From Megasphaera stantonii (GTDB taxonomy: Bacteria; Bacillota; Negativicutes; Veillonellales; Megasphaeraceae): a DNA stretch of 64,000 nucleotides. Under the pieces are notes generated by a model. That model did no database searches, was not told the origin of the DNA, and saw only the letters and a program-made list of their open reading frames with translations. The stretch covers positions 496,001 to 560,000 of the forward strand of contig NZ_CP029462.1 in assembly GCF_003367905.1 (NCBI RefSeq). The letters run 5' to 3'. Position 1 is the first letter of the stretch. Each line of letters opens with the position of its first letter. The position numbers and the translations under genes are program-made. Of this stretch, positions 1 through 64,000 are shown one piece after another.

Positions 1-682
1 CAATGGCCCTCCCCTTCGGCACATCGTCGCCGCTGCCCAACAGGACGACGTTCATGCCACCTTGGACAACGCGGCGCAGAAACTCCTGCCAATACGGAAC
101 AGGCCATTCCTTTACGTCCCACCGCGCGCCGGGCACGACGGCAATATAAGGGCCCGTCATGCCATCGGCAGCAAATCGCCCTGAAAGCGACGCTTTTTCC
201 GCGTCGACAGACGGAAGAGGAAATTCGACGCCGTCTACAGCGCCGCCTAAAGCGCGTACCGTATCCAAATACCGTTCGATGACGTGATCGAATTTATGCG
301 TCCCCGTCAGCCCTTTGCTGACCAGAAAGCTGCCTTCGCGCATTTCCCAGTAGCCGTACTTTTCCTTCGCGCCGCTGCAGAAGGCGACGATCGCGCTTTT
401 GGCCAGCCCCTGCAAATCGAGGCACATATCAAAATGATACTCGTGCAAGGTCCGGCGCAGCTCTTTCAAATAGGACAGCGATTTCAGCCCCTTCTTATCG
501 ATATACACGATGTCGTCGATATAAGGTTTGCCCGGCAAAACGGCGGAAAACTGCTTGTGCACAGCCCAGACGATGCGCGCGTCGGGGCAGTTTTCCCGCA
601 GGGCGTACAGCGTCGGCAGGGCGTGCAGCACGTCGCCGAGAGAACTCATTTTGACGATGAGGATATTCTTATATGGTTTCAC
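1..682 (-). CDS. LPS heptosyltransferase, glycosyltransferase family 9 (3' end cut by window edge)
   Basis: Translating the minus strand from a GTG at 682 gives a GT9-type N-terminal half. It begins near VKPYKNILIVKMSSLGD, the family's nucleotide-fold start, continues through a CLDLQGLAKSA segment typical of heptosyltransferases, and reaches a PGARWDVKEWP motif before VVLLGSGDD at the window edge. Family enzymes transfer L-glycero-D-manno-heptose from ADP-heptose to the LPS inner core at the cytoplasmic face. The start overlaps the end of gmhB by 14 bases, so it is translated from the same mRNA as the ADP-heptose genes, which fits its role. An ATG at 649 (MSSLGD) is possible but would cut into the first beta strand. 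Whether it is WaaC-like (first heptose) or a later transferase cannot be decided from the partial sequence. Confidence 0.85.
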   Translation of the reverse strand, partial: MKPYKNILIVKMSSLGDVLHALPTLYALRENCPDARIVWAVHKQFSAVLPGKPYIDDIVYIDKKGLKSLSYLKELRRTLHEYHFDMCLDLQGLAKSAIVAFCSGAKEKYGYWEMREGSFLVSKGLTGTHKFDHVIERYLDTVRALGGAVDGVEFPLPSVDAEKASLSGRFAADGMTGPYIAVVPGARWDVKEWPVPYWQEFLRRVVQGGMNVVLLGSGDDVPKGRAI

Positions 683-1190
683 GGCATTTCCCTTCTTTTA
701 CGACCTTTCGGACAAAATCGAGCAGAGAACCGCCTTCAAATAAATACGACGGCACGCCGGCACGTTCGCCGCACTCCACGTCGCGGGGCATATCGCCGAT
801 CATAACCGACGAAGCCAGGTCAATATCCCAATCGGCTGCCGCCTGCAAAATCATGCCCGGCGCAGGCTTGCGCCAATCGCTCTTTTTATCGTACGCTTTG
901 ACAGGCGCGCCTTCTAAATACGGGCAGTAATACACCGCCATGACCTTGCCGCCGGCTTCTTCAATCTGCCGGCACATCCAGTCGTGAAGGCGCCGCACGT
1001 CTTCTTCCGTATAATAGCCGCGGGCGACGCCGCTCTGGTTCGTCACGACGACGACGTCATAGCCTTCTTTCGTCAGCCAGGCGACGGCTTCCTTCGCTCC
1101 GTCCATCCATTCAAAATCTTCTACGCGGCTTAAATAACCCTTGTCGACGTTGAGGACGCCGTCGCGGTCAAAAAACACGGCCTTTCTCAT
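669..1190 (-). CDS. gmhB: D-glycero-D-manno-heptose-1,7-bisphosphate 7-phosphatase
   Basis: A 173-residue HAD-superfamily phosphatase that removes the 7-phosphate from heptose-1,7-bisphosphate during ADP-heptose synthesis in the cytoplasm. The nucleophile motif FDRDGVLN (Asp8, Asp10) is at the start, TNQSG is motif II near residue 51, and RKPAPGM followed by MIGDMPRD supplies motifs III and IV. Length is normal for GmhB. The zinc loop is unusual: family members usually have CxH and a later CxC before RKP, whereas here only one Cys (CPY) remains and the second pair reads SDW. Its ATG overlaps the stop of hldD in an ATGA, so the two are translationally coupled. Confidence 0.9.
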   Translation of the reverse strand: MRKAVFFDRDGVLNVDKGYLSRVEDFEWMDGAKEAVAWLTKEGYDVVVVTNQSGVARGYYTEEDVRRLHDWMCRQIEEAGGKVMAVYYCPYLEGAPVKAYDKKSDWRKPAPGMILQAAADWDIDLASSVMIGDMPRDVECGERAGVPSYLFEGGSLLDFVRKVVKEGKCRETI

Positions 1191-2152
1191 TCGTAATACC
1201 CGCCGCTCTTTTCGAGGATGCTGCAGTATTCCTTTACCGCTTCGCCGAGAAGGGTAAAGCCCCGGTCATAGCCGGCCTTCATCAGCTTCTGCGTATCAGC
1301 CTGGGTATAGCTCTGATATTTTCCCTTAAGGACTTCCGGGAAGGGGACGTACTCGATATGCCCTTTGCCGCAGTAATCGATGATGCCCTGGACAAATTCA
1401 TTGAACGTATGACCTACGCCGGTGCCGCAGTTGTAAATGCCCGACAGCTCCGGATGTTCCCAGAAATAAAATACGACGTTGACGACGTCTTTGACGTAGA
1501 TAAAATCGCGAATCTGGCCGCCGTCCTCATAGCCCGCCGTACCGGCAAACAAGGTGATTTTGCCCGTTTCCTGCAGTTCGTTGTATTTTTGGAAAATGAG
1601 GGACGCCATGCGGTCCTTGTGATTTTCCTGAGGCCCAAAGACGTTGAAGTACCGGAAGCCTACGATCTGGCTCTTCGCCAAGGGCATGACGCGGCGGACG
1701 AAGCGGTCGAACTGCAGCTTGGAATAGGCGTAGGGATTGAGAGCCTGCTCGCACTGCGGTTCTTCGCGGAAGCCGTTCTTGCCGCTGCCGTAGGTCGACG
1801 CCGACGATGCATACAGGAAGGGAATCTTGCGCTGCATGCAGTAGCGCAGCAGGTTCTTGCTGCCTTCGTAATTGTTCTTCATCATATAGCGGCCGTCGTA
1901 GTTCATCGTATCAGAGCAGGCTCCTTCATGGAATACGACGTCGATATAGCCGCAGTCAAAGGTATCGTCGGCCATCTGCATGTCGAAATCTTCATAGTCC
2001 ATGTAATCGTAGAACGAAAGGCCCTGCAGATTGCGGCATTTGCGTCCGTCCGTCAAGTCGTCGACGATGAAGATATCGTCGATTCCCCGGTTATTCAGTT
2101 GTTTTACTATATTGCTGCCGATAAATCCGGCTCCGCCTGTTACGATTTTCAT
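1187..2152 (-). CDS. hldD: ADP-L-glycero-D-manno-heptose 6-epimerase
   Basis: A 321-residue short-chain dehydrogenase-fold epimerase that converts ADP-D-glycero-D-manno-heptose to the L-glycero form used for the LPS inner core. The NAD(P)-binding motif TGGAGFIG lies at residues 5-12, HEGACS at 75-80 is a HldD signature, and the catalytic YxxxK is Tyr141-Lys145. FGPQENHKDRMASL later in the chain is also characteristic. It overlaps hldE upstream and gmhB downstream by four bases each, so the three genes form a translationally coupled set. Functional assignment is secure. Confidence 0.96.
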   Translation of the reverse strand: MKIVTGGAGFIGSNIVKQLNNRGIDDIFIVDDLTDGRKCRNLQGLSFYDYMDYEDFDMQMADDTFDCGYIDVVFHEGACSDTMNYDGRYMMKNNYEGSKNLLRYCMQRKIPFLYASSASTYGSGKNGFREEPQCEQALNPYAYSKLQFDRFVRRVMPLAKSQIVGFRYFNVFGPQENHKDRMASLIFQKYNELQETGKITLFAGTAGYEDGGQIRDFIYVKDVVNVVFYFWEHPELSGIYNCGTGVGHTFNEFVQGIIDYCGKGHIEYVPFPEVLKGKYQSYTQADTQKLMKAGYDRGFTLLGEAVKEYCSILEKSGGYYE

Positions 2153-3630
2153 AGTTTACCCTCCTTCGCCAGAGAGGCGATTTTCTGTACTAATCCCGTC
2201 GTAGAATATCCTTCTTCAAAGGATATGATTTCTACGCGTTTTACATATTCCCTGCCGACGACCTCTTCGGCCTTATAGTCGCCGCCCTTTACGAGGATAT
2301 CCGGCCGCAGCACGCTGAGCAGCTCTGCCGGCGTATCTTCCGTAAACATGACGACTTCGTCGACGCAGCCGAGGGCGCTCAGCAGCACGGCCCGGTCCTC
2401 CTCGTGGACAAGAGGGCGCGTTTCGCCCTTCAGACGCCGTACCGACGCGTCGGAATTCAAGCCGACGACGAGGTGCTGTCCCAGCATGGCCGCCTGCTGC
2501 AGATACAGGACGTGGCCGCGGTGCAGGATGTCGAAGCAGCCGTTCGTAAAGACGACCGTTTCTCCCTGTTTCTGCCACTGCCGTATTTTTTCCGCCGTTT
2601 CTTCCCAGCTCAAGGCCTTGTACGGAGCCCAGCGATTGGGATGCCATTCCTGCCACAGCTTCAGCAGCTCGCTGCGGTGAATCGGATAGGTCCCGACCTT
2701 CGTGACGACGATGCCTGCCGCCGCATTGGCAACCTGCAGGCTCGTGCGAATCGACAAATGACTGGCTACAGCCGCCAAAAACGCCGCGGCGACAGTATCA
2801 CCGGCGCCTGATACGTCGAACACTTCCTGAGCCGTCGCCGGATTGTTCCATACCTTGCCATCCTTGCGGATGACCGTAATCCCCTTCTCCGACCGCGTGA
2901 CCATGATATGGGCGAAATCATACTGCTCATGGAGCCTGCGCGCCGCATCCACGACGGCCTGGCCTTCGTTAGGTATCTTCTCGCCGCAGCAGTCTCCCAG
3001 CTCCTTAATATTAGGCGTCACAAAATCAGCGCCGTTGTACTTGTGCCAGTCGCTGCCCTTCGGGTCGACGAGTATGGGAATTCCCGCCCTGCGGGCCCGT
3101 TCGATAACCAGCTGGGACATGCGGTCCGTCAGAACGCCTTTTTTATAATCCGACAAAATCATGCCGTCTAAGCCCTGCGCGATGCGCTGATCCAGCCAGG
3201 CCGCCAAGGCGTCTTCTTCTTCCCGTTCAAAGGGGACGGCGTCTTCAAAATCCAGCCGTACCATTTGCTGACGCGAGCCGAGGACCCGCACCTTCGTCGT
3301 CGTCACGTGGCCCTTGCGCACGACCATCCCCGTGCCGTCGATGCCGACGTCATCCAGCAGACCGCGCAGAAGAGCGGCGTTTTCATCATCGCCGACTAAG
3401 CCGGCTAAATATACGCGGCAGTCTAAATTCGCCAGGTTGGCGGCAACGTTCGCCGCGCCTCCCAGGACCGATGAAATGCGGTTGACCTTATTGACCGGCA
3501 CAGGCGCTTCCGGAGAAATGCGGTCCACGCTGCCGAAGACGTAACGGTCGACCATGATATCGCCGACGACGGCGATTCGCAGCTTCGGCAATGCATCGTT
3601 TAAAAAGTTATCAATATACCCTTCAGTCAT
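2149..3630 (-). CDS. hldE: Bifunctional heptose-7-phosphate kinase / heptose-1-phosphate adenylyltransferase
   Basis: A 493-residue fusion. The N-terminal part (about residues 10-330) is a PfkB/ribokinase-type kinase, with VLGGAANVAANLANL near residue 55 and the DVSGAGDTVAAAF anion-hole motif near 270. The C-terminal part (from about 350) is a nucleotidyltransferase with TNGCFDILHRGH, the HxGH-type active site. It phosphorylates D-glycero-D-manno-heptose 7-phosphate at C1 and later adds AMP. Length matches the fused E. coli-type enzyme rather than split HldA/HldC. It starts two bases after the nrdR stop and overlaps hldD by four bases. Confidence 0.96.
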   Translation of the reverse strand: MTEGYIDNFLNDALPKLRIAVVGDIMVDRYVFGSVDRISPEAPVPVNKVNRISSVLGGAANVAANLANLDCRVYLAGLVGDDENAALLRGLLDDVGIDGTGMVVRKGHVTTTKVRVLGSRQQMVRLDFEDAVPFEREEEDALAAWLDQRIAQGLDGMILSDYKKGVLTDRMSQLVIERARRAGIPILVDPKGSDWHKYNGADFVTPNIKELGDCCGEKIPNEGQAVVDAARRLHEQYDFAHIMVTRSEKGITVIRKDGKVWNNPATAQEVFDVSGAGDTVAAAFLAAVASHLSIRTSLQVANAAAGIVVTKVGTYPIHRSELLKLWQEWHPNRWAPYKALSWEETAEKIRQWQKQGETVVFTNGCFDILHRGHVLYLQQAAMLGQHLVVGLNSDASVRRLKGETRPLVHEEDRAVLLSALGCVDEVVMFTEDTPAELLSVLRPDILVKGGDYKAEEVVGREYVKRVEIISFEEGYSTTGLVQKIASLAKEGKL

Positions 3631-3632
3631 AC

Positions 3633-4127
3633 TTACTCCTCAATGTCATGCTGTTCTTCTACGGCTTCCTTCTTTTTCGTTCCCATCAAATGCTCCAGCT
3701 CGGCCATAAAGCTTTCCAAATCGGCAAATTTCCGGTATACCGACGCGAAGCGGATATAGGCGACTTCATCGATAGACTTGAGTTCGTCCAAGACCATTTC
3801 GCCGATTTTCTCGCTCGTGACTTCCTGAGCCAGAGAATTCCGTATATCCCGTTCTACGTGAGAAACGATGTCTTCCAGCTGCTGCCGCGTTATCATCCGC
3901 TTATTGCTGGCCCGCAGCAGACCGTTCAATATCTTGCTGCGGTCGAAGAGCTCGCGGCTGCCGTTGCGCTTAATGACGATGAGCGGCGATTCTTCCACCA
4001 TCTCGTACGTCGTAAACCGCCGGCCGCAGCTCTGGCACTCCCGGCGGCGGCGAATGGCTCTGCCGTCGTCCGTAGCCCGCGAATCGGTTACTTTGGTATC
4101 GTCATGCTTGCAAAAAGGACATTTCAT
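3633..4127 (-). CDS. nrdR: Transcriptional repressor NrdR
   Basis: A 164-residue NrdR. The zinc ribbon is Cys3-x2-Cys6 and Cys31-x2-Cys34, with the basic RRRRECQSCGRRFTTYE segment that binds DNA. An ATP-cone domain follows (about residues 49-139, beginning PLIVIKRNGSRELFD). The family senses ATP/dATP and represses ribonucleotide reductase genes through NrdR boxes. The C-terminal tail after residue 140 is acidic and somewhat longer than usual. It sits directly downstream of the ftsZ terminator and two bases before hldE, so it appears to lead the heptose operon, an odd partner. No nrd gene is in the window. Confidence 0.96.
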   Translation of the reverse strand: MKCPFCKHDDTKVTDSRATDDGRAIRRRRECQSCGRRFTTYEMVEESPLIVIKRNGSRELFDRSKILNGLLRASNKRMITRQQLEDIVSHVERDIRNSLAQEVTSEKIGEMVLDELKSIDEVAYIRFASVYRKFADLESFMAELEHLMGTKKKEAVEEQHDIEE

Positions 4128-4170
4128 GATGTATTCCTCCTAACGCGCGCGCTGCGCGGGGAATTTTGAA

Positions 4171-4200
4171 AAAAAGCGGGTCCCTAAGGATCCGCTTTTT
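4171..4200 (-). terminator. Rho-independent terminator of ftsZ
   Basis: AAAAAGCGG pairs with CCGCTTTTT, extended by four inner pairs around a CTAA loop. On the minus strand the hairpin is followed by a run of T residues. It lies 11 bases past the ftsZ stop and separates the division cluster from nrdR. Confidence 0.85.
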
Positions 4201-4210
4201 ACTGTACTGC

Positions 4211-5239
4211 TTATCTCATCCACGTAGGAATTTCTACGCCGCCGGCATCTTTGGAATCCCCGGCTTTAAGTCCGCCCGCCTGTCCGAAGGAAGGAATCGA
4301 AGACGGTTCTTTGCCAAATCCAGTCGCAACGACAGTAATGCGAATCGAATCTTCCATATCCGGGTCAATAACGGAACCGAAGATGATATTGGCATCAGGA
4401 TCAACAGCTTCGGCAACTTTTTCCGCCGCTTCATTGATTTCATACAAGCTGATATCCGGGCCGCCCGTGACGTTGAGCAGGATGCTCTGCGCGCCGTCAA
4501 TGCCCATTTCCAGGAGCGGGCTGTGGATCGCGCTGTCGACGGCTTCGACGGCTCTGTTTTCGCCGGAGCCTACGCCGATGCCCATAATCGCTTCGCCCTG
4601 ATCGGACATAATCGTCTTGACGTCGGCAAAGTCCAGGTTGATGAGGCCTGTCGTCGTAATCAAATCGGAAATGCCCTGCACGCCCTGACGGAGAACGTCG
4701 TCGGCTACGAGGAACGCGTCTTTGAGCGGCGTCTTTTTATCGATAATCTGGAGCAGCTTATCGTTCGGAATCGTGATGATCGTATCGACCTTTTCCTTCA
4801 GATAGGCCGCGCCCTTTTCAGCCTGTTCCTTACGGCGCTTGCCTTCAAAAGCAAAGGGCTTCGTTACGACGGCGACGGTCAGCGCGCCCATTTCCTTAGC
4901 GCATTCCGCTACGATAGGAGCTGCGCCCGTGCCGGTGCCGCCGCCCATGCCGGCCGTGATGAAGACCATATCGGCGCCCTGAAGGGCTTTGATGATTTCT
5001 TCCTTGCTTTCCAAAGCTGCCTGTTCGCCGACCTGAGGATTAGCGCCGGCGCCGAGGCCGCGCGTCAGTTTTTCGCCGATCTGGAGCTTAACGTCGGCCT
5101 GCGATACTTCCAATACCTGATCTTCCGTATTCACGGAAATGAACTGCACGCCCTGCAGACCGCTTTCTATCATACGGTTGACGGCGTTGTTTCCGCCGCC
5201 GCCGACACCAATTACTTTTATATTTGCAAACTCTGCCAT
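4211..5239 (-). CDS. ftsZ: Cell division protein FtsZ
   Basis: A 342-residue tubulin homologue that polymerises into the division ring. The N-terminal [14 protein letters not shown] and the GTP-binding signature GGGTGTG (residues 99-105) are intact, and [11 protein letters not shown] near residue 203 is the T7 loop that completes GTP hydrolysis. The C-terminal linker after about residue 318 is very short and ends in VEIPTWMR, a form of the conserved tail peptide that binds FtsA or SepF. It is the last gene of the division and cell wall cluster. A 180-base gap with a strong RNA hairpin separates it from ftsQ, so it may have its own promoter. No ftsA precedes it. Confidence 0.98.
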
Positions 5240-5345
5240 ACTTCTGTTTCCTCCTTCAAATTCGTCAGCACTGCTATATATAGATAGGATTCTATATTAT
5301 TTTACACTATATCGGAAAAATTATCTACATCTTTTTTTAAATCTT

Positions 5346-5412
5346 TCGGGCCGCTCAACGGCTCAGTTACGGGCTTTCGCCTGTCGTCAGCCCCTTTGTC
5401 GGAGCGGTCCGG
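5346..5412 (-). ncRNA. Rod-like structured RNA element in the ftsZ leader
   Basis: In the 180-base ftsQ-ftsZ gap the minus-strand transcript can fold into one long rod. GGACCGCTC (5410-5402) pairs with GAGCGGCCC (5356-5348) with one G-U pair and can be extended by C5347-G5411. Inside are CAA/TTG and GGCT/AGCC helices, and the tip is GGC closed by a GAAA tetraloop. No T run follows, so it is not a terminator. It may be a leader structure or processing site. I do not recognise it as a named RNA family. Confidence 0.45.
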
Positions 5413-5419
5413 CATCTGA

Positions 5420-6370
5420 TTACTTACTCTTAACAGCCGGAGCGCCGGGCGTCGTGTCAATATATTGAACCAGCAAATGGTTGCTGTCTACTTCCCTCAG
5501 CAGCTCGTCAGTAATGGCCGCCCGTTCGACGGGCTTATCGCCCTTGCCCAGATGAACGGGCAGCGAGTCCGTCGTATAGGCAATGATATTGTCCGGATTG
5601 CCTACGTTGATTTCAGCCATATGCTTCAATACGTCCGGCGGCAAATTCTGCAAATACTCTAAGCCGGCGCGCAGGGCGGGATCGGCTATGGTATCTCCCA
5701 GCAGCAGCGTATCGACCTTTTTCCCAGTCATAATCGGTACGGATACGCCCTGTATCTGCGGCTCTAACTCTATGACGACGCCGTCCTTATCTACATAGGC
5801 AAAGCCGTACATCGTCATGACGATAGCAGCCGCCTTCCGCTCGGTCAGCGTCACCTGTATCGTCGCAGGGAACTGCCGTTCTACGACGGCGCTGCTGATG
5901 CGCAGATCCTTTTCCAGCCGATTCTTCAGCTCGTCCGGCGACAGCTGCACGACGTTGACGTAGCCCGGAACGCCGGCGGCCCGGTATATATCATCCGTCG
6001 TCAGCGTTTCATTTCCCTGAATGACCAGTGTGCCGAAGGGAACGGCGGCGAAGCGCAGAAAGACCCACAGCAGCAGGACGAACAGGACGATGCCGACAGC
6101 CGTCAGGCGTCCCTTGCGCTTCTGCTTCCGCTTTTTCTTTATCTTCTCGCGCTTTATGCGCCGCTTCCGACGGCGTGTTTCTTCTTCCTGCAGCTGCTGC
6201 CGCCGTTCGGCTTCGCGCCGGTTTCCGTACAAATCGTCCAGCGGATCATGCGCCAAATGGGGCGGCACGAACACGTCGCTCGTATGCTTAAACGCTGCCG
6301 CGTTGTCCGGCTTCCGCCGCGAAGTTGTATCCGATGTAAATTGGTAATTACGATAGTTTTCTTTCTTCAT
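5420..6370 (-). CDS. ftsQ: Cell division protein FtsQ/DivIB
   Basis: A 316-residue bitopic protein. The cytoplasmic N-terminus (residues 1-88) is long and ends in a very basic stretch of Arg and Lys. One membrane segment spans about 90-108, followed by a POTRA domain (about 112-180, starting FGTLVIQGNETLTTDDIY) and the FtsQ/DivIB beta domain. It scaffolds FtsL/FtsB-type proteins and septal synthases at the divisome. Its place between ddl and ftsZ is the classical one for ftsQ. Sequence beyond the POTRA domain is only weakly conserved, as usual for this family. Confidence 0.9.
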   Translation of the reverse strand: MKKENYRNYQFTSDTTSRRKPDNAAAFKHTSDVFVPPHLAHDPLDDLYGNRREAERRQQLQEEETRRRKRRIKREKIKKKRKQKRKGRLTAVGIVLFVLLLWVFLRFAAVPFGTLVIQGNETLTTDDIYRAAGVPGYVNVVQLSPDELKNRLEKDLRISSAVVERQFPATIQVTLTERKAAAIVMTMYGFAYVDKDGVVIELEPQIQGVSVPIMTGKKVDTLLLGDTIADPALRAGLEYLQNLPPDVLKHMAEINVGNPDNIIAYTTDSLPVHLGKGDKPVERAAITDELLREVDSNHLLVQYIDTTPGAPAVKSK

Positions 6371-6394
6371 GCTACATCCTAACGTACTGTGCAG

Positions 6395-7345
6395 TTAAAA
6401 CTTGCCGACAGAGGCTTCCAATAAAATTTTTTCGCACAAGTCTTCAAAGGACAATCCCATCGCGATAGCCGCGTCAGGCACGAGGCTCGTCGCCGTCATG
6501 CCGGGCACGGTGTTGATTTCCAGGACGAACGGTTCTCCCTGGCTGTTCGTCATGATGTCGACGCGGGCGACGCCGCTGCACTGGCACAGGTGGAAGACCT
6601 GCAGGGCTAAATCCTGCATTTTCTTCGTCAGTTCCGGCGAAATCGGCGCCGGGCAGAGATGCTTCGTCACGCCGGGCGTATATTTCGAATAGTAATCATA
6701 CCGCCCCGTGCTGGGAACGATTTGAATGACCGGCATAGCCATGTCGTCCATGACGGCGACGGTAAATTCTTCTCCGTCGAGAAAGGCTTCGGCGATGATG
6801 GCCGGACCGTAACGGAAGGCTTCATCCAGAGCCGCCCGAATATCCGACGCGTCGCTGACGATGACCGTCCCGATCGTCGACCCCTGGGCCGACGACTTGA
6901 TGACCACGGGCAGCGAAAAGCGACGCCCAATATCGTCAGCTATATAGTCCAAGCCCTGGGCCGAGAAATAATAGGCGAAGGGAGCCGTCGGAATACCGGC
7001 GCCCTGAAAAGCGCATTTGCTCACGACCTTACTCATGCCGACGGCGCTGGCCATGACGCCGGGACCCGTATAGGGAAGGCCCATCATTTCGCAAAGCCCC
7101 TGCAGCACGCCGTCTTCGCCGTACCGGCCGTGCAGGGCGTTGAATACGACGTCAATATTTTTTTCCTTAAGCGTCTCTACCAGCCGCTCCGGCACCAGTT
7201 CAATCGTCTCTACAGCGTAGCCTTTCGTCGTCAACGCTTTGGCAATAGCCGCGCCGGTATTGCGCGATACTTCTGCTTCCGACGACGGGCCGCCGACGAC
7301 GACGGCAATTTTTTTCTGTTTCATCGTTTCTATAGTAGTGTTCAT
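6395..7345 (-). CDS. ddl: D-alanine--D-alanine ligase
   Basis: A 316-residue ATP-grasp ligase that makes D-Ala-D-Ala for the peptidoglycan stem. It opens with KIAVVVGGPSSEAEVS, the Ddl N-terminal signature, followed by NALHGRYGEDGVLQGL and PYTGPGVMASA. The ATP-grasp core has PVVIKSSAQGSTIG, and the metal-binding end reads FVLEINTVPGMT. Length is typical. The Tyr at YDYYSKYTPG is in the omega loop found in D-Ala-D-Ala rather than D-Ala-D-Lac enzymes, so vancomycin resistance is not suggested. It lies 10 bases after murC. Confidence 0.95.
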   Translation of the reverse strand: MNTTIETMKQKKIAVVVGGPSSEAEVSRNTGAAIAKALTTKGYAVETIELVPERLVETLKEKNIDVVFNALHGRYGEDGVLQGLCEMMGLPYTGPGVMASAVGMSKVVSKCAFQGAGIPTAPFAYYFSAQGLDYIADDIGRRFSLPVVIKSSAQGSTIGTVIVSDASDIRAALDEAFRYGPAIIAEAFLDGEEFTVAVMDDMAMPVIQIVPSTGRYDYYSKYTPGVTKHLCPAPISPELTKKMQDLALQVFHLCQCSGVARVDIMTNSQGEPFVLEINTVPGMTATSLVPDAAIAMGLSFEDLCEKILLEASVGKF

Positions 7346-7355
7346 GTTTTTAATC

Positions 7356-8735
7356 TTATCCTTTTGCTTCCGCCAAGTATTGTTCTCCCACTTTATAAAT
7401 GTCTCCGGCTCCCATGGTAATGATTAAATCCAGCGGCCGGGCATGTTCTTTCAAATATGTGACGACGTCTTCCGTATGGGGAATGTAGATGACGTCCTGT
7501 CCGGTCTTTTCGCGAACCTTATCGGCAATAAGCCGGCCCGTCACGCCCGGAATAGGATCTTCGCCGGCGCTGTATACGTCGGTCACAATGAGGACGTCGG
7601 CTTTAGCAAAGGCCGAGCCGTAATCTTCAAGAAGGAGCTGCGTCCGCGTATAGCGGTGCGGCTGAAACAGGCAGACGACGCGGTGCGTGCCCATGTCGCG
7701 GGCCGCCGTGAGGGTGGCGTTGATTTCCGTCGGGTGATGGGCATAATCGTCGACGACCCATACGTCGCCGGCAAAGCCTTTCGTTTGAAAGCGCCGCTTT
7801 GCGCCGTGAAAATGGGACAACGCTGAAGCTACCTGACTGAAGGAAATGCCGCAGCGCAGCGCCACAGCCGTCGTCGCCAGCGCGTTCAGGACATTGTGCC
7901 GTCCCGGCACGTTCAGCATCAGTTCGCCCAGCGTCTCGCCGTGAAACAGCACGTCAAAATACAGCTTGCCCTTGGCATAATGGAGATTCCGAGCCTGATA
8001 ATCCGCCTCAGCCTCGATGCCGTACGTCAGATACCGGCGCTGCAGAGACGGCGCCAGACGGCGGATGTATTCGTTTTCAAAGCACAGGACGGCCAGCCCC
8101 TGCTCGGCGTCCAGCTTCTGTATAAACTCCTTAAAGGCTTCGACGACGTTGTCCATGGAGCCGTAATGATCCATGTGATCGGCGTCGATATTGGTTACGA
8201 CAGCGATATACGGCGACTGCTTCAGGAAGGTCCCGTCGCTTTCGTCGGCTTCGGCAATGACGTATTCGCCTTTGCCTAAAATCGAATTGCTGTGCAGGTA
8301 ATCGACTTCACCGCCGATGACGATAGTCGGTTCCAGATGGCTTTCTTCAAAGACCTGGCCGAGCATGGACGACGTCGTCGTCTTGCCGTGCGCTCCGGCG
8401 ACGGATATGCCCTTGCCCCAGGTCATGATATGTACCAGCGCGTCGGACCGATGTATCACCGGGATATGCCTCCGCCGCGCTTCTACTACTTCTGCATTCG
8501 TTTCGCGAATTGCCGAAGAGATGACGACGACTTCGGCATCCTGCAGATTTTCCGCCTTCTGGCCGATGCAGATGCGCGCGCCCTGTTCGGCAAATTTATC
8601 CGTAATGGCCGACCGCTTGAGGTCCGACCCCGATACGATATATCCTTTTTCTATGAAAACGTTGGCTATTGCCCGCATGCCTGCGCCGGCAATGCCGATA
8701 AAATGTACTTTTCGTACGTCGTTGAGATTGACCAT
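7356..8735 (-). CDS. murC: UDP-N-acetylmuramate--L-alanine ligase
   Basis: A Mur ligase that adds L-Ala to UDP-MurNAc. The N-terminal dinucleotide-like fold has GIAGAGM near residue 15, the ATP loop is GAHGKTTTS (residues 114-122), and DDYAHHPTEI is the C-domain MurC signature. I chose the ATG at 8735 (MVNLNDVRKV) rather than the in-frame ATG at 8747. The ribosome-binding sequence AAGGATG lies nine bases before the former and directly abuts the latter. The protein is 459 residues, normal for MurC. The murG stop lies within this ribosome-binding region, so translation is probably coupled. Confidence 0.96.
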   Translation of the reverse strand: MVNLNDVRKVHFIGIAGAGMRAIANVFIEKGYIVSGSDLKRSAITDKFAEQGARICIGQKAENLQDAEVVVISSAIRETNAEVVEARRRHIPVIHRSDALVHIMTWGKGISVAGAHGKTTTSSMLGQVFEESHLEPTIVIGGEVDYLHSNSILGKGEYVIAEADESDGTFLKQSPYIAVVTNIDADHMDHYGSMDNVVEAFKEFIQKLDAEQGLAVLCFENEYIRRLAPSLQRRYLTYGIEAEADYQARNLHYAKGKLYFDVLFHGETLGELMLNVPGRHNVLNALATTAVALRCGISFSQVASALSHFHGAKRRFQTKGFAGDVWVVDDYAHHPTEINATLTAARDMGTHRVVCLFQPHRYTRTQLLLEDYGSAFAKADVLIVTDVYSAGEDPIPGVTGRLIADKVREKTGQDVIYIPHTEDVVTYLKEHARPLDLIITMGAGDIYKVGEQYLAEAKG

Positions 8736-8749
8736 GGTCTTACACATCC

Positions 8750-9883
8750 TTACTTTGCGCTGCTTCCCGTGCGTCGGCGCGCAATCGATAACGCCAGCTT
8801 CGCAATGTCGTGAGCGGCTTGAGGCCGGCCCAGAGCCTTGCTGGCCTTGGCCATGGAAGCTAACGCTTCCGGATCTTCTTTTAAATGAAGGATTTCTTCC
8901 AGCAAATCCTTACCGGTCAGCATCTTGTCCAGGATCATCTTAGCCGCGCCGCACATGACCAGGGCCTGGGCGTTGTACCGCTGATGATCTTCCGCCGCGT
9001 AGGGATAGGGAATCAAAATCGAAGGAACGCCCCGCACCGTCAATTCAGCCAACCCGACAGCGCCGGCACGATATACGGCCAAATCAGCCGCCGCCAACGC
9101 TTCCGGCATCTGATGCAGGTACGGTATAATACGGCTTCCCTCGCCGTACCGCCCTTTGCCGTCGATGCCTTCGAGCTGCTTGACGACACGGTCGTACTCG
9201 TGGTCTCCCGTAATATGAAGAATCTGTATGTCCTTGACATCCTTAAAATACCGATGCACTTCAATCATGGCCGAGTTGATACTGCGCGCCCCGCGGCTGC
9301 CGCCGGCGACGAGGAGCGTAAATTTATGCGGGTCCAGCCCAAGCAGGCTGCGCCCTTCTTCCTTGCTTACCGTCAAAATATCCTTGCGGACAGGATTTCC
9401 CGTATACACGAGATTTTCTTTTTTCTTAAACCGGCCGGCCGCTTCCCTATATCCCAGGGCGACGCGGTTGGCAAACTTGCTCAAAATCAAATTGGTCACG
9501 CCGGGGATGACGTTTTGCTCCTGCACGAGCGTCGGAATACCGCTCAGGCTGGCCGCCAGCAGCACGGGGCCGCAGACGAATCCGCCCGTACCGATGACGA
9601 CTTCCGGCTTAAACCGATGAATAATGCGTTCGGCCTTAAATACGCTTCCCGCCGTCTTTCCCAGCGTCACTACGTTGCGGAAGGAAATGCGGCGTTCCAG
9701 TCCCCGTACGTCTATGGTCACAAAAGGCAGTCCTTCTTTAGGAATCAGCGTATTTTCCAACCCTATCTTCGAGCCTACGTAGAGAAACTCCGTCGGCTCG
9801 ATATCGGCAATAGCGCGGGCAATTGTTATTGCCGGATAGATATGGCCGCCTGTTCCGCCTCCTGAAATAATTACTCGACCCAT
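8750..9883 (-). CDS. murG: Lipid II synthase MurG (UDP-GlcNAc transferase)
   Basis: A GT28 glycosyltransferase that adds GlcNAc to lipid I on the inner face of the membrane, making lipid II. The glycine-rich loop GGGTGGH is at residues 8-14, with ALGYREAAGRF and GGSRGARSIN in the middle. The C-terminal donor-binding motif is AVYRAGAVGLAELTVRGVPSILIPYP. An upstream in-frame TTG at 9901 gives a longer reading frame, but the ATG at 9883 has an excellent AGGGGG seven bases upstream, so I use that start (377 residues). Confidence 0.95.
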   Translation of the reverse strand: MGRVIISGGGTGGHIYPAITIARAIADIEPTEFLYVGSKIGLENTLIPKEGLPFVTIDVRGLERRISFRNVVTLGKTAGSVFKAERIIHRFKPEVVIGTGGFVCGPVLLAASLSGIPTLVQEQNVIPGVTNLILSKFANRVALGYREAAGRFKKKENLVYTGNPVRKDILTVSKEEGRSLLGLDPHKFTLLVAGGSRGARSINSAMIEVHRYFKDVKDIQILHITGDHEYDRVVKQLEGIDGKGRYGEGSRIIPYLHQMPEALAAADLAVYRAGAVGLAELTVRGVPSILIPYPYAAEDHQRYNAQALVMCGAAKMILDKMLTGKDLLEEILHLKEDPEALASMAKASKALGRPQAAHDIAKLALSIARRRTGSSAK

Positions 9884-9919
9884 GTTTTTGCCCCCTACCA
9901 ATCAAAAATAAATATATGG

Positions 9920-11284
9920 CTATATCGCGTTGACGATTCCCTTGAAGACCCGTCCGCGCTGCTCAAAATTATCGTACATGTCAAAGCTCGAGCATGCCGG
10001 AGACAACAGTACGGCCTGCGGCGCTTTGGCAATCTTGCGGGCCATCATAATCGCCCGTTCCATGCTGTATCCGGCTCGGCGAATATCCTTGACGCCGGCC
10101 TTCTTCGCTTCCTGTTCAAACCGATCTGCCGCCGCGCCGATCAATATAAGCGTATCGACCTTTTCGGCGGCCAGCTTCATAAACTCGTCGAGAGGTGTCA
10201 TCTTATCGTAGCCGCCGGCAATCAAGACCAAGTGTCCCGAAAACGCTTCCAGCGCTTTGATAGACGCGTCGGTATTCGTTCCTTTTGAATCATTGTAATA
10301 GGTGACGCCGTGAATTGTGCGCACTTTTTCCAGACGGTGCTCTACGCCCCGGAACGATTTCAATACGCCAGAGATCACGTCGAGAGGCACGCCGGCGGCG
10401 TAAGCCAGCAGCGACGCAGCCAAACAATTTTGAATATTATGCTTGCCGAATAAATGAAGTTCGTCTTCCCGGCAAATGAGCGTATCCTGGCCGTCCATGC
10501 GGAGGATAAGCTGCCCGTCCTGATAAAACGCACCGACAGGCACTTCGCCCTGCGTGGAAAACCAGACGACGCGGCCCGTCATGTCCGGAGCCATGGCCCT
10601 GACCAGCGGGTCGTCGTAATTCAGCACAGCCGTATCGTCCCCATCCTGATTGCGGAAAATGCGCTTCTTCGCTTCGGCGTAGGCTTCCATCGTATGATGG
10701 CGGTCTAGGTGGTCCGGCGTAATATTCAGGACGACGGCCGCTTTAGCCTTCATCGTCTGCGTAAATTCCAGCTGGAAGCTGGACAATTCCGCTACGACGA
10801 CGGCTTCCTTCGGCAAATCTGCCGCCTGCTCGGAAAGGCCGATGCCGATATTGCCGCCGACGACAGTCTGACGGCCTGAGGCCTTCATGATTTCCCCCAG
10901 CAGGGTCGTCGTCGTCGTCTTCCCGTTCGTACCCGTCACGCCCAATATGTCGGCATCGGTTACGCGGCAGGCTGTTTCTACTTCACTCCAAACGGGCAAA
11001 CGGCGCGACAGCGCTTCTTTCATAATGGGAATTTCCGGAGAAATAACCGGCGACGGCACGACGATGTCCACGCCGTCCAGCAGCGAATTTTCCTGGCTGC
11101 CGAATACGAACTTGACGCCGGCACGCTGCAGCGCCGGCCACGGCTCTTCCGTGCAGTCGATGTCCTTTTTGTCATTGAGAATAACTGCGCCGCCGTGACG
11201 GGCCAAGGCCATCGATGCGGCCCGGCCGCTGATACCTGCGCCGATGACCAATATTTTTTTCCCGGAAAAATCCATTATGCTCAT
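9920..11284 (-). CDS. murD: UDP-N-acetylmuramoyl-L-alanine--D-glutamate ligase
   Basis: A 454-residue Mur ligase that adds D-Glu to UDP-MurNAc-L-Ala in the cytoplasm. It has a Rossmann-like start (ILVIGAGISGRA), the ATP loop GTNGKTTTT (118-126), LNITPDHLDRH in the central domain and NDSKGTNTDAS, a MurD signature in which the Lys is carbamylated or substrate-binding. The SPACSSFDMYDNFEQRG motif near the C-terminus is typical. It sits between mraY and murG. In many Firmicutes a ftsW/spoVE gene lies between murD and murG, but here the gap is only 36 bases. Confidence 0.97.
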   Translation of the reverse strand: MSIMDFSGKKILVIGAGISGRAASMALARHGGAVILNDKKDIDCTEEPWPALQRAGVKFVFGSQENSLLDGVDIVVPSPVISPEIPIMKEALSRRLPVWSEVETACRVTDADILGVTGTNGKTTTTTLLGEIMKASGRQTVVGGNIGIGLSEQAADLPKEAVVVAELSSFQLEFTQTMKAKAAVVLNITPDHLDRHHTMEAYAEAKKRIFRNQDGDDTAVLNYDDPLVRAMAPDMTGRVVWFSTQGEVPVGAFYQDGQLILRMDGQDTLICREDELHLFGKHNIQNCLAASLLAYAAGVPLDVISGVLKSFRGVEHRLEKVRTIHGVTYYNDSKGTNTDASIKALEAFSGHLVLIAGGYDKMTPLDEFMKLAAEKVDTLILIGAAADRFEQEAKKAGVKDIRRAGYSMERAIMMARKIAKAPQAVLLSPACSSFDMYDNFEQRGRVFKGIVNAI

Positions 11285-11323
11285 TTGCCAACACCTGCTT
11301 TGTTCAGATAATATGAATACCCT

Positions 11324-12289
11324 CTATTTGCACGATAAGACGACGATAATCGCCAATATCGCCATGAGGGCGGAAAAACTCCAAAAAACGGTAACTACCT
11401 TTACTTCGCTCCAGCCAGACAGTTCAAAATGATGATGAATAGGGCTCATTTTGAATACGCGCACGCCCCGCGTCTTAAAGGAAACAACCTGAATGATAAC
11501 CGATAAGGCTTCAATGACGTATAATCCGCCTGCCAGAATGAGAAGCAGCTCCGTCTTCGTCAAGATAGCCATCGCCGCCAGCGCCCCGCCCAAAGCCAGC
11601 GAACCTGTATCGCCCATAAACATCTTGGCCGGGTGCTGGTTATAAAACAGAAAGCCCAGGCAGGCGCCGGTCAAGGCCGCGCTGAACACGGCGAAATTGA
11701 CGTATCCCAGCGCTACGGCAATGACGACGTAGGCCACAGACGTAATCGCGCAGGAACCGGCCGCCAGGCCGTCCAAGCCGTCCGTCAGGTTGACGGCATT
11801 GCTGGCTCCGACGATCATGACAAACACAAAGATATAATAGAAGAATCCCAAATCGATCGTAATCGACGTGAAGGGAATCCAAAGAGTCGTAGGAAATTGA
11901 AGGAATTCCTTTAAAATGAAGCAAAATACGGCTGCCATAACGAACTGGCCGAGCAATTTCTGCTTGGCTGTCAGCCCCAGATTACGCCGTTTCACCGCTT
12001 TGATGCTGTCGTCGAGGAATCCGATGACGCCGTGTCCGAACGTCAGAAACAAAGCCAGGCCCTTGCGCAGATCCGACGGATTGAATACCAGACAGGAGAC
12101 AACCAAAGCGATCAGAATCAAGATGCCGCCCATCGTCGGCGTCCCGGCTTTATACTTATGGCTCTGCGGGCCTTCTTCCCGTTCAGATTGGCGGGCATGG
12201 AATTTCTTTAACTGCCCGATAACCGGCTTGCCCAGCACTAAGGCGATGACCAGGCTGACGGCGAATCCAAATATCAGCGTATTTAACAT
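11324..12289 (-). CDS. mraY: Phospho-N-acetylmuramoyl-pentapeptide-transferase
   Basis: A 321-residue polytopic membrane enzyme that transfers phospho-MurNAc-pentapeptide to undecaprenyl phosphate, forming lipid I. About ten hydrophobic segments are visible. Active-site motifs include FLDDSIKAVKRRNLGLTAKQKLLGQ (written here only by its ends, FLDDSIK and KLLGQ), NLTDGLDGLA, FMGDTGSLALGG and SPIHHHFE, all typical of MraY. The start ATG overlaps the murF stop, with AAGGAAG nine bases upstream. Length is slightly short but complete. Confidence 0.96.
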   Translation of the reverse strand: MLNTLIFGFAVSLVIALVLGKPVIGQLKKFHARQSEREEGPQSHKYKAGTPTMGGILILIALVVSCLVFNPSDLRKGLALFLTFGHGVIGFLDDSIKAVKRRNLGLTAKQKLLGQFVMAAVFCFILKEFLQFPTTLWIPFTSITIDLGFFYYIFVFVMIVGASNAVNLTDGLDGLAAGSCAITSVAYVVIAVALGYVNFAVFSAALTGACLGFLFYNQHPAKMFMGDTGSLALGGALAAMAILTKTELLLILAGGLYVIEALSVIIQVVSFKTRGVRVFKMSPIHHHFELSGWSEVKVVTVFWSFSALMAILAIIVVLSCK

Positions 12290-13665
12290 TCACATGACTT
12301 CCTTTCGAAATATGACAGTATTTTTTCCATGGCAAACCCGCGGGACCCTTTCAGCAGCACCGTATCACCCGGCTGCAGCAGTTCTTTCAGGCAGGCGGCG
12401 CATTCGTCATGCGTCGCGGCCGTGTAGACCTGCTTCATGCCGCCTTCTCTCGCCGCGCAGGCAATATATCCGGCCAGCTCGCCCATGGTAATGAGGACGT
12501 CAATACCCGACGAGGCGATCTCCCGGCCGATGGCTTCATGTTCTTCCCGGGCCCAATCGCCTAATTCCAGCATGCCGCCCAATACGGCAATTTTCCGGCC
12601 CGTCGTCAAGGCGCCCAGAGAACGGATAGCCGCGCGCATGGAAGCCGGATTGGCGTTATAGGCGTCGTTGATAAACGTATACGGCGCCAAGGAAATCAGC
12701 TCTTCCCGCATGGGCACGCCTTTATACGCCGCCAGGCCGCGCCGGATTTCTTCGGCCGAAAGGCCCGTCAAGCAGCCGACGGCAGCCGCAGCCAATCCGT
12801 TATAGGCGTGGTGGCGGCTGATTGCCGGAATCTGCGCCGCGAAGACATCGCTGCCGCAGTGGCAGGTGAAGGTTACGCCCTGCTCGCTTACGGCTATCTG
12901 CTCGGCCCAGATATCGTCGCCCGCCTCGGTGCCGTAGGTCAGCACGCTGCCGCGGCATAGGGCGGCCATCGGGGCTACGAAGGAATCGTCGGCATTCAAT
13001 ACGGCCGTGCCCTTTTCGTCAAGAGCCAAAACAAGCTCGCTCTTCGCCTTGGCGATGTTTTCCTGCGACCCCAGGAGTTCAATATGGCTCTTGCCGACGT
13101 TCGTCACGACGCCGATAGTCGGCTCGGCAATGGCCGCCAGCTCGGCAATCTGTCCCAAGCCGCGCATGCCCATTTCGACGACGCAGGCTTCGTGCCGTTC
13201 CGTCAGCTGCAGCAGCGTGCGCGGCAGGCCGATTTCGTTGTTGAAATTTTTTTCCGTCTGCAGCACGTCATATTTCTGCGACAGGACGGAGGCAATCATA
13301 TTTCGCGTCGACGTCTTGCCGACGGAGCCCGTTACGGCTACGACGGGAATGGAAAAACGGCGGCGATGGAAGCGGGCCAAAGCCTGATAGGCCTTCAGCG
13401 TATCGTCTGCGACGAAAACAGCAATGCCGTACTCTCTGTATTCGTCCCGCATTTCGGACACGATAACGCCGGCCGCGCCCTGCTGCACGGCTTTGCCGAC
13501 AAAATCATGACCGTCAAACCGCTCGCCCTTGAGGGCTACAAACAACGCGTCCCTGCCGATGACCCGCGTATCCGTTTCCACGCCGGAAAATAAAGTCTTT
13601 TCGCCGCTGACGGCGACAGACGCTCCCGTCGCCTCTTGTATTTCTGTCTTCGTAAAGGAAGCCAT
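12283..13665 (-). CDS. murF: UDP-N-acetylmuramoyl-tripeptide--D-alanyl-D-alanine ligase
   Basis: A 460-residue Mur ligase that adds the D-Ala-D-Ala dipeptide to UDP-MurNAc-tripeptide, completing the pentapeptide precursor. The ATP loop is GSVGKTSTRNM (from residue 113), with KNFNNEIGLP and VVEMGMRGLGQI in the central domain. FINDAYNANPASM is the MurF C-domain signature. It overlaps mraY by seven bases and follows murE by four, so these genes are tightly coupled. Confidence 0.96.
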   Translation of the reverse strand: MASFTKTEIQEATGASVAVSGEKTLFSGVETDTRVIGRDALFVALKGERFDGHDFVGKAVQQGAAGVIVSEMRDEYREYGIAVFVADDTLKAYQALARFHRRRFSIPVVAVTGSVGKTSTRNMIASVLSQKYDVLQTEKNFNNEIGLPRTLLQLTERHEACVVEMGMRGLGQIAELAAIAEPTIGVVTNVGKSHIELLGSQENIAKAKSELVLALDEKGTAVLNADDSFVAPMAALCRGSVLTYGTEAGDDIWAEQIAVSEQGVTFTCHCGSDVFAAQIPAISRHHAYNGLAAAAVGCLTGLSAEEIRRGLAAYKGVPMREELISLAPYTFINDAYNANPASMRAAIRSLGALTTGRKIAVLGGMLELGDWAREEHEAIGREIASSGIDVLITMGELAGYIACAAREGGMKQVYTAATHDECAACLKELLQPGDTVLLKGSRGFAMEKILSYFERKSCEC

Positions 13666-13669
13666 TTTC

Positions 13670-15166
13670 TTATCGCCCCTTTAACGCCAGCACGGCCTTG
13701 CGCGCTTCTTCGCGATCGTCGAAGTGAATCGTGCAGTCTTTTAAAATCTGATACGTTTCATGACCCTTGCCGGCAATAACGATGATGTCGCCGGTCTGCG
13801 CCAGTTCGACGGCTCTCTGGATAGCCGACCGGCGGTCGACGATGACTTCGTGATGCTGGCCCGGCTTGAGGCCCTGCTTTACGCCGGCTTCCACTTCAGC
13901 GACAATGGCGTCGGGGTCTTCCGAACGGGGATTGTCCGACGTGACGATGGGAATGTCGGCGTGTTCTGCCGCAATCTTGCCCATGATGGGGCGCTTCGTC
14001 CGGTCGCGGTCGCCGCCGCAGCCGAAGACGGCTAAAATACGGTTCGGATGCATGGCACGAGCTGTCGTCAAGGCCTTTTCCAGGCTGTCCGGCGTGTGGG
14101 AATAATCGACGACGATGGCAAAATCCTGACCGGCTTCGACGAGCTCGAAGCGGCCTGCTACGGAGTGGAAGGTCTGTATAGCACTGTCGATGATTTCCGT
14201 ATCGACGCCTTCGGCATGGGCCGCGCCGATAGCCGCCAGCGTATTATATACGTTGAACAAGCCGGTAATATTCATATTCAGATGGACGCTGCCGAAGGGC
14301 CCGGTCACGTCGAAGGACGATTTCTTCAGTTCAACGTTCAGATTCGACCCTCTCAAGTCGGCTTCTTTTTCTACGCCATAGGTCAGGACCTTGCACTGGC
14401 AGGCCTTGAGGATATCCTTGGACCACGGGTCGTCGATGTTGACGACAGCCGTCTTATTGTCCTTGACATGTTCGCGGAAAGACAAGCCCTTGAATAACTT
14501 GGCCTTAGCGGCTACGTAGTCTTCCATCGTCTTGTGAAAATCGAGGTGATCCTGCGTCAAATTCGTGAATACGGCCGTATCGAATTCAATGCCGGCTACG
14601 CGGTGCAGGGCCAGGGCATGGCTCGATACTTCCATGACGACGTGGGTCATGCCCTTTTCGTACATGAGCGCTAGGAAGCGCTGCAGCTCGACGACGTCAG
14701 GCGTCGTGTTGTGAATGGGCAGCTCTTCGTCGTCGATGAGGGCGTGAATCGTGCCGAGAACGCCGACATGATGGCCGGCAGCCCGCAGAATATGGGCGAT
14801 GATATGGGTCGTCGTCGTCTTGCCGTTCGTGCCGGTTACGCCGATCATGCGCATCTTGCGGCCGGGATAATCATAGAAATAGGGAACCATGTCTTCCAGC
14901 GCATGATGAATATCCGGCACCCGGATCTGCACGGTACCCTTAGGCAATTCCAAATGCTTCGTCGTCAAGACGGCAACGGCGCCTTTTTCCACAGCCTGGA
15001 CGGCAAAGGAAGCGCCGTCGACGTGAACGCCGGAAATGCATACGAATAAATTTCCCGGCTCGATTTCCCGAGAATCGGCGGCGATGCCCGTAATCGGCGT
15101 TTCTACGTTGCCTTCTACGTTGTATATGCCCTTAATTTGCTTGCAAAGTTCGCTTACTGTTTTCAT
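13670..15166 (-). CDS. murE: UDP-MurNAc-tripeptide synthetase, meso-DAP type
   Basis: A Mur ligase that adds the third stem residue. The ATP loop GTNGKTTTT is at 112-120, with TNLTQDHLDFH in the middle. The DNPR motif at 411-414 is the marker for meso-diaminopimelate as substrate. I chose the ATG at 15166 (MKTVSELCKQ, 498 residues). The frame is open for another 21 codons, but GAGGAGG and GAGG precede this ATG and the extension lacks family similarity. It lies behind a hairpin that separates it from ftsL. No ftsI/PBP gene stands between ftsL and murE, unlike the usual order. Confidence 0.96.
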   Translation of the reverse strand: MKTVSELCKQIKGIYNVEGNVETPITGIAADSREIEPGNLFVCISGVHVDGASFAVQAVEKGAVAVLTTKHLELPKGTVQIRVPDIHHALEDMVPYFYDYPGRKMRMIGVTGTNGKTTTTHIIAHILRAAGHHVGVLGTIHALIDDEELPIHNTTPDVVELQRFLALMYEKGMTHVVMEVSSHALALHRVAGIEFDTAVFTNLTQDHLDFHKTMEDYVAAKAKLFKGLSFREHVKDNKTAVVNIDDPWSKDILKACQCKVLTYGVEKEADLRGSNLNVELKKSSFDVTGPFGSVHLNMNITGLFNVYNTLAAIGAAHAEGVDTEIIDSAIQTFHSVAGRFELVEAGQDFAIVVDYSHTPDSLEKALTTARAMHPNRILAVFGCGGDRDRTKRPIMGKIAAEHADIPIVTSDNPRSEDPDAIVAEVEAGVKQGLKPGQHHEVIVDRRSAIQRAVELAQTGDIIVIAGKGHETYQILKDCTIHFDDREEARKAVLALKGR

Positions 15167-15230
15167 CCTCAAACATCCTCCTCGCAATCTGTATGTACGC
15201 ATACTCATTTCTATTAAAGCAAACAACAAT

Positions 15231-15253
15231 AGCAGCCTTGGGTAAAGGCTGCT
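15231..15253 (-). terminator. Terminator-like hairpin between ftsL and murE
   Basis: AGCAGCCTT and AAGGCTGCT form a perfect 9-bp stem around a 5-base loop. On the minus strand the stem is followed by a moderately T-rich tail (ATTGTTGTTTGCTTT). It starts 12 bases after the ftsL stop, inside an otherwise continuous cluster, and may act as an attenuator or terminator. A weak promoter candidate for murE (TTGTTT, 17 bases, TATGCG) overlaps the tail. Confidence 0.6.
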
Positions 15254-15265
15254 GATGTCATCATA

Positions 15266-15640
15266 TTATCGGCCTGTATGGGCTGCTTCCTTCTGGGAAT
15301 CGGACGACTGGCCGCCGTACAGCACATACGTCGGCGCAACCATGCCCAGCTGTTTCGTAGCGACCGTATATATCCGCTCAGGTGCTTCCAGCTTGGCAAT
15401 ATCGACGCGTAAGTTCTCATTTTCACGCTGCAGTGCCTGCACCTGTCTTTTTTCATTCATCAGCGCATAACCATAATCAGTTTTAGCCGCAGATAAGGCA
15501 ATATATGTCAGCAAAAAAAAGCAAATCAGCCCTACTACCGACAAGGTACGCAGGATAAGGCCCGAAAAATTCCTGTCGGCCGGAACCGCCTCCTGCCTCT
15601 GCTCTGCATACCGTATGTATCCTGCTTTTCTGGACAACAT
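15266..15640 (-). CDS. ftsL: FtsL/DivIC-type cell division protein
   Basis: A 124-residue bitopic protein with a basic N-terminus, one membrane segment at about 35-57 (LSVVGLICFFLLTYIALSA), and a periplasmic leucine-zipper-like coil at about 68-90 (EKRQVQALQRENENLRVDI). A short conserved tail, RIYTVATKQLGMVAP, follows and is typical of the FtsL/DivIC family. It would form a complex with FtsQ and an FtsB/DivIC partner to activate septal synthases. Identification rests mainly on topology and position between rsmH and murE. The sequence itself is poorly conserved across the family. Confidence 0.8.
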   Translation of the reverse strand: MLSRKAGYIRYAEQRQEAVPADRNFSGLILRTLSVVGLICFFLLTYIALSAAKTDYGYALMNEKRQVQALQRENENLRVDIAKLEAPERIYTVATKQLGMVAPTYVLYGGQSSDSQKEAAHTGR

Positions 15641-15687
15641 ATTATATCACATCCATTCGACGAATTACTACCAGTACCGTGTAAATA

Positions 15688-16620
15688 TTATTTTCGAATT
15701 CCGACACGCAACTTGGCGCTCCGGGCACGCGGATTCTGCTCCAGTTCTTCCGGAGACGGAGAAATAGCCTGCCGCTTCGCTTTCAGTATGGCCTTATGAT
15801 GGCATGTGCACACGGGAATATCGGGCGGGCAGATGCAGTCCGTAGCCAATAATTTCAGCGTTTGCTTTGTAATGCGGTCTTCTAGCGAATGAAAGGTGAT
15901 GACGCATATATGTCCCCCAGGCTTAAGCCGGTTGGCCGCGCTTTCCAGCGCATTGCGCAGAATGCCGAGTTCGTCGTTGACTTCGATGCGGATGGCCTGA
16001 AAGGTCCGCTTGGCCGGATGGGGGCCGTCCTTTCTGGCGCCGGCTGGAATAGCCTTTTTGATAATCGAGACGAGCTCGCCAGTCCGTTCAATGGCCTTTT
16101 CTTTGCGGGCGGCGACGATAAAGGAGGCAATGCGCTTGGCCCAGCGTTCTTCGCCGTACTCCTTGATAATGCGGTACAACTCGCCTTCGCTGTACGAATT
16201 GACTACGTCGTAGGCGCTTTTGCCGCGGCTGCGGTCCATGCGCATATCCAGCGGGCCGTCCTGCATGTAAGAAAAGCCCCGTTCCGGCGTGTCGAGCTGA
16301 TAACTGGATACGCCTAAATCAAACATGACTCCGTCGACGGCGTCGATTCCCAGCTCGTCGAGGACGTCGGACAGCTGGCAGAAATTGCGCTGCACCAGAA
16401 TATGACGGCAAGTCGTATCTTCCAGCCGCTTCGTCGCCGCGGCGATAGCATCGGCGTCCTGATCGAGCCCGATGAGCAGGCCGTCGTCGTTCAGCCGCTC
16501 CGCCAGCGCATGGGAATGGCCGCCGCCGCCGAGAGTACAGTCTACGTAAACCCCGCTGGGATTTCCTATAAGATTGTCAATCGTTTCCTCGCGGAGAACG
16601 CTAACATGATGAAACGCCAT
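15688..16620 (-). CDS. rsmH: 16S rRNA (cytosine(1402)-N(4))-methyltransferase
   Basis: A 310-residue SAM-dependent methyltransferase (formerly MraW) that N4-methylates C1402 in the ribosomal P site. The SAM loop is VDCTLGGGGHS near residue 26, followed by GLDQDADAIAAA, FDLGVSSYQLD and the signature HSLEDRITKQ. A Cys-rich insertion (CICPPDIPVCTCHH) near residue 262 is common in Firmicute members. It follows mraZ by eight bases, the usual arrangement at the head of the dcw cluster. Confidence 0.97.
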   Translation of the reverse strand: MAFHHVSVLREETIDNLIGNPSGVYVDCTLGGGGHSHALAERLNDDGLLIGLDQDADAIAAATKRLEDTTCRHILVQRNFCQLSDVLDELGIDAVDGVMFDLGVSSYQLDTPERGFSYMQDGPLDMRMDRSRGKSAYDVVNSYSEGELYRIIKEYGEERWAKRIASFIVAARKEKAIERTGELVSIIKKAIPAGARKDGPHPAKRTFQAIRIEVNDELGILRNALESAANRLKPGGHICVITFHSLEDRITKQTLKLLATDCICPPDIPVCTCHHKAILKAKRQAISPSPEELEQNPRARSAKLRVGIRK

Positions 16621-16628
16621 AATACCTC

Positions 16629-17069
16629 CTAAAACTCAATATCCAGAGATTCGTCCAGACTTTCGGCGATCTCTTCCATATCCGGCACGATCTTGGCCGC
16701 ATATTCTTCGTACGCCTCCTGGGCCCAGATTTCTATTTTATCGCCCGTCCCCAGTATGGTCACGTCCTTTTTCAACTGGGCGTACTCGCGCAGCGTCCCC
16801 GGAATCAGAATGCGTCCCTGCCGGTCAAATTCAACTTCAGCGGCACTGCCGAACAAAAAGCGCTTGAAAGCCCGGACATTTTCCTTCGAAGCCTTCAGCT
16901 TTTTCATGCCGTTGGCCAAATTGATCCACGCTTCCATCGTATACACGGAGAGACAACCTTCCAGTCCACGGGTGACTACGAAGGAAGATCCCAATTCGTC
17001 GCGGAATTTCGCAGGCAGGATCACGCGGCCCTTCGCATCGATCGTATGCGAATATTCTCCCATGAACAT
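16629..17069 (-). CDS. mraZ: Transcriptional regulator MraZ
   Basis: A 146-residue MraZ with two AbrB-like halves: GEYSHTIDAKGRVILPAKFRDELG near the start (only its ends given here: GEYSH, RDELG) and EVEFDRQGRILIPGTLREYA in the second half. Each half contains the DxxGR motif that contacts DNA. MraZ represses its own dcw promoter in bacteria where it has been studied. The operator is visible just upstream. The ATG at 17069 has GGAG 11 bases before it; ATG at 17063 is an alternative. Confidence 0.96.
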   Translation of the reverse strand: MFMGEYSHTIDAKGRVILPAKFRDELGSSFVVTRGLEGCLSVYTMEAWINLANGMKKLKASKENVRAFKRFLFGSAAEVEFDRQGRILIPGTLREYAQLKKDVTILGTGDKIEIWAQEAYEEYAAKIVPDMEEIAESLDESLDIEF

Positions 17070-17100
17070 CTTGTCGTCATCTCCTTCCCGTCGCTTTCAC

Positions 17101-17140
17101 TTTTCACCACATTTTACCACATTTCAACACCTCGTGACAA
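17101..17140 (-). promoter_or_regulatory. dcw promoter with MraZ operator repeats
   Basis: On the minus strand TTGTCA (17140-17135) and TAAAAT (17116-17111) are separated by 18 bases. Overlapping the spacer and -10 are direct repeats at exact 10-base spacing: GTGTTGAAAT, GTGGTAAAAT, GTGGTGAAAA and a weaker GTGAAAGCGA. This matches the known MraZ box design of repeated TGGG/GTGG-type units spaced by 10 bp, so autoregulation is expected. Confidence 0.8.
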
Positions 17141-17176
17141 CAAATATCAGCTCATTCGCGGGAACTATATATAAAA

Positions 17177-17203
17177 AATCACCATGCAGGCTGCATGGTG
17201 ATT
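17177..17203 (-). terminator. Terminator of gluQ
   Basis: AATCACCATGCA pairs perfectly with TGCATGGTGATT around a 3-base loop. On the minus strand it is followed by TTTTTTATATATA. It lies between gluQ and the mraZ promoter and insulates the dcw cluster from read-through. Confidence 0.88.
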
Positions 17204-17238
17204 AAAAAGAATAGGTACAGATTCATATTATATTGGGT

Positions 17239-18186
17239 TTATACGGCGCAAATAGCCTGCATCACATCGTCGTCTACGACGATGTCCTCCTGCCGCAGCG
17301 CCGTCAAATCGCAGCGCCGCGCCAGCTCTTCCAGCGGATAACGGGCCCGTTCGGATACCAGGCCGCCTTTGTACGCCAAATAGGATAGTACGCTGTCGCG
17401 GTCGGCTCCGCCATCCCGCAGGCTCTCTATCGTAATGCCCTGCTGCCGCTTCGACAAACGGCGGCCTTCTCCGTCGATCAGCATGGGCACGTGAGTGTAC
17501 TGCGGCGCAGGATAGCCGAGGTATTCGATGAGCCAAATCTGCTGCGCCGTCGACGACAGCAGGTCGCGGCCCCGCAGGACGTGGGTAATGCCCATCATCC
17601 CGTCGTCGACGGACACGGCCAGCTGATAGGCATACAAGCCGTCGGCACGACGTACGACGAAATCGCCGCAGGCCCTCGGCAAATACGCTTCCTGCCGGCC
17701 ATACACGCCGTCGCAGAACGACACGGCGGCAGCGGGCACGTGGACGCGCCACGACGGGTCTTTCTGCATCGCAGCTCGTTCCGCCGCCGTCATGCCGTAG
17801 CAATGCCCGTCGTACACGCTTCGCTCGCCGGCGTGGGGCGCTCCGATAGCCTGCAATCTGGCCCGGCTGCAGTAGCAGGGGTACAGCAGGCCGCCGCGCT
17901 GCAGCGCCGACAGCGCGCCGTCGTACAGAGCATATCGTTCCTGCTGTGTATACGGCCCGGACGATCCGCCTCTATCGGGCCCTTCGTCCCAGGTCAGCCC
18001 CAGCCACTGTAAGTCCCGCATCAGGGCGTCGGCAAATTCCTTTTTCGACCGCTGCTCATCGACGTCTTCCATGCGCAGGACCAGCGTGCCGCCGGCTTGC
18101 CGGACCTGAAGCCAGCACAAAAATGCTGTCCACGCGTTTCCCAAATGCATGTACCCCGTCGGGCTGGGCGCAAAACGACCTCTCAT
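17239..18186 (-). CDS. gluQ: Glutamyl-Q tRNA(Asp) synthetase
   Basis: A 315-residue truncated paralogue of glutamyl-tRNA synthetase that lacks the anticodon-binding domain. The start RGRFAPSPTGYMHLGN contains the class I HIGH-equivalent HLGN, RLSKRQQG is the KMSKS-equivalent, and a zinc-site pattern CYCSR with a later YDGHC is present. The family charges glutamate onto queuosine at position 34 of tRNA(Asp). The 12-base gap after the M16 peptidase suggests cotranscription. A full-length GltX would need about 480 residues, so this is not the housekeeping enzyme. Confidence 0.9.
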   Translation of the reverse strand: MRGRFAPSPTGYMHLGNAWTAFLCWLQVRQAGGTLVLRMEDVDEQRSKKEFADALMRDLQWLGLTWDEGPDRGGSSGPYTQQERYALYDGALSALQRGGLLYPCYCSRARLQAIGAPHAGERSVYDGHCYGMTAAERAAMQKDPSWRVHVPAAAVSFCDGVYGRQEAYLPRACGDFVVRRADGLYAYQLAVSVDDGMMGITHVLRGRDLLSSTAQQIWLIEYLGYPAPQYTHVPMLIDGEGRRLSKRQQGITIESLRDGGADRDSVLSYLAYKGGLVSERARYPLEELARRCDLTALRQEDIVVDDDVMQAICAV

Positions 18187-18197
18187 GAGCTCACGAC

Positions 18198-21119
18198 CTA
18201 ATCGGGCAGCGACACGAGATTGCCGAACAAGCTCGCTTCTTCACGGATTTTCCCTTCGCCGCCCATGACGCAGAGATTGCCGTCTTCCATGACCGAGCGG
18301 ATCAAGGGAGCCAGAGCCCGGATATCGGCGGCCGTCGTCGCCAGCAGCTGATCCCGGCGTTTCTGCGCAACGTCCGGCGTCGTCCCCGTAAAGTAACGGT
18401 TCATGGCTTTATCGCCGCGCAGGGACGGCGTAAGGGGCACGTCGATGCGGCTCAGCGTGCCGATGACGTATTTCGTCATTTCCCGTTCAGACACGTCGAA
18501 GGTTTCCAAATAATCGGCCAGCTCGTCGTAAGCCTGAACTGTGCTGCCCAAATTCGGGTCCCGATAGGAGCAGAATACCATGTCGCCGTTGTCGTAGAAT
18601 CGGGTAAAGGCGCCGTACGCGCCGCCCTGCACCCGTATCTTCGTCCACAAATACCCGTACTGCAGAATCGTGTCCAGCACCATGAGCGAGCCGGCGTAGG
18701 TGTACCCGTGGTCGCGGAAGTTGCCGCCCTTGGCGACGTACTGCACCGTGCCGCTGGTCATGATGCCTTCGTTCTTTTGTTCCATGACGAAATCGCACAG
18801 TTCCGTCCGGCGTTCCCCCTTGGGCATGGCATCAAGCCATTGAGGCAATGCGGCTGCGGCGGCTTTCTTTTCGTCGTCGCTGCCGGTAATTTCGATCGTC
18901 AGGCCGGCGCGGACGAAGATTTTCTTCATGACAGCCTGCAGCTTGGCGGCTACTTCGCCGCAGGTTTCGCCGATATTCGCCGCTATCTGGCTGATAAACT
19001 GGTAATAGGAAAATTCTCCAGCGTTGCAGAACGCTTCAACTGGCGACGTATAAGACAAAACGCGGTGCATGACGAGGATATGGCCGCGGCGGAAGGCGTC
19101 CATATCCCAGCCGGCCTTCGTTTCTTCAATCAGCTCGATCAGCCGTTCCTCATTCGTAAAGACCGTATCGAGGGAAATTTCCTTCAGCAGGCCGACGAGT
19201 TTGTCGATATGCTGGCTCAGGACTTTCGCCTTAAACTTGAATACGGGAACGTAATTCTTGTTGTTTTCCCGGTCTGAAAAGGCCGAAACAGTGCTGTCGA
19301 TACCGCCTGTATGCAGGTCGATCAAAGACGCCAATTCGCCGTAGCCGTGGGCCTTCGTATCCAAGTCGCCCAAGATATCGCTCAGCAAGTAGACATAAGG
19401 TAGCTCTTCTGCCGTAATGCCGTGAAGGTCAAAATAGGCGTTGACATAAGTAATGCCGTTCGTCACGTCGGGAACGTGGCAGATATGGACGGAGCCCATC
19501 GTTTCTTCGTGCATGACGATCCGCTCCGCCTTATGCTCCAAGTCGTCCCGCGAAAGAGTCGGAATAGACAGCAGCGCTTCCGGAGAATCAGGCGTCGCCT
19601 GCCGCTTCTTTAAGGCTTCCGTCGCCGCCATGATGCCGGCAATGTCGTCCTCTGTCAGCGTCGCCTTATAGGCCGCCAGCTTTTCAGCCAGCTCGGCGTC
19701 GTGCCGCTCCGTCAGGCCCTGTTCCGGCACGAGGGAAATAAGGGCGTAATACGTATTATCCAGGACGTATTTCTGCAAAATACGTTCATAATAGCCCGTT
19801 TCTATGCCGTCGCGCAGTACCTTCAGCGCTCCTTCATAGGCCAGCGGCGCTAACGGATCGCCGTCGTAGAGCCACGAATCCATGCAGCGGATACCGTAAA
19901 TCAGTCCCTTGGGACGGCCGGCAAAATCGGCTTCGCGGAGCGTAAATTCGATGCGGTTCAGAGCCCCCTCCAGAAGCGTCTTGTCGATGCCTTCCTTCAC
20001 CATATCGCCCAGTACGCGGCGGACGATAGGCAGTATCTTATCCTGCTTGTCCGGGTCAGAGCCGTTGACGGAAATCCCCCACAAGGGCTGAAGCAGCCCG
20101 TCCTGGAAGTCGCCGGAAATATCCTTGCCCACGCCGGCGTCGACGAGGGCTTTTTTCAGAGGCGCAGCCGGCGACAGCAGCAGGACGTACGTCAGGACCT
20201 TGAAGGCCAGGCCCAGCGTCGGGTCCAGGGCGTCGTCGACGACGTAAGTCAGGCTATGCAGCGTCTTGTGCTCCATTTTTTCTTCCTTGGCAATGCCGTA
20301 CGGATAGGTCTTGACGACAGACGGCACCGGCGCCTGACGGCCGATAGCCGAATCGATCGGCTCCTTCGTAAACTTGCTCAGGTATTCGCCGTCTATGAAG
20401 GCCAGCGTCGCGTCGATATCCATGTCGCCGTACAGGAAGATATAGCTGTTCGACGGATGGTAATATTTGGCATGGAAGGCTGCGAAGGCTTCCTGCGTCA
20501 AGTTGGGAATATCGTCGGGGTCGCCGCCCGATTCGACGCCGTACGTCGTGTCCGGGAACAAGTTCTCCATGACCCGCCGTTCGAGCTGCGAGTCGGGAGA
20601 CGAGAACACGCCTTTCATTTCATTATATACGACGCCGCAGTACGTCAAAGGCGCATCGGGCGATTCCAGCTCGTAATGCCAGCCTTCCTGCATGAGAACC
20701 TGTTCGTCCGTCAGCATATTCGGGAAAAAGACGGCGTCCAGATACACATCCATCAGATTTTTGAAATCGACGGCATTCCGGCTGGCTACGGGGTACATCG
20801 TCTTGTCGGGAAAGGTCATGGCGTTCAGGAACGTATTCAGCGAGCCCTTGACCAATTCGACAAAGGGTTCCTTCAGCGGAAATTTCCGCGAGCCGCACAA
20901 GACGGAGTGCTCGCAGATATGAGGCACGCCGGTACTGTCCGACGGCGTCGTGCGGAAGGAAATGGAAAATACCTTGTTATCGTCTTCATTTTGAATATAT
21001 AATACGCGCGCTCCCGACTGCAGGTGCTCCATTTCGTAGGCCTGGCTTTCCAGCTCCTTGACGAAGACCGAGCGGGTTACGCGAAATCCATGGAGCGTAC
21101 TCCCTGTTTCTAATTTCAT
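18198..21119 (-). CDS. M16C-family zinc peptidase (PreP/insulinase type)
   Basis: A 973-residue peptidase with the inverted zinc motif HxxEH in GVPHICEHSVLCGS (about residues 67-71). A distal Glu in GVVYNEMKGVFSSP completes the metal site. The second half is the catalytically inactive M16 repeat with QGGAYGAF and SYRDPN near the C-terminus, typical of presequence-protease-like enzymes that degrade peptides in a closed chamber. No signal peptide is seen, so it is probably cytoplasmic. I chose the ATG at 21119 (MKLETGSTLHG) because AGAGGA lies six bases upstream. The frame opens nine codons earlier. Confidence 0.92.
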   Translation of the reverse strand: MKLETGSTLHGFRVTRSVFVKELESQAYEMEHLQSGARVLYIQNEDDNKVFSISFRTTPSDSTGVPHICEHSVLCGSRKFPLKEPFVELVKGSLNTFLNAMTFPDKTMYPVASRNAVDFKNLMDVYLDAVFFPNMLTDEQVLMQEGWHYELESPDAPLTYCGVVYNEMKGVFSSPDSQLERRVMENLFPDTTYGVESGGDPDDIPNLTQEAFAAFHAKYYHPSNSYIFLYGDMDIDATLAFIDGEYLSKFTKEPIDSAIGRQAPVPSVVKTYPYGIAKEEKMEHKTLHSLTYVVDDALDPTLGLAFKVLTYVLLLSPAAPLKKALVDAGVGKDISGDFQDGLLQPLWGISVNGSDPDKQDKILPIVRRVLGDMVKEGIDKTLLEGALNRIEFTLREADFAGRPKGLIYGIRCMDSWLYDGDPLAPLAYEGALKVLRDGIETGYYERILQKYVLDNTYYALISLVPEQGLTERHDAELAEKLAAYKATLTEDDIAGIMAATEALKKRQATPDSPEALLSIPTLSRDDLEHKAERIVMHEETMGSVHICHVPDVTNGITYVNAYFDLHGITAEELPYVYLLSDILGDLDTKAHGYGELASLIDLHTGGIDSTVSAFSDRENNKNYVPVFKFKAKVLSQHIDKLVGLLKEISLDTVFTNEERLIELIEETKAGWDMDAFRRGHILVMHRVLSYTSPVEAFCNAGEFSYYQFISQIAANIGETCGEVAAKLQAVMKKIFVRAGLTIEITGSDDEKKAAAAALPQWLDAMPKGERRTELCDFVMEQKNEGIMTSGTVQYVAKGGNFRDHGYTYAGSLMVLDTILQYGYLWTKIRVQGGAYGAFTRFYDNGDMVFCSYRDPNLGSTVQAYDELADYLETFDVSEREMTKYVIGTLSRIDVPLTPSLRGDKAMNRYFTGTTPDVAQKRRDQLLATTAADIRALAPLIRSVMEDGNLCVMGGEGKIREEASLFGNLVSLPD

Positions 21120-21162
21120 CAGCATTCCTCTTTTCTCTGTTGTCATTACCGATATTATATTA

Positions 21163-21807
21163 TTATTGTAAAATAAGGGTTTCTAACTCCGCCACGGAAG
21201 AAACGAAGAAATCCGGCGGAAACTTCCGCCGTTCCTCTTCGTTGCCGTAGCCGTAGCCGACAACGATGACCGGCAGGCCCGTTTCGCGGGCCCCGCAGAC
21301 GTCGTACTGCCTGTCGCCGACCATAACGGCCCGTTTCGCTTCATCCGGACCGATGTACTGCAAAATGCGGCGTATAATGTCGGCCTTCGTGTCCGTACCG
21401 CCTACGGCCGGTCCGGCAATCCTTTCGACGTACGGCGCGATGCCGAATTTTTCGCAGATAGCCTTAGCGTGAACTTCCGGCTTGGACGTGGCGACGAAGG
21501 AGCGGACGCCCCGTTCCTGCAGGTGATGCAACATGGGAACGACGCCGTCGAAGGCCCGGTTTTCAAACTTGCCTATCGTGCTGTAGCGCTGCTGGAAATG
21601 AGCGTACGTTTCCCGCGCCTTTTCCTCGGAAAATCCAAAGGTATCGCGAAACGTCGTAACCAGCGGCGGCCCGACGATAATATGCTGATCCAGCCGGCCT
21701 TCCGTCGTTTCGCCCATCTGTATGAGGGCATATTCAACAGACTTGATGATTCCTTCCTTCGAATCGGTCAGCGTGCCGTCTAAATCAAATAAAACGGATG
21801 TATACAT
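21163..21807 (-). CDS. HAD-family phosphatase, phosphoglycolate phosphatase-like
   Basis: A 214-residue HAD hydrolase. Motif I is FDLDGTLTDSKEG at residues 7-19, motif II is VATSKPE near 105, a Lys lies in TDTKADIIRRIL, and motif IV is MVGDRQYDVCGA. This layout matches the Gph/PpaX/PgmB subgroup with an alpha-helical cap. Substrate cannot be fixed from sequence; phosphoglycolate or pyrophosphate-type substrates are plausible. The start has GGGAGG upstream. It is read away from the acetyltransferase gene at 21962. Confidence 0.8.
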   Translation of the reverse strand: MYTSVLFDLDGTLTDSKEGIIKSVEYALIQMGETTEGRLDQHIIVGPPLVTTFRDTFGFSEEKARETYAHFQQRYSTIGKFENRAFDGVVPMLHHLQERGVRSFVATSKPEVHAKAICEKFGIAPYVERIAGPAVGGTDTKADIIRRILQYIGPDEAKRAVMVGDRQYDVCGARETGLPVIVVGYGYGNEEERRKFPPDFFVSSVAELETLILQ

Positions 21808-21961
21808 ACAAAACCTCCCTAATAGTTTCCAATCAGACCATATATACTATATCATGTTTGCCATTGCCATGCTAGAGGGCGTCCCGTCACGGTTGCTTCG
21901 CTCCGGAAAATGAAGTACTATACTATATATACAGTTTAAACTTATAAGGAGGCGATACGCC

Positions 21962-22606
21962 GTGACAGAAGAAGAAAAAATTTTCGCCGGATATATCTTC
22001 AACAACCGCTCGCCGGAACTGGTGGCGATGAAGCACAAGGCCCACAGCGCCTGCCTGCGCTTCAACCAGATGGATGAATACGACCTGCAGCGCCTGCCTA
22101 TCGTCAGGGAGTTTATCGGAGCCATTGGAAAGGTGTATTACTTCCAGGGACCCATTCAATTTAACTACGGCTGCCATACCTTCATCGGCGAAAATTTCTT
22201 CGCCAACTTCAACCTCACCGTCATGGACGACGCCCGCATTTATATCGGCGACAACGTCTGCTTCGGCCCCAACGTATCGCTTATGGCAACGAATCATCCC
22301 CTTCTGCCGCAGGAACGGCTCGGCCTCGACAATGAAGGGCGCATGACCATGGCCGAGTACGCCGAAGACATCCATATCGGCCATAACGTCTGGCTGGCCT
22401 GCAACGTCACCGTCCTGGGCGGCGTGCGCATCGGCGACAACGTCGTCATCGGCGCCGGCAGCGTCGTCACCAAGGACATCCCCGACGGCTATCTGGCCTA
22501 CGGCAATCCCTGCCGCCCCGTGCGCAGGATCACGGAACAGGACAGCCAAGTACGCCGCATGCTGCCGGAAGACCGGGAATATTTCAAACATAATTTTAAA
22601 CTGTAA
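21962..22606 (+). CDS. Sugar O-acetyltransferase, maltose/galactoside acetyltransferase family
   Basis: A 214-residue left-handed beta-helix acetyltransferase. The N-terminal Maa domain contains a KHKAHSACLRFNQ-like segment. The hexapeptide repeats run from about residue 65 to 180, including NLTVMDDARIYIGDN, the catalytic-His region ATNHPL, and VTVLGGVRIGDNVVIGAGSVVTKD (ends only: VTVLGG, VVTKD). It acetylates a sugar hydroxyl using acetyl-CoA, with substrate unknown. The start is GTG with GGAGGCG upstream. A promoter candidate (TTGCTT, 17 bases, TACTAT) lies in the divergent gap. It is followed closely by the phosphodiesterase gene. Confidence 0.88.
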   Translation: MTEEEKIFAGYIFNNRSPELVAMKHKAHSACLRFNQMDEYDLQRLPIVREFIGAIGKVYYFQGPIQFNYGCHTFIGENFFANFNLTVMDDARIYIGDNVCFGPNVSLMATNHPLLPQERLGLDNEGRMTMAEYAEDIHIGHNVWLACNVTVLGGVRIGDNVVIGAGSVVTKDIPDGYLAYGNPCRPVRRITEQDSQVRRMLPEDREYFKHNFKL

Positions 22607-22627
22607 TAATACGTAGGAGGTACGACG

Positions 22628-23173
22628 ATGAAACTCATGATTGCTTCAGATATCCACGGCTCCGCATCCTGTTGCCGCAGATTGCTGGATGCCTTTCGCC
22701 GCGAGGAGGCACAGAAATTAGTCCTGTTAGGCGATATCCTGTATCACGGCCCGCGCAACGACTTGCCGAAGGAATACTGTCCCAAAGACGTAGCCGCCAT
22801 GCTGAACGCCGCAAAGGACCGCATCCTCTGCGTACAGGGAAACTGCGACGCAGCCGTCGACCAGATGGTGCTGGACTTTCCCATTATGGCCAGCTACGCC
22901 CTCCTCTATTTAGGGAAGCGAACGGTCTTCGCAACGCACGGCGACGTCTTCAACACGGCGGCTCCGCCTCCCCTCGGCGCCGGCGACATCCTTCTTCACG
23001 GCCACACGCACGTGCCGGCCTGGGAACCCTTCGGCAACGGCAATCTATACCTGAATCCCGGCTCGATTTCCCTGCCCAAGGAAAACACGCCTGCCGGATA
23101 TATGGTCATGACGGCCGACGAATGCCAATGGAAAACCATGGACGGCAGCCTGTACCATGCCTTGACGTTGTAA
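22628..23173 (+). CDS. YfcE-family phosphodiesterase (metallophosphoesterase)
   Basis: A 181-residue calcineurin-like phosphoesterase. It shows the order of metal ligands ASDIHGSAS, LLGDILYHGPRN, VQGNCDA, FATHGDV and HGHTHVP, and the family end LNPGSISLPKE. E. coli YfcE, the nearest match I recognise, hydrolyses phosphodiesters in vitro with Mn2+, and its biological substrate is unsettled. Strong Shine-Dalgarno TAGGAGG precedes the ATG. It is 21 bases downstream of the acetyltransferase gene and probably cotranscribed with it. Confidence 0.92.
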   Translation: MKLMIASDIHGSASCCRRLLDAFRREEAQKLVLLGDILYHGPRNDLPKEYCPKDVAAMLNAAKDRILCVQGNCDAAVDQMVLDFPIMASYALLYLGKRTVFATHGDVFNTAAPPPLGAGDILLHGHTHVPAWEPFGNGNLYLNPGSISLPKENTPAGYMVMTADECQWKTMDGSLYHALTL

Positions 23174-23203
23174 AATCGTCCGGCAGCGTCCTAAAAAGCA
23201 AAA

Positions 23204-23252
23204 AACGGATTCATCAAGACCAGGCCCGCAGGCCTATCCTGATGAATCCGTT
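23204..23252. terminator. Terminator between convergent yfcE-like and PepSY genes
   Basis: AACGGATTCATCA pairs with TGATGAATCCGTT, with an inner AGGCC/GGCCT helix. T-rich sequence follows on the plus strand and an A run precedes it, so it can serve both converging units. Confidence 0.8.
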
Positions 23253-23282
23253 CTTTTTATGTCTTATCCTTGCCGGCACCTG

Positions 23283-23609
23283 TTACCAATCACTGCAGTG
23301 ACGGTTGTGGCGATGGCGGCGGTTGCAGTCGCGGTCGCGGTCATTATCGATATCCCGTTCCAAAATTCTGCCCGTGTCGGCGTCAATGGTGAGATCGCCT
23401 TCCCAAACAGAGTCGCTGTGAAAATCGACTTCGTAAACTCTGCGGCCGTCGTCATAATCCCGTTCTACGCGGTGGATTACTGCGCCGGGATATTCGTTTT
23501 TAACAATCTGTTCTGCATCCTGCATGCTGATGGCGAAGGCCGGTACGATGCCCATGCACGTCACAGCTGCAAGAGCCAGCAATGCGCTCAATTTCTTTTT
23601 CATCATCAT
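23283..23609 (-). CDS. Secreted PepSY-domain protein with His/Arg/Cys tail
   Basis: A 108-residue exported protein: a signal peptide at about 1-27 (KKKLSALLALAAVTCMG, cleavage after AFA), then one PepSY domain (about 30-86) with a YPGAVIHRVERDYDDGRRVYEV core and DLTIDADTGRILER end. The last 22 residues are rich in Asp, Arg, His and Cys and could bind a metal. PepSY domains are generally thought to modulate extracytoplasmic proteases or sensor proteins; no partner is known here. It is the second gene of a tandem pair sharing an almost identical domain. The start is one of three adjacent ATGs after AGGGGG; the third (23603) has the best spacing. Confidence 0.82.
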   Translation of the reverse strand: MMMKKKLSALLALAAVTCMGIVPAFAISMQDAEQIVKNEYPGAVIHRVERDYDDGRRVYEVDFHSDSVWEGDLTIDADTGRILERDIDNDRDRDCNRRHRHNRHCSDW

Positions 23610-23628
23610 TCCCCCTACAGACTATATC

Positions 23629-23895
23629 TTAGTATTTTTCTTTCCGTTCTAAAATCTTGCCCGTATCGGCGTCAATGGTCAATTCGCCGTCCCAGATGCT
23701 GTCGGTTCTGAAATCTACTTCATATACTCTGCGGCCGTCGTCGTAATCGCGGTCTACTCTATGAATCGTAGCGCCCGGATATTCTTTCAATACGATGTTT
23801 TCTGCATCCTGCGCGCTCATGCTGGCAAACGCCGTCGAAAATCCCATTGCACTTACAGCTAATACCGCTAAGATAGTTCCCATTTTCTTTTTCAT
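23629..23895 (-). CDS. Secreted PepSY-domain protein
   Basis: An 88-residue exported protein with a signal peptide (about 1-24, cleavage after AFA) and a single PepSY domain that ends the protein at LTIDADTGKILERKEKY. It is a close paralogue of the next gene, sharing most positions across the domain (for example DYDDGRRVYEVDF), so a recent tandem duplication is likely. It is first in the unit. AGGAGG lies nine bases before the ATG, and a TTGACA promoter with an unusual upstream region drives it. Confidence 0.85.
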   Translation of the reverse strand: MKKKMGTILAVLAVSAMGFSTAFASMSAQDAENIVLKEYPGATIHRVDRDYDDGRRVYEVDFRTDSIWDGELTIDADTGKILERKEKY

Positions 23896-23943
23896 ACTCT
23901 AATACCTCCTAGTGTTTTTAGTTGCAGTAGTTTTTACACTTAA

Positions 23944-23972
23944 ATTATTACATACTTCCGCCCTATTGTCAA
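23944..23972 (-). promoter_or_regulatory. Promoter of the tandem PepSY genes
   Basis: On the minus strand TTGACA (23972-23967) is followed after 16 to 17 bases by TAATAAT (23950-23944). This is a near-consensus vegetative promoter about 50 bases before the PepSY start codon. Confidence 0.75.
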
Positions 23973-23979
23973 TATTTTT

Positions 23980-23992
23980 AATAATCATTATT
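23980..23992. promoter_or_regulatory. Fur/PerR-like palindrome upstream of the PepSY promoter
   Basis: AATAAT and ATTATT form a perfect palindrome around one central base, in the same 1-base-spacer layout as Fur/PerR boxes (core ATAATNATTAT). It ends eight bases upstream of the -35. AT-rich context makes chance occurrence possible. Confidence 0.4.
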
Positions 23993-24005
23993 TGTTAAAA
24001 ATTTA

Positions 24006-24043
24006 TTTAGAAGCAGTTTAGAGTTGTTTAGAAATCCTTTAGC
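24006..24043. repeat. Four helically phased TTTAGA repeats upstream of the PepSY promoter
   Basis: TTTAGA at 24006, 24017 and 24027, then TTTAGC at 24038, give spacings of 11, 10 and 11 bases, one DNA turn each. Read on the minus strand the unit is CTAAA. This is the geometry of OmpR/PhoB-type response regulator binding sites. Confidence 0.5.
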
Positions 24044-24051
24044 ATTGACAA

Positions 24052-24086
24052 AAGCAGCCTCCCGACGGATGTTCGGAAGGCTGCTT
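24052..24086 (-). terminator. Terminator of typA
   Basis: AAGCAGCCT and AGGCTGCTT form a 9-bp stem around a 17-base loop that can pair further. The minus strand continues with TTTTGTC. It follows the typA stop by 14 bases. Confidence 0.75.
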
Positions 24087-24100
24087 CGGTAACGAGGCGA

Positions 24101-25915
24101 TTACTGCTGCGCTTTGCGCATCGCTTTCTTTCTGTCGTGTTTGTCCAAAATGGCTTTGCGGATACGAATGCTCTTTGGCGTAACTTCGACGAGTTCGTCG
24201 TCGTTGATCCATTCGAGCGATTTTTCCAAGCCCATGACGCGGGGCGGAACGAGGCGGAGCGCTTCATCCGACGCGGAGGAACGCGTATTGGTAAGGTGCT
24301 TTTTCTTGCAGGGGTTTACGTCGATGTCGACGTCGCGGTTGCTTTCGCCTACGACCTGGCCGAGGTAAATTTCCTGAGCCGGCGAGATGAACATATCGCC
24401 GCGGTCCTGCAGGTTGAAAATACCGTAGCCCGTCGTCGTGCCCGATTCAAAGGCGACTAAGCTGCCGCGCGTACGGCCGGGGATTTCGCCCTTCCAGGGA
24501 GCATAGCCGTGGAAGACGTGGTACATGATGCCGTTGCCCTTCGTAGCCGTGAGGAATTCGCTGCGGAAGCCGATGAGGCCGCGGGCCGGAATGATGAATT
24601 CCAGGCGCGTGTAGCCGGCGATGTCGACCATATTGACCATTTCCGCCTTGCGGGTGCCAAGCTTTTCCATGACGGAGCCCATGAATTCCTGCGGTACGTC
24701 GATGGTCAGGGCTTCCAGAGGTTCGCATTTCTGGCCGTTGATTTCCTTCGTAATAACGCTGGGCTTGCCGATCTGCATTTCATAGCCTTCGCGGCGCATT
24801 TCTTCGATGAGGACGGCAATGTGCAGTTCGCCGCGGCCCGATACCTTAAAGGCGTCGGCGCTGTCCGTTTCTTCAACGCGGAGAGACACGTTGGTCTGCA
24901 CTTCGCGGAACAAGCGGTCGCGGAGGTGGCGGCTCGTGACGAATTCGCCTTCCTGGCCGGCAAAGGGGCTATCGTTGACGTAGAAAATCATCGACAAGGT
25001 CGGTTCGTCGATGTTGATTTTCGGCAAGGCTTCCGGATTCTGCGGGTCGGCTACGGTTTCGCCGATTTTCAGGTCAGGAATGCCGATGATGCAGGCGATT
25101 TCGCCCATAGCGGCTTCTTCCGTTTCCGTCCGCTTCAATCCTTCGTACGTGTATACGCGGCCGACTTTAGCGCGGCGCTGGCCTTCGCCGTCGGTAATCA
25201 CGACGTTCTGGTTCGGACGGAGGCGGCCGCGGACGATACGGCCGATGGCGATTTTACCGACGTAGTCGTCGTAATCCAGGGTCGTAACCATGAACTGCAG
25301 CGGGCCGTCGATATCGCCTTTGGGGCAAGGGCAGTATTTAATAATGGTTTTAAACAGCGGTTCCAAATCGCTGCTGTCGTCGTCCATGGAATACTTGGCG
25401 ATACCGTCGCGGCCGTTTGCGTAAATAACCGGGAAATCGAGCTGTTCGTCGTTAGCTTCCAATTCCATGAACAGTTCCAGTACTTCGTCTTCGACTTCCG
25501 AAACGCGGGCTTCGGGCTTGTCGATTTTATTGATAACTACGATAGGCTTCAAATTCTGTTCCAGGGCCTTGCGCAGTACGTATTTCGTCTGCGGCATAGG
25601 GCCTTCGAAGGCGTCGACGAGCAGCAGTACGCCGTCGACCATATTCAGAACACGTTCTACTTCGCCGCCGAAATCGGCATGGCCCGGCGTGTCGACGATA
25701 TTGATCTTGACGCCTTCATGCATGACGGACGTGTTTTTGGACAGGATCGTAATGCCTCGTTCCCGTTCGATATCGCCGGAGTCCATGACTCGTTCGGCAA
25801 CCTTTTCATTGGTGCGGAAAACGTGGCTCTGCTTAAGCATTGCGTCGACCAATGTCGTTTTGCCATGGTCAACGTGGGCAATAATTGCAATATTGCGAAT
25901 ATCTTGACGTTCCAT
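24101..25915 (-). CDS. typA: Ribosome-associated GTPase TypA/BipA
   Basis: A 604-residue translational GTPase. G1 is AHVDHGKTT (from residue 13), G2 [11 protein letters not shown]3 DTPGHADFG and G4 NKIDKPEA, as in EF-G-like factors. The C-terminal half contains the BipA-specific [18 protein letters not shown] and the [12 protein letters not shown] motif. It acts on the ribosome, notably in 50S assembly and stress in studied species. Length is normal. It is monocistronic, bounded by terminators on both sides. Confidence 0.97.
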
Positions 25916-25983
25916 CTAATGTCCTCTCTCCTATGTCAAATAATGATAAGTATAGTTAGTTCGTAACTCATAGAGTATAGCAC

Positions 25984-26020
25984 AAAAAGCCCCGCTTGAC
26001 TACACGTCGCAGGGCTTTTT
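25984..26020 (-). terminator. Terminator of murB
   Basis: AAAAAGCCCCGC and GCAGGGCTTTTT form a 12-bp stem with one mismatch. The minus strand ends in TTTTT. It separates murB from typA. Confidence 0.8.
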
Positions 26021-26044
26021 ACAGAAAAATACGATGAAATTTAC

Positions 26045-26971
26045 CTAGTCTTCGCCGATGATCCGCACTTCCGGCTCTAAATGGACGCCGTGGGCCAGTT
26101 CGACGCGGCGCTGCACTTCGCGAATGACCTGCAGGACGTCGCGGGCCGAGGCATGGCCCCGATTGACGACGAAGCCGGCGTGCTTCGTCGATACCTGCGC
26201 GTCGCCGCATGACAGGCCCTTCAGGCCGGTCTGGTCGATGAGAGTGCCGGCAAAATATCCCGGAGGACGCTTAAAAGTGCTGCCGGCGCTGTGCATTTCC
26301 AGCGGCTGCTTGCTGCGCCGCCGCTGCATGAGGTCGTCCATGGTGCGCTGGATTTCGTCCTTATCGCCGGGCCGCAGGAGCAGTTCCACTTCGACGACGA
26401 ATTCCTGGGATTTCTGAAACCGGCTCTGGCGATAGCCAAAGCCCAGATTCGGCGCGCTGTACGTATGGACGCCGCCGGTGCTGCTGACCGTACGGACACG
26501 GGACACGACATGGCTCATTTCGCCGCCGTAGGCGCCGGCGTTCATGAAGACGGCGCCGCCCAGCGTGCCGGGTATGCCGCAGGCAAATTCTATGCCCGTC
26601 AATCCCTGTTCCTGCGCAAATTGGCAAATATCCTTCAGCATGTAGCCCGCGCTGACCAGCATCTTGCCGTCATGGCAGGACAAGACCTTCTTCAGGCGGT
26701 TCAGCTGGATGACGACGCCGCGGATGCCGCCGTCCCGGACGAGGACGTTCGATCCGCCGCCCAAGACCGTCACGGGCAGTTCCAGGGAACGGGCGATGCG
26801 GATGGCCACGGACATTTCCTTTACCGACGCCGGCAGGACCAGAATATCAGCCGGGCCTCCGACGGCAAAGGTCGTATGCTCGCTCATGGGCGCGTCGAGA
26901 ATGATGTTGTCCATCGGCGTATACTTGCTCATCTGCGCCGCAAAACTTGTCAATGCGTACTTATTTATCAA
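26045..26971 (-). CDS. murB: UDP-N-acetylenolpyruvoylglucosamine reductase
   Basis: A 308-residue FAD enzyme that reduces UDP-enolpyruvyl-GlcNAc to UDP-MurNAc. FAD-binding motifs are VLGGGSNVLVRDGG (near residue 70) and FACGIPGTLGGAVFMNAGAYGGE (ends FACGIPG, GAYGGE). The catalytic Ser region is HSAGSTFKRPPG, and the terminal Glu is in LEPEVRIIGED. The FKRP form matches Gram-positive-type MurB. It is found here, outside the dcw cluster, overlapping the ylbF-like gene by 11 bases, and thus belongs to a trmL-ylbF-murB unit. Confidence 0.96.
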   Translation of the reverse strand: MINKYALTSFAAQMSKYTPMDNIILDAPMSEHTTFAVGGPADILVLPASVKEMSVAIRIARSLELPVTVLGGGSNVLVRDGGIRGVVIQLNRLKKVLSCHDGKMLVSAGYMLKDICQFAQEQGLTGIEFACGIPGTLGGAVFMNAGAYGGEMSHVVSRVRTVSSTGGVHTYSAPNLGFGYRQSRFQKSQEFVVEVELLLRPGDKDEIQRTMDDLMQRRRSKQPLEMHSAGSTFKRPPGYFAGTLIDQTGLKGLSCGDAQVSTKHAGFVVNRGHASARDVLQVIREVQRRVELAHGVHLEPEVRIIGED

Positions 26972-27308
26972 GAATGCTCATTCCTTCTGCCATTGCGTTC
27001 TGAATTACCTGATACACTTCTCCAGCCATCGCCTGCCAGCGGTTGTATTTCTGCAGGTAAGCCATAGCCGTTTCGTTCTTTCTAAGCTGTTCCGCCATGC
27101 GGTTCAGCTGTTCGATTTTCTTGCGGATCGGCTTATTGCCCATGGATTCGGCATAAGCCAGCTGGGCCTGCATGATGAGGAAATCCTGCACCAAATGGGC
27201 CGTCTTTTCGTCTTCGGCCAGCACCTTGCCCGCCTCTACCAGTTCTACGTATTCCTTGCAATTTTGAATCGCTTTTGCCAACTCATTGGCTTTATCGTAT
27301 AATTCCAC
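26961..27308 (-). CDS. YlbF/YmcA family protein
   Basis: A 115-residue all-helical protein. It begins ELYDKANELAKAIQNCKEYVE, a YlbF-family start (YDxAxxLAxxI), and continues with LVQDFLIMQAQLAYAE and a long amphipathic helix. In Bacillus, YlbF, YmcA and YaaT form a complex that tunes RNase Y and phosphorelay output. Whether the same holds here is unknown, and the RNase Y and YaaT partners are not in the window. It lies 20 bases downstream of trmL and overlaps murB. Confidence 0.85.
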   Translation of the reverse strand: MELYDKANELAKAIQNCKEYVELVEAGKVLAEDEKTAHLVQDFLIMQAQLAYAESMGNKPIRKKIEQLNRMAEQLRKNETAMAYLQKYNRWQAMAGEVYQVIQNAMAEGMSILDK

Positions 27309-27328
27309 TATTGTTTCCCGCCTTTTCC

Positions 27329-27817
27329 TTAGGTTAAATGATCGATGCCGACGCCGCCCTTGGCCATGCCGGGAAATCCGAGCTGGCGCAGCGCTTCATA
27401 CGAAACGATGGCGACCGTATTCGACAGGTTCAGACTCCGCGCTTCTTCGGCCATGGGCACGCGGAAGCAGCTGTCCGGATACTGCTTAAGCAATTCTTCC
27501 GGCAAGCCCTTCGTTTCCTTGCCGAAGACGAGCATGTCGTCTTCTTGAAACTGAATATCGGCATAACACTGGTTTGCCTTTGTCGTCAAATAAAAAAAGC
27601 GGTGGCCCTTGTATTTTTCCAGCACTTCATCGAAGTTTTCATGAACCTGTACGTCTACGAGATGCCAATAATCAAGGCCGGCGCGCTTTAAATGCTTGTC
27701 GTCGATAGAAAACCCCAATGGTTTTACCAAATGCAGCGTCATCTTATTCGCCGCGCATAACCGGGCTACGTTGCCCGTATTGCCGGGAATTTCCGGCTCT
27801 ACCATTACAATATGCAT
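27329..27817 (-). CDS. trmL: tRNA (cytidine/uridine-2'-O-)-methyltransferase TrmL
   Basis: A SPOUT methyltransferase that 2'-O-methylates the wobble base of leucine tRNAs. Signatures are EPEIPGNTGNVARLCAAN near the start, LVFGKETKGLPEE (motif 2) and RSLNLSNTVAIVSYEALRQLG (ends RSLNLSN, RQLG), the trefoil-knot SAM site. I chose the ATG at 27817 (MHIVMVEPEI, 162 residues), since the frame's 26-codon extension has no family match and the expected length is about 155. Confidence 0.94.
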   Translation of the reverse strand: MHIVMVEPEIPGNTGNVARLCAANKMTLHLVKPLGFSIDDKHLKRAGLDYWHLVDVQVHENFDEVLEKYKGHRFFYLTTKANQCYADIQFQEDDMLVFGKETKGLPEELLKQYPDSCFRVPMAEEARSLNLSNTVAIVSYEALRQLGFPGMAKGGVGIDHLT

Positions 27818-27894
27818 AGTATCAATCACTCTCCAACGAATATTGTACAAGATTTCCCGTAGGAGCACAAGAGGAAAGGCCGGCCATGTATTCA

Positions 27895-27923
27895 TTGATT
27901 TTTTTTATCATGCATGGTATAAT
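27895..27923 (+). promoter_or_regulatory. Promoter of the CCG-domain protein gene
   Basis: TTGATT at 27895-27900 and a perfect TATAAT at 27918-27923 are separated by exactly 17 bases. The promoter directs transcription into the gene at 27983. Confidence 0.8.
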
Positions 27924-27926
27924 ATA

Positions 27927-27953
27927 AATAATAATTATTCTTTAATTATTATT
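27927..27953. promoter_or_regulatory. 11-bp inverted repeat at the transcription start (candidate operator)
   Basis: AATAATAATTA and TAATTATTATT form perfect arms around a 5-base spacer, placed immediately after the -10 box so they cover the start site. This is where a repressor would act. The sequence resembles AT-rich Fur/PerR or related operators, but the factor is unknown. Confidence 0.55.
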
Positions 27954-27982
27954 TTCAAAAATCAAAAGAGAGGTGTTTTCAC

Positions 27983-28411
27983 ATGGATACATTTGATAAC
28001 ATTGCCCAGTACCCCATCTACTTTGCCCCCGGCTGTCGCCTCATGCAGCTGGAACCTGCCATGGTTTCGGAAGTGTACGATTACCTGCGGAAATTATTCG
28101 GCAACATCCGCCTGTACACGCGCTGCTGCGCCTTTGACGACGCCAAACAGCACGATGAAGAAGCCGTTTTCATCACCTTGTGCGACTCGTGCTTCAAAAT
28201 CTACGGCGAAACGTACGCCAACCTCCACATGCGCGATTTCTGGAGCGTATACGACGAATACAAGACCATCTATCCCTTAGGCGACAACGAAGCCAAACTC
28301 CGCGACGCCTTGGACTCAACCATGTGCGCTCCCGCTCCGATTAAAGCGATGCGCCCCTTCTTCGACGAATGGAAGACCTGGAGCACCAGCCACCGGGAAC
28401 CGGAAAAATAA
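27983..28411 (+). CDS. Stand-alone CCG-type cysteine-rich domain protein, function unknown
   Basis: A 142-residue protein I do not recognise by name. Its cysteines are at 18 (APGCR), 48-49 (TRCCA) and 67, 70 (CDSCFKIYGE), giving C-x29-CC-x17-CxxC. This is the pattern of the CCG domain (C-xn-CCG-xn-CxxC) of heterodisulfide reductase HdrB and lactate-oxidation Fe-S proteins, with Gly replaced by Ala. A single domain of this size without flanking ferredoxin motifs is unusual. An Fe-S cluster or zinc could be bound. It is cotranscribed with the UPF0173 hydrolase 13 bases downstream, behind a strong promoter with a palindrome. Confidence 0.7.
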   Translation: MDTFDNIAQYPIYFAPGCRLMQLEPAMVSEVYDYLRKLFGNIRLYTRCCAFDDAKQHDEEAVFITLCDSCFKIYGETYANLHMRDFWSVYDEYKTIYPLGDNEAKLRDALDSTMCAPAPIKAMRPFFDEWKTWSTSHREPEK

Positions 28412-28424
28412 GGAGGCTCCTCCC

Positions 28425-29090
28425 ATGAAATTCACGTACTACGGTCATGCAGCCTTTTCGCTGTCTGACGAAACGACTACGATTCTCTTCGACCCGTTTA
28501 TTACGGACAATCCGTGGACAAACGTCTGTCCCGCCGACATTGACTGTCAGTACGTCGTCTTGACCCACGCCCACGGCGACCACTACGGCGACGTCGAAGC
28601 CATCGCCAAGAAAAACGACGCCTTAGTCGTCAGCACGGCTGAAGTAGCGGGCAAAGCGGCCGCTGCAGGCTGCCGGGCTCACGCGATGCACGTCGGCGGC
28701 AGTGCCTCTTTTCCCTTCGGCACGATTCGCCTGACGCCGGCCTTTCATGGATCGGGCGTCGAAGGCGGCATGGCCTGCGGCGTCATCGTCGAATTCGGCG
28801 GCAAGCGCGTCTACTTCGCCGGCGATACGGGTCTGTTTTCAGACATGAAAATCCTCGACCGCTTCGGCAAGATCGACTGCGCCATTCTCCCCATCGGCAA
28901 CAACTTTACCATGGGCATAGACGACGCGGCCTTGGCGGCCTTGTGGATTCAGCCGAAGTTCGTCATCCCCGTCCACTACAAGACGTGGCCGATCATCGAC
29001 GCCGACCCGCAGGAATATAAGCAGCTTACGGAAAGCAAGTACAATATTCCCGTCCAGGTCGTCGAACCGGGAACGACATACGAATTCTAA
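28425..29090 (+). CDS. UPF0173 metal-dependent hydrolase (metallo-beta-lactamase fold)
   Basis: A 221-residue MBL-fold protein of the UPF0173/YtkL type. It starts MKFTYYGHAAF, a signature of the family, with the metal motif THAHGDHYGD near residue 48, FAGDTGLFSDM near 131 and a final His in VIPVHYKTWPIID. The family's physiological substrate is not established. Strong GGAGG precedes the ATG. It follows the CCG-domain gene by 13 bases and ends before a bidirectional terminator. Confidence 0.92.
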   Translation: MKFTYYGHAAFSLSDETTTILFDPFITDNPWTNVCPADIDCQYVVLTHAHGDHYGDVEAIAKKNDALVVSTAEVAGKAAAAGCRAHAMHVGGSASFPFGTIRLTPAFHGSGVEGGMACGVIVEFGGKRVYFAGDTGLFSDMKILDRFGKIDCAILPIGNNFTMGIDDAALAALWIQPKFVIPVHYKTWPIIDADPQEYKQLTESKYNIPVQVVEPGTTYEF

Positions 29091-29109
29091 ACAACTGCAT
29101 AAACAAGAA

Positions 29110-29151
29110 ACGGCCCTGTCGTGAAAGTATCTCCTTTCATGGCAGGGCCGT
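29110..29151. terminator. Bidirectional terminator between UPF0173 gene and fchA
   Basis: ACGGCCCTG pairs with CAGGGCCGT, with an inner GAAAG/CTTTC helix. T-rich sequence on the plus side and an upstream A run let it serve both convergent units. Confidence 0.8.
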
Positions 29152-29162
29152 ATTTCATATAT

Positions 29163-29816
29163 TTATCTTCTTTCGTATTCCCGTTCTACGCGCTGTTCCA
29201 GCAGGGCCGCTTCGCGTTCGATGCGCTGAATGGCCTCGGTCATATCCCGCACGTACTGCTCGTCTGTAATAGACTGTAAATTGACGCGGACGCTGTAAAA
29301 AGCCGACCGCATGGCAGAGCGGGCGTTCATGGCCGCAATGGCTCCGTCCGTAATAACCCACTTATTGCCGTAGCGCACGGTCTGCTCCGCCAGCTGCACG
29401 AGGACGAAAATATCCTTTCCCAGAGAAAAGGGGATTTCCGCCGCTTCCTTGAAGGCCTGCTGCACAATGTCTTTCCGATTGGGCGTATCCTTAGGGAGCC
29501 GCACGGCCCGGATTACGCCGTCAAAAGCCGCCGCGTCCTCGGCAATACCGGCCAGATAGCGTATGCGCAGGTCTCGGGCCTGTTCCTTAATGGATTCCAT
29601 CAGCTTGGCCACGTCTTCATACCCTTTTTTACCGAGGGTCAGGTTTGCCACCATCTCGACGAGGGCCGCCGCCGAGGCCGCCGTCATGGCCGCGATGCCG
29701 CCGCCGCCGGGAACAGGCTCCTTAGAAGCCGTCGCTTCCAGCAGGGCGTCGAGGGGCATGGACTGGAAGCGGCTGAAATCGGGCTTAGAACAATCCTGTG
29801 ATAACGCCATTTTCAT
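29163..29816 (-). CDS. fchA: Formimidoyl-THF cyclodeaminase / methenyl-THF cyclohydrolase family protein
   Basis: A 217-residue all-helical protein of the FTCD C-domain/FchA family. The diagnostic motif [27 protein letters not shown] (ends PVPGGG, VANLT) lies near residue 35, and [18 protein letters not shown] is conserved near the C-terminus. Such enzymes interconvert methenyl- and formyl-THF or deaminate formimino-THF. The frame overlaps the fhs 3' end by 32 bases. The exact start is uncertain: ATG at 29816, at 29810 or Met20 are candidates, since most relatives have only about 15 residues before PGGG. Pairing with fhs supports a one-carbon role. Confidence 0.85.
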
Positions 29817-31464
29817 CGATATCCATTCTATTAGCAGCAGGAACCTTCGGCAAGCCCGGCATCGTCATAATGTCGCCGGTCTGGCAGACGATAAAGCCTG
29901 CACCGGTGCAGACGCGCACGTCCTTGACGGTAACGGTGAAGTCCTTCGGCGCGCCGAGGAGAGACGGATCGTCGGACAAGGAATACTGCGTCTTCGCTAC
30001 GCAGAGAGGCATCTTGTCGAGGCCGAATTTTTCCAGCTCGGCCACCTGTTTCTGCGCTTTGCTTTCAAAGACGACGCCTGCGCCGCCGTAAATCTTTTTG
30101 ACGATCGTTTCCATCTTCTGGGCGATGGTGTCGTTTACGTCGTACAGCGGCTTGTACGGCGTCTGCGGCTGGGCGATGAGCTGCAGTACCTTTTCTCCCA
30201 ATTCTACGCCGCCCTTGCCGCCTTCGGCCCAGCAGTTATTGAGGGCTGCGTCGACGCCGTAATCGGCGCAGAGCTGGCGGAGCGTCGCGATTTCCGCATC
30301 CGTATCGGTAGCAAATTTATTGATGCCGACGACGACGGGAACGTCGTAGGTACGCATATTTTCCACGTGCTTAGCCAAATTGGCAAAGCCCTTCTTCAAG
30401 GCTTCGATATTTTCTTCCTGCAAGTTCTTCTTGTCTACGCCGCCGTGCATTTTAAGAGCCCGGGCTGTTGCGACGACGACGACAGCATTCGGTTTAATGC
30501 CGGCGAACCGGCACTTAATGTCCATGAATTTTTCCGCGCCGAGGTCTGCGCCGAAACCAGCTTCCGTAACGGCGATATCGCCCATCTTGAGGGCCAGCTT
30601 CGTAGCTACGACGGAGTTGCAGCCATGAGCGATGTTGGCGAAGGGGCCGCCGTGTACGAGGGCCGGCGTGTGCTCGATCGTCTGGACGAGGTTCGGCTTG
30701 ATGGCGTCCTTCATGAGGATAGCCATTGCGCCTTCGACGCCGAGCTGGCGGGCCGTCACGAGGTTGCCGTCCAAGTCATAAGCTACGGTGATGTCACCCA
30801 TGCGCTTCTTCAAGTCCATGAGGTCGCTGGCCAGGCACAGGGCCGCCATGATTTCCGAGGCAACGGTAATCATGAAGTGGTCTTCCCGCGGGAATCCGCA
30901 GACCTTGCCGCCCATGCCGACGACGATGTTGCGCAGGGCCCGGTCGTTCATGTCCATGACGCGCTTCCAGATGACGCGGCGCACGTCGATGCGCAGGGCG
31001 TTGCCCTGATGAACGTGGTTGTCGATGGCAGCGGCCAGAAGATTGTTGGCCGCCGTAATAGCGTGCATGTCGCCTGTAAAATGGAGATTAATATCTTCCA
31101 TCGGCAGTACCTGCGAGTAGCCGCCGCCGGCAGCGCCGCCCTTAATGCCGAATACGGGGCCAAGGGAAGGTTCGCGAAGGGCGACGACGGCCTTATGCCC
31201 CATGTAGTTCAGCGCCTGGGCGAGGCCGATCGTCGTCAGCGTCTTGCCTTCGCCGGCCGGCGTCGGCGTAATAGCCGTGACGAGGACAAGCTTGCCGTCT
31301 TCGTTTTTCGAAAGGCGCTTGATAGCGTCAAAGGAAATCTTTGCCTTATATTTACCGTATAATTCCAAATCATCGTCAGTTAATCCGACTTTTTCCGCAA
31401 TCTTTACGATCGGTTCCAGCGCGGTCTGCTGTGCAATTTCAATATCGCTTAATACCTGTGCCAT
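29785..31464 (-). CDS. fhs: Formate--tetrahydrofolate ligase
   Basis: A 559-residue ATP-dependent enzyme that makes 10-formyl-THF from formate, feeding purine and formyl-Met synthesis. The ATP loop is [16 protein letters not shown] near residue 65. [36 protein letters not shown] (ends REPSLGP, NLHFTGD) and the terminal [15 protein letters not shown] region are Fhs hallmarks. I chose the ATG at 31464 ([10 protein letters not shown]) with AGGAG upstream; the 27-codon frame extension lies over the riboswitch terminator. It is controlled by the ZTP riboswitch immediately upstream and is coupled to fchA. Confidence 0.97.
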
Positions 31465-31491
31465 GATTTGCGTCACTCCTGTTCGTAGCAT

Positions 31492-31534
31492 AAAAAAATA
31501 CCGACACTTCTGGAAATGTTGCCCAGACGGTCGG
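31492..31534 (-). terminator. Regulatory terminator of the ZTP riboswitch
   Basis: On the minus strand CCGAC (31534-31530) pairs with GTCGG (31505-31501) and CTGG with CCAG inside, followed by seven T residues. The 5' arm shares bases with the 3' conserved part of the aptamer, so ligand binding should prevent the terminator. Confidence 0.85.
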
Positions 31535-31590
31535 CTTCGCGTCAATCATGCTCCCCGTGGTTGATTCCACTTCCGTCAGTCACATGATTA
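31519..31590 (-). ncRNA. ZTP riboswitch (pfl motif) controlling fhs-fchA
   Basis: The minus strand shows the known ZTP aptamer order. P1 is AATCATG (31590-31584) with CATGATT. The conserved GTGACTGACGG comes next, then a GTGG/CCAC hairpin followed by CGGGGAGCA. After a linker comes the 3' part GCCGACCGTCTGGGCAA. ZTP riboswitches sense ZMP/ZTP, which builds up when 10-formyl-THF is scarce, and switch on formyl-THF genes. Placement before fhs fits exactly. Confidence 0.93.
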
Positions 31591-31597
31591 TGGACTT

Positions 31598-31627
31598 ATT
31601 ATACAAGAATTCTCCGTATACTGTCAA
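31598..31627 (-). promoter_or_regulatory. Promoter of the ZTP riboswitch-fhs transcript
   Basis: TTGACA (31627-31622) and TATAAT (31603-31598) are both perfect, with an 18-base spacer. Transcription would start about seven bases later, right at aptamer helix P1. Confidence 0.85.
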
Positions 31628-31720
31628 TGACATTTGCCCCTTCTCCGCTGGATACAGCCTGGCTCCACAAAAATCAAAAAAAGGGGAAATCACCTGGCCC
31701 ATGTCAGCTAGTACGAAAAG

Positions 31721-31745
31721 AAGCCGGTTCACAGAGAACCGGCTT
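31721..31745 (-). terminator. Terminator after the DapF-like gene
   Basis: AAGCCGGTTC pairs perfectly with GAACCGGCTT around ACAGA. The minus strand continues CTTTTCG. It follows the dapF-like stop by 19 bases. The rest of the 300-base gap to fhs holds only the fhs promoter and riboswitch. Confidence 0.75.
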
Positions 31746-31764
31746 ACAGGCCATAGCAGTATGA

Positions 31765-32580
31765 TTATATGTCGATTTCCTGTACGTCGCCGAAGGATAC
31801 GGGGCCGCCGATAAAAATGCTGCGCAGCTCCTTGTCTTCGCCTTCTACGGTCGCAGCGATGGCAATCGCCCCGCCGGGCTGCTGAATCGTGCAGGATACG
31901 TCCTTTTTGCCTACGCAGGCCAAGGCCGCCGCTACGGCCGCCGAGCCGGAGCCGCAGCTTTGTTCCCAGTACAGCGTGTCCGTCGCCGTCACGTATACGG
32001 CCGGGACCATGTGCAGATGGGCCGGGTCAAAGAGAATGAGGCCGAATGCATCCAGCTGTTCGTCCGACGCATAGTCCTGCAATGCCGTCCAAAACATGTC
32101 CTTGTATTCCATTTCCGTTTCAGAGGCAAAGTGGACGAAATGAACGATGCCCGGCAGCTCGACGCGGAAAAAGCGGCTCGGCATGCCGCCTACGTCGAGG
32201 AGAACTGCTTCGACAGACAAGGGCAGGGGCATTTCGATATACGCGTCGTAGGCTCCGTCGGGACATTTTTTTGCCTGGGCCTGGAGGAGGCCTTCGCAGC
32301 CCGAGCAGGACACGGCATAGTCGCCGCTATCCCTGCCGGCGAGCTGCAAGGCGTAGGCCGCGGCGGAGCGGGATGCATTGCCGCAGAATTCGCCGCCCAT
32401 CATGTCGACGCGCAGCGGCTGGCCTTCTGTCATAGATAAATACGCGACCTGCTCGGCATCAATCCCCTTGTCTTTCAATAGTTTTGCCGCCAAGGAGCTG
32501 CGCTGTTCCGGCGCGACGCCGCTCAGTACGAATAGTGTCGTATTGCCGCTGGGATCTGCTTTTACATATTGCAGTTTCAC
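31765..32580 (-). CDS. DapF-superfamily amino acid epimerase/racemase, CntK-like
   Basis: A 271-residue diaminopimelate-epimerase-fold protein. Both catalytic cysteines are present, in GGEFCGNASRS and WEQSCGSGSAAVA. The substrate-side motifs differ from DapF, however. ADPSGNTT replaces the usual GLGNDF, CGNASR replaces CGNGxR, and WEQSCGSGS replaces ERGxGET-ACG. As I recall them, PSGNxT, EFCGNA, WE-SCGSG and QPGG are shared with the histidine racemase CntK of staphylopine synthesis. So the substrate is probably not meso-DAP, though DapF activity cannot be excluded. I chose the GTG at 32580, nine bases after AAAGGAAG, over the TTG at 32589. It lies 20 bases after the aspS terminator. Confidence 0.75.
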   Translation of the reverse strand: MKLQYVKADPSGNTTLFVLSGVAPEQRSSLAAKLLKDKGIDAEQVAYLSMTEGQPLRVDMMGGEFCGNASRSAAAYALQLAGRDSGDYAVSCSGCEGLLQAQAKKCPDGAYDAYIEMPLPLSVEAVLLDVGGMPSRFFRVELPGIVHFVHFASETEMEYKDMFWTALQDYASDEQLDAFGLILFDPAHLHMVPAVYVTATDTLYWEQSCGSGSAAVAAALACVGKKDVSCTIQQPGGAIAIAATVEGEDKELRSIFIGGPVSFGDVQEIDI

Positions 32581-32607
32581 GTTGCTCAACTTCCTTTCTA
32601 TCTGATA

Positions 32608-32638
32608 AAAAAGGTACCGGCCATGCCGATACCTTTTT
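32608..32638 (-). terminator. Terminator of aspS
   Basis: AAAAAGGTACCGGC pairs with GCCGATACCTTTTT with one mismatch and a 3-base loop. A run of T follows on the minus strand. Read-through would be needed for the DapF-like gene unless it has an unseen promoter. Confidence 0.85.
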
Positions 32639-32652
32639 CTGTAATGCGACTT

Positions 32653-34446
32653 TTATTTCTTGACGAGTTCTTCTTCTACCTGAATGTGAAGCTCGTGAAG
32701 TTGTTTTTTCGTAACTTCCGACGGCGCTTCGCTCATGGGGTCGATAGCGTTCTGCGTCTTCGGGAAGGCGATGACGTCGCGGATGGACTTGCGTTTGAGC
32801 ATGAGCATGATCATGCGGTCCAGGCCGAAGGCCAAGCCTCCGTGAGGGGGAGCGCCGTATTCGAAGGCCCGGAGCAGGAAGCCGAATTTCTGTTCTGCTT
32901 CTTCCGGCGTAAGGCCGATAGCCTTAAATACGCGCTGCTGCAAATCAGGCTGGTAAATACGGAGGGAGCCGCCACCCAGTTCGACGCCGTTGAGAACGAG
33001 GTCGTATGCCTTAGCATAGACGTGAGCCGGGTCTGTTTCCAATTTATCCAGGTCTTCGTCGCGGATAGCCGTGAACGGATGATGCATGGCGACGTAGCGT
33101 TTTTCTTCTTCGCTGTATTCGAACATAGGGAAATCGACAACCCAGGTGAAGGCGAATTTGCTTTCGTCGATCATGTTCATGCGGCGGGCCATTTCCTTAC
33201 GCAGTTCGCCGAGAGCTGCTGCGACGACGGCCGGTTTGTCGGCAATCATGAGAACCAAGTCGCCCGTTTCGCTGCCGCACTTTTCGCCGATAGCTTTGAG
33301 CGTATCTTCGCCGAGGAATTTCTTAACCTGCGATTTCAGCGTGCCGTCTTCCATGAAGCAGATCCATGCCAGGCCCTTGGCGCCGTAGCGGGATACGTAT
33401 TCGACGAGGTTGTCCAGTTCGCGGCGCGGAATGCCGGCGTCGCCCTTGACGTTGATGGCCTTGACCTGGCCGCCGTTGTCGACAACGGAGCGGAACACTT
33501 TGAATTCCGTATCGCGGACGAGGTCCGTAATGTCGGTAAACTTCATGTCGAAGCGCAGGTCCGGCTTATCAGAGCCGTAGTTTTCCATGGCGTAGTCCCA
33601 GGTCATGCGGTGAATCGGCAGTTCTACGTCGTGGCCCAGCGTTTCCTTGAAGATATAGTGAACCATTTCTTCGACGAGCGTCAAGATTTCTTCCTGATCC
33701 ATAAAGGACATTTCCATGTCCAGCTGAGTGAATTCAGGCTGGCGATCGGCGCGCAGGTCTTCATCGCGGAAGCAACGGGCGATCTGATAGTAGCGGTCCA
33801 TGCCGGAAATCATGAGCAGCTGTTTGAAAATCTGCGGAGACTGGGGCAATGCATAGAACTTGCCTTCGTTGACGCGGCTCGGTACAAGGTAGTCGCGGGC
33901 GCCTTCAGGCGTGCTCTTGCACAGCTCCGGCGTTTCGATATCGATGAAGCCGTGTTCGTTCAGGAACGTGCGCATAGCGTGTTTTACTTTATGGCGCATG
34001 ATGAGGTTGTTCTGCATTTCCGGACGGCGCAGGTCGAGATACCGGTATTTCAAGCGGATCTTTTCGTCGACGTCGATGTTATCTTCAATGTAGAACGGCG
34101 GCGTCTTGGACGAGTTGAGAATACGCAGCTCTTCGCAGCGGATTTCAATCGTGCCGGTCTTCATCTTCGGGTTTACCGTATCCGTATCGCGCATGCGCAC
34201 GACGCCGCGGACAGCCAGAACGTATTCCGTACGGACCTGTTCGGCCTTTTTAAAGGAAACTTCTTCGTAATCCGGCGAGGCTACGACCTGTACGATACCC
34301 GTACGGTCGCGGAGGTCGATGAAAATCAATCCGCCGTGATCGCGGCGGCGTTCCACCCAACCGCACAGAATTACTTCTTTGCCATTGTCCGCTTCGCTGA
34401 CTTCAGCACAATATTGCGAGCGGTGCAAACCTTCCATTGTATCCAT
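32653..34446 (-). CDS. aspS: Aspartyl-tRNA synthetase
   Basis: A 597-residue class IIb synthetase of the bacterial type: an N-terminal OB fold (CGWVERRRDHGGLIFIDLRDRTG, ends CGWVERR, LRDRTG), motif 2 around ARCFRDEDLRADRQPEFTQLD (ends ARCFRDE, FTQLD), a GAD insertion domain between about 290 and 420, and motif 3 GGLAFGLDRMIMLM. It charges tRNA(Asp) in the cytoplasm. Start chosen at the ATG 34446 (MDTMEGLHRS), seven bases past the hisS stop, with AAGGG upstream. Confidence 0.97.
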   Translation of the reverse strand: MDTMEGLHRSQYCAEVSEADNGKEVILCGWVERRRDHGGLIFIDLRDRTGIVQVVASPDYEEVSFKKAEQVRTEYVLAVRGVVRMRDTDTVNPKMKTGTIEIRCEELRILNSSKTPPFYIEDNIDVDEKIRLKYRYLDLRRPEMQNNLIMRHKVKHAMRTFLNEHGFIDIETPELCKSTPEGARDYLVPSRVNEGKFYALPQSPQIFKQLLMISGMDRYYQIARCFRDEDLRADRQPEFTQLDMEMSFMDQEEILTLVEEMVHYIFKETLGHDVELPIHRMTWDYAMENYGSDKPDLRFDMKFTDITDLVRDTEFKVFRSVVDNGGQVKAINVKGDAGIPRRELDNLVEYVSRYGAKGLAWICFMEDGTLKSQVKKFLGEDTLKAIGEKCGSETGDLVLMIADKPAVVAAALGELRKEMARRMNMIDESKFAFTWVVDFPMFEYSEEEKRYVAMHHPFTAIRDEDLDKLETDPAHVYAKAYDLVLNGVELGGGSLRIYQPDLQQRVFKAIGLTPEEAEQKFGFLLRAFEYGAPPHGGLAFGLDRMIMLMLKRKSIRDVIAFPKTQNAIDPMSEAPSEVTKKQLHELHIQVEEELVKK

Positions 34447-34453
34447 GAATGAA

Positions 34454-35719
34454 TCATCCCTTCTTATGTGTTTCCATATATGCAACAATTCCGTCGATCG
34501 GAACGCTGACTTGCTCTTTCGTAGCCATATCGCGGACCTGAGCCTGACCGGCGGCCAGCTCTTCTTCGCCGATAATGACTGTATAATCGGCTTCCAGGCG
34601 GTTCGCCGATTTCATCTGCCCCTTCATGCTGCGGCCCATCGTGTCGATTTCGGCATACATGCCCTTGGCACGAAGCTGCTGCTGGAGGCTGAAGGCTTCC
34701 GTCTTAGCCGCGTCGCCGAGGGCTACGATGAATACGGGCTGCTTCTTTTCTACCGGCGGCAGCAGGCCTTGTTCCTTCAAAGTCAGGAGCAGCCGTTCCA
34801 TGCCGATGGCAAAGCCGATGCCCGGCGTCGCCGGACCGCCCACTTCTTCGATGAGGCCGTCATAGCGGCCGCCGCCGCAGACCGTACTCTGAGCCCCTAA
34901 GGGAGCGTACATGATTTCAAAGGCCGTATTCGTATAATAATCCAAGCCGCGGACAAGGCGCGGGTCCAATTCGTAAGGAATGCCGATCTTCGTCAGGTAT
35001 TCCTGAACCTTCGCAAAGTGTTCCTTGCAGTCGTCGCAAAGGTTGTCCGTCAGCTCGGGAACGCCGACAGCGGCCTGCTTGCAGCCTTCTTCCTTGCAGT
35101 CGAGGACGCGCAGGGGATTCTTTTCCAGACGGGCCTTGCAGTCGTCGCAGAGCTGCTCTTTTTTATCGGCGAAGAAATCGAGGAGCTTCTGCCGGTAAAT
35201 GGGACGGCATTTCGGGCAGCCGACGGAATTGAGATGAAGGACTAAGTCGTTCAGTCCCAATTCGCGGAACAGCTGAAAGGCCATCGCGATGATTTCCGCA
35301 TCAACGGCCGGGTCCTTCGAGCCGATTTCTTCAACGCCGAACTGATTAAACTGGCGGTACCGTCCGGCCTGAGGACGGTCGTGACGGAACATAGGCCCCA
35401 TGTAATAGAACTTATGAACCTTCGGGTCGCCGTATAATTTATGCTCCAAATACGCGCGGACGACGGACGCCGTATTTTCAGGGCGCAAAGTCATGCTGCG
35501 GCCGCCGCGGTCATTGAAGGTGTACATTTCTTTCGTAACGACGTCGGTCGTTTCGCCGATGCCGCGCAAAAACAATTCGGTACTTTCAAACAAAGGGGTA
35601 CGAATTTCGCCGAACCCGTAAAGCGAACAGATCTGACGGATTTTCTGCTCTAAAATCTGCCAATCTGCCGTTTGTTCCGGCAAGAAATCCTGCGTACCTC
35701 TGGGTGCGGTAATTGCCAT
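34454..35719 (-). CDS. hisS: Histidyl-tRNA synthetase
   Basis: A 421-residue class IIa synthetase. It begins MAITAPRGTQDFLPEQ, typical of HisRS. Motif 2 is FYYMGPMFRHDRPQAGRYRQF (ends FYYMGPM, RYRQF), the histidine-specific signatures are LVRGLDYYTNTAFEI and GGGRYDGLIEEVGG, and motif 3 is GIGFAIGMERLLL. A Zn-like Cys cluster at about 173-232 (CPKCR, CDDCKA, CDDCKEH) is present. The ATG at 35719 follows GGAGGAGAGG, so the 11-codon extension is rejected. It overlaps the end of hemZ by one base. Confidence 0.97.
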   Translation of the reverse strand: MAITAPRGTQDFLPEQTADWQILEQKIRQICSLYGFGEIRTPLFESTELFLRGIGETTDVVTKEMYTFNDRGGRSMTLRPENTASVVRAYLEHKLYGDPKVHKFYYMGPMFRHDRPQAGRYRQFNQFGVEEIGSKDPAVDAEIIAMAFQLFRELGLNDLVLHLNSVGCPKCRPIYRQKLLDFFADKKEQLCDDCKARLEKNPLRVLDCKEEGCKQAAVGVPELTDNLCDDCKEHFAKVQEYLTKIGIPYELDPRLVRGLDYYTNTAFEIMYAPLGAQSTVCGGGRYDGLIEEVGGPATPGIGFAIGMERLLLTLKEQGLLPPVEKKQPVFIVALGDAAKTEAFSLQQQLRAKGMYAEIDTMGRSMKGQMKSANRLEADYTVIIGEEELAAGQAQVRDMATKEQVSVPIDGIVAYMETHKKG

Positions 35720-37182
35720 TACAAATCCTCTCCTCCATATATGATAGCACACAAACGGCGGCGCTGCCTCATGTTTTCCGGCAGAGCCTCTATATATCTG
35801 TCTATGTCCTTAGGCATGTACAGCTTTTCCAGACTGTGGCCGTCGCTGCGGACAAATTTCGTCGCTCCCCCCGGCCCGGCGGCCAGGACGGTTCCCCGTT
35901 CTTCCATCATTTCGATGTTATAGGGGCTGATTGCTCCCGGCAAGGCGTAGCCGACGTTGGCGAAACTGGCGGCCATATAGGTCTGCCGATACATATAATA
36001 CGGCCCGTAGCCGCCTTCCTGCAGCGTTTGCCGGCACACGTCCAGCATAGCGCCCACTTCCTCGGCAGAAGGAATCTTCTCCCGCAGGGGGTGATGAAAT
36101 AAAGGCGCCCGTTTTTTTAATGCTAACGTATGAATTGTAACATTTTCTGGGTGCAGTTGGCAAACAATTTCCATATTTTCCCGCATATCCTCTGCGGTTT
36201 GGCCGGGAAGGCCGGCGATAAAGTCCATATTGACGACGGGAAAGGCCATTTGTCTGCATCGCTCGTACATGTCGTATATATCTTCCGTCGTATGCCGCCG
36301 CCCGATGGCGTCGAGAAGGCGCTGCTGCATCGTCTGGGGATTGACGCTGATACGTGTCACGCCGCTGCGGCGCAGCAAGGCCAATACGTCTTCCGATGCC
36401 GTATCGGGCCGCCCCGCTTCGACAGTCCACTCTTCCGCGCCGGCAAAGACGGAGCTCATGGCCGTCATCAGCCGCCGCAGTATTGGCAGGGGCAGGCACG
36501 TCGGCGTGCCGCCGCCTACGTAAGCCGAGCGGATGCGCAGGCCGTACTGCCGGCACAAACGGCCCATATCTTCTATATCGGCGACGATGGCGTCGGCAAA
36601 ATCCTGAAGTGCGCCATCGTTCTCTTCTCCGATAAGACGCGAAGGAAAGGAACAGTACACGCAATGGCTGGGACAGTAGGGAATGCCGACATATACGGAA
36701 ATATCCTTCTTGCCGCCCGTCACATAGGGCCGCTGCACCGCCGCCATCTGGACGAGAAACTTCGCCGTGTCTTCCGCTACCTCATACCGGCTGCACAGAT
36801 GACGACGGACTGCTTCCGCATCCATCCCTTCGTCAAACAGGCGATGAACTAATTTGGTAGGTCGCACGCCGATGAGCGTTCCCCACGGGCTCTTGGGCTT
36901 GCCGCTGAACTGTTCGTGCCAATGGAGGAGGCAGTCCTTGATATCGGCCCGCTCGGCTCCCGGCCGGGACAGCCAGGCTTCCGACCGCCAGGTGCCGTCG
37001 CCGCCGAAGACGCAGGACAAACGGAGACGGCCGTCCCGTTCTTCCAGGACGACCGCTGCGCCTATAGTGCGGCATTCGCGGCCGCCGACATAGCCCAGGG
37101 AGGCCATGACCTGGCCGACGAGGGAGTGATATCGTTCGGGGCCGCTGTAGCTGTAGGTCTGAAGGTCCGGCGTATTATTCAT
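35719..37182 (-). CDS. hemZ: Oxygen-independent coproporphyrinogen III dehydrogenase-like radical SAM protein HemZ
   Basis: A 487-residue radical SAM enzyme. The cluster motif is IPYCPSHCVYCSFPS (CxxxCxYC), near residue 170. GGGTPT, the HemN-type motif, follows, then VNPQTMQQRLL and NMDFIAGLPGQT. The long N-terminal region before the radical SAM core is the mark of HemZ rather than HemN or HemW. The family is linked to anaerobic porphyrin synthesis, but activity of HemZ proteins is not always proven. The ATG at 37182 overlaps the fur stop by eight bases; a 14-codon GTG extension inside fur is possible. Confidence 0.88.
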   Translation of the reverse strand: MNNTPDLQTYSYSGPERYHSLVGQVMASLGYVGGRECRTIGAAVVLEERDGRLRLSCVFGGDGTWRSEAWLSRPGAERADIKDCLLHWHEQFSGKPKSPWGTLIGVRPTKLVHRLFDEGMDAEAVRRHLCSRYEVAEDTAKFLVQMAAVQRPYVTGGKKDISVYVGIPYCPSHCVYCSFPSRLIGEENDGALQDFADAIVADIEDMGRLCRQYGLRIRSAYVGGGTPTCLPLPILRRLMTAMSSVFAGAEEWTVEAGRPDTASEDVLALLRRSGVTRISVNPQTMQQRLLDAIGRRHTTEDIYDMYERCRQMAFPVVNMDFIAGLPGQTAEDMRENMEIVCQLHPENVTIHTLALKKRAPLFHHPLREKIPSAEEVGAMLDVCRQTLQEGGYGPYYMYRQTYMAASFANVGYALPGAISPYNIEMMEERGTVLAAGPGGATKFVRSDGHSLEKLYMPKDIDRYIEALPENMRQRRRLCAIIYGGEDL

Positions 37183-37678
37183 GTTCGCCTTGTTCAGCCT
37201 CCCGTTTCTTTTCACATTCTTCACAATAGCCGTATACCTTGAGCTGATGATCTACCGTATGGAAATGGAGGCGCTTCTGCAAAATAGACTCCAGCGTTTC
37301 CAGCAGGTCGTCCTGGCATTCCCACACCTTGCCGCAGCCCATGCAGATCAGGTGATGATGGAAATGGCCTTCGTTGTCTCGGTCGTTCAATTCGTAGCGG
37401 CTGCAGCCGTCGTCGAAATCGAGTTTTTTCAGAAGGTCCATTTCCGTAAACAAGTCGAGCGTCCGATATACCGTAGCCAGGCCGATGTCCGGAGACATCT
37501 TCTTTACGATTTCAAAGACCTCTTCGGCGTTCATGTGGCGGATATCGCTTTCGACGAAGGCCCGCAGGATGACCTGCCGCTGCGACGTCATCTTGCATTT
37601 CTTGTCTTTTATCTTGTCTTTCATGCGCTTCATCATGATATTCATGATTTCTTCTTTACTGGTGTTGTTAGTTTCCAT
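37175..37678 (-). CDS. fur: Fur-family metalloregulator
   Basis: A 167-residue Fur/PerR-type repressor. The winged helix includes MTSQRQVILRAF and IGLATVYRTLDLF. The dimerisation domain has HFHHHLICMGCGKVWEC with a metal-site His cluster and the structural-zinc pairs CMGC and YCEECEKK. The N-terminus has about 28 extra basic residues, largely Lys and Met. Which metal it senses cannot be read with confidence; Fur is likelier than Zur or PerR by overall pattern. It overlaps the upstream AI-2E gene by 11 bases and hemZ by eight, so iron/redox and haem genes share an mRNA. Confidence 0.88.
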   Translation of the reverse strand: METNNTSKEEIMNIMMKRMKDKIKDKKCKMTSQRQVILRAFVESDIRHMNAEEVFEIVKKMSPDIGLATVYRTLDLFTEMDLLKKLDFDDGCSRYELNDRDNEGHFHHHLICMGCGKVWECQDDLLETLESILQKRLHFHTVDHQLKVYGYCEECEKKREAEQGEHE

Positions 37679-38744
37679 ATGTATTCATCGCCTTTTCTTT
37701 ATACGTATTGTAAAACCACAAATGCTTGCACAAAATCTGCAGGACCGCCGTTACGGGTACAGTCAGTATCATGCCGGCCACGCCGAACAGCGTGCCGCCG
37801 ATGAGCAGCGCGATGACGATGACGACGGGATGGAGGCTGATAACTGCCCCCATAACCTGCGGCATGATGAGGTGGCTGTCTATCTGCTGAATGATGACGT
37901 AAAATACGAGGACCTTGACCGACAAGGTCAGGTCGACAGTCGCTCCCAGCAGGATAGCCGGTATGGCTCCCACGATAGGTCCGACGATAGGAACCCACTC
38001 TGTAATAGCCGCAATCAAGCCGATGACCATGGGATAGGGAACGCCCATAGCCCACATGCCGAGAAAGGTCAGCGTGGCGATAATGCAGCTCATGAGCAGC
38101 TGTCCGCGTATGTAGCGGCTCAGCACCGTGTGTATTTCATCAAACACCACCGCCAGCTGAGGACGGTAGTGCTCCGGGTAAATATTGACAAAGGACCGTA
38201 CCATGCGGCCGCCGTCCTTCATGAAGTAAAACGTAATGAAGGGGACGACGAAAAATTCCACGACCGTGCCGGCTATGACGAAGACGGAGCGGATGAGGTT
38301 GGTCACGCCTTCTACGCCGTAATTGCCGACCTTGACGAAGGCGTCGTTGATGATGACCTTGATCTGCTCGGGAATGTAAAACTGCGTCTGTTCATTTTCC
38401 AGCTGGTTGACCAGCGCCGCCGTCTGGGCCACCAGGTTATTGAAGTTGGCCGCCAATAAATTCAGCTGATACAGCAGCGGCTTGAGTATGACGTTCGTCA
38501 AGCCGGTCATGACCAGGATAAACGTAAAAAACGAAAGGAGTATGGCTATGTCCGCGGGCAGACGCCGATTCGTCAGCTTGTAGCACAGGCGCATAAACAG
38601 ATTCCGCATCGGCATCAAGATGAACGTCAGGATCAGCGATATGACGACGGGCCAGTAGATGGAATGGACCAGCAGGAACAGCGCGCCGGCGAGAGCCGTC
38701 AGGGTGACGCGCAGCCAGAACTGGGATTCCTTGTACATAGACAT
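37668..38744 (-). CDS. AI-2E family transporter (putative exporter)
   Basis: A 358-residue polytopic membrane protein with two N-terminal helices at about 10-60, a third near 70-90, a soluble-like segment at about 95-140 (with NQLENEQTQF), and five or so further helices after 150. The motif FFVVPFITFYFMKDG and the C-terminal IVGPIVGAIPAILLGA and GVAGMILTVPVTAV are typical of the AI-2E/PerM/YdiK family. Members export varied small solutes; autoinducer-2 is only one proposal. It overlaps fur by 11 bases and follows the MBL gene by three. Confidence 0.88.
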   Translation of the reverse strand: MSMYKESQFWLRVTLTALAGALFLLVHSIYWPVVISLILTFILMPMRNLFMRLCYKLTNRRLPADIAILLSFFTFILVMTGLTNVILKPLLYQLNLLAANFNNLVAQTAALVNQLENEQTQFYIPEQIKVIINDAFVKVGNYGVEGVTNLIRSVFVIAGTVVEFFVVPFITFYFMKDGGRMVRSFVNIYPEHYRPQLAVVFDEIHTVLSRYIRGQLLMSCIIATLTFLGMWAMGVPYPMVIGLIAAITEWVPIVGPIVGAIPAILLGATVDLTLSVKVLVFYVIIQQIDSHLIMPQVMGAVISLHPVVIVIALLIGGTLFGVAGMILTVPVTAVLQILCKHLWFYNTYKEKAMNTYGN

Positions 38745-38747
38745 GGC

Positions 38748-39383
38748 TTACCAGCCTCCGTATAGGAAGGGGTTTCCCCGCCGTTCTTCCCCTATAGTCG
38801 ATTCCGGCCCGTGTCCCGGCAGGACGACCGTATCGTCAGGCAGGCCCATGAGCTTGTCGTTGATGCTGCTGATGAGCGTGCGGGACGAGCCGCCGTATAA
38901 ATCCGTACGGCCTACGGAGTAGCGGAACAAGGTGTCGCCGGAAAAGACGACGCCCTCGCCGTACAGGCACAGGCCGCCCGGCGTATGGCCCGGCGTTTCA
39001 ATGACCGTAAAGGACAGATTGCCCAAGGTAATCGTATCGCCTTCATGGGCGATGTAATCGGGCGACGCGCATTCGATGGGATGGCCCATGAACAGGGACA
39101 GGTTGTTTCTGGAATTGCTGATTAAATCCTTATCGCCTTCGCCGATGTATACAGGGACGTTTTTACGGTTCCGAAGCTCCTGCAGAGCTCCGATGTGGTC
39201 GGCATGGCCGTGGGTCTGGAATATAAATTTTAAATGGAGCTGGTGATCTTCCAGGGCCTGGTTAATTTTGTCGTAATCCCAGGCCGGATCGACGACCATT
39301 GCGTCTTTCGTCTCGCTGTCGTATACGATGTAGCAGTTCGTCATAACGGGCCCCAACATCATTGTCATATATTTCATGCTCAT
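38748..39383 (-). CDS. MBL-fold hydrolase, glyoxalase II-like
   Basis: A 211-residue metallo-beta-lactamase-fold enzyme. The metal motif is THGHADHIGAL near residue 58. Other ligands are in ETPGHTPGG, FSGDTLFRYSVGRTDL and PGHGPEST. This arrangement is that of YcbL-type short hydroxyacylglutathione hydrolase homologues, which lack the C-terminal substrate domain. The substrate in this organism is unknown and need not be a glutathione thioester. The gene lies between dtd and the AI-2E gene with gaps of 12 and 3 bases. Confidence 0.88.
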   Translation of the reverse strand: MSMKYMTMMLGPVMTNCYIVYDSETKDAMVVDPAWDYDKINQALEDHQLHLKFIFQTHGHADHIGALQELRNRKNVPVYIGEGDKDLISNSRNNLSLFMGHPIECASPDYIAHEGDTITLGNLSFTVIETPGHTPGGLCLYGEGVVFSGDTLFRYSVGRTDLYGGSSRTLISSINDKLMGLPDDTVVLPGHGPESTIGEERRGNPFLYGGW

Positions 39384-39395
39384 ATAAGTGTCCTC

Positions 39396-39845
39396 CTAAA
39401 ATAATTTTTTGCTGTCTACGAGGATCGTAACCGGGCCGTGATTTTCCAGCGAAACGACCATTTCCGTCCGGAACCGGCCCGTAGCCGTGCGGATGCCCAT
39501 GGCGCTCACGGCGGAGACGAACTTCTCATACAGCGCTTCGGCCAATTCCGGCGGCGCCGCTTCGGTAAAGCTGGGCCGGCGGCCATGGCGGGCGTCGCCG
39601 CACAGGGTGAATTGCGACACGACGAGCATGTCGCCGCCGATATCGACGAGGGATCGGTTCATCTTTCCCTTGTCGTCTTCAAAAATACGCAGGTTGGCGA
39701 TCTTTTCCGCCATGTACAGCGCGTCCTTTTCGTTGTCATCCTGGGCCACGCCCAGCAGGACCGTCAGGCCCAGGCCTGCGCGGCCCGTTTCCACGCCTTC
39801 CGACGTCACGGACGACGTCAGCGTTCTCTGCACTACTGCTCTCAT
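39396..39845 (-). CDS. dtd: D-aminoacyl-tRNA deacylase
   Basis: A 149-residue Dtd that hydrolyses D-amino acids wrongly attached to tRNA. It starts [13 protein letters not shown], has [20 protein letters not shown] (the SQFTL motif) and ends with [11 protein letters not shown], the GPVT element of the active site. Length is normal. Its ATG overlaps the relA stop by four bases, the well-known rel-dtd arrangement of Firmicutes. Confidence 0.97.
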
Positions 39846-42061
39846 TGCTGTCCTCCTGTATAGCGCTGTACGAGGTATACGTCCTTCAAGCGCCGGATTT
39901 TCGTCGTGACGAATTCAAACTGAGCCAAATCCTTGATGCTGATGCTCATATGAATCGTAACGCTCTTCGTGTCGTTGACCTTCGCGTTGACAGACAGGAC
40001 GGAAATCTTCATTTCCGCCAGGGCCGCCATGATTTCCGCCATGATGCCCGTGCGGTCGTAGGCGACGATTTCCATGCTGACTTCAAAGTTTTCGTTGCTG
40101 CCGTATTCCCATTCCACGTCGATGAGGCGGTCGATGTCGTTCTGGTTGTTGCTGATATTGGGACAGTCGGCACGATGGACCGAAACGCCGCGGCCCCGCG
40201 TGATAAAGCCGATGATCGGATCGCCCGGCACGGGGCTGCAGCACTTAGCCAGCCGTACGAGAAGGCCCGGCTCGCCCTTGACCAGCACACCTGTGCCGTT
40301 GGATTTGACGGGCTTTTTCGGCTTGAGCTTTTCTATCATGGCCAGGCTGCTCTTTTCTTCCTGCTTCTGCAGTTCCTTCTTGTGCAGCTCCAGCAGCTTG
40401 ATGAGGACCGTATTGACGGCGAATCCGCCGTAGCCTACGGCGGCGACGAGGTCGTCTTCCGAACCGGCGTTCATCTGCTTGGCGACCCGGGCCAGACGGC
40501 CGGCCGTGTTGATGGCCTTCCAGTCGTGGCCTAAGCGCTTGCATTCCCGTTCCAATGCTTCGGCGCCTTTCAGGATATTGTCTTCTCTATTTTCCTTCTT
40601 GAACCAGTTGCGGATTTTCGAGCGGCTTTCGGAGCTGCCGACGATTTTCAGCCAGTCCAGGCTGGGCTTCCCGACCTTAGACGTGATGATTTCTACGATA
40701 TCGCCGTTTTTCAGCGCGTAATCCAGCGGCACGATCTTGCCGTTTACCTTGGCGCCGACGCAGCGATGGCCGACGTCCGTATGGATGCGGTAGGCAAAGT
40801 CGATGGGAATAGCCCCCTGGGGCAGGTCGATGACGTCGCCCCGCGGCGTAAAGACGAAGACTTCGTCGGAGAAGGCGTCGAGCTTGAGGGCGTTGACGAA
40901 TTCCTGGGGATTGCTCGTATCCTGCCATTCGAGGAGGTTGCGGAGCCAGCCCATCTTTTCGTCGAATTCGTTCTTGCCGGCGTTGGCGTTGCCTTCCTTA
41001 TACCGCCAATGGGCCGCGACGCCGTATTCGGCGATGTGATGCATTTCCCAGGTCCGAATCTGGATTTCTACGGGCTGCCCTCTCGTGCCGATGACCGTCG
41101 TATGCAGGGACTGGTAGTTGTTCGGCTTCGGCATGGCGATGTAGTCCTTGAAGCGGTACGGCAGGGGCTTCCACAAGCTGTGGACGATGCCCAGGACGCC
41201 GTAGCAGTCCTGAACGGAATCGACGATGACCCGGATGGCGAACAAGTCGTATACCTGGCTGAGATCGCGGTTATCTTTTTTCATCTTTTTATAAATGCTG
41301 TAAAAATGTTTCGGCCGGCCGTTGATCTCGCATTGGATATGGGCGTCCTCCAGGGCTTTGCGCAGTACGTCGATGGCTTCGTTGATGATTTCCTCGCGGA
41401 CGTGCCGCTTCTGCTTCATCTGATCTACCAGGTCGTAGTATTTATCGGGTTCCAAATAGCGGAAGGACAAGTCTTCCAATTCCCACTTGATATTGAAAAT
41501 ACCGAGGCGATGAGCCAGGGGCGCGAAGATTTCCAGCGTTTCCTGGGCGATGCGCTTTTGCTTGTCGCTGCGCATGTACCGCAGGGTCCGCATGTTGTGC
41601 AGGCGGTCGGCCAGCTTGATGACGACGACCCGCACGTCCTTGGCCATGGCCAGAAACATCTTGCGCATGCTGTTGAGCTGCTGGTCTTCCTTGGTCCGGT
41701 AATTGAGACGGCTCAACTTCGTGACGCCGTCGACGAGGAAGGCCACTTCCTTGCCGAAGAGATTTTTCAAATCGTCCAGCGTATAGTCCGTATCTTCGAC
41801 AACATCGTGCAGAAGAGACGCCGTAATGGTCCGCGTGTCGATTTTCATATCCGCCAAAATCTGGGCCACAGCCAGCGGATGGAGGATATAGGGCTCGCCG
41901 CTGGCCCGGTGCTGTTCCTTATGGGCTTCGGAAGCTAAGGCATAGGCCTTTTTTACGTCGTCGCAGCCGGCATCGGGAAGATAGCTGTGAATCGTATCGA
42001 TTAAATGTTGAAACGCTTTATCCGGCTCGGTAAAGGCCGTTGCTGCATCTTTATGTTCCAT
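39842..42061 (-). CDS. relA: Bifunctional (p)ppGpp synthetase/hydrolase RelA/SpoT
   Basis: A 739-residue Rel enzyme. The hydrolase HD pair is in [10 protein letters not shown] (His85-Asp86), intact, so hydrolysis is expected. The synthetase domain has [13 protein letters not shown] and [20 protein letters not shown] (ends DLFAIRV, YGVLG). A TGS domain starts at [14 protein letters not shown] near 400, then a helical and zinc-finger-like region with [10 protein letters not shown] and HRADCPN, and a C-terminal ACT domain from about 660. It controls the stringent response. It follows recJ by 12 bases. Confidence 0.97.
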
Positions 42062-42073
42062 ACAAATTCCCCC

Positions 42074-44074
42074 TTAGGTCTTACTGTATTTCTGATATGT
42101 CGGCGACATATGCAGGCACATTTTCCCGGAGAGGACGGGAAAGTAATAAGACGGGCCGTCTACGTCGCTTCGTATTTTTAAAACGCCTATTTCCTTCAGC
42201 ACGAGGATGGCCGCGTAAATGGCATGGGCTTCATACCGGTCGCCTTCAGCCGCCAAGGCGCGCTGCTGCACCTGCCATACGGGCATCCCCCATTCGGGAA
42301 TGCATTTTTTCAAGGCCAAATATATATCTATCATGACTGTCCGGTCTAAATGGACAGGAATATCGGGGCCGCGCAGGTCCTGCACGACGAGCTGCGGCGA
42401 CGCCACGCCGTTGAACTCGTTGCGTTCCAGCTGAAAGGCCACGTCGATGCAGTCGCCTTCCATGATTTCGTTGCAGGCCTCCGCCATGGACCATCCCACG
42501 CCGGATATCCGCGTATGCTTGCCGCTGCGCAGGACCAGCCGCAGGTGCTTTTTATCCCTGCCGATAGGCCGGGCTTCGTCGACCGTACAGCCTTGCAGGG
42601 AAAAGACGGGGCGACTGTTGCCCATGCCGTAGGGCTCCAGCTGGCTCAGCTCGTCGACCAGAGACAGGGTAATATCATCGGGCCGCAGTTCTCCGTCCAC
42701 AGCCAGCTGCGGGATATAATCTTCTTCCTTCATATGGGCCGCCGCATAGTCTATCAAGCGCCGGCGGAACTCCTCGATGCGGTCGGCCTGTATGGAAAAT
42801 CCAGCCGCCATGGGATGGCCGCCGTATTGAATCAGCAGGTCGTCGGCATACTGCAGCGCTTCGTACATATTAAAGCCGGCAATGCTCCGGCACGAGCCCT
42901 TTCCGACGCCGTCGTGAACGCTGATGACCAGCGACGGCCGGTAATACTCTTCTACCAGCCGCGACGCCGCGATGCCGATAACGCCGGCATGCCAGTCCTG
43001 CCCGTAGGCGACGAGCACGCCGTCGTCCCTTCTCTTCTCCGCTTCAATCTGCTGTACCGCCTGACGGGCGATGTCGTGTTCTATATCCTGCCGTTCTTTA
43101 TTCAGCTCGTTCAGCTCTTCGGCAATGCGCCCGGCTTTTTCTTGATCCGTTTCCAGCAAAAGGCGCACGCCCTTTTCGGCGTGGCTGATGCGGCCGGCGG
43201 CGTTGAGGCGCGGCGCCGCCGTAAAAGCGATGCGGCCGGCGCTGATCGAATCCGGCGTCAGGCCCGATACGGCCAGCAGCGCCTGAAGGCCCGTATTATA
43301 GCCTTCTTTCATCCGCTGCAGTCCGTCGCGAACGATGATGCGGTTTTCCCCCGTCAAGGGAACTAAATCGGCGATAGTCCCTAAGGCGGCGATTTCCGTA
43401 TACCCGGCCAGGGCCTCGCCGCACAGGCGGAGCCACAAGGCCTGGCACAGCTTGTAAGCCACGCCGGCGCCGGCCAGCTCCTTAAACGGATAGGCGCAGC
43501 CTTCCTGCTTGGGATTCAGCACGGCGTAGGCCGGCGGTATGTCTGCCGGCGGCTCGTGGTGATCCGTCACGATGATATCCATGTCGCCGCGGAAGGAATC
43601 GACAATATCGTAGGAGGAAATACCGCAGTCCACCGTAATCAGCACATTCGTATGCTCGTCCTTCAAATGCTGTACGGCATCCCGGTTGAGGCCGTACCCT
43701 TCGCTCTGCCGTTCCGGTATATAAAAAGAGGGCTCGGCGCCCAAATCCGACAAGACCCAATACAGAAGCGACGTAGCCGTAATGCCGTCTACGTCATAAT
43801 CTCCGTAAATGATAATCTTCTCTTTCCCTTCTATGGCCCGGCAGATGCGCTGCACCGCCTTTTCCATCCCTTTCATCAAAAAAGGGTCGCAGCTCTGTTC
43901 CAGCGAATCATAGAGAAAATGGCGCCCACATTCTGCCGAGGTGATACCTCTATGTACCAGAAGCTGCGCCAGTATAGGTGATATATGGAGTTGTTCAGAC
44001 AATGAGCGCGCGCAGCCTTCATCTGCCGGAATGACGCGCCATCTTTTTTTCATGACATCACAACGCATTCTCAT
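42074..44074 (-). CDS. recJ: Single-stranded-DNA-specific exonuclease RecJ
   Basis: A 5'-3' exonuclease of up to 666 residues in the DHH superfamily. Motifs are IIYGDYDVDGITATSLL (motif I), TVDCGISS, VTDHHEPP (the DHH motif), VAYGQDWHAGVIGIAASRL (ends VAYGQDW, AASRL) and GGHPMAAGFSI. The C-terminal OB and an additional domain (to the end) extend it beyond the catalytic core, as in many Firmicute RecJ proteins. Start is uncertain: ATG at 44074 or the ATG at 44053 (MKKRWRVIP), neither with a clear ribosome-binding site. It heads the long recJ-to-aspS unit. A -10-like TAGAAT lies at 44109-44104. Confidence 0.94.
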   Translation of the reverse strand: MRMRCDVMKKRWRVIPADEGCARSLSEQLHISPILAQLLVHRGITSAECGRHFLYDSLEQSCDPFLMKGMEKAVQRICRAIEGKEKIIIYGDYDVDGITATSLLYWVLSDLGAEPSFYIPERQSEGYGLNRDAVQHLKDEHTNVLITVDCGISSYDIVDSFRGDMDIIVTDHHEPPADIPPAYAVLNPKQEGCAYPFKELAGAGVAYKLCQALWLRLCGEALAGYTEIAALGTIADLVPLTGENRIIVRDGLQRMKEGYNTGLQALLAVSGLTPDSISAGRIAFTAAPRLNAAGRISHAEKGVRLLLETDQEKAGRIAEELNELNKERQDIEHDIARQAVQQIEAEKRRDDGVLVAYGQDWHAGVIGIAASRLVEEYYRPSLVISVHDGVGKGSCRSIAGFNMYEALQYADDLLIQYGGHPMAAGFSIQADRIEEFRRRLIDYAAAHMKEEDYIPQLAVDGELRPDDITLSLVDELSQLEPYGMGNSRPVFSLQGCTVDEARPIGRDKKHLRLVLRSGKHTRISGVGWSMAEACNEIMEGDCIDVAFQLERNEFNGVASPQLVVQDLRGPDIPVHLDRTVMIDIYLALKKCIPEWGMPVWQVQQRALAAEGDRYEAHAIYAAILVLKEIGVLKIRSDVDGPSYYFPVLSGKMCLHMSPTYQKYSKT

Positions 44075-44163
44075 AAATAATCACTATCAATAATCATATC
44101 CTTATTCTACCACGTTATATTCTCAAAATAAAGACATTGATGAAAAAAACTGTTATTTTCATG

Positions 44164-44199
44164 AAAAAAAACTGCCGCACCATATGGTGCAGCAGTTTT
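44164..44199 (-). terminator. Terminator of the pyruvate:ferredoxin oxidoreductase gene
   Basis: A near-perfect hairpin: AAAACTGC, GCACC and their complements meet at CATATG. On the minus strand it ends in a run of eight T residues. Confidence 0.88.
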
Positions 44200-44237
44200 C
44201 TTTATACGTACGCTATGCAGCGTTCAGACATTGCAGA

Positions 44238-47200
44238 TTAAGCTTCAAAACCCTTCTGGAAACGTACATAGGTTTCGCGGCGGTTCTTAGCGTCGGCTTC
44301 TGTCTTCGCATACAATTCAGCAGCTTTTTCGGGGAGTGCCTTCTGGAGGGAAGCATAACGAACTTCGCCCTGGAGGAATTCCTGGAATTTGCTGTAATCC
44401 GGTTCTTTGGAGTCGAGGCTGAACGGATTCTTGCCTTCTTCTTTGAGAGCCGGGTTGTAGCGGAACAGATCCCAATAACCGCATTCGACAGCGAGTTTTT
44501 CTTCTGTCTGGCTCTTGCTCATGCCCTTGCGGATGCCGTGGTTGATGCAAGGAGCGTAGCAGATGACGAGGGACGGACCATGGTAAGCTTCAGCTTCTTT
44601 CAGAGCTTTGATGAGCTGGTTCTTGTCGGCGCCCATAGCTACCTGAGCTACGTATACATAGCCGTAGGAAATAGCCATCATGCCGAGGTCCTTCTTCTTC
44701 GTGCGTTTGCCAGCAGCAGCGAACTGTGCGATAGCAGCCGTCGGAGTAGCCTTGGAGGACTGGCCGCCCGTGTTGGAGTAAACTTCCGTATCGAGTACGA
44801 GGACGTTTACGTCGTTGTCGGAAGCGAGGACGTGGTCAACGCCGCCGTAACCGATATCATAGGACCAGCCGTCGCCGCCGATGATCCACTGAGAACGTTT
44901 TACGAAGAACTGTTTCTTGTCGAGGAAGTCTTCGAGAACCGGTTTGCCTGCAGCTTCAGCTTCGAGGAGAGCCGTCAGCTTGTCAGCGCGTTCACGGGAG
45001 CCTTCGCCTTCGTGTACGTTAGCAGCCCAGTCGCTCAAAGCAGCCTGGAGTTCTTCCGAAGCGACAGCTTTTGCTTCGTCGAGTTTAGCAACTAAGTCCA
45101 TGCGGACTTTGTCAACGCCCATGAACATGCCGAGGCCGAATTCAGCAGCGTCTTCGAACAAGCTGTTAGCCCATGCAGGACCATGGCCGGCAGCGTTCGT
45201 CGTGTACGGAGCAACCGGAGCGGATGCACCCCAAATGGAGGAGCAGCCTGTAGCGTTGGCGATCATCATGCGGTCGCCGAAGAGCTGCGTAACGAGTTTG
45301 ACATACGGTGTTTCACCGCAGCCTGCGCATGCGCCGGAGAATTCGAGGAGCGGCGTTTCGAACTGGGAGCCGATAACGCTGTATTTGTTCTGCGGGTTAG
45401 CTTTCGGAGCAACCTTTTCCGTGCCATAGTACCAGAAGTCCATCTTAGCACGTTCTTCGTCCGTGTTCGGAACCATGGTGAGGGCTTTAACCGGGCAGAC
45501 GTTTACGCAGCTGCCGCATTCGAGGCAGTCGAGCTGGTCGACGATGATAGCAACGTCGTATTCTTTGCCGGATTTAGCTTTAGCAGCTACTTTGTAGCCA
45601 GCCGGAGCAGCAGCCGTTTCTTCTTTCGTCGTCAATACCGGACGAATCGTAGCGTGCGGGCAGACGAAGGAGCACTGCATGCAGCCGATACATTTTTCAG
45701 CATCCCAGGACGGAACATGGAGAGCCGGGCCTGCTTTTTCAAATTTGGACGTGCCGGAAGGCATCGTGCCGTCTTCACGGCCGATGAATGCCGATACAGC
45801 GAGGTCGTCGCCAACCTGGCCGAGCATCGGAGCTGCAACGTTCGTGAAGTATTCCGGAGCCGGACGGCTTTCTACTACTTCGTCGACAGCGTCAGCCCAG
45901 GAAGCCGGATAGTTGACTTCATGGAATTCGCTTACGCCGGCGTCAACAGCAGCCCAGTTCATGTCGACGACATTCTGGCCTTTCTTGCCGTAGCTCTTAA
46001 CGATGGAGTCTTTCAGGTATTTAACAGCGTCTTCCAGAGGAATAACTTTTGCCAATGCGAAGAACGCAGCCTGCATTACCATGTTGATGCGGGTGCCGAG
46101 GCCAAGTTTCTGGCCGATAGCGTCGCCGTTCAACGTATAGAATTTAACGTGGTTCTTAGCGATGTCGCGTTTGATCTTAGCCGGCAGTTCTTTGTCCAGT
46201 TCTTCGTCGGTCCACGTGCAGTTCAGCATGAACGTGCCGCCGTCTTTAATGCCGCGGAGCAGGTCGAAGCGTTTTACATAGGACTGACGATGGCAAGCGA
46301 TGTAGTCAGCTGCGTCGATGAGGTACGGCATGTCGATAGGCTTCGTGCCGAAACGCAGGTGAGAAATCGTTACGCCGCCGGATTTCTTGGAGTCATAAGC
46401 GAAGTATGCCTGAGCATACATATCCGTGTGGTCACCGATGATCTTGATAGCCGACTTGTTAGCGCCGACCGTGCCGTCAGAGCCGAAGCCCCAGAATTTG
46501 CAAGCCGTAAGGCCCGTCGTGTCAAGCGGCATCTTCGGTGCGCGCGGGAGGGACAGGTTCGTAACGTCGTCTTCGATGCTGAGAGTGAAACCGTTGAGCG
46601 GATGTTCTTTCTTGAGTTCCGTGAATACGGACAAGATGTCTTCCGGCAGAACGTCTTTGGAGCCCAAGCCGGCGCGGCCGCCGATAACGTCGATGTTGAG
46701 GCCTTCTTCTTTTACGAAGCCGACGATATCGAGGTACAGGGGTTCGCCGAGGGAGCCCGGTTCCTTCGTACGGTCGATAACGGCGATCTTCTTAACCGTC
46801 TTCGGCAATACGTTGAGGAGGTATTTATTGGAGAACGGACGATAGAGGTGAACGTTGATAGCGCCGACTTTTTCGCCCTGGCTCTGCAAGTATTCGACAG
46901 CCTGTTTAGCTACGTCGGACAAGGAGCCCATGGAAACTACGACATATTCAGCGTCTTCAGCGCCGTAGTAGTTGAACGGTTTGTAGGTGCGGCCCGTGAT
47001 CTTGGAGATTTCATCCATGTAGCCAGCTACGATATCAGGCATAGCTTCGTAGTATTTGTTGCTGGCTTCTGTGTGCTGGAAGTAAACGTCCGGGTTTTCT
47101 GCAGTGCCGCGGATTTCCGGATGATCCGGGTTCAAAGCGCGTTTGCGGAAAGCTTTTACAGCGTCCCAGTCGATGAGGTTACGGAAGTTTTCGAAGTCCA

Positions 47201-47753
47201 TAACTTCAACTTTTTGGATTTCGTGAGACGTACGGAAACCGTCGAAGAAGTTGATGAACGGCAAGGAACCTTTCAAAGCGGATAAGTGAGCTACGCCGCC
47301 GAGGTCCATAACTTCCTGTACGTTGGATTCAGCCAAGAGACAGCAGCCGGAAGCACGAGCGGACATAACGTCCTGGTGGTCGCCGAAAATGCTCAGGGCA
47401 TGGTTAGCCAACGCACGAGCGGAAACGTGGAATACGCCCGGGAGAAGTTCGCCGGCAACTTTGTACATATTCGGGATCATCAGCAAGAAGCCCTGGGATG
47501 CCGTATATGTAGTCGTCAAAGCGCCTGCCTGCAAAGAACCGTGGAATGCGCCAGCTGCACCAGCTTCAGACTGCATTTCGAAAACTTTGACCGGATGACC
47601 AAAGAGGTTCTTCATGCCTGCTGCAGCCCAATCATCGACATGTTCGGCCATAGGCGAAGACGGCGTGATCGGATAAATTGCGGCAACTTCAGTAAATGCA
47701 TAGGACACCCATGCAGCTGCTTCGTTGCCATCCATGGTTTTGAATTTGCTCAT
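44238..47753 (-). CDS. nifJ: Pyruvate:ferredoxin (flavodoxin) oxidoreductase
   Basis: A 1171-residue single-chain enzyme that oxidises pyruvate to acetyl-CoA and CO2 with reduced ferredoxin, central to anaerobic fermentation. Domain I starts with MDGNEAAAWVSYAFTEVAAIYPITPSSPMAEHVD (ends MDGNEAA, PITPSSPM). Two 4Fe-4S motifs, CIGCMQCSFVCPHA and CLECGSCVNVCPVKAL, lie near residues 690 and 750. The TPP domain has CAGCGETPYVKL and GDGWSYDIGYGG followed by DTEVYSNTGGQ. Codon use looks highly biased, as for an abundant protein. A Rex-like box lies in the 457-base upstream gap. Por is an equally valid name. Confidence 0.98.
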   Translation of the reverse strand: MSKFKTMDGNEAAAWVSYAFTEVAAIYPITPSSPMAEHVDDWAAAGMKNLFGHPVKVFEMQSEAGAAGAFHGSLQAGALTTTYTASQGFLLMIPNMYKVAGELLPGVFHVSARALANHALSIFGDHQDVMSARASGCCLLAESNVQEVMDLGGVAHLSALKGSLPFINFFDGFRTSHEIQKVEVMDFENFRNLIDWDAVKAFRKRALNPDHPEIRGTAENPDVYFQHTEASNKYYEAMPDIVAGYMDEISKITGRTYKPFNYYGAEDAEYVVVSMGSLSDVAKQAVEYLQSQGEKVGAINVHLYRPFSNKYLLNVLPKTVKKIAVIDRTKEPGSLGEPLYLDIVGFVKEEGLNIDVIGGRAGLGSKDVLPEDILSVFTELKKEHPLNGFTLSIEDDVTNLSLPRAPKMPLDTTGLTACKFWGFGSDGTVGANKSAIKIIGDHTDMYAQAYFAYDSKKSGGVTISHLRFGTKPIDMPYLIDAADYIACHRQSYVKRFDLLRGIKDGGTFMLNCTWTDEELDKELPAKIKRDIAKNHVKFYTLNGDAIGQKLGLGTRINMVMQAAFFALAKVIPLEDAVKYLKDSIVKSYGKKGQNVVDMNWAAVDAGVSEFHEVNYPASWADAVDEVVESRPAPEYFTNVAAPMLGQVGDDLAVSAFIGREDGTMPSGTSKFEKAGPALHVPSWDAEKCIGCMQCSFVCPHATIRPVLTTKEETAAAPAGYKVAAKAKSGKEYDVAIIVDQLDCLECGSCVNVCPVKALTMVPNTDEERAKMDFWYYGTEKVAPKANPQNKYSVIGSQFETPLLEFSGACAGCGETPYVKLVTQLFGDRMMIANATGCSSIWGASAPVAPYTTNAAGHGPAWANSLFEDAAEFGLGMFMGVDKVRMDLVAKLDEAKAVASEELQAALSDWAANVHEGEGSRERADKLTALLEAEAAGKPVLEDFLDKKQFFVKRSQWIIGGDGWSYDIGYGGVDHVLASDNDVNVLVLDTEVYSNTGGQSSKATPTAAIAQFAAAGKRTKKKDLGMMAISYGYVYVAQVAMGADKNQLIKALKEAEAYHGPSLVICYAPCINHGIRKGMSKSQTEEKLAVECGYWDLFRYNPALKEEGKNPFSLDSKEPDYSKFQEFLQGEVRYASLQKALPEKAAELYAKTEADAKNRRETYVRFQKGFEA

Positions 47754-47787
47754 AGATAAAACACGCTCCTTATAAAAATATATACCT

Positions 47788-47809
47788 CAATATAGGTTTT
47801 CCTATATTG
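47788..47809 (-). promoter_or_regulatory. Perfect hairpin in the nifJ leader
   Basis: CAATATAGG and CCTATATTG form a perfect 9-bp stem with a 4-base loop, ending about 35 bases before the nifJ start codon. It could stabilise the mRNA 5' end or be a protein site. No T run follows. Confidence 0.5.
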
Positions 47810-47879
47810 CAGACAAAGTTAAAAGACATTCCGAATTTACTCGCGCGTCCCTTGCGTTGCATGCATCACAGCTTCCAGT

Positions 47880-47897
47880 CTGTGATTCTATTCACAA
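47880..47897 (-). promoter_or_regulatory. Candidate Rex operator upstream of nifJ
   Basis: The minus strand reads TTGTGA, six bases, TCACAG. This differs from the Rex consensus TTGTGA-N6-TCACAA at the last position (and at one inner position of the longer form). Rex senses NADH/NAD+ and controls fermentation genes in Firmicutes. Confidence 0.6.
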
Positions 47898-47981
47898 GGC
47901 AGGCACACGCGTCCCGCTTCAAAAATAAAAACAGGAAGGTACGGATAATATTCAAAAAAGGTATTGATATTATTGCAAATT

Positions 47982-48007
47982 TGTAATACTATAATGATAG
48001 TATTACA
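47982..48007. promoter_or_regulatory. 26-base perfect inverted repeat in the nifJ-lysR gap
   Basis: Arms TGTAATACTAT and ATAGTATTACA are separated by AATG. Beyond them GCAAA (47975) and TTTGC (48010) add another symmetric pair. This looks like a strong dimer or tetramer operator, perhaps of the divergent LysR protein. Confidence 0.6.
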
Positions 48008-48165
48008 GTTTTGCACACTCACGCCTTTTTTATGTATTTTCTGACCATCACATCCGAACGACTTTGTAACTTTTCCTTACGAGTTAATTATATGCCTAAG
48101 CAAATTGAAATTCAATAGGATTATGCCGGATTGCGATGCGATTTTGAACATTGGTTTGTGCCATT

Positions 48166-48193
48166 TTGTAAACGTATACTGTTTAGGTATTAT
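48166..48193 (+). promoter_or_regulatory. Promoter of the lysR gene
   Basis: TTGTAA (48166-48171) and TATTAT (48188-48193) are separated by 16 bases and lie just before the AGGGAGG ribosome-binding site of lysR. Confidence 0.6.
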
Positions 48194-48210
48194 TATAGGG
48201 AGGTGGCATT

Positions 48211-49122
48211 ATGGATTTTCATCATCTCAAATATTTTGTAGAAGTCGCCGATAAAAAATCCTTCAGCAAAGCGGCCCGTACGCTGCATATTTCCCAATCT
48301 GCAATCAGCCGTACGATCAAGGCCCTGGAAGAAGAATTAGGCGTCGTCTTGTTTATGCGCAACGCCAAGGCCGTGGAATTAACCGACGCCGGCACGATAT
48401 TCCTCTCCCACGCCAAGCGCGTCGTCTTCATGTTCGAGCATTTGAAGACCGACTTTGAAAACGAATTCAAGCTGGAGCAAGGGACGGTCCTCATCGGCCT
48501 GCCGCCTATTACGGGCGCGCCGATTTTCGCCAATCTCTTAGGGGCCTTTAAGCAGGAATACCCGCAGATTGAGCTCGACCTGTACGAGCACGGCTCGAAA
48601 AAGGTCGAAATCAGCGTGCAGGAAGGCCTCATCGACCTGGGCATCGTCTGTACCCAGCCGAAGGAAAAGGATTTCGAATCGTTCTTCCTGACCCAGGACC
48701 CGATGAACGTCATCATCCACCGGGACAACATCCTGAGCAAGGAAAAGACCATTCCCCTGAAAAAGCTGGCCAACGAATCGCTGGTATTATATCGCGACGA
48801 CTTCAACCTGCACGACGAAATCATCCAGCACTGCAAGAAAATCGGCTTCCAGCCGAAAATCGTATTTGAAACGAGCCAGCGCGACCTCATGATTCAGACC
48901 GTCGTGGCCAACCTGGGCGTAGCGCTCCTGCCGAGCCGCCTCTGCCCGACGAAGGAAACGAATCCGCGCGTGTCCGAATCGGTCGTCGTCCGTCCGTTAG
49001 TAGAGCCGGAAATCATGCACGTATTGTACGTTATCTGGAAACGGGGACATTACCTCTCCCACGCAGCCCAGTTGTGGCTCGACTTCGTCCGCAACAAAGC
49101 CCGCGTCATTTCCAATTTATAA
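48211..49122 (+). CDS. LysR-family transcriptional regulator
   Basis: A 303-residue LTTR. The N-terminal winged helix-turn-helix (1-62) starts MDFHHLKYFVEVADKKSFSKAA and contains HISQSAISRTIKALEEELG (ends HISQSAI, LEEELG). The effector-binding domain begins near residue 90 with LEQGTVLIGLPPI. It is divergent from nifJ across a 457-base gap rich in palindromes, so it may regulate nifJ and itself. The effector is unknown; the pattern is nearest CysL/CidR-like regulators by eye. AGGGAGGTGG precedes the ATG. Confidence 0.93.
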   Translation: MDFHHLKYFVEVADKKSFSKAARTLHISQSAISRTIKALEEELGVVLFMRNAKAVELTDAGTIFLSHAKRVVFMFEHLKTDFENEFKLEQGTVLIGLPPITGAPIFANLLGAFKQEYPQIELDLYEHGSKKVEISVQEGLIDLGIVCTQPKEKDFESFFLTQDPMNVIIHRDNILSKEKTIPLKKLANESLVLYRDDFNLHDEIIQHCKKIGFQPKIVFETSQRDLMIQTVVANLGVALLPSRLCPTKETNPRVSESVVVRPLVEPEIMHVLYVIWKRGHYLSHAAQLWLDFVRNKARVISNL

Positions 49123-49149
49123 CTCAGGCGCATTGCAGCGCGAAAGGTC

Positions 49150-49575
49150 GTGTTCTCCTTGTCCGTACGGGAAAAATTCATCCGCCGTGTCGTCTCCCTT
49201 TCTTCCCGCCGTTTAGGCGGCGATACTGATGCAGCCACGGAATTCGACTTACAGAAACGGTCGCTTCACCGGCGTTGGGACGATTTGTTAGGAACGGAAA
49301 AGTTTCTCGCCGGCGCGGCGGCAGTCCTTCTGCTGTTGGTTATCGTACAATTCGTCTGGATTGCCGTCCTGCAGTACAACCTTTATACGCTGACGGAACA
49401 GGCCCGTATCCAGCAGACGCGAATCGCCCAGCTGGAACAATCTGTAAAAAAACACAATAACTTGCTGTATTCTACAGAAATCACCATGCAGGATATTGAA
49501 AAAAAATGGCACGACCTGCATTTCCGCGTATTGCAGAATACGTGGAAATTAGATTCAAAAGCGGAAACTCCGTAA
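49150..49575 (+). CDS. Hypothetical bitopic membrane protein with coiled coil
   Basis: A 141-residue protein that I do not recognise. A basic N-terminal region of about 50 residues is followed by one membrane segment at about 52-76 (AGAAAVLLLLVIVQFVWIAV) and a predicted coiled coil from about 82 to 120 rich in Gln and Leu (RIQQTRIAQLEQSVKKHN). The topology resembles small divisome or secretion scaffold proteins but no family motif is visible. It starts with GTG 27 bases after lysR and ends before a strong terminator, so it may share the lysR transcript. The start could also be further in. Confidence 0.6.
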   Translation: MFSLSVREKFIRRVVSLSSRRLGGDTDAATEFDLQKRSLHRRWDDLLGTEKFLAGAAAVLLLLVIVQFVWIAVLQYNLYTLTEQARIQQTRIAQLEQSVKKHNNLLYSTEITMQDIEKKWHDLHFRVLQNTWKLDSKAETP

Positions 49576-49581
49576 GACGCA

Positions 49582-49616
49582 AAGCCCCTTGCCGACATAG
49601 AACCGGCAAGGGGCTT
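49582..49616. terminator. Bidirectional terminator between orf 49150 and clpC
   Basis: AAGCCCCTTGCCG pairs perfectly with CGGCAAGGGGCTT around a 9-base loop. TTCTTATATATA follows on the plus strand. It serves two convergent units. Confidence 0.8.
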
Positions 49617-49631
49617 CTTATATATAATGTA

Positions 49632-52052
49632 TTATGTTGTCGTAAAGACGAGCTCCTTTTTATCGAGGCTGTCCACCTGAAGGACGTTGCCCTCCTTTAA
49701 GCTGCCGCCCAGCAGCATCTCGGCAATGGGATCTTCTACCAGCTTCTGGATAGCCCGCTTCAGCGGCCTTGCGCCGTAGGCAAAGTCGGTCCCTTCCTGT
49801 ACCAGCACGTCGTCGGCTTCGGTCGTCCAGGTCATCTGCACGCCCTTTTCCTGAAGCCGTCTGCCCAGGTCTTCCAGCATGAGGGCCACGATGCGCCGCA
49901 GGTCCTCTGTTTCCAGTGGCTTGAAGACGAGCATTTCGTCGATGCGGTTGAGGAATTCCGGACGGAAAAACTTCTTCACGTCGTCGAGGATTTCCTTTTT
50001 AGCTATAGCGAAAGACGCCGCCTTGTCCTTGTCGGTTCCCGTCCCGGCTGCAAAGCCCATGACCGGCGCGCTCGGCTTCAAGTGGGACGCGCCGAGATTG
50101 CTGGTCATGATGATGACCGTATTGCGGAAATCGACTGTGCGGCCCTTGGAATCGGTCAACCGCCCCTCGTCGAGCACCTGCAGGAGCAGGTTGAAGAAAT
50201 CGCCGCTGGCTTTTTCGACTTCGTCAAATAAGACGACGCTGTACGGCTTTTCCCGCACGGCGTCGGTCAGCTCGCCGCCTTCTTCATATCCAACATATCC
50301 CGGCGGCGCGCCGACGAGGCGGGATACGCTGTACCGTTCCATGAATTCGCTCATGTCGATGCGTATCATCGCGTCCTGGCTGCCGAAAAGCTGACGGGCC
50401 AGCGTGCGGGCCAGCTCCGTCTTCCCGACGCCGCTCGGCCCCAGAAATAAGAACGAGCCGATGGGACGATTGACGTCTTTCAGGCCGGCGCGGGCCCGCC
50501 GGATCGCCTTGGCCACCGCCGTCACCGCTTCGTCCTGGCTGATAACCCGCTTATGCAGCTCTTCTTCCAGATGGAGCAGACGACGGGCTTCCGTTTCCGT
50601 CAGCTGCTGTACGGGGACGCCGGTCCACTGCGAAACGACGTCGGCCACGTCTTCTTCCGTCACGATGAGCTTCGCATCGTCATGGCGCTTCTTTTCCTGC
50701 TTCAGCGCGGCGATTTCATCGGCAATCTTCTTGCCTTCGTCACGCAGCGACGCGCACCGTTCAAACTCTTCACTAGCCAGAGCCGCGTCCTTTTCCTGTC
50801 GAATCGCCGCCAGCCGCTGTTCCAGGGCCTGCACGTCCTGCGACGGCGCGTAGACCTTCATGCGCACGCGGGCCGCCGCTTCATCGACGACGTCGATGGC
50901 CTTGTCAGGCAGATAGCGGTCCGAAATGTACCGGGCCGACAATTTGACGGCAGCCCGGACTGCTTCGTCGGTAATGCGCGCCTTGTGAAAGGCTTCGTAC
51001 CGATCCCGCAGGCCGAATACGATCTGTTCGGCCTCGCCTTCCGACGGCTCGCCGACGAGGACGGTCTGAAAGCGGCGGGCCAGGGCCGCGTCCTTTTCCA
51101 GATTTTTCTTGTATTCGTCGATCGTCGTCGCGCCAATGCACTGCAGCTCGCCCCGCGACAAGGCCGGCTTGAGGATATTGGCCGCATCCATCGAGCCCTC
51201 TACGGCTCCCGCGCCGATGAGCTGGTGAAGCTCGTCGATGAATAGGATCATGTCGTCGTCCTGCTGGACGGCTTCGATGACCTGCTTGATGCGGTCTTCA
51301 AATTCGCCGCGGTATTTCGTCCCGGCGACGAGGCTTCCCATGTCGAGGGAAAAGATACGCTTATGGGCCAGTACGTCGGGCACGTCGCCCGTTACGATGC
51401 GCTGGGCCAGCCCTTCGGCAATAGCCGTCTTTCCTACGCCGGGTTCGCCGATGAGGACGGGGTTGTTTTTCGTACGGCGGCACAAAATCTGGACGACCCG
51501 TTCGATTTCCCGGCTCCGACCGATGACCGGGTCGATCTTATCCTCCCGGGCCAGTTCGTTCAAATCGCGGCCAAATTCGGATAAGTCGATGGCCTGCCCT
51601 TCGGCTTCACCTCCGGCAGCGCCGTTATTCATGAGCTGGACGATTTTCTGCAGCAGCTCGTCTGGATTGACATCCATCTGCTCTAAAATCCGCCGGGCCA
51701 TGCAGCCCTGTTCCTGCAGCACGCCGGCCAGCATGTGCTCCGTGCTGATATATTGCTGCCCCAGCTGGTTCGCCGTCCGCACGGCCAGCTCCATGGTCCG
51801 CTTCGTCCGCGGCGTGAGCCGCAGGGCCGACGTCGCTTTCTCGCCGACGCCGACGGCGTTTTGAATCGCCCGGGTAACGTGCTCCGACGTCAGCCCCTGC
51901 TGTGCCAAAAACTGTCCGGCCATGCTGTCCGTATGGAGCACCAGGCCTAGCAGTATATGTTCCGTCCCGACATAATCATGGCGAAACGATTTTGCCGATT
52001 CCTGAGCATAGCGCAGTACCTTCTTCGCGTCGCTCGTAAATCGATTATTCAT
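49632..52052 (-). CDS. clpC: ATP-dependent Clp protease ATP-binding subunit ClpC
   Basis: An 806-residue AAA+ unfoldase. The N-domain has two Clp repeats (from [18 protein letters not shown]). The first AAA module has Walker [18 protein letters not shown], a UVR-type coil ([19 protein letters not shown]) sits in the middle, and the second module has [16 protein letters not shown]. The protein threads substrates into ClpP. McsB and adaptors direct it in Bacillus. The ATG at 52052 follows AAGGAAG by eight bases; an upstream GTG adds three residues. Last gene of the ctsR operon. Confidence 0.96.
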
Positions 52053-52067
52053 GTGTCTCACTTCCTT

Positions 52068-53153
52068 TTATAGGGACTCCGGAAGAGACGCCGCTCCGTC
52101 GCCTGCCGATACCATGCGGCGGATGACGGCCGCCCGTTCTCGTTCCATCTCCGTGTCTCCGAGTTCCCGCCCGGCTTCGGCCTGCAAGTATGCCGGCGTA
52201 ATAGCCGTCAGCAGTCCCTCGTACAGCTGAGCCGGCTTTGCAATGACGCCGGCGTCGATGCCGAAGCGCAGATCGCTCAACAGCGACAGCCCTTCCTGTT
52301 CGCTCATCAGCCAGGCCTGCGACAGCGTGCCGTAGGCCCGGCAGAATTTATCCTTCATCATGTCGCCGTCATGGGTCCACAAAATCTGACGGCAGTTTCG
52401 TTCTTCCTGCACGACCTGGGCGACGAGCTTGCGCAGCTGTCCTAAAATATCTTCTTCCGACACGCCCAGGGTAATCTGGTTGCTGATTTGGAATATGTTT
52501 CCAATATATTCGTCCCGTTCGCCGTACATGCCGCACACGGCGAAGCCGAATTTCGTAATCCCCTGGACGATACGGTTCAGCCTCTTCATCAAGACCAGCG
52601 CCGGTATGTGAACCGTGACGCCGGCAATAAGCCCTGTACCGGTAATCGACGGGCTGGACGTCAAATAGCCGAAGTCGTCGCGATAGGCAAAATTCAGCTT
52701 CTGTTCCAAGCAGTCGTCGATTTGAGACGCGTCGTCCCAGGCCTTGAGCAGGTCGAAACCGGCCGCCGCCGTCTGGATGCAGAAATGGTCCGTTTCGTTG
52801 ACCATGACGGCCGCAGCGCCGTCGTCCCGCACGATAACCGCCCGGGAAACAGGCTTTGTAATATGGGCGGCTGAGACGAAATGCTTGGCTGCCATCAGCT
52901 CCCGCTGCAGAGGCGTCAGCTCGTCCAAATCGATAAAGGCATATCTCCCCCGTCCCATAGCGCTTAAAAGAGGCGTCATGCGCCGCCCTTCGGCAAAGAC
53001 AGCCGCCAATTCGGTGTCGGACGCCCGCTGGGGAAAGACGTAGTTCTTTAAATTCCGGGACAGGCGGATGCGGCTGTCGACGACGACGTCGCCATAATCG
53101 CCAATCTGTTCCTGCCAGGGACTGAGGGGCTTGCGTAGAAATTCATACGGCAT
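52068..53153 (-). CDS. mcsB: McsB-like protein, probably catalytically inactive
   Basis: A 361-residue homologue of protein-arginine kinase McsB in the standard ctsR-mcsA-mcsB-clpC order. The SRIRLSRN motif (residues 27-34) and GYGE-like GMYGERDE region are recognisable, and alignment to Bacillus McsB (from memory) is nearly gap-free. Yet key phosphagen-kinase residues differ: NEEDHxR reads NETDHFC (Thr121, Cys125), the catalytic Cys in SCPTNVGTGxR is Ser167 and its Arg is Ile176, and the Arg of VRGIYGE is Cys207. It is therefore likely a pseudokinase that may act as an adaptor for ClpC or CtsR rather than phosphorylate arginine. It ends 16 bases before clpC. Confidence 0.88.
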   Translation of the reverse strand: MPYEFLRKPLSPWQEQIGDYGDVVVDSRIRLSRNLKNYVFPQRASDTELAAVFAEGRRMTPLLSAMGRGRYAFIDLDELTPLQRELMAAKHFVSAAHITKPVSRAVIVRDDGAAAVMVNETDHFCIQTAAAGFDLLKAWDDASQIDDCLEQKLNFAYRDDFGYLTSSPSITGTGLIAGVTVHIPALVLMKRLNRIVQGITKFGFAVCGMYGERDEYIGNIFQISNQITLGVSEEDILGQLRKLVAQVVQEERNCRQILWTHDGDMMKDKFCRAYGTLSQAWLMSEQEGLSLLSDLRFGIDAGVIAKPAQLYEGLLTAITPAYLQAEAGRELGDTEMERERAAVIRRMVSAGDGAASLPESL

Positions 53154-53156
53154 CGG

Positions 53157-53675
53157 TCAGCCCTCCCTTCCGCCAGCGTCAGGCTGCATTCTCTGCAGGG
53201 CCCGTATTTCGTCACGGACCTTCGCCGCTTCTTCGTACCGCTCTTCCTGCACCAGCTTCTGCAGATGCTGGCGGAGGCGCTTGATATGCGTCATCGTGCG
53301 GAAGACGCCCGTGCCGCGGTTAGGCACCTTGCCGTCGTGTTTCGTATGGCCGTGAATGCGGCGCAGCAGCGGCGGCAGCTCTTCCTTAAACGCTTCGTAG
53401 CAATCAGGGCAGCCAAAGAGCCCCGACCGGTTAAACTCGCCGTACGTCATGCCGCAGCTGGCGCAGCGCGGCTCTTCTTCCGACTGCCCTGTATAATCGG
53501 GATAGGCCATCTTGCGGAAAAAATCATTATTGATAATATTTAAGTCCTGAAACAGAGCTAACTTGCTATGTGTCTTTGCACACGCCGCGCACAAATGCAG
53601 ATCTGTGCGCCGCCCATTTTCGAAGGACGCAATATGGACGACAGCCTCTCTCTTTTTGCAAATATCGCACAGCAT
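53157..53675 (-). CDS. mcsA: McsA, zinc-finger modulator of CtsR/McsB
   Basis: A 172-residue protein with two CxxC zinc modules at the N-terminus (LCDICKK with LCAACAKTH) and a second pair (CASCGMTYGEF with GCPDCYEAF), then a basic linker and a C-terminal UVR domain (LQKLVQEERYEEAAKVRDEI, ends LQKLV, KVRDEI). In Bacillus McsA activates McsB. With McsB degenerate here, its role is open. The ATG at 53675 has GGAGGG eight bases upstream; GTG at 53684 is rejected. It ends three bases before mcsB. Confidence 0.92.
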   Translation of the reverse strand: MLCDICKKREAVVHIASFENGRRTDLHLCAACAKTHSKLALFQDLNIINNDFFRKMAYPDYTGQSEEEPRCASCGMTYGEFNRSGLFGCPDCYEAFKEELPPLLRRIHGHTKHDGKVPNRGTGVFRTMTHIKRLRQHLQKLVQEERYEEAAKVRDEIRALQRMQPDAGGREG

Positions 53676-53702
53676 CGGTATCACCCTCCTTCCGAAAATG
53701 GG

Positions 53703-54158
53703 CTAATGGGTATTCAGATGACGGAGGATCCGGCTGATGACGGCCAGCCGCTTCGCCTCGTCGTCGATTTCCTTGTACAATGCGTCAAAGGTCTGATGCA
53801 TGAGAATAGCTTCTCGGTTTGTCATGCGGTGCTGCTTGATAAGCTGGAATAAAAACCCGTCCAAATCGTCCAGGGTAATGCTCACCGCCGGCAGCCGTTC
53901 TTCCAGCAGCACAGGCGTGCGGTCCTGTTGTTTCGGACGCAGGCGGACGATGCGGACAAAGCCGCCCGAACCGCGCCGCGATTCGACCAAAAATCCCTTG
54001 TCGTTGGAAAAGCGGGTGCTCAGGACGTAGCTGATCTGCGACGGCGCGCAGTTGAGCTCGTCGGCCAATTCATTGCGGCGCAGCACGATGTTTTCTTCCT
54101 CTTCTTCCAGCAGTTTATGTAAAATAAATTGTTCAATTTTGTCAGCTAATATACTCAT
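53703..54158 (-). CDS. ctsR: Transcriptional repressor CtsR
   Basis: A 151-residue heat-shock repressor of clp genes. It starts MSILADKIEQFILHKL, with a winged helix containing ELADELNCAPSQISYVLSTRFSNDKGFLVESRRGSGGFVRI (ends ELADELN, GGFVRI); the RGGGG-type wing is RRGSGGF, which contacts DNA and senses heat. Start chosen at ATG 54158 with AGGTGA upstream. It is first in ctsR-mcsA-mcsB-clpC, and the promoter carries CtsR-like half-sites. Confidence 0.94.
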   Translation of the reverse strand: MSILADKIEQFILHKLLEEEEENIVLRRNELADELNCAPSQISYVLSTRFSNDKGFLVESRRGSGGFVRIVRLRPKQQDRTPVLLEERLPAVSITLDDLDGFLFQLIKQHRMTNREAILMHQTFDALYKEIDDEAKRLAVISRILRHLNTH

Positions 54159-54200
54159 CATAATCACCTGCTCTATTGGTTATCATACAAAAAGACGCCT

Positions 54201-54245
54201 ATTAGTTCATCTTTTTGACTTTATTATATTCGTCTTTTTGACTTT
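54201..54245 (-). repeat. Two 22-23-base direct repeats with CtsR-like half-sites
   Basis: Units at 54201-54222 and 54223-54245 both read ATTA..TTC.TCTTTTTGACTTT on the plus strand. On the minus strand each begins AAAGTCAAA, the CtsR half-site core (RGTCAAA). The usual tandem heptads with a 3-base gap are not exact here. They overlap the ctsR promoter. Confidence 0.6.
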
Positions 54246-54251
54246 TTGCAA
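54223..54251 (-). promoter_or_regulatory. ctsR promoter
   Basis: On the minus strand TTGCAA (54251-54246) and a perfect TATAAT (54228-54223) are exactly 17 bases apart. The spacer contains an AGTCAAA half-site, so CtsR binding would block RNA polymerase. Confidence 0.82.
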
Positions 54252-54278
54252 GCAGCTACGGCCTGTTATGACAAAAAA

Positions 54279-54320
54279 ATACTGCAAGCCCTCTGCCGCT
54301 GCGCAGACGACTTGCAGTAT
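54279..54320 (-). terminator. Terminator of the virK/ybjX-like gene
   Basis: ATACTGCAAG pairs with CTTGCAGTAT around a 22-base loop that can itself pair. The minus strand ends in TTTTTTT. It insulates the ctsR promoter. Confidence 0.82.
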
Positions 54321-54332
54321 ATCTACATATTA

Positions 54333-55334
54333 TTATTCTTTCGGCGCTTCGATAGGGTCATAATCAGCCGGCTTGTCGACGATAGCCGCCTCGTCCACGG
54401 CAGACGGGACGGGCGCGAACCCTTCGCTGAACAGGCCGCGGATCGCCTCGATATAGGCCGGTACGATTGTATCCATGAGCAGATACCGCTTCCGAAACAG
54501 ATTGCGCTTCTGTGACTTGATTTCATCGTACTTGCGCCGCTTTTCTTCGATAGGCAGGCGAATATACCACTGTTCCTTCCCGTCGGCTACAGCCCCTTCA
54601 TCGTTCCAGAAGTCGTCGAAATTCGTCTTCTTCGAACGGTTGCCCCGCAGCAGGTGGCTGTTCGTATAAAATCCCTCGTCGGTAATGGCATACATATCGC
54701 GGATGCCCAAGGTCTGGACGAAGATGCGCATAAGATACAGGATAAAATTCTTCGGCCGGTAGCCGAAGAGCTTTTTCGTCAGCGCCTTCGTCGTTTCCAG
54801 GCCGTGCTTTGAGCCCTGAATCGTGCCGATGTACATAGACGGAGCGCCGTCGGCATTGTAATCAAAGCGGAAGTTAAAATGGTAAATCATTTCGCCTTCA
54901 TGATATAAGTATAACGACAAAAATCCTTCCTTCCGCTGCCCCGTATCGAAAATCAGGCGGGCCTCCAGCGGCAGCGACTCGTCAGGCGATTTCCACAGCG
55001 TATAGCCCTTGCCCCAATACAGCTCATGAATGACTTCGTCGGAAAACATAGTCCGCAAAATCGTAAAATGATGAAGCAGCGCGTCCAGGCGCTGGCGCAT
55101 CGTCGAATTCTTAAACAGGAACACGCGGGTCATGACTTCCTGAAAATCCGGGTCCTGCCTGTCGAAAAAGCCCTTCATCGGCTCGTAGGCGTCAAAAAAA
55201 GAATATAATTCCTCAAATAAAGAGCGGTTCGTCACGGCGCGGGCAAAAAAAACGACGGCCCGCTTATTTTCCTGAAAATTGCGCGGACCGTAAATGGTAC
55301 GGGACAATCGCCAGAAATAGGATATGCTATGCAT
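54333..55334 (-). CDS. VirK/YbjX family protein (DUF535)
   Basis: A 333-residue protein of the VirK/YbjX (DUF535) family, so far described mainly in Gram-negative bacteria, where members affect outer membrane integrity and resistance to antimicrobial peptides. Recognisable blocks are LRTMFSDEVIHELYWGKGYTLWK (ends LRTMF, YTLWK), YIGTIQGSKHGLETTKALTKKLFGYRPKNFIL (ends YIGTIQG, RPKNF) and NFDDFWNDEGA. It has no signal peptide. Its presence fits the diderm envelope. The ATG at 55334 follows AAGGGGG; the TTG extension is rejected. Confidence 0.85.
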   Translation of the reverse strand: MHSISYFWRLSRTIYGPRNFQENKRAVVFFARAVTNRSLFEELYSFFDAYEPMKGFFDRQDPDFQEVMTRVFLFKNSTMRQRLDALLHHFTILRTMFSDEVIHELYWGKGYTLWKSPDESLPLEARLIFDTGQRKEGFLSLYLYHEGEMIYHFNFRFDYNADGAPSMYIGTIQGSKHGLETTKALTKKLFGYRPKNFILYLMRIFVQTLGIRDMYAITDEGFYTNSHLLRGNRSKKTNFDDFWNDEGAVADGKEQWYIRLPIEEKRRKYDEIKSQKRNLFRKRYLLMDTIVPAYIEAIRGLFSEGFAPVPSAVDEAAIVDKPADYDPIEAPKE

Positions 55335-55389
55335 GAAACAGCCCCCTTTAGGCAAAAATACATCGATGATAACCGTAGCAATAAATTAT

Positions 55390-55419
55390 ATTATACGTTT
55401 TTTTATTTTATACTGTCAA
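55390..55419 (-). promoter_or_regulatory. Promoter of the virK/ybjX-like gene
   Basis: On the minus strand TTGACA (55419-55414) and TATAAT (55395-55390) are both perfect with an 18-base spacer. Confidence 0.8.
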
Positions 55420-55425
55420 CGTCTC

Positions 55426-55446
55426 TTTTTACCTGTTTTTTACCTG
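55426..55446. repeat. Two TTTTTACCTG repeats, 11 bases apart
   Basis: TTTTTACCTG at 55426-55435 and 55437-55446 repeat with an 11-base period, three bases upstream of the -35 of the secreted phosphatase gene and seven bases from the opposite -35. This is the geometry of a PhoB/OmpR-type activator site. Confidence 0.5.
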
Positions 55447-55449
55447 CCT

Positions 55450-55479
55450 TTGACGGTGAGTTTATACATTCTTTATATA
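55450..55479 (+). promoter_or_regulatory. Promoter of the secreted HAD phosphatase gene
   Basis: TTGACG (55450-55455) is followed after 17-18 bases by TTATATA. It reads away from the virK/ybjX promoter. Confidence 0.7.
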
Positions 55480-55519
55480 GTAAATATATCATGATTAGTC
55501 AGAAGGGAGTATTCCGTTT

Positions 55520-56992
55520 ATGAAGTATCCGACAAAAAAACGCATGCAGAAATACGCCGCCAGCGTAGTCTGCGCCTTATCGATCCTCACGGCCGTACAA
55601 GCGGCCCCCGTATGGGCCGCACCGGTCCATACTGCCGCCGTCAGCCAGAGCGCAGCGCAGCAGCACGTCCAGAGCGCCAACTGGGAACCGACCGTGAAGG
55701 CTTCCTTAAATCAGTTCATGGACATGTACGGCAGCCGTTCTGCTTCGTACGACGCAGCCAACCGCCCCTACGCCGTCTTTGATTTCGACAACACGACGTC
55801 TATCCTGGACGTAGAAGAGCAGCTCATGGTCTGGCAGCTCGACCGCCTGGCCTTTGCCATTGAACCGGACCAGATGGAAGCCGTCCTGCGCACGGGCATT
55901 CCTGCCGATAAGCTGACCTTGACGTACGGCGCCGACGACGGCGACGGCCGCCCCGTCTCGATTGAAGCAGCCATTAAAGACGCCGCAGCAGCTTATAAAC
56001 AATTGTACGCCAAGGGATTGATTACCAAAACGGGCAAGGAACAGCCTGCCGAAGTACGGGTCAGCCCGGAATATAAAGAGTTCACTGCCAAGATGCGCTG
56101 GCTCTACGACGCTATCGGCGATACGATGGACGCTTCCGTTTCCTATCCCTGGGTCACGTACTGGTACACGGGCATGACGCCTGACGAAGTATACAATTTG
56201 GCCTATGAAAGCCACAGCTTCTATGGTAATCCCGATAAAGGCCAGACGTGGAGCAAAGGCAAATATGTCAGCCCCGTCGATTACAAGAGCGAAGCCGGCA
56301 ATGTATCCGTATCGTACAAACTCGGCATCACCGTCTCTCCGGAAATGAAGGAGCTGTACAAGACCTTAAACGACAACGGCATCGACACCTGGATTGACAC
56401 GGCCTCGCCCGTTGACGTCGTACGCGCCGCCGTCGATTACTTCCAGGTTCCCGGCGTCGACGGCATCGTCGGCATGACCAACAAAAAAGACACCCAGGGC
56501 CGGTATATCAACTCGTACGACTACGAGCTTCATGCCCAGACCCAGGGTGTCGGCAAATCCCTGACCATCGACAAGGTCATCGCGCCGAAGTACAACGGCC
56601 AGGGCCCTGTTTTCGCCGCCATGGATTCTCAGGGCGACTTCAATTTCTGCACGGAATATAAAAACACCAAGGCCGTCTTAATCCTGAACCGCGAACGTTC
56701 TGACGATGCCGGCTTATGCGCCGCCGTCGCCGCATGGCAGAAAAAACACGGCGTTACCTTGGCCGAAGCCAATAAAAACGGCGACACGCTGTTCCTCCTG
56801 CAGGGCCGCAACGAAAACGCCGGCGTCCTGTGGGCAACCGATCAGACCCGGCTTCTCGGCAAAAAAGACAACGCCTACTTATCTGATAAAGCCTTAGACG
56901 TAATCAGCCAGTTAGACGCCGGCAAAACGGTAAAACAAGCCCTGGAAGACAACACGAAGCAGAAAGATTACCAAGGCTACAAAACGCGTTAA
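55520..56992 (+). CDS. Secreted HAD-family phosphatase
   Basis: A 490-residue exported hydrolase. A signal peptide spans about 1-33 (KKRMQKYAASVVCALSIL, cleavage near VWA-AP). The HAD nucleophile motif is AVFDFDNTTSILD (about residue 84-96), and a later WIDTASP supplies the Ser/Thr of motif II. Motif IV is probably in FAAMDSQGDFNF. The size and layout resemble extracellular HAD phosphatases such as phosphorylcholine phosphatase, but the substrate is unknown. In a diderm it would be periplasmic. It has its own promoter with phased repeats and a strong terminator. AGAAGGGAG precedes the ATG. Confidence 0.82.
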   Translation: MKYPTKKRMQKYAASVVCALSILTAVQAAPVWAAPVHTAAVSQSAAQQHVQSANWEPTVKASLNQFMDMYGSRSASYDAANRPYAVFDFDNTTSILDVEEQLMVWQLDRLAFAIEPDQMEAVLRTGIPADKLTLTYGADDGDGRPVSIEAAIKDAAAAYKQLYAKGLITKTGKEQPAEVRVSPEYKEFTAKMRWLYDAIGDTMDASVSYPWVTYWYTGMTPDEVYNLAYESHSFYGNPDKGQTWSKGKYVSPVDYKSEAGNVSVSYKLGITVSPEMKELYKTLNDNGIDTWIDTASPVDVVRAAVDYFQVPGVDGIVGMTNKKDTQGRYINSYDYELHAQTQGVGKSLTIDKVIAPKYNGQGPVFAAMDSQGDFNFCTEYKNTKAVLILNRERSDDAGLCAAVAAWQKKHGVTLAEANKNGDTLFLLQGRNENAGVLWATDQTRLLGKKDNAYLSDKALDVISQLDAGKTVKQALEDNTKQKDYQGYKTR

Positions 56993-57072
56993 GCAGCTAT
57001 ATGCCGTCATATAGTTACTTATATACTTCACAATGTATTTCCCAGTCCTTCCCAGCAAGTCCGAGGAAAAAA

Positions 57073-57106
57073 CAAGCCGGAGCGCAGCGCCCGGCTTGTT
57101 TTTTTT
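57073..57106. terminator. Bidirectional terminator between HAD phosphatase and FMN oxidoreductase
   Basis: CAAGCCGG pairs with CCGGCTTG around a 10-base loop. Eight T residues follow on the plus strand and six A residues precede, so it serves both convergent genes. Confidence 0.88.
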
Positions 57107-57126
57107 GCGTCTGAAAGACGACGCGG

Positions 57127-58158
57127 TTATTTTAATTTTTTGAGGATGCGGGGATTGACGCAGCGGATATCCCGCACGCCCGTAATCATCATGGCGTCGC
57201 ACAATTCGCGCTTAAACGTATCCAGCATCAGCTTGACGCCTTCCGCGCCGCCGCCGATGGCCGCAACGGCTGCCGGACGGCCGACGAGGACGGCGTCGGC
57301 GCCCAAGGCAATGAGCTTCAATACGTCTTCGCCGTGACGGACGCCGCCGTCGGCAAAGATCGTAATCCGTCCCTTGACGGCTTCGGCGATTTCCGGCAGT
57401 ACGTCAGCCGTGCCGACCATGCCGTCCAGCACGCGGCCGCCGTGGTTGCTGACGACGATGCCCTTAGCTCCCGCTTCCGCGCAGGCCAACGCTTCTTCCG
57501 CCGACATGACGCCCTTTACGATAAAGGGAATCTGAATGGACGCCGCTACCTTCGCAATGCTTTCAGCGCTCTTCGGGCCGACAGGCTGGCCGAAAATGCG
57601 CATATTGATCAACGTCGCCGCGTCGATATCGCAGGCCACGGCCGGAGCGCCTGACTGTTCCGCCAATACGGCCTTTTCGATGATCTTATCGTCTTCCCGC
57701 GGCTTAATCGTCGGGACGACGCAGCCCGGACGCTTTTTACAGGACGCGATGCCCGAAGAGTACATGTACGGCGCGCCGCTGTCACCGGTGAAGGCCCACG
57801 TGCCGGCTTCCATCGCCCCCTGCGTAACGGCTTCGTCGTATTTGATTTCTTCCTCTTCCGGGTCGCCGTCGACCTGAGCGTTCAGGACGATGCCGCCTAC
57901 CGGCGCGATGAGTATAGGCAGGCTCAGGGTCTTGCCAAAAATTTCAACGGCCGTCGACGGTTCTTCTACGCCCGACATGCTGCGCATGATCAAGCCGTAC
58001 TCCTGCAGCGATTCCAAGTTGCGCGCAAAGGAACGGCCCGTCCGCAGTCCGCCGAAGCCGGGAATCATGCCGACACAGGCTTTGCCGTTGCACTCCGGAC
58101 AGACGCGGCAGCCTTTCATCCGTTTTTTAGTCTGTTCGCGAATTTCCTTCATATCCAT
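57127..58158 (-). CDS. FMN-dependent alpha-hydroxy-acid oxidoreductase with N-terminal Cys motif
   Basis: A 343-residue TIM-barrel flavoenzyme of the lactate oxidase/glycolate oxidase family. Conserved barrel features are PILIAPVGGI near residue 81, IPFIVKGVMSAEEA with the flavin-contacting Lys, VVSNHGGRVLDG (catalytic His) and FADGGVRHGEDVLKLIALGADAVLVGRP (ends FADGGVRHG, VLVGRP). The N-terminus has CRVCPECNGKAC at residues 17-28, a CxxCxxCx4C cluster absent from classical enzymes and suited to zinc or Fe-S. Substrate is probably a 2-hydroxyacid, perhaps lactate. A hairpin and AAAGGAGG lie just upstream; rubredoxin is the next gene. Confidence 0.85.
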   Translation of the reverse strand: MDMKEIREQTKKRMKGCRVCPECNGKACVGMIPGFGGLRTGRSFARNLESLQEYGLIMRSMSGVEEPSTAVEIFGKTLSLPILIAPVGGIVLNAQVDGDPEEEEIKYDEAVTQGAMEAGTWAFTGDSGAPYMYSSGIASCKKRPGCVVPTIKPREDDKIIEKAVLAEQSGAPAVACDIDAATLINMRIFGQPVGPKSAESIAKVAASIQIPFIVKGVMSAEEALACAEAGAKGIVVSNHGGRVLDGMVGTADVLPEIAEAVKGRITIFADGGVRHGEDVLKLIALGADAVLVGRPAAVAAIGGGAEGVKLMLDTFKRELCDAMMITGVRDIRCVNPRILKKLK

Positions 58159-58181
58159 TGCAATATTCCTCCTTTAACAAA

Positions 58182-58224
58182 AAAAGCTTACTATCATGAG
58201 TATACCACATGATAGTAAGCTTTT
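58182..58224 (-). terminator. Strong hairpin between rubredoxin and the FMN oxidoreductase
   Basis: AAAAGCTTACTATCATG pairs perfectly with CATGATAGTAAGCTTTT around a 9-base loop. The minus strand continues with a T run and then the ribosome-binding site of the next gene. It should end the rubredoxin transcript, though read-through is possible. Confidence 0.85.
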
Positions 58225-58253
58225 ACTAACAACTTACGCTAATTCTTTTGGAA

Positions 58254-58415
58254 TTAGTCCATTTTTACGAAAGCGTCTTTACCAGCGCCGCAAGTCGGGC
58301 ATGCCCAGTCTTCCGGCAAATCGGCAAATTTCGTGCCGGCTGCTACGTTGTTTTCAGCGTCGCCTTCAGCTTCGTCGTAAATGTAACCGCAAATGGTGCA
58401 TTCGTATTTATCCAT
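58254..58415 (-). CDS. Rubredoxin
   Basis: A 53-residue one-iron electron carrier. Cys6-x2-Cys9-Gly (ECTICGY) and Cys39-x2-Cys42-Gly (CPTCG) form the Fe(Cys)4 site, with the usual YDEAEGD and FADLPEDW segments. The ATG at 58415 is preceded by GGGAGG. The frame runs nine codons further upstream but those lie over the ribosome-binding site. In anaerobes rubredoxin feeds peroxide and oxygen reductases or flavoproteins. The adjacent FMN oxidoreductase is a possible partner. Confidence 0.97.
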
Positions 58416-58505
58416 TGAAAAAACCTCCCTAAAAAGAAACATTAATAAATATCGATTATTGATAATCCTTAACTATCATACCATACAGGACAATATTTTG
58501 CAACC

Positions 58506-59153
58506 TTATTTTGCCTTTTTACCCATGCTGATATCGACGATACCCGTCGAGTACGGCGCGATTTCATACTGCCCGAAAATGAAGTGGATGACCTTGTTTT
58601 CGTCGAGGTAATAATTCTTCGGCAGCTCCGTCAGGCCTTCAAAATACGTGGACAGCTGGTACTTGCTCAGGAAAATCTTGGCGTTGATGCGGTCCAGCGT
58701 AAAGAATTCCGCGTCTTCCGGCCGTACCAAATCCTGCCAGTCCAGCCGTTCGCCCGTTTCCAAATCGAAGGTCACGCCGTGCTTCCAGCTCGTCGGATGG
58801 GCGGCCTTGTCAAAATAGATATAGCCCTGGTCGATGAAGGACAGATACTTGCCGTCGTTGAGCGTCACGACGTACGACTTTTCTTCGGTCATCTTCATGC
58901 CTTCCATGCTTTCTTTATCAAAAAACGCCTTGGCCTTGGCCTGTTCTTCTATGAAGTATTGCGCGATTTTCTGGCTGGCTGCGGCATTGCCGGCGACGGA
59001 AACAGCCGGATACTGTATCGTCAGCGTGCTGCCGTTCGGTTTCGTGTATACGGCCTTCTGCGCGTCCTGCACCGTCGCCGGAGCCGCGGCGAAGGATAAC
59101 GAACCGACCAGCAAGGCGGCGCACAACGCGGCCGCTAATTTTTCTTTCATCAT
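58506..59153 (-). CDS. Secreted DUF3298/RsiV-like protein
   Basis: A 215-residue exported protein with a signal peptide (about 1-24, KLAAALCAALLVGSLSFAAA). The mature part matches the DUF4163-DUF3298 plan: an N-terminal half with TIQYPAVSVAG and YVVTLNDGKYLSFIDQGYIY (ends YVVTLN, GYIY), then GVTFDLETGERLDWQDLVRP and a C-terminal FGQYEIAPYSTGIVDI, the DUF3298 end. RsiV uses this domain to bind lysozyme, but this copy lacks a membrane anchor and any anti-sigma part. Function unknown. It has an extended -10 promoter at 59191-59183. Confidence 0.85.
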   Translation of the reverse strand: MMKEKLAAALCAALLVGSLSFAAAPATVQDAQKAVYTKPNGSTLTIQYPAVSVAGNAAASQKIAQYFIEEQAKAKAFFDKESMEGMKMTEEKSYVVTLNDGKYLSFIDQGYIYFDKAAHPTSWKHGVTFDLETGERLDWQDLVRPEDAEFFTLDRINAKIFLSKYQLSTYFEGLTELPKNYYLDENKVIHFIFGQYEIAPYSTGIVDISMGKKAK

Positions 59154-59182
59154 ACCTACCTCCTGCGTACTGTGTATGCTTT

Positions 59183-59191
59183 ATTATACCA
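59183..59191 (-). promoter_or_regulatory. Extended -10 promoter of the DUF3298 gene
   Basis: The minus strand reads TGGTATAAT, a perfect TATAAT with an upstream TGn extension. No good -35 lies at the right distance, as is common for extended -10 promoters. Confidence 0.6.
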
Positions 59192-59232
59192 TAGTTCAAA
59201 AAGCAAATGCCATTGTATTTCAGGGATAATCC

Positions 59233-61083
59233 TTAAACATTCTGTAAATCCGCCTTGTTTTCCACGATTTTCCTCTTTTCATCCGTTCCCAGGCGGAAAA
59301 AATAATAGACGTTTTCCGCCGTCTGCCGGGTCATGCCCGGCACGGCGGCCAGCTCTTCTACCGTAGCCGCCTTCATGGCTTCCAGATTTTTAAAGGCGCC
59401 CCACAAGGCCTTGCGCCGCTTCGGTCCGATGCCCTCGATGTGATCCAGGATAGACACGAGATTGCGCTTGCCCCGCAGGCTGCGGTGATACGTAATGGCA
59501 AAGCGGTGGGCCTCGTCGCGGATAGCCTGGAGCAGCTGCAGCTCCGGCGTGTGATGGCTCAGGATAATGGAATCGCTCCGCCCTTCGACAAATACTTCTT
59601 CTATCCGCTTGGCCAGGCTGATAACCGGCGCTTCGCATCCCGCCTCGCGGATGATGGGCAGGGCGGCGTGCAGCTGCCCCTTGCCGCCGTCGATGACGAT
59701 GAGGTCCGGCGCAGGCCAGTCCCGTTCACCGTAGCGGCGGCCCATGATTTCCGCCATGGATTTGAAATCGTCAGGCTTCCCCTGCACGGTTTTCAGCTTA
59801 AACCGCCGGTACTCCTGCTTCGCCGGCCGGCCGTGCTCAAAGACGACCATCGACGCGACCGTTTCAATCCCCTGCGTATGGGATATGTCGAAGCATTCCA
59901 TGCGTTCCGGCAGGCGCGGCAGGTCGAGGACGCGGGCCAGGGCTTCGACGGCTCCGCTGGTCTTGTCCGTATCGTGCTGCCACTGGAGGCGGCGCTGCTC
60001 GAGGAGAACGCGGGCGTTGTCCTCCGCCATAGTCAGCAGCTTCTTCTTAATGCCCCGCAGCGGGACGACTAAGGCCACGTTCTGCCCCTTCCGCTGCGTC
60101 AGCCGCCGTTCGTAATCCTCTTTATCTTCTACGGCAGAAACGACGATTTCCTTAGGCACGAACACGCCGTCGACGTAATACTGATCCAATACGGCCGACG
60201 TCAGGGCGGCCGCCGTTTCGTCGGCGCTGTTTTCCAGGCTGAAGGTCTCCCGCCCCATGAGGCGGCCCTGGCGAATGGTGTAAATCTGAACGCAGGTCTG
60301 CCCTGCGTCGCCGGCAAAGCCGAGAACGTCCATATCGCCGCCGCCGACAGTCGTAATGTTCTGCTGCTCCTGAATCACCCTGACGGCAGTTATCTGATCG
60401 CGGTACATAGCGGCCTTTTCGAACTCCATCTCTTCCGCCGCCGCTTCCATCTGCTCCTGCAGCCTTCGCACGATGCCCGCATCGCGTCCTTCCAGTATGC
60501 CGACGGCCTGTTCTACGAGTTTGCCGTATTCACCCTTTGTAATGTAATGGACGCATGGCGCGTCGCAGTGATGCAGATGGTACTGCAGGCAGGGCCGGTC
60601 GGCCTGCATCGTCCGGCAGGAACGGATGCGAAAGGCCCGCTGGATGAGCTTCAGCACGCGATGAACGGCGCCGGCGTCGGCAAAGGGGCCGAAATAGCGG
60701 GCGCCGTCTCGATGGACGCGGCGGGTCATAAAGACACGCGGATAGTCTTCCTGCACCGTCACCTTGATATACGGGTAGGTCTTATCGTCGCGCAGCATGA
60801 TATTGTAGCGCGGGCGATGCTTTTTAATGAGCGTGTTTTCCAGTATGAGCGCTTCCATCTCATTGGCTACGACGATAGTTTCCACATCGGCGGCGTGGCT
60901 CATCATCGCCGTCACCTTCGGCGCGCGCTTGGCGTCGTGCCGGACGTAGCTGCGCACGCGGTTGCGCAGATTCACGGCCTTGCCGACGTAAATGATCTGT
61001 CCCCTGTCGTTTTTCCACAAGTATACGCCGGGCTGGGTCGTCAAATTTCGTACCTTATCGAGTACGGCTTCACTCAAGGCCAT
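59233..61083 (-). CDS. uvrC: Excinuclease ABC subunit C
   Basis: A 616-residue endonuclease of nucleotide excision repair. The N-terminal GIY-YIG domain reads [25 protein letters not shown] (ends GVYLWK, GKAVNL). A CRT-like Cys patch ([22 protein letters not shown], ends CRTMQ, CDAPC) follows near 155, a UVR domain near 200, the RNase H-like C-domain with FDISHTQGI and [11 protein letters not shown] near 400-460, and a helix-hairpin-helix pair at the end ([12 protein letters not shown]). Its start overlaps uvrA by 14 bases. Confidence 0.97.
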
Positions 61084-63931
61084 GGCAGTTCCCCTTCATC
61101 AAGTCCTTCGTCCGTTCCAATACGGGCTTCAGGAATCTTCCCGTATAGGACTGCGGCACCTGGCAGATATCCTCCGGCGTCCCCGTCGCTACGACTGTGC
61201 CGCCGCCGTCGCCGCCTTCAGGGCCTAAATCGACGAGATAATCCGCCGCCTTGACGACGTCGAGGTTGTGCTCGATGACTACAACCGTATCGCCGCCGTC
61301 GACGAGCATCTGCAGTACGTCCATGAGCTTATGAATATCGGCGGCATGGAGGCCCGTCGTCGGTTCGTCGAGGATGTACAGCGTCCGGCCTGTACTGCGC
61401 TTGGACAGCTCCGTCGCCAGCTTGACGCGCTGCGCTTCGCCGCCCGATAAGGTCGTCGCCGGCTGGCCGAGGCGGATATAGCCCAGCCCCACGTCCTGCA
61501 GGGTCCGCAGCTTATTGAGGATGCGGGGAATATTTTCAAAGAAATCACAGGCGTCGTCGACAGTCATGTTGAGGACGTCCGATATGGTCTTCCCCTTGTA
61601 TTTAACTTCCAGCGTCTCCCTGTTGTAGCGCGCGCCGTGGCATACCTCGCAGGGCACGTATACGTCGGGAAGGAAGTTCATTTCGATGCGGATGATGCCG
61701 TCGCCGCGGCAGGCCTCACAGCGGCCGCCCTTGATGTTGAAGCTGAACCGCCCGGCCTTGTAGCCTCTCACCTTTGCTTCCGGCGTCTGGCTGTACAGCT
61801 GGCGGATGAAATCGAAGACGCCTGTATACGTCGCCGGATTGGAACGGGGCGTACGGCCAATAGGCGATTGGTCGATGTTGATGATCTTATCGATATATTC
61901 CGTTCCCCTGATTTCCCTGAACTTGCCGGGACGATGGGGCGTGCCGTATACGGCCTCAGCCAATCCCTTATACAGGATTTCGTTGACCAGCGTCGACTTG
62001 CCCGACCCCGATACGCCCGTCACGACGGTCAGGGTGCCGATGGGAATCGATACGTCGATGTCCTTCAAGTTGTGCTCTGCCGCGCCGATGACTTCGATAT
62101 ACGTCCCGTTGCCCTGGCGCCGCTGCTCCGGAATAGGGATATATTTCGCCCCCTTTAAATACTGTCCCGTCAGGGACTGCTCGCAGGCCATAATATCCTC
62201 TGCCGTCCCCTGGGCCACGATTTCACCGCCGTGCTCTCCCGCCGCCGGGCCGATGTCCAGTATATAATCGGCGGCCCGCATCGTATCCTCGTCATGCTCG
62301 ACGACGATGAGCGTATTGCCCAAGTCGCGGAGGTGCTTCAAGGCTTGAAGCAGCTTGTCGTTGTCCCGCTGATGAAGGCCGATAGACGGCTCGTCGAGGA
62401 TGTATAAAACTCCGACCAGACCGGAGCCGATCTGCGTCGCCAGGCGGATGCGCTGCGCTTCGCCGCCCGACAAGGTCCCGGCCGTACGGGATAAGGTCAG
62501 GTATTCCAGGCCTACGGTCTGGAGAAATTCCAGACGGGCCCGGATTTCCTTAAAAATCTGCCGGCCGATCATCTGCTGCTTTTCCGTCAGCTCCAAGCCA
62601 TCAAAAAATCGAATCATGTCACCGACAGTCAAATCGGTCAGCTCGGAAATATTGAGGCCGCCGATTTTAATAGCCAGCGCTTCATGGCGCAGGCGAGTGC
62701 CGCCGCACGTCGTGCAGGGCTTAACCGACATAAACTGCTCGAACTGGTCGCGCATCATGTCGGACGACGCCTCCTTATAGCGGCGGCGCACCATGGGAAT
62801 GACGCCTTCAAAGGCCGTGGCGTACTGCTTCACTTCGCCGCGCAGGTTTTCATACTCAAAGACGCACGTGTCGTCAGAGCCCCACATCAGCTTTTCCTGC
62901 AGCTCGCCGGGCAGCTCGTCATAGCTGCTGTCCAGCGTAAAGCCATAGGGCTTGAGCAAGCCGCCGAGCTGGCGCATAAACCACGAATCGGGGTTGCTGC
63001 TCAGAGCTGCAATAGCGCCGTCGGCAAAGGATTTCGTTTTATCAGGCAGCACTAAATGAGGATCGACTTCCATGGTGCTGCCGATGCCGGAGCAGGCCGG
63101 GCAGGCGCCGAAGGGGCTGTTGAAGGAAAAAAGATGGGGCTCGATTTCCGGCAGGCTCACATGGCAGTCGGGGCAGGCGAAATGCTGGCTGAAGGTCAGC
63201 ACCTCGTCCGTACTCATGCGCAGGATATGGACGATGCCGCCGGCCAGCTTGGCCGCCGTTTCCAGCGAATCGGTCAGGCGGGTCAAAATGCTGTCCTTAA
63301 TGACCAGCCGGTCGATGACCACGTCGATGGTGTGCTTTTTATTCTTATCCAGGGGAATATCGTCGGACAGGAGATATACCTCGCCGTCGACGCGGACGCG
63401 GACATAACCGTCCCGCACCAGGCCGGCCAGCACCTTCTGATGGGTTCCCTTACGGCCGTCGACGACAGGGGCCATGACCATGACCTTTTCCCCCGCGCCG
63501 AGAGCCATGACAGAGTCGGCCATCTGCTCAATCGTCTGCTGACGGATAGGCTTTCCGCACTTCGGGCAGTAGGCGTCGCCCACGCGGGCGTAAAGCAGGC
63601 GCAGGTAATCGTAGATTTCCGTGACCGTGCCTACGGTCGAGCGGGGATTGCGGCTCGTCGTCTTCTGGTCGATGGAAATAGCCGGCGACAAGCCTTCGAT
63701 ATAATCGACGTCGGGCTTGTCCATTTGCCCTAAAAATTGACGGGCGTAAGCCGACAAGGATTCGACATAACGCCGCTGGCCTTCGGCGTAAATCGTGTCG
63801 AAGGCCAGAGACGATTTCCCCGAGCCGGACAAGCCCGTAAAGACGACGAGCTTATCGCGGGGAATTTTTACATCTATATTTTTCAAATTGTGCTGTCTCG
63901 CACCTTTGATACTGATATATGGTTCCTGCAT
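61070..63931 (-). CDS. uvrA: Excinuclease ABC subunit A
   Basis: A 953-residue ABC-type damage sensor. Walker A motifs are GLSGSGKSS (33-41) and [11 protein letters not shown] (near 650). ABC signatures [12 protein letters not shown] and [12 protein letters not shown] are present, with [11 protein letters not shown] and [11 protein letters not shown]. Zinc fingers appear as CPDCH with later CPAC, and CEACRGDG with CEVCHG. UvrA loads UvrB on damaged DNA. It follows the stop of the preceding gene by three bases and overlaps uvrC by 14, so they form one unit. Confidence 0.98.
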
Positions 63932-63934
63932 AGG

Positions 63935-64000
63935 TTACGTTTTACTCCTTTTTGCCTTAGGTTTGCCCGGCGAGTCCGGCTTTTTCCGCCGCGCGTCGGG
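63935..64000 (-). CDS. C-terminal end of an unidentified gene (partial)
   Basis: The minus strand from the right edge is open in one frame and ends at TAA (63937-63935), three bases before uvrA. The translated tail, [21 protein letters not shown]-stop in shortened form, is basic and low-complexity. uvrB commonly precedes uvrA, so this may be the end of uvrB, but the 21 visible residues cannot prove it. Confidence 0.5.

Follow-up and report, generated by a model that had tools for sequence, protein, structure and literature searches.

Does the McsB protein encoded in the ctsR operon of this Megasphaera genome still act as an arginine kinase and, if it does not, in what role has it been kept? 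The stretch of DNA analyzed (64,000 nucleotides, here called the window) lies within a complete single-contig genome of 2.65 Mb (99.95% complete), grouped with named relatives from Megasphaera, Anaeroglobus and Colibacter. The operon is read from the minus strand in the order ctsR-mcsA-mcsB-clpC, with intergenic gaps of 3 to 18 bases (Table 1). A sequence-only reading of the window had placed mcsB correctly, leaving its strand unstated, and had described its product as a probable pseudokinase accompanied by intact McsA, CtsR and ClpC. All three partners are indeed intact.

Table 1. Features of the ctsR operon and codons of altered McsB residues (window coordinates).
Feature	Position	Strand	Description
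clpC	49632..52061	-	Clp_N repeats and both AAA modules
mcsB	52068..53153	-	361 aa, P0001; McsB homologue without arginine-kinase active site
codon Met336	52146..52148	-	aligns with B. subtilis Arg337 of the pArg receptor pocket; Arg lost
codon Cys207	52533..52535	-	essential Arg207
codon Ile176	52626..52628	-	essential Arg176
codon Ile170	52644..52646	-	invariant Asn of CPTN motif in canonical McsB
codon Ser167	52653..52655	-	catalytic Cys167 in canonical McsB
codon Cys125	52779..52781	-	essential Arg125 in B. subtilis McsB
codon Thr121	52791..52793	-	Glu in canonical McsB, NEEDH motif
mcsA	53157..53684	-	two four-cysteine zinc fingers, both intact
ctsR	53703..54167	-	class III heat-shock repressor
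operon promoter	54214..54251	-	TTGCAA-17 bp-TATAAT; two AGTCAAA elements, CtsR half-site-like

One AGTCAAA element of the operon promoter lies in the spacer and the other just downstream of the -10 motif. The promoter and the first element recur in the genomes read from family f1 (f and g codes designate families and genera in the genome set, f1 being the family of the window genome), with a second GTCAAA at variable distance downstream. These elements were recognized by comparing the promoters of relatives; a scan with the strict CtsR consensus gave chance-level matches only and missed them. The second heptad departs from the consensus published for CtsR; the pair of elements is perhaps a variant operator. 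A DUF535 gene (54333-55355, minus strand) lies upstream of ctsR and is found near the operon in several relatives, in either orientation.

Active-site substitutions in McsB

The protein belongs to the McsB family by descent and fold, as seen in its domains and in the ctsR-mcsA-mcsB-clpC order. It matches Pfam PF00217 with 178 bits, and its predicted model (mean pLDDT 90.6) superposes on octameric B. subtilis McsB (6tv6) with a VIA-align Z score of 45.9 and an rmsd of 1.7 over 348 residues; outside McsB, the structures matched are those of ordinary phosphagen kinases. The predicted structure keeps the complete McsB fold, namely a phosphagen-kinase catalytic domain followed by the McsB-specific C-terminal helical domain. 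The protein thus resembles the McsB of B. subtilis, G. stearothermophilus and S. aureus (6tv6, 6fh1, 8wtb, 8gqd; 34-40% identity) in full-length fold, operon position, McsA and ClpC partners and C-terminal dimerisation/pArg domain. Unlike them, it lacks Cys167, Arg125, Arg176, Arg207 and the receptor Arg337, and it scores below every McsB equivalog cut-off of the NCBIfam protein arginine kinase models (335.9 bits against a cut-off of 385, and 323.2 against 500).

The substitutions were read from a comparison with the McsB structures 6fh1 (G. stearothermophilus) and 8wtb and 6tv6 (S. aureus/B. subtilis), as well as from two alignments of Negativicutes McsB, one with 30 sequences and one with 181. 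The changes are E121T, R125C, C167S, N170I, R176I and R207C, among which are all five replacements that the sequence-only reading had named. An alignment slip that would place the catalytic residues elsewhere can be ruled out, the flanking motif residues (N119, E120, D122, H123, T165, P168, G172-G174, G208, Y210, G211 and E212) being aligned without gaps. Nor has the catalytic cysteine been relocated: Cys125 and Cys207 vary among relatives, and neither is a conserved replacement. Chance or sequencing error is likewise excluded, as Arg125, Cys167, Arg176 and Arg207 are absent from all 16 McsB sequences of family f1. Position 167 is occupied there by Ser, Asn, Val or Met, never by Cys; replacements are C/V/I/Q at 125, I/T/V/L/S/F/K at 176 and C/S/G/M/Q at 207.

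Arg125, Arg176 and Arg207 have been reported as active-site residues of McsB; in the B. subtilis protein, R125K, R176K and R207K each abolish the detectable kinase signal in vitro, and C167S serves as the usual kinase-dead mutant (PMC7235348). With these four essential residues changed in 16 of 16 f1 members, it is close to certain, judging from the sequences, that the Megasphaera McsB has lost catalysis. The arginine of the phospho-arginine receptor is lost as well: it is Arg337 in B. subtilis (PMC8370763), and the Arg337/Asp338 pair has become Met336/Glu337 in the window protein, the arginine being missing from most f1 sequences. The losses are concentrated in the active site. Among the positions with at least 95% conservation in canonical McsB, 62 could be classed clearly as kept or lost in f1. 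Sixteen of them were lost, nine within the three catalytic motifs, to which 10 of the 46 retained positions belong (odds ratio 4.6, p = 0.025). Residues retained in f1 include R28, R30, R33 and R84 (all four invariant), N119, E120, D122, H123, P168, G172-G174 and, often, E212. In the window protein, R28, R30 and R33 are the equivalents of B. subtilis Arg29, Arg31 and Arg34, which are essential in vitro (PMC7235348).

A single PF00217 match was found in the window genome, and there is thus no second, intact McsB.

Distribution of degenerate McsB and of the YwlE phosphatase

The named genomes gave no match when queried with the window McsB alone, and an alignment query was used instead. An mcsB gene was found in 16 f1 genomes, the sole genome without a match being an 82%-complete assembly. 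The sequence-only reading had raised the prospect of fixation across Negativicutes. The alignments show Arg125, Cys167, Arg176 and Arg207 lost throughout f1 and contradict such fixation for the class: f2 and f3, from the same order (30 sequences), and most of the sampled deep-branching families keep the canonical site and YwlE. Degenerate McsB was found again in f4 (nine of nine sequences, with R30 lost too), in the one genome of f30, and in f14, where at least one core residue is lost in 27 of 62 sequences, among them every one of the 12 from genus g46 (Cys167 replaced by Tyr or Gln) and some from g23 (C167S). A tree of ClpC sequences joins f4 with the canonical f3 as sister groups (support 99) and sets f1 apart; these losses are therefore independent. 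The same tree requires eight changes of McsB state and five of YwlE. We conclude from these alignments that degenerate McsB is family-wide in the Megasphaera lineage and represents one of several independent losses.

Outside Negativicutes, degenerate sequences were found in Clostridium paraputrificum (L050, L258; R28K, R30S, R125N, C167T, R176K, R207N), in six Peptoniphilus/Anaerosphaera genomes and in five further members of that order. The open-access literature searched contained no paper on a natural kinase-dead McsB; Chlamydia McsB is described in the literature as a putative arginine kinase.

Loss of the kinase was then set against the presence of YwlE, the arginine phosphatase. The query used initially was what we took to be the B. 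subtilis YwlE sequence; the conclusions rest on a profile built from genome hits, all of them bearing CTGNTCRS, whose scores across 300 Negativicutes genomes fall into two classes. Absence from an incomplete assembly is weak evidence; most genomes used were more than 95% complete, and that of the window is complete. YwlE (a low-molecular-weight phosphatase with a CTGNTCRS loop and Thr11) is absent from the window genome, where only a relative of CHGNICRS type was found. The low-molecular-weight phosphatases of the genomes read from f1, f4 and f14 also carry CHGNICRS instead of CTGNTCRS. The former is the tyrosine-type loop, as reportedly follows from work on YwlE (Fuhrmann 2013).

Among 181 Negativicutes genomes with a McsB sequence, the 93 that have YwlE all have an intact McsB core. 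YwlE is present in none of the 53 genomes with a degenerate core, and 35 genomes (34 of them from f14) have an intact core without YwlE. A raw Fisher test of this association, which ignores ancestry, gives p of about 2e-22; counted as independent informative pairs, three to four are concordant and none discordant (sign test, p about 0.25). The distribution in f14 suggests that YwlE was lost first and that McsB decayed later, in several genera. Beyond Negativicutes, YwlE was absent from all six Peptoniphilus-type genomes tested. The rule is not absolute, since C. paraputrificum has kept a CTGNTCRS phosphatase alongside its degenerate McsB. As far as the open-access literature searched goes, the co-loss of YwlE and McsB across Negativicutes is new.

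Constraint on McsB and its partners

The mcsB gene is not a decaying pseudogene. Its dN/dS among close relatives is 0.03-0.11, in the range of ctsR, mcsA and clpC or slightly above, and the f1 genes are open and full-length. The pseudokinase proposal thus gains strong support from purifying selection, the family-wide loss of four essential residues and the missing YwlE. Within f1, McsB evolves faster than McsA and its conservation is lower by about 13 identity points, whereas in f2, a canonical family, it is higher by about 11 points; the constraint on f1 McsB therefore appears to be partly relaxed. Some residues are near-invariant and specific to f1 (e.g., C254, F161, K201 and F204). In the C-terminal helical domain, where canonical McsB has Ala and Arg, f1 has Cys254 (100%) and Trp281 (93%), possibly providing a new interface or a redox residue.

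Some genomes have dispensed with mcsB altogether. In two f4 genomes (L293 in G184 and L294 in G166) the operon reads ctsR-mcsA-clpC, with mcsB deleted and a diverged mcsA kept; these could represent an end stage of the same process. Since some members of f4 retain mcsA and clpC after deletion of mcsB, the pseudokinase is dispensable in that family. In an f18 genome (L299, G041) ctsR is directly followed by a Clp ATPase of about 910 aa with an N-terminal McsA-like zinc finger, an arrangement resembling ClpE; mcsA and mcsB are lacking. In two f2 genomes (L297 and L298, G172 and G178) and in f14 genus g60 (L296), ctsR lies beside a radA-like gene only and mcsA, mcsB and clpC have disappeared as a block, although YwlE persists in G172 and G178.

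These operons, together with McsB evolving faster than McsA in both f1 and f4, would fit a pathway on its way to disappearing, in which mcsB persists through its place in the operon or through residual structural roles. We regard this as unlikely for f1, given the low dN/dS of open, full-length genes, the retention of mcsB in 16 genomes with the incomplete assembly as sole exception, and the f1-specific near-invariant residues, which suggest that a function is retained. A sensor of nucleotides or phospho-ligands is also conceivable, the remaining arginines binding ATP or ADP and McsB reporting the energy state to ClpC or CtsR. All f1 sequences keep arginines 28, 30, 33 and 84 despite the loss of three others, but these three are reported active-site residues (PMC7235348). 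Moreover, f4 has lost R30 as well, and such a role seems very improbable.

Lastly, Ser167 might stand in for Cys and other groups for the lost arginines in a residual or altered kinase, slowly phosphorylating arginine or another residue. Some phosphagen kinases do not strictly depend on their cysteine. A related arginine kinase structure exists as a C271A mutant (1sd0), and R28, R30, R33, R84, E120, D122, H123 and often E212 are kept; nevertheless, residual activity can be given scarcely any credence, since three further arginines, individually essential in B. subtilis, are replaced by differing, nearly always uncharged residues across species, a variety that speaks for drift and not for new chemistry, and since the eraser YwlE is gone.

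The partners of McsB persist in f1. The eight zinc cysteines of McsA are 100% conserved in this family, and neither zinc finger varies in those McsB-containing groups of Negativicutes for which the reading was complete. In ClpC, the N-domain glutamates aligned with E32 and E106 are kept in f1 and f4, so that loss of the reader can be ruled out as an explanation for f1; the numbering follows what we take to be the B. subtilis ClpC sequence, and the conclusions rest on the alignments. In f14, the first pArg-binding glutamate motif has changed from GTEH to GTGQ in 63% of the ClpC proteins from genomes with a degenerate McsB core, mainly in g46 (L118-L132), possibly a matching loss of the reader. 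MecA was absent from all 29 Negativicutes tested, the B. subtilis and L. lactis positive controls being detected.

A proposed role of McsB as kinase-independent partner of ClpC and CtsR

The explanation that we favor, with a probability of about 0.7, is that arginine phosphorylation has been dismantled and that McsB stays as a pseudokinase, serving as a kinase-independent ClpC adaptor or CtsR modulator. Binding of McsA to McsB would persist, with the zinc finger and a conserved F-G-Y loop ahead of position 167 as contacts, and the complex would act stoichiometrically. MecA being absent, McsA-McsB may activate ClpC(P) or deliver substrates to it, with McsB as the remaining ClpC adaptor/activator of known type; the complex may also, or instead, switch partners under thiol or protein-folding stress and thereby free CtsR from its operator.

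According to a review, adaptors of ClpC have the further effect of activating its hexamer, and in B. subtilis free McsB takes CtsR off the DNA, a release by partner switching that is additional to the kinase role and has been described as a redox switch with McsB as the CtsR-releasing partner (PMC5506225). The B. subtilis C167S mutant has a weaker effect on MgsR half-life than an mcsB deletion (PMC7235348). Since this mutant keeps part of the effect on MgsR turnover, a kinase-independent function of McsB exists in the family. The mutant has the same Cys-to-Ser change as the window protein and is kinase-dead with its adaptor effect retained (PMC7235348); it carries one engineered change and keeps YwlE, whereas the Megasphaera protein is natural, has at least three further inactivating changes and is found without YwlE. 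The role proposed, kinase-independent activation of ClpC and substrate delivery, is that of MecA-type adaptors, a protein family unrelated to McsB and absent, as MecA, from the Negativicutes tested. Bacterial Ser/Thr pseudokinases (reviewed in PMC12599244) are likewise catalytically dead kinases kept for regulation, but belong to a different superfamily from the phosphagen-kinase fold of McsB.

We infer the ClpC-adaptor role from the conserved operon, McsA and the absence of MecA, and we consider a McsA-bound adaptor or CtsR regulator plausible by analogy. Several observations weigh against the favored explanation. The nucleotide-side and scaffold residues R28, R30, R33, R84, N119, D122 and H123 remain in f1, and binding of ATP is therefore possible; the pArg-reading glutamates of ClpC are also kept. 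McsB evolves faster in f1, and mcsB has been deleted in some f4 genomes. The YwlE correlation reflects few independent events and has its exception in C. paraputrificum.

Under the favored explanation, arginine phosphorylation would be absent from the Megasphaera lineage. For genomes of the Megasphaera and Peptoniphilus types, those of f4 and many of f14, the annotation "protein arginine kinase" is no evidence for this modification. It is unsettled whether B. subtilis McsB serves ClpCP quality control chiefly as a writer of pArg degrons or as an adaptor (PMC5506225, PMC7235348). Family f1 provides a natural experiment on this question, with several kinase-dead changes, the phosphatase removed and the protein conserved. 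At somewhat less than even odds, YwlE loss repeatedly precedes or accompanies the inactivation of McsB, and McsA-McsB-ClpC repeatedly reverts to a phosphorylation-free adaptor system. If so, arginine phosphorylation would be an optional addition to a conserved adaptor and not its core function.
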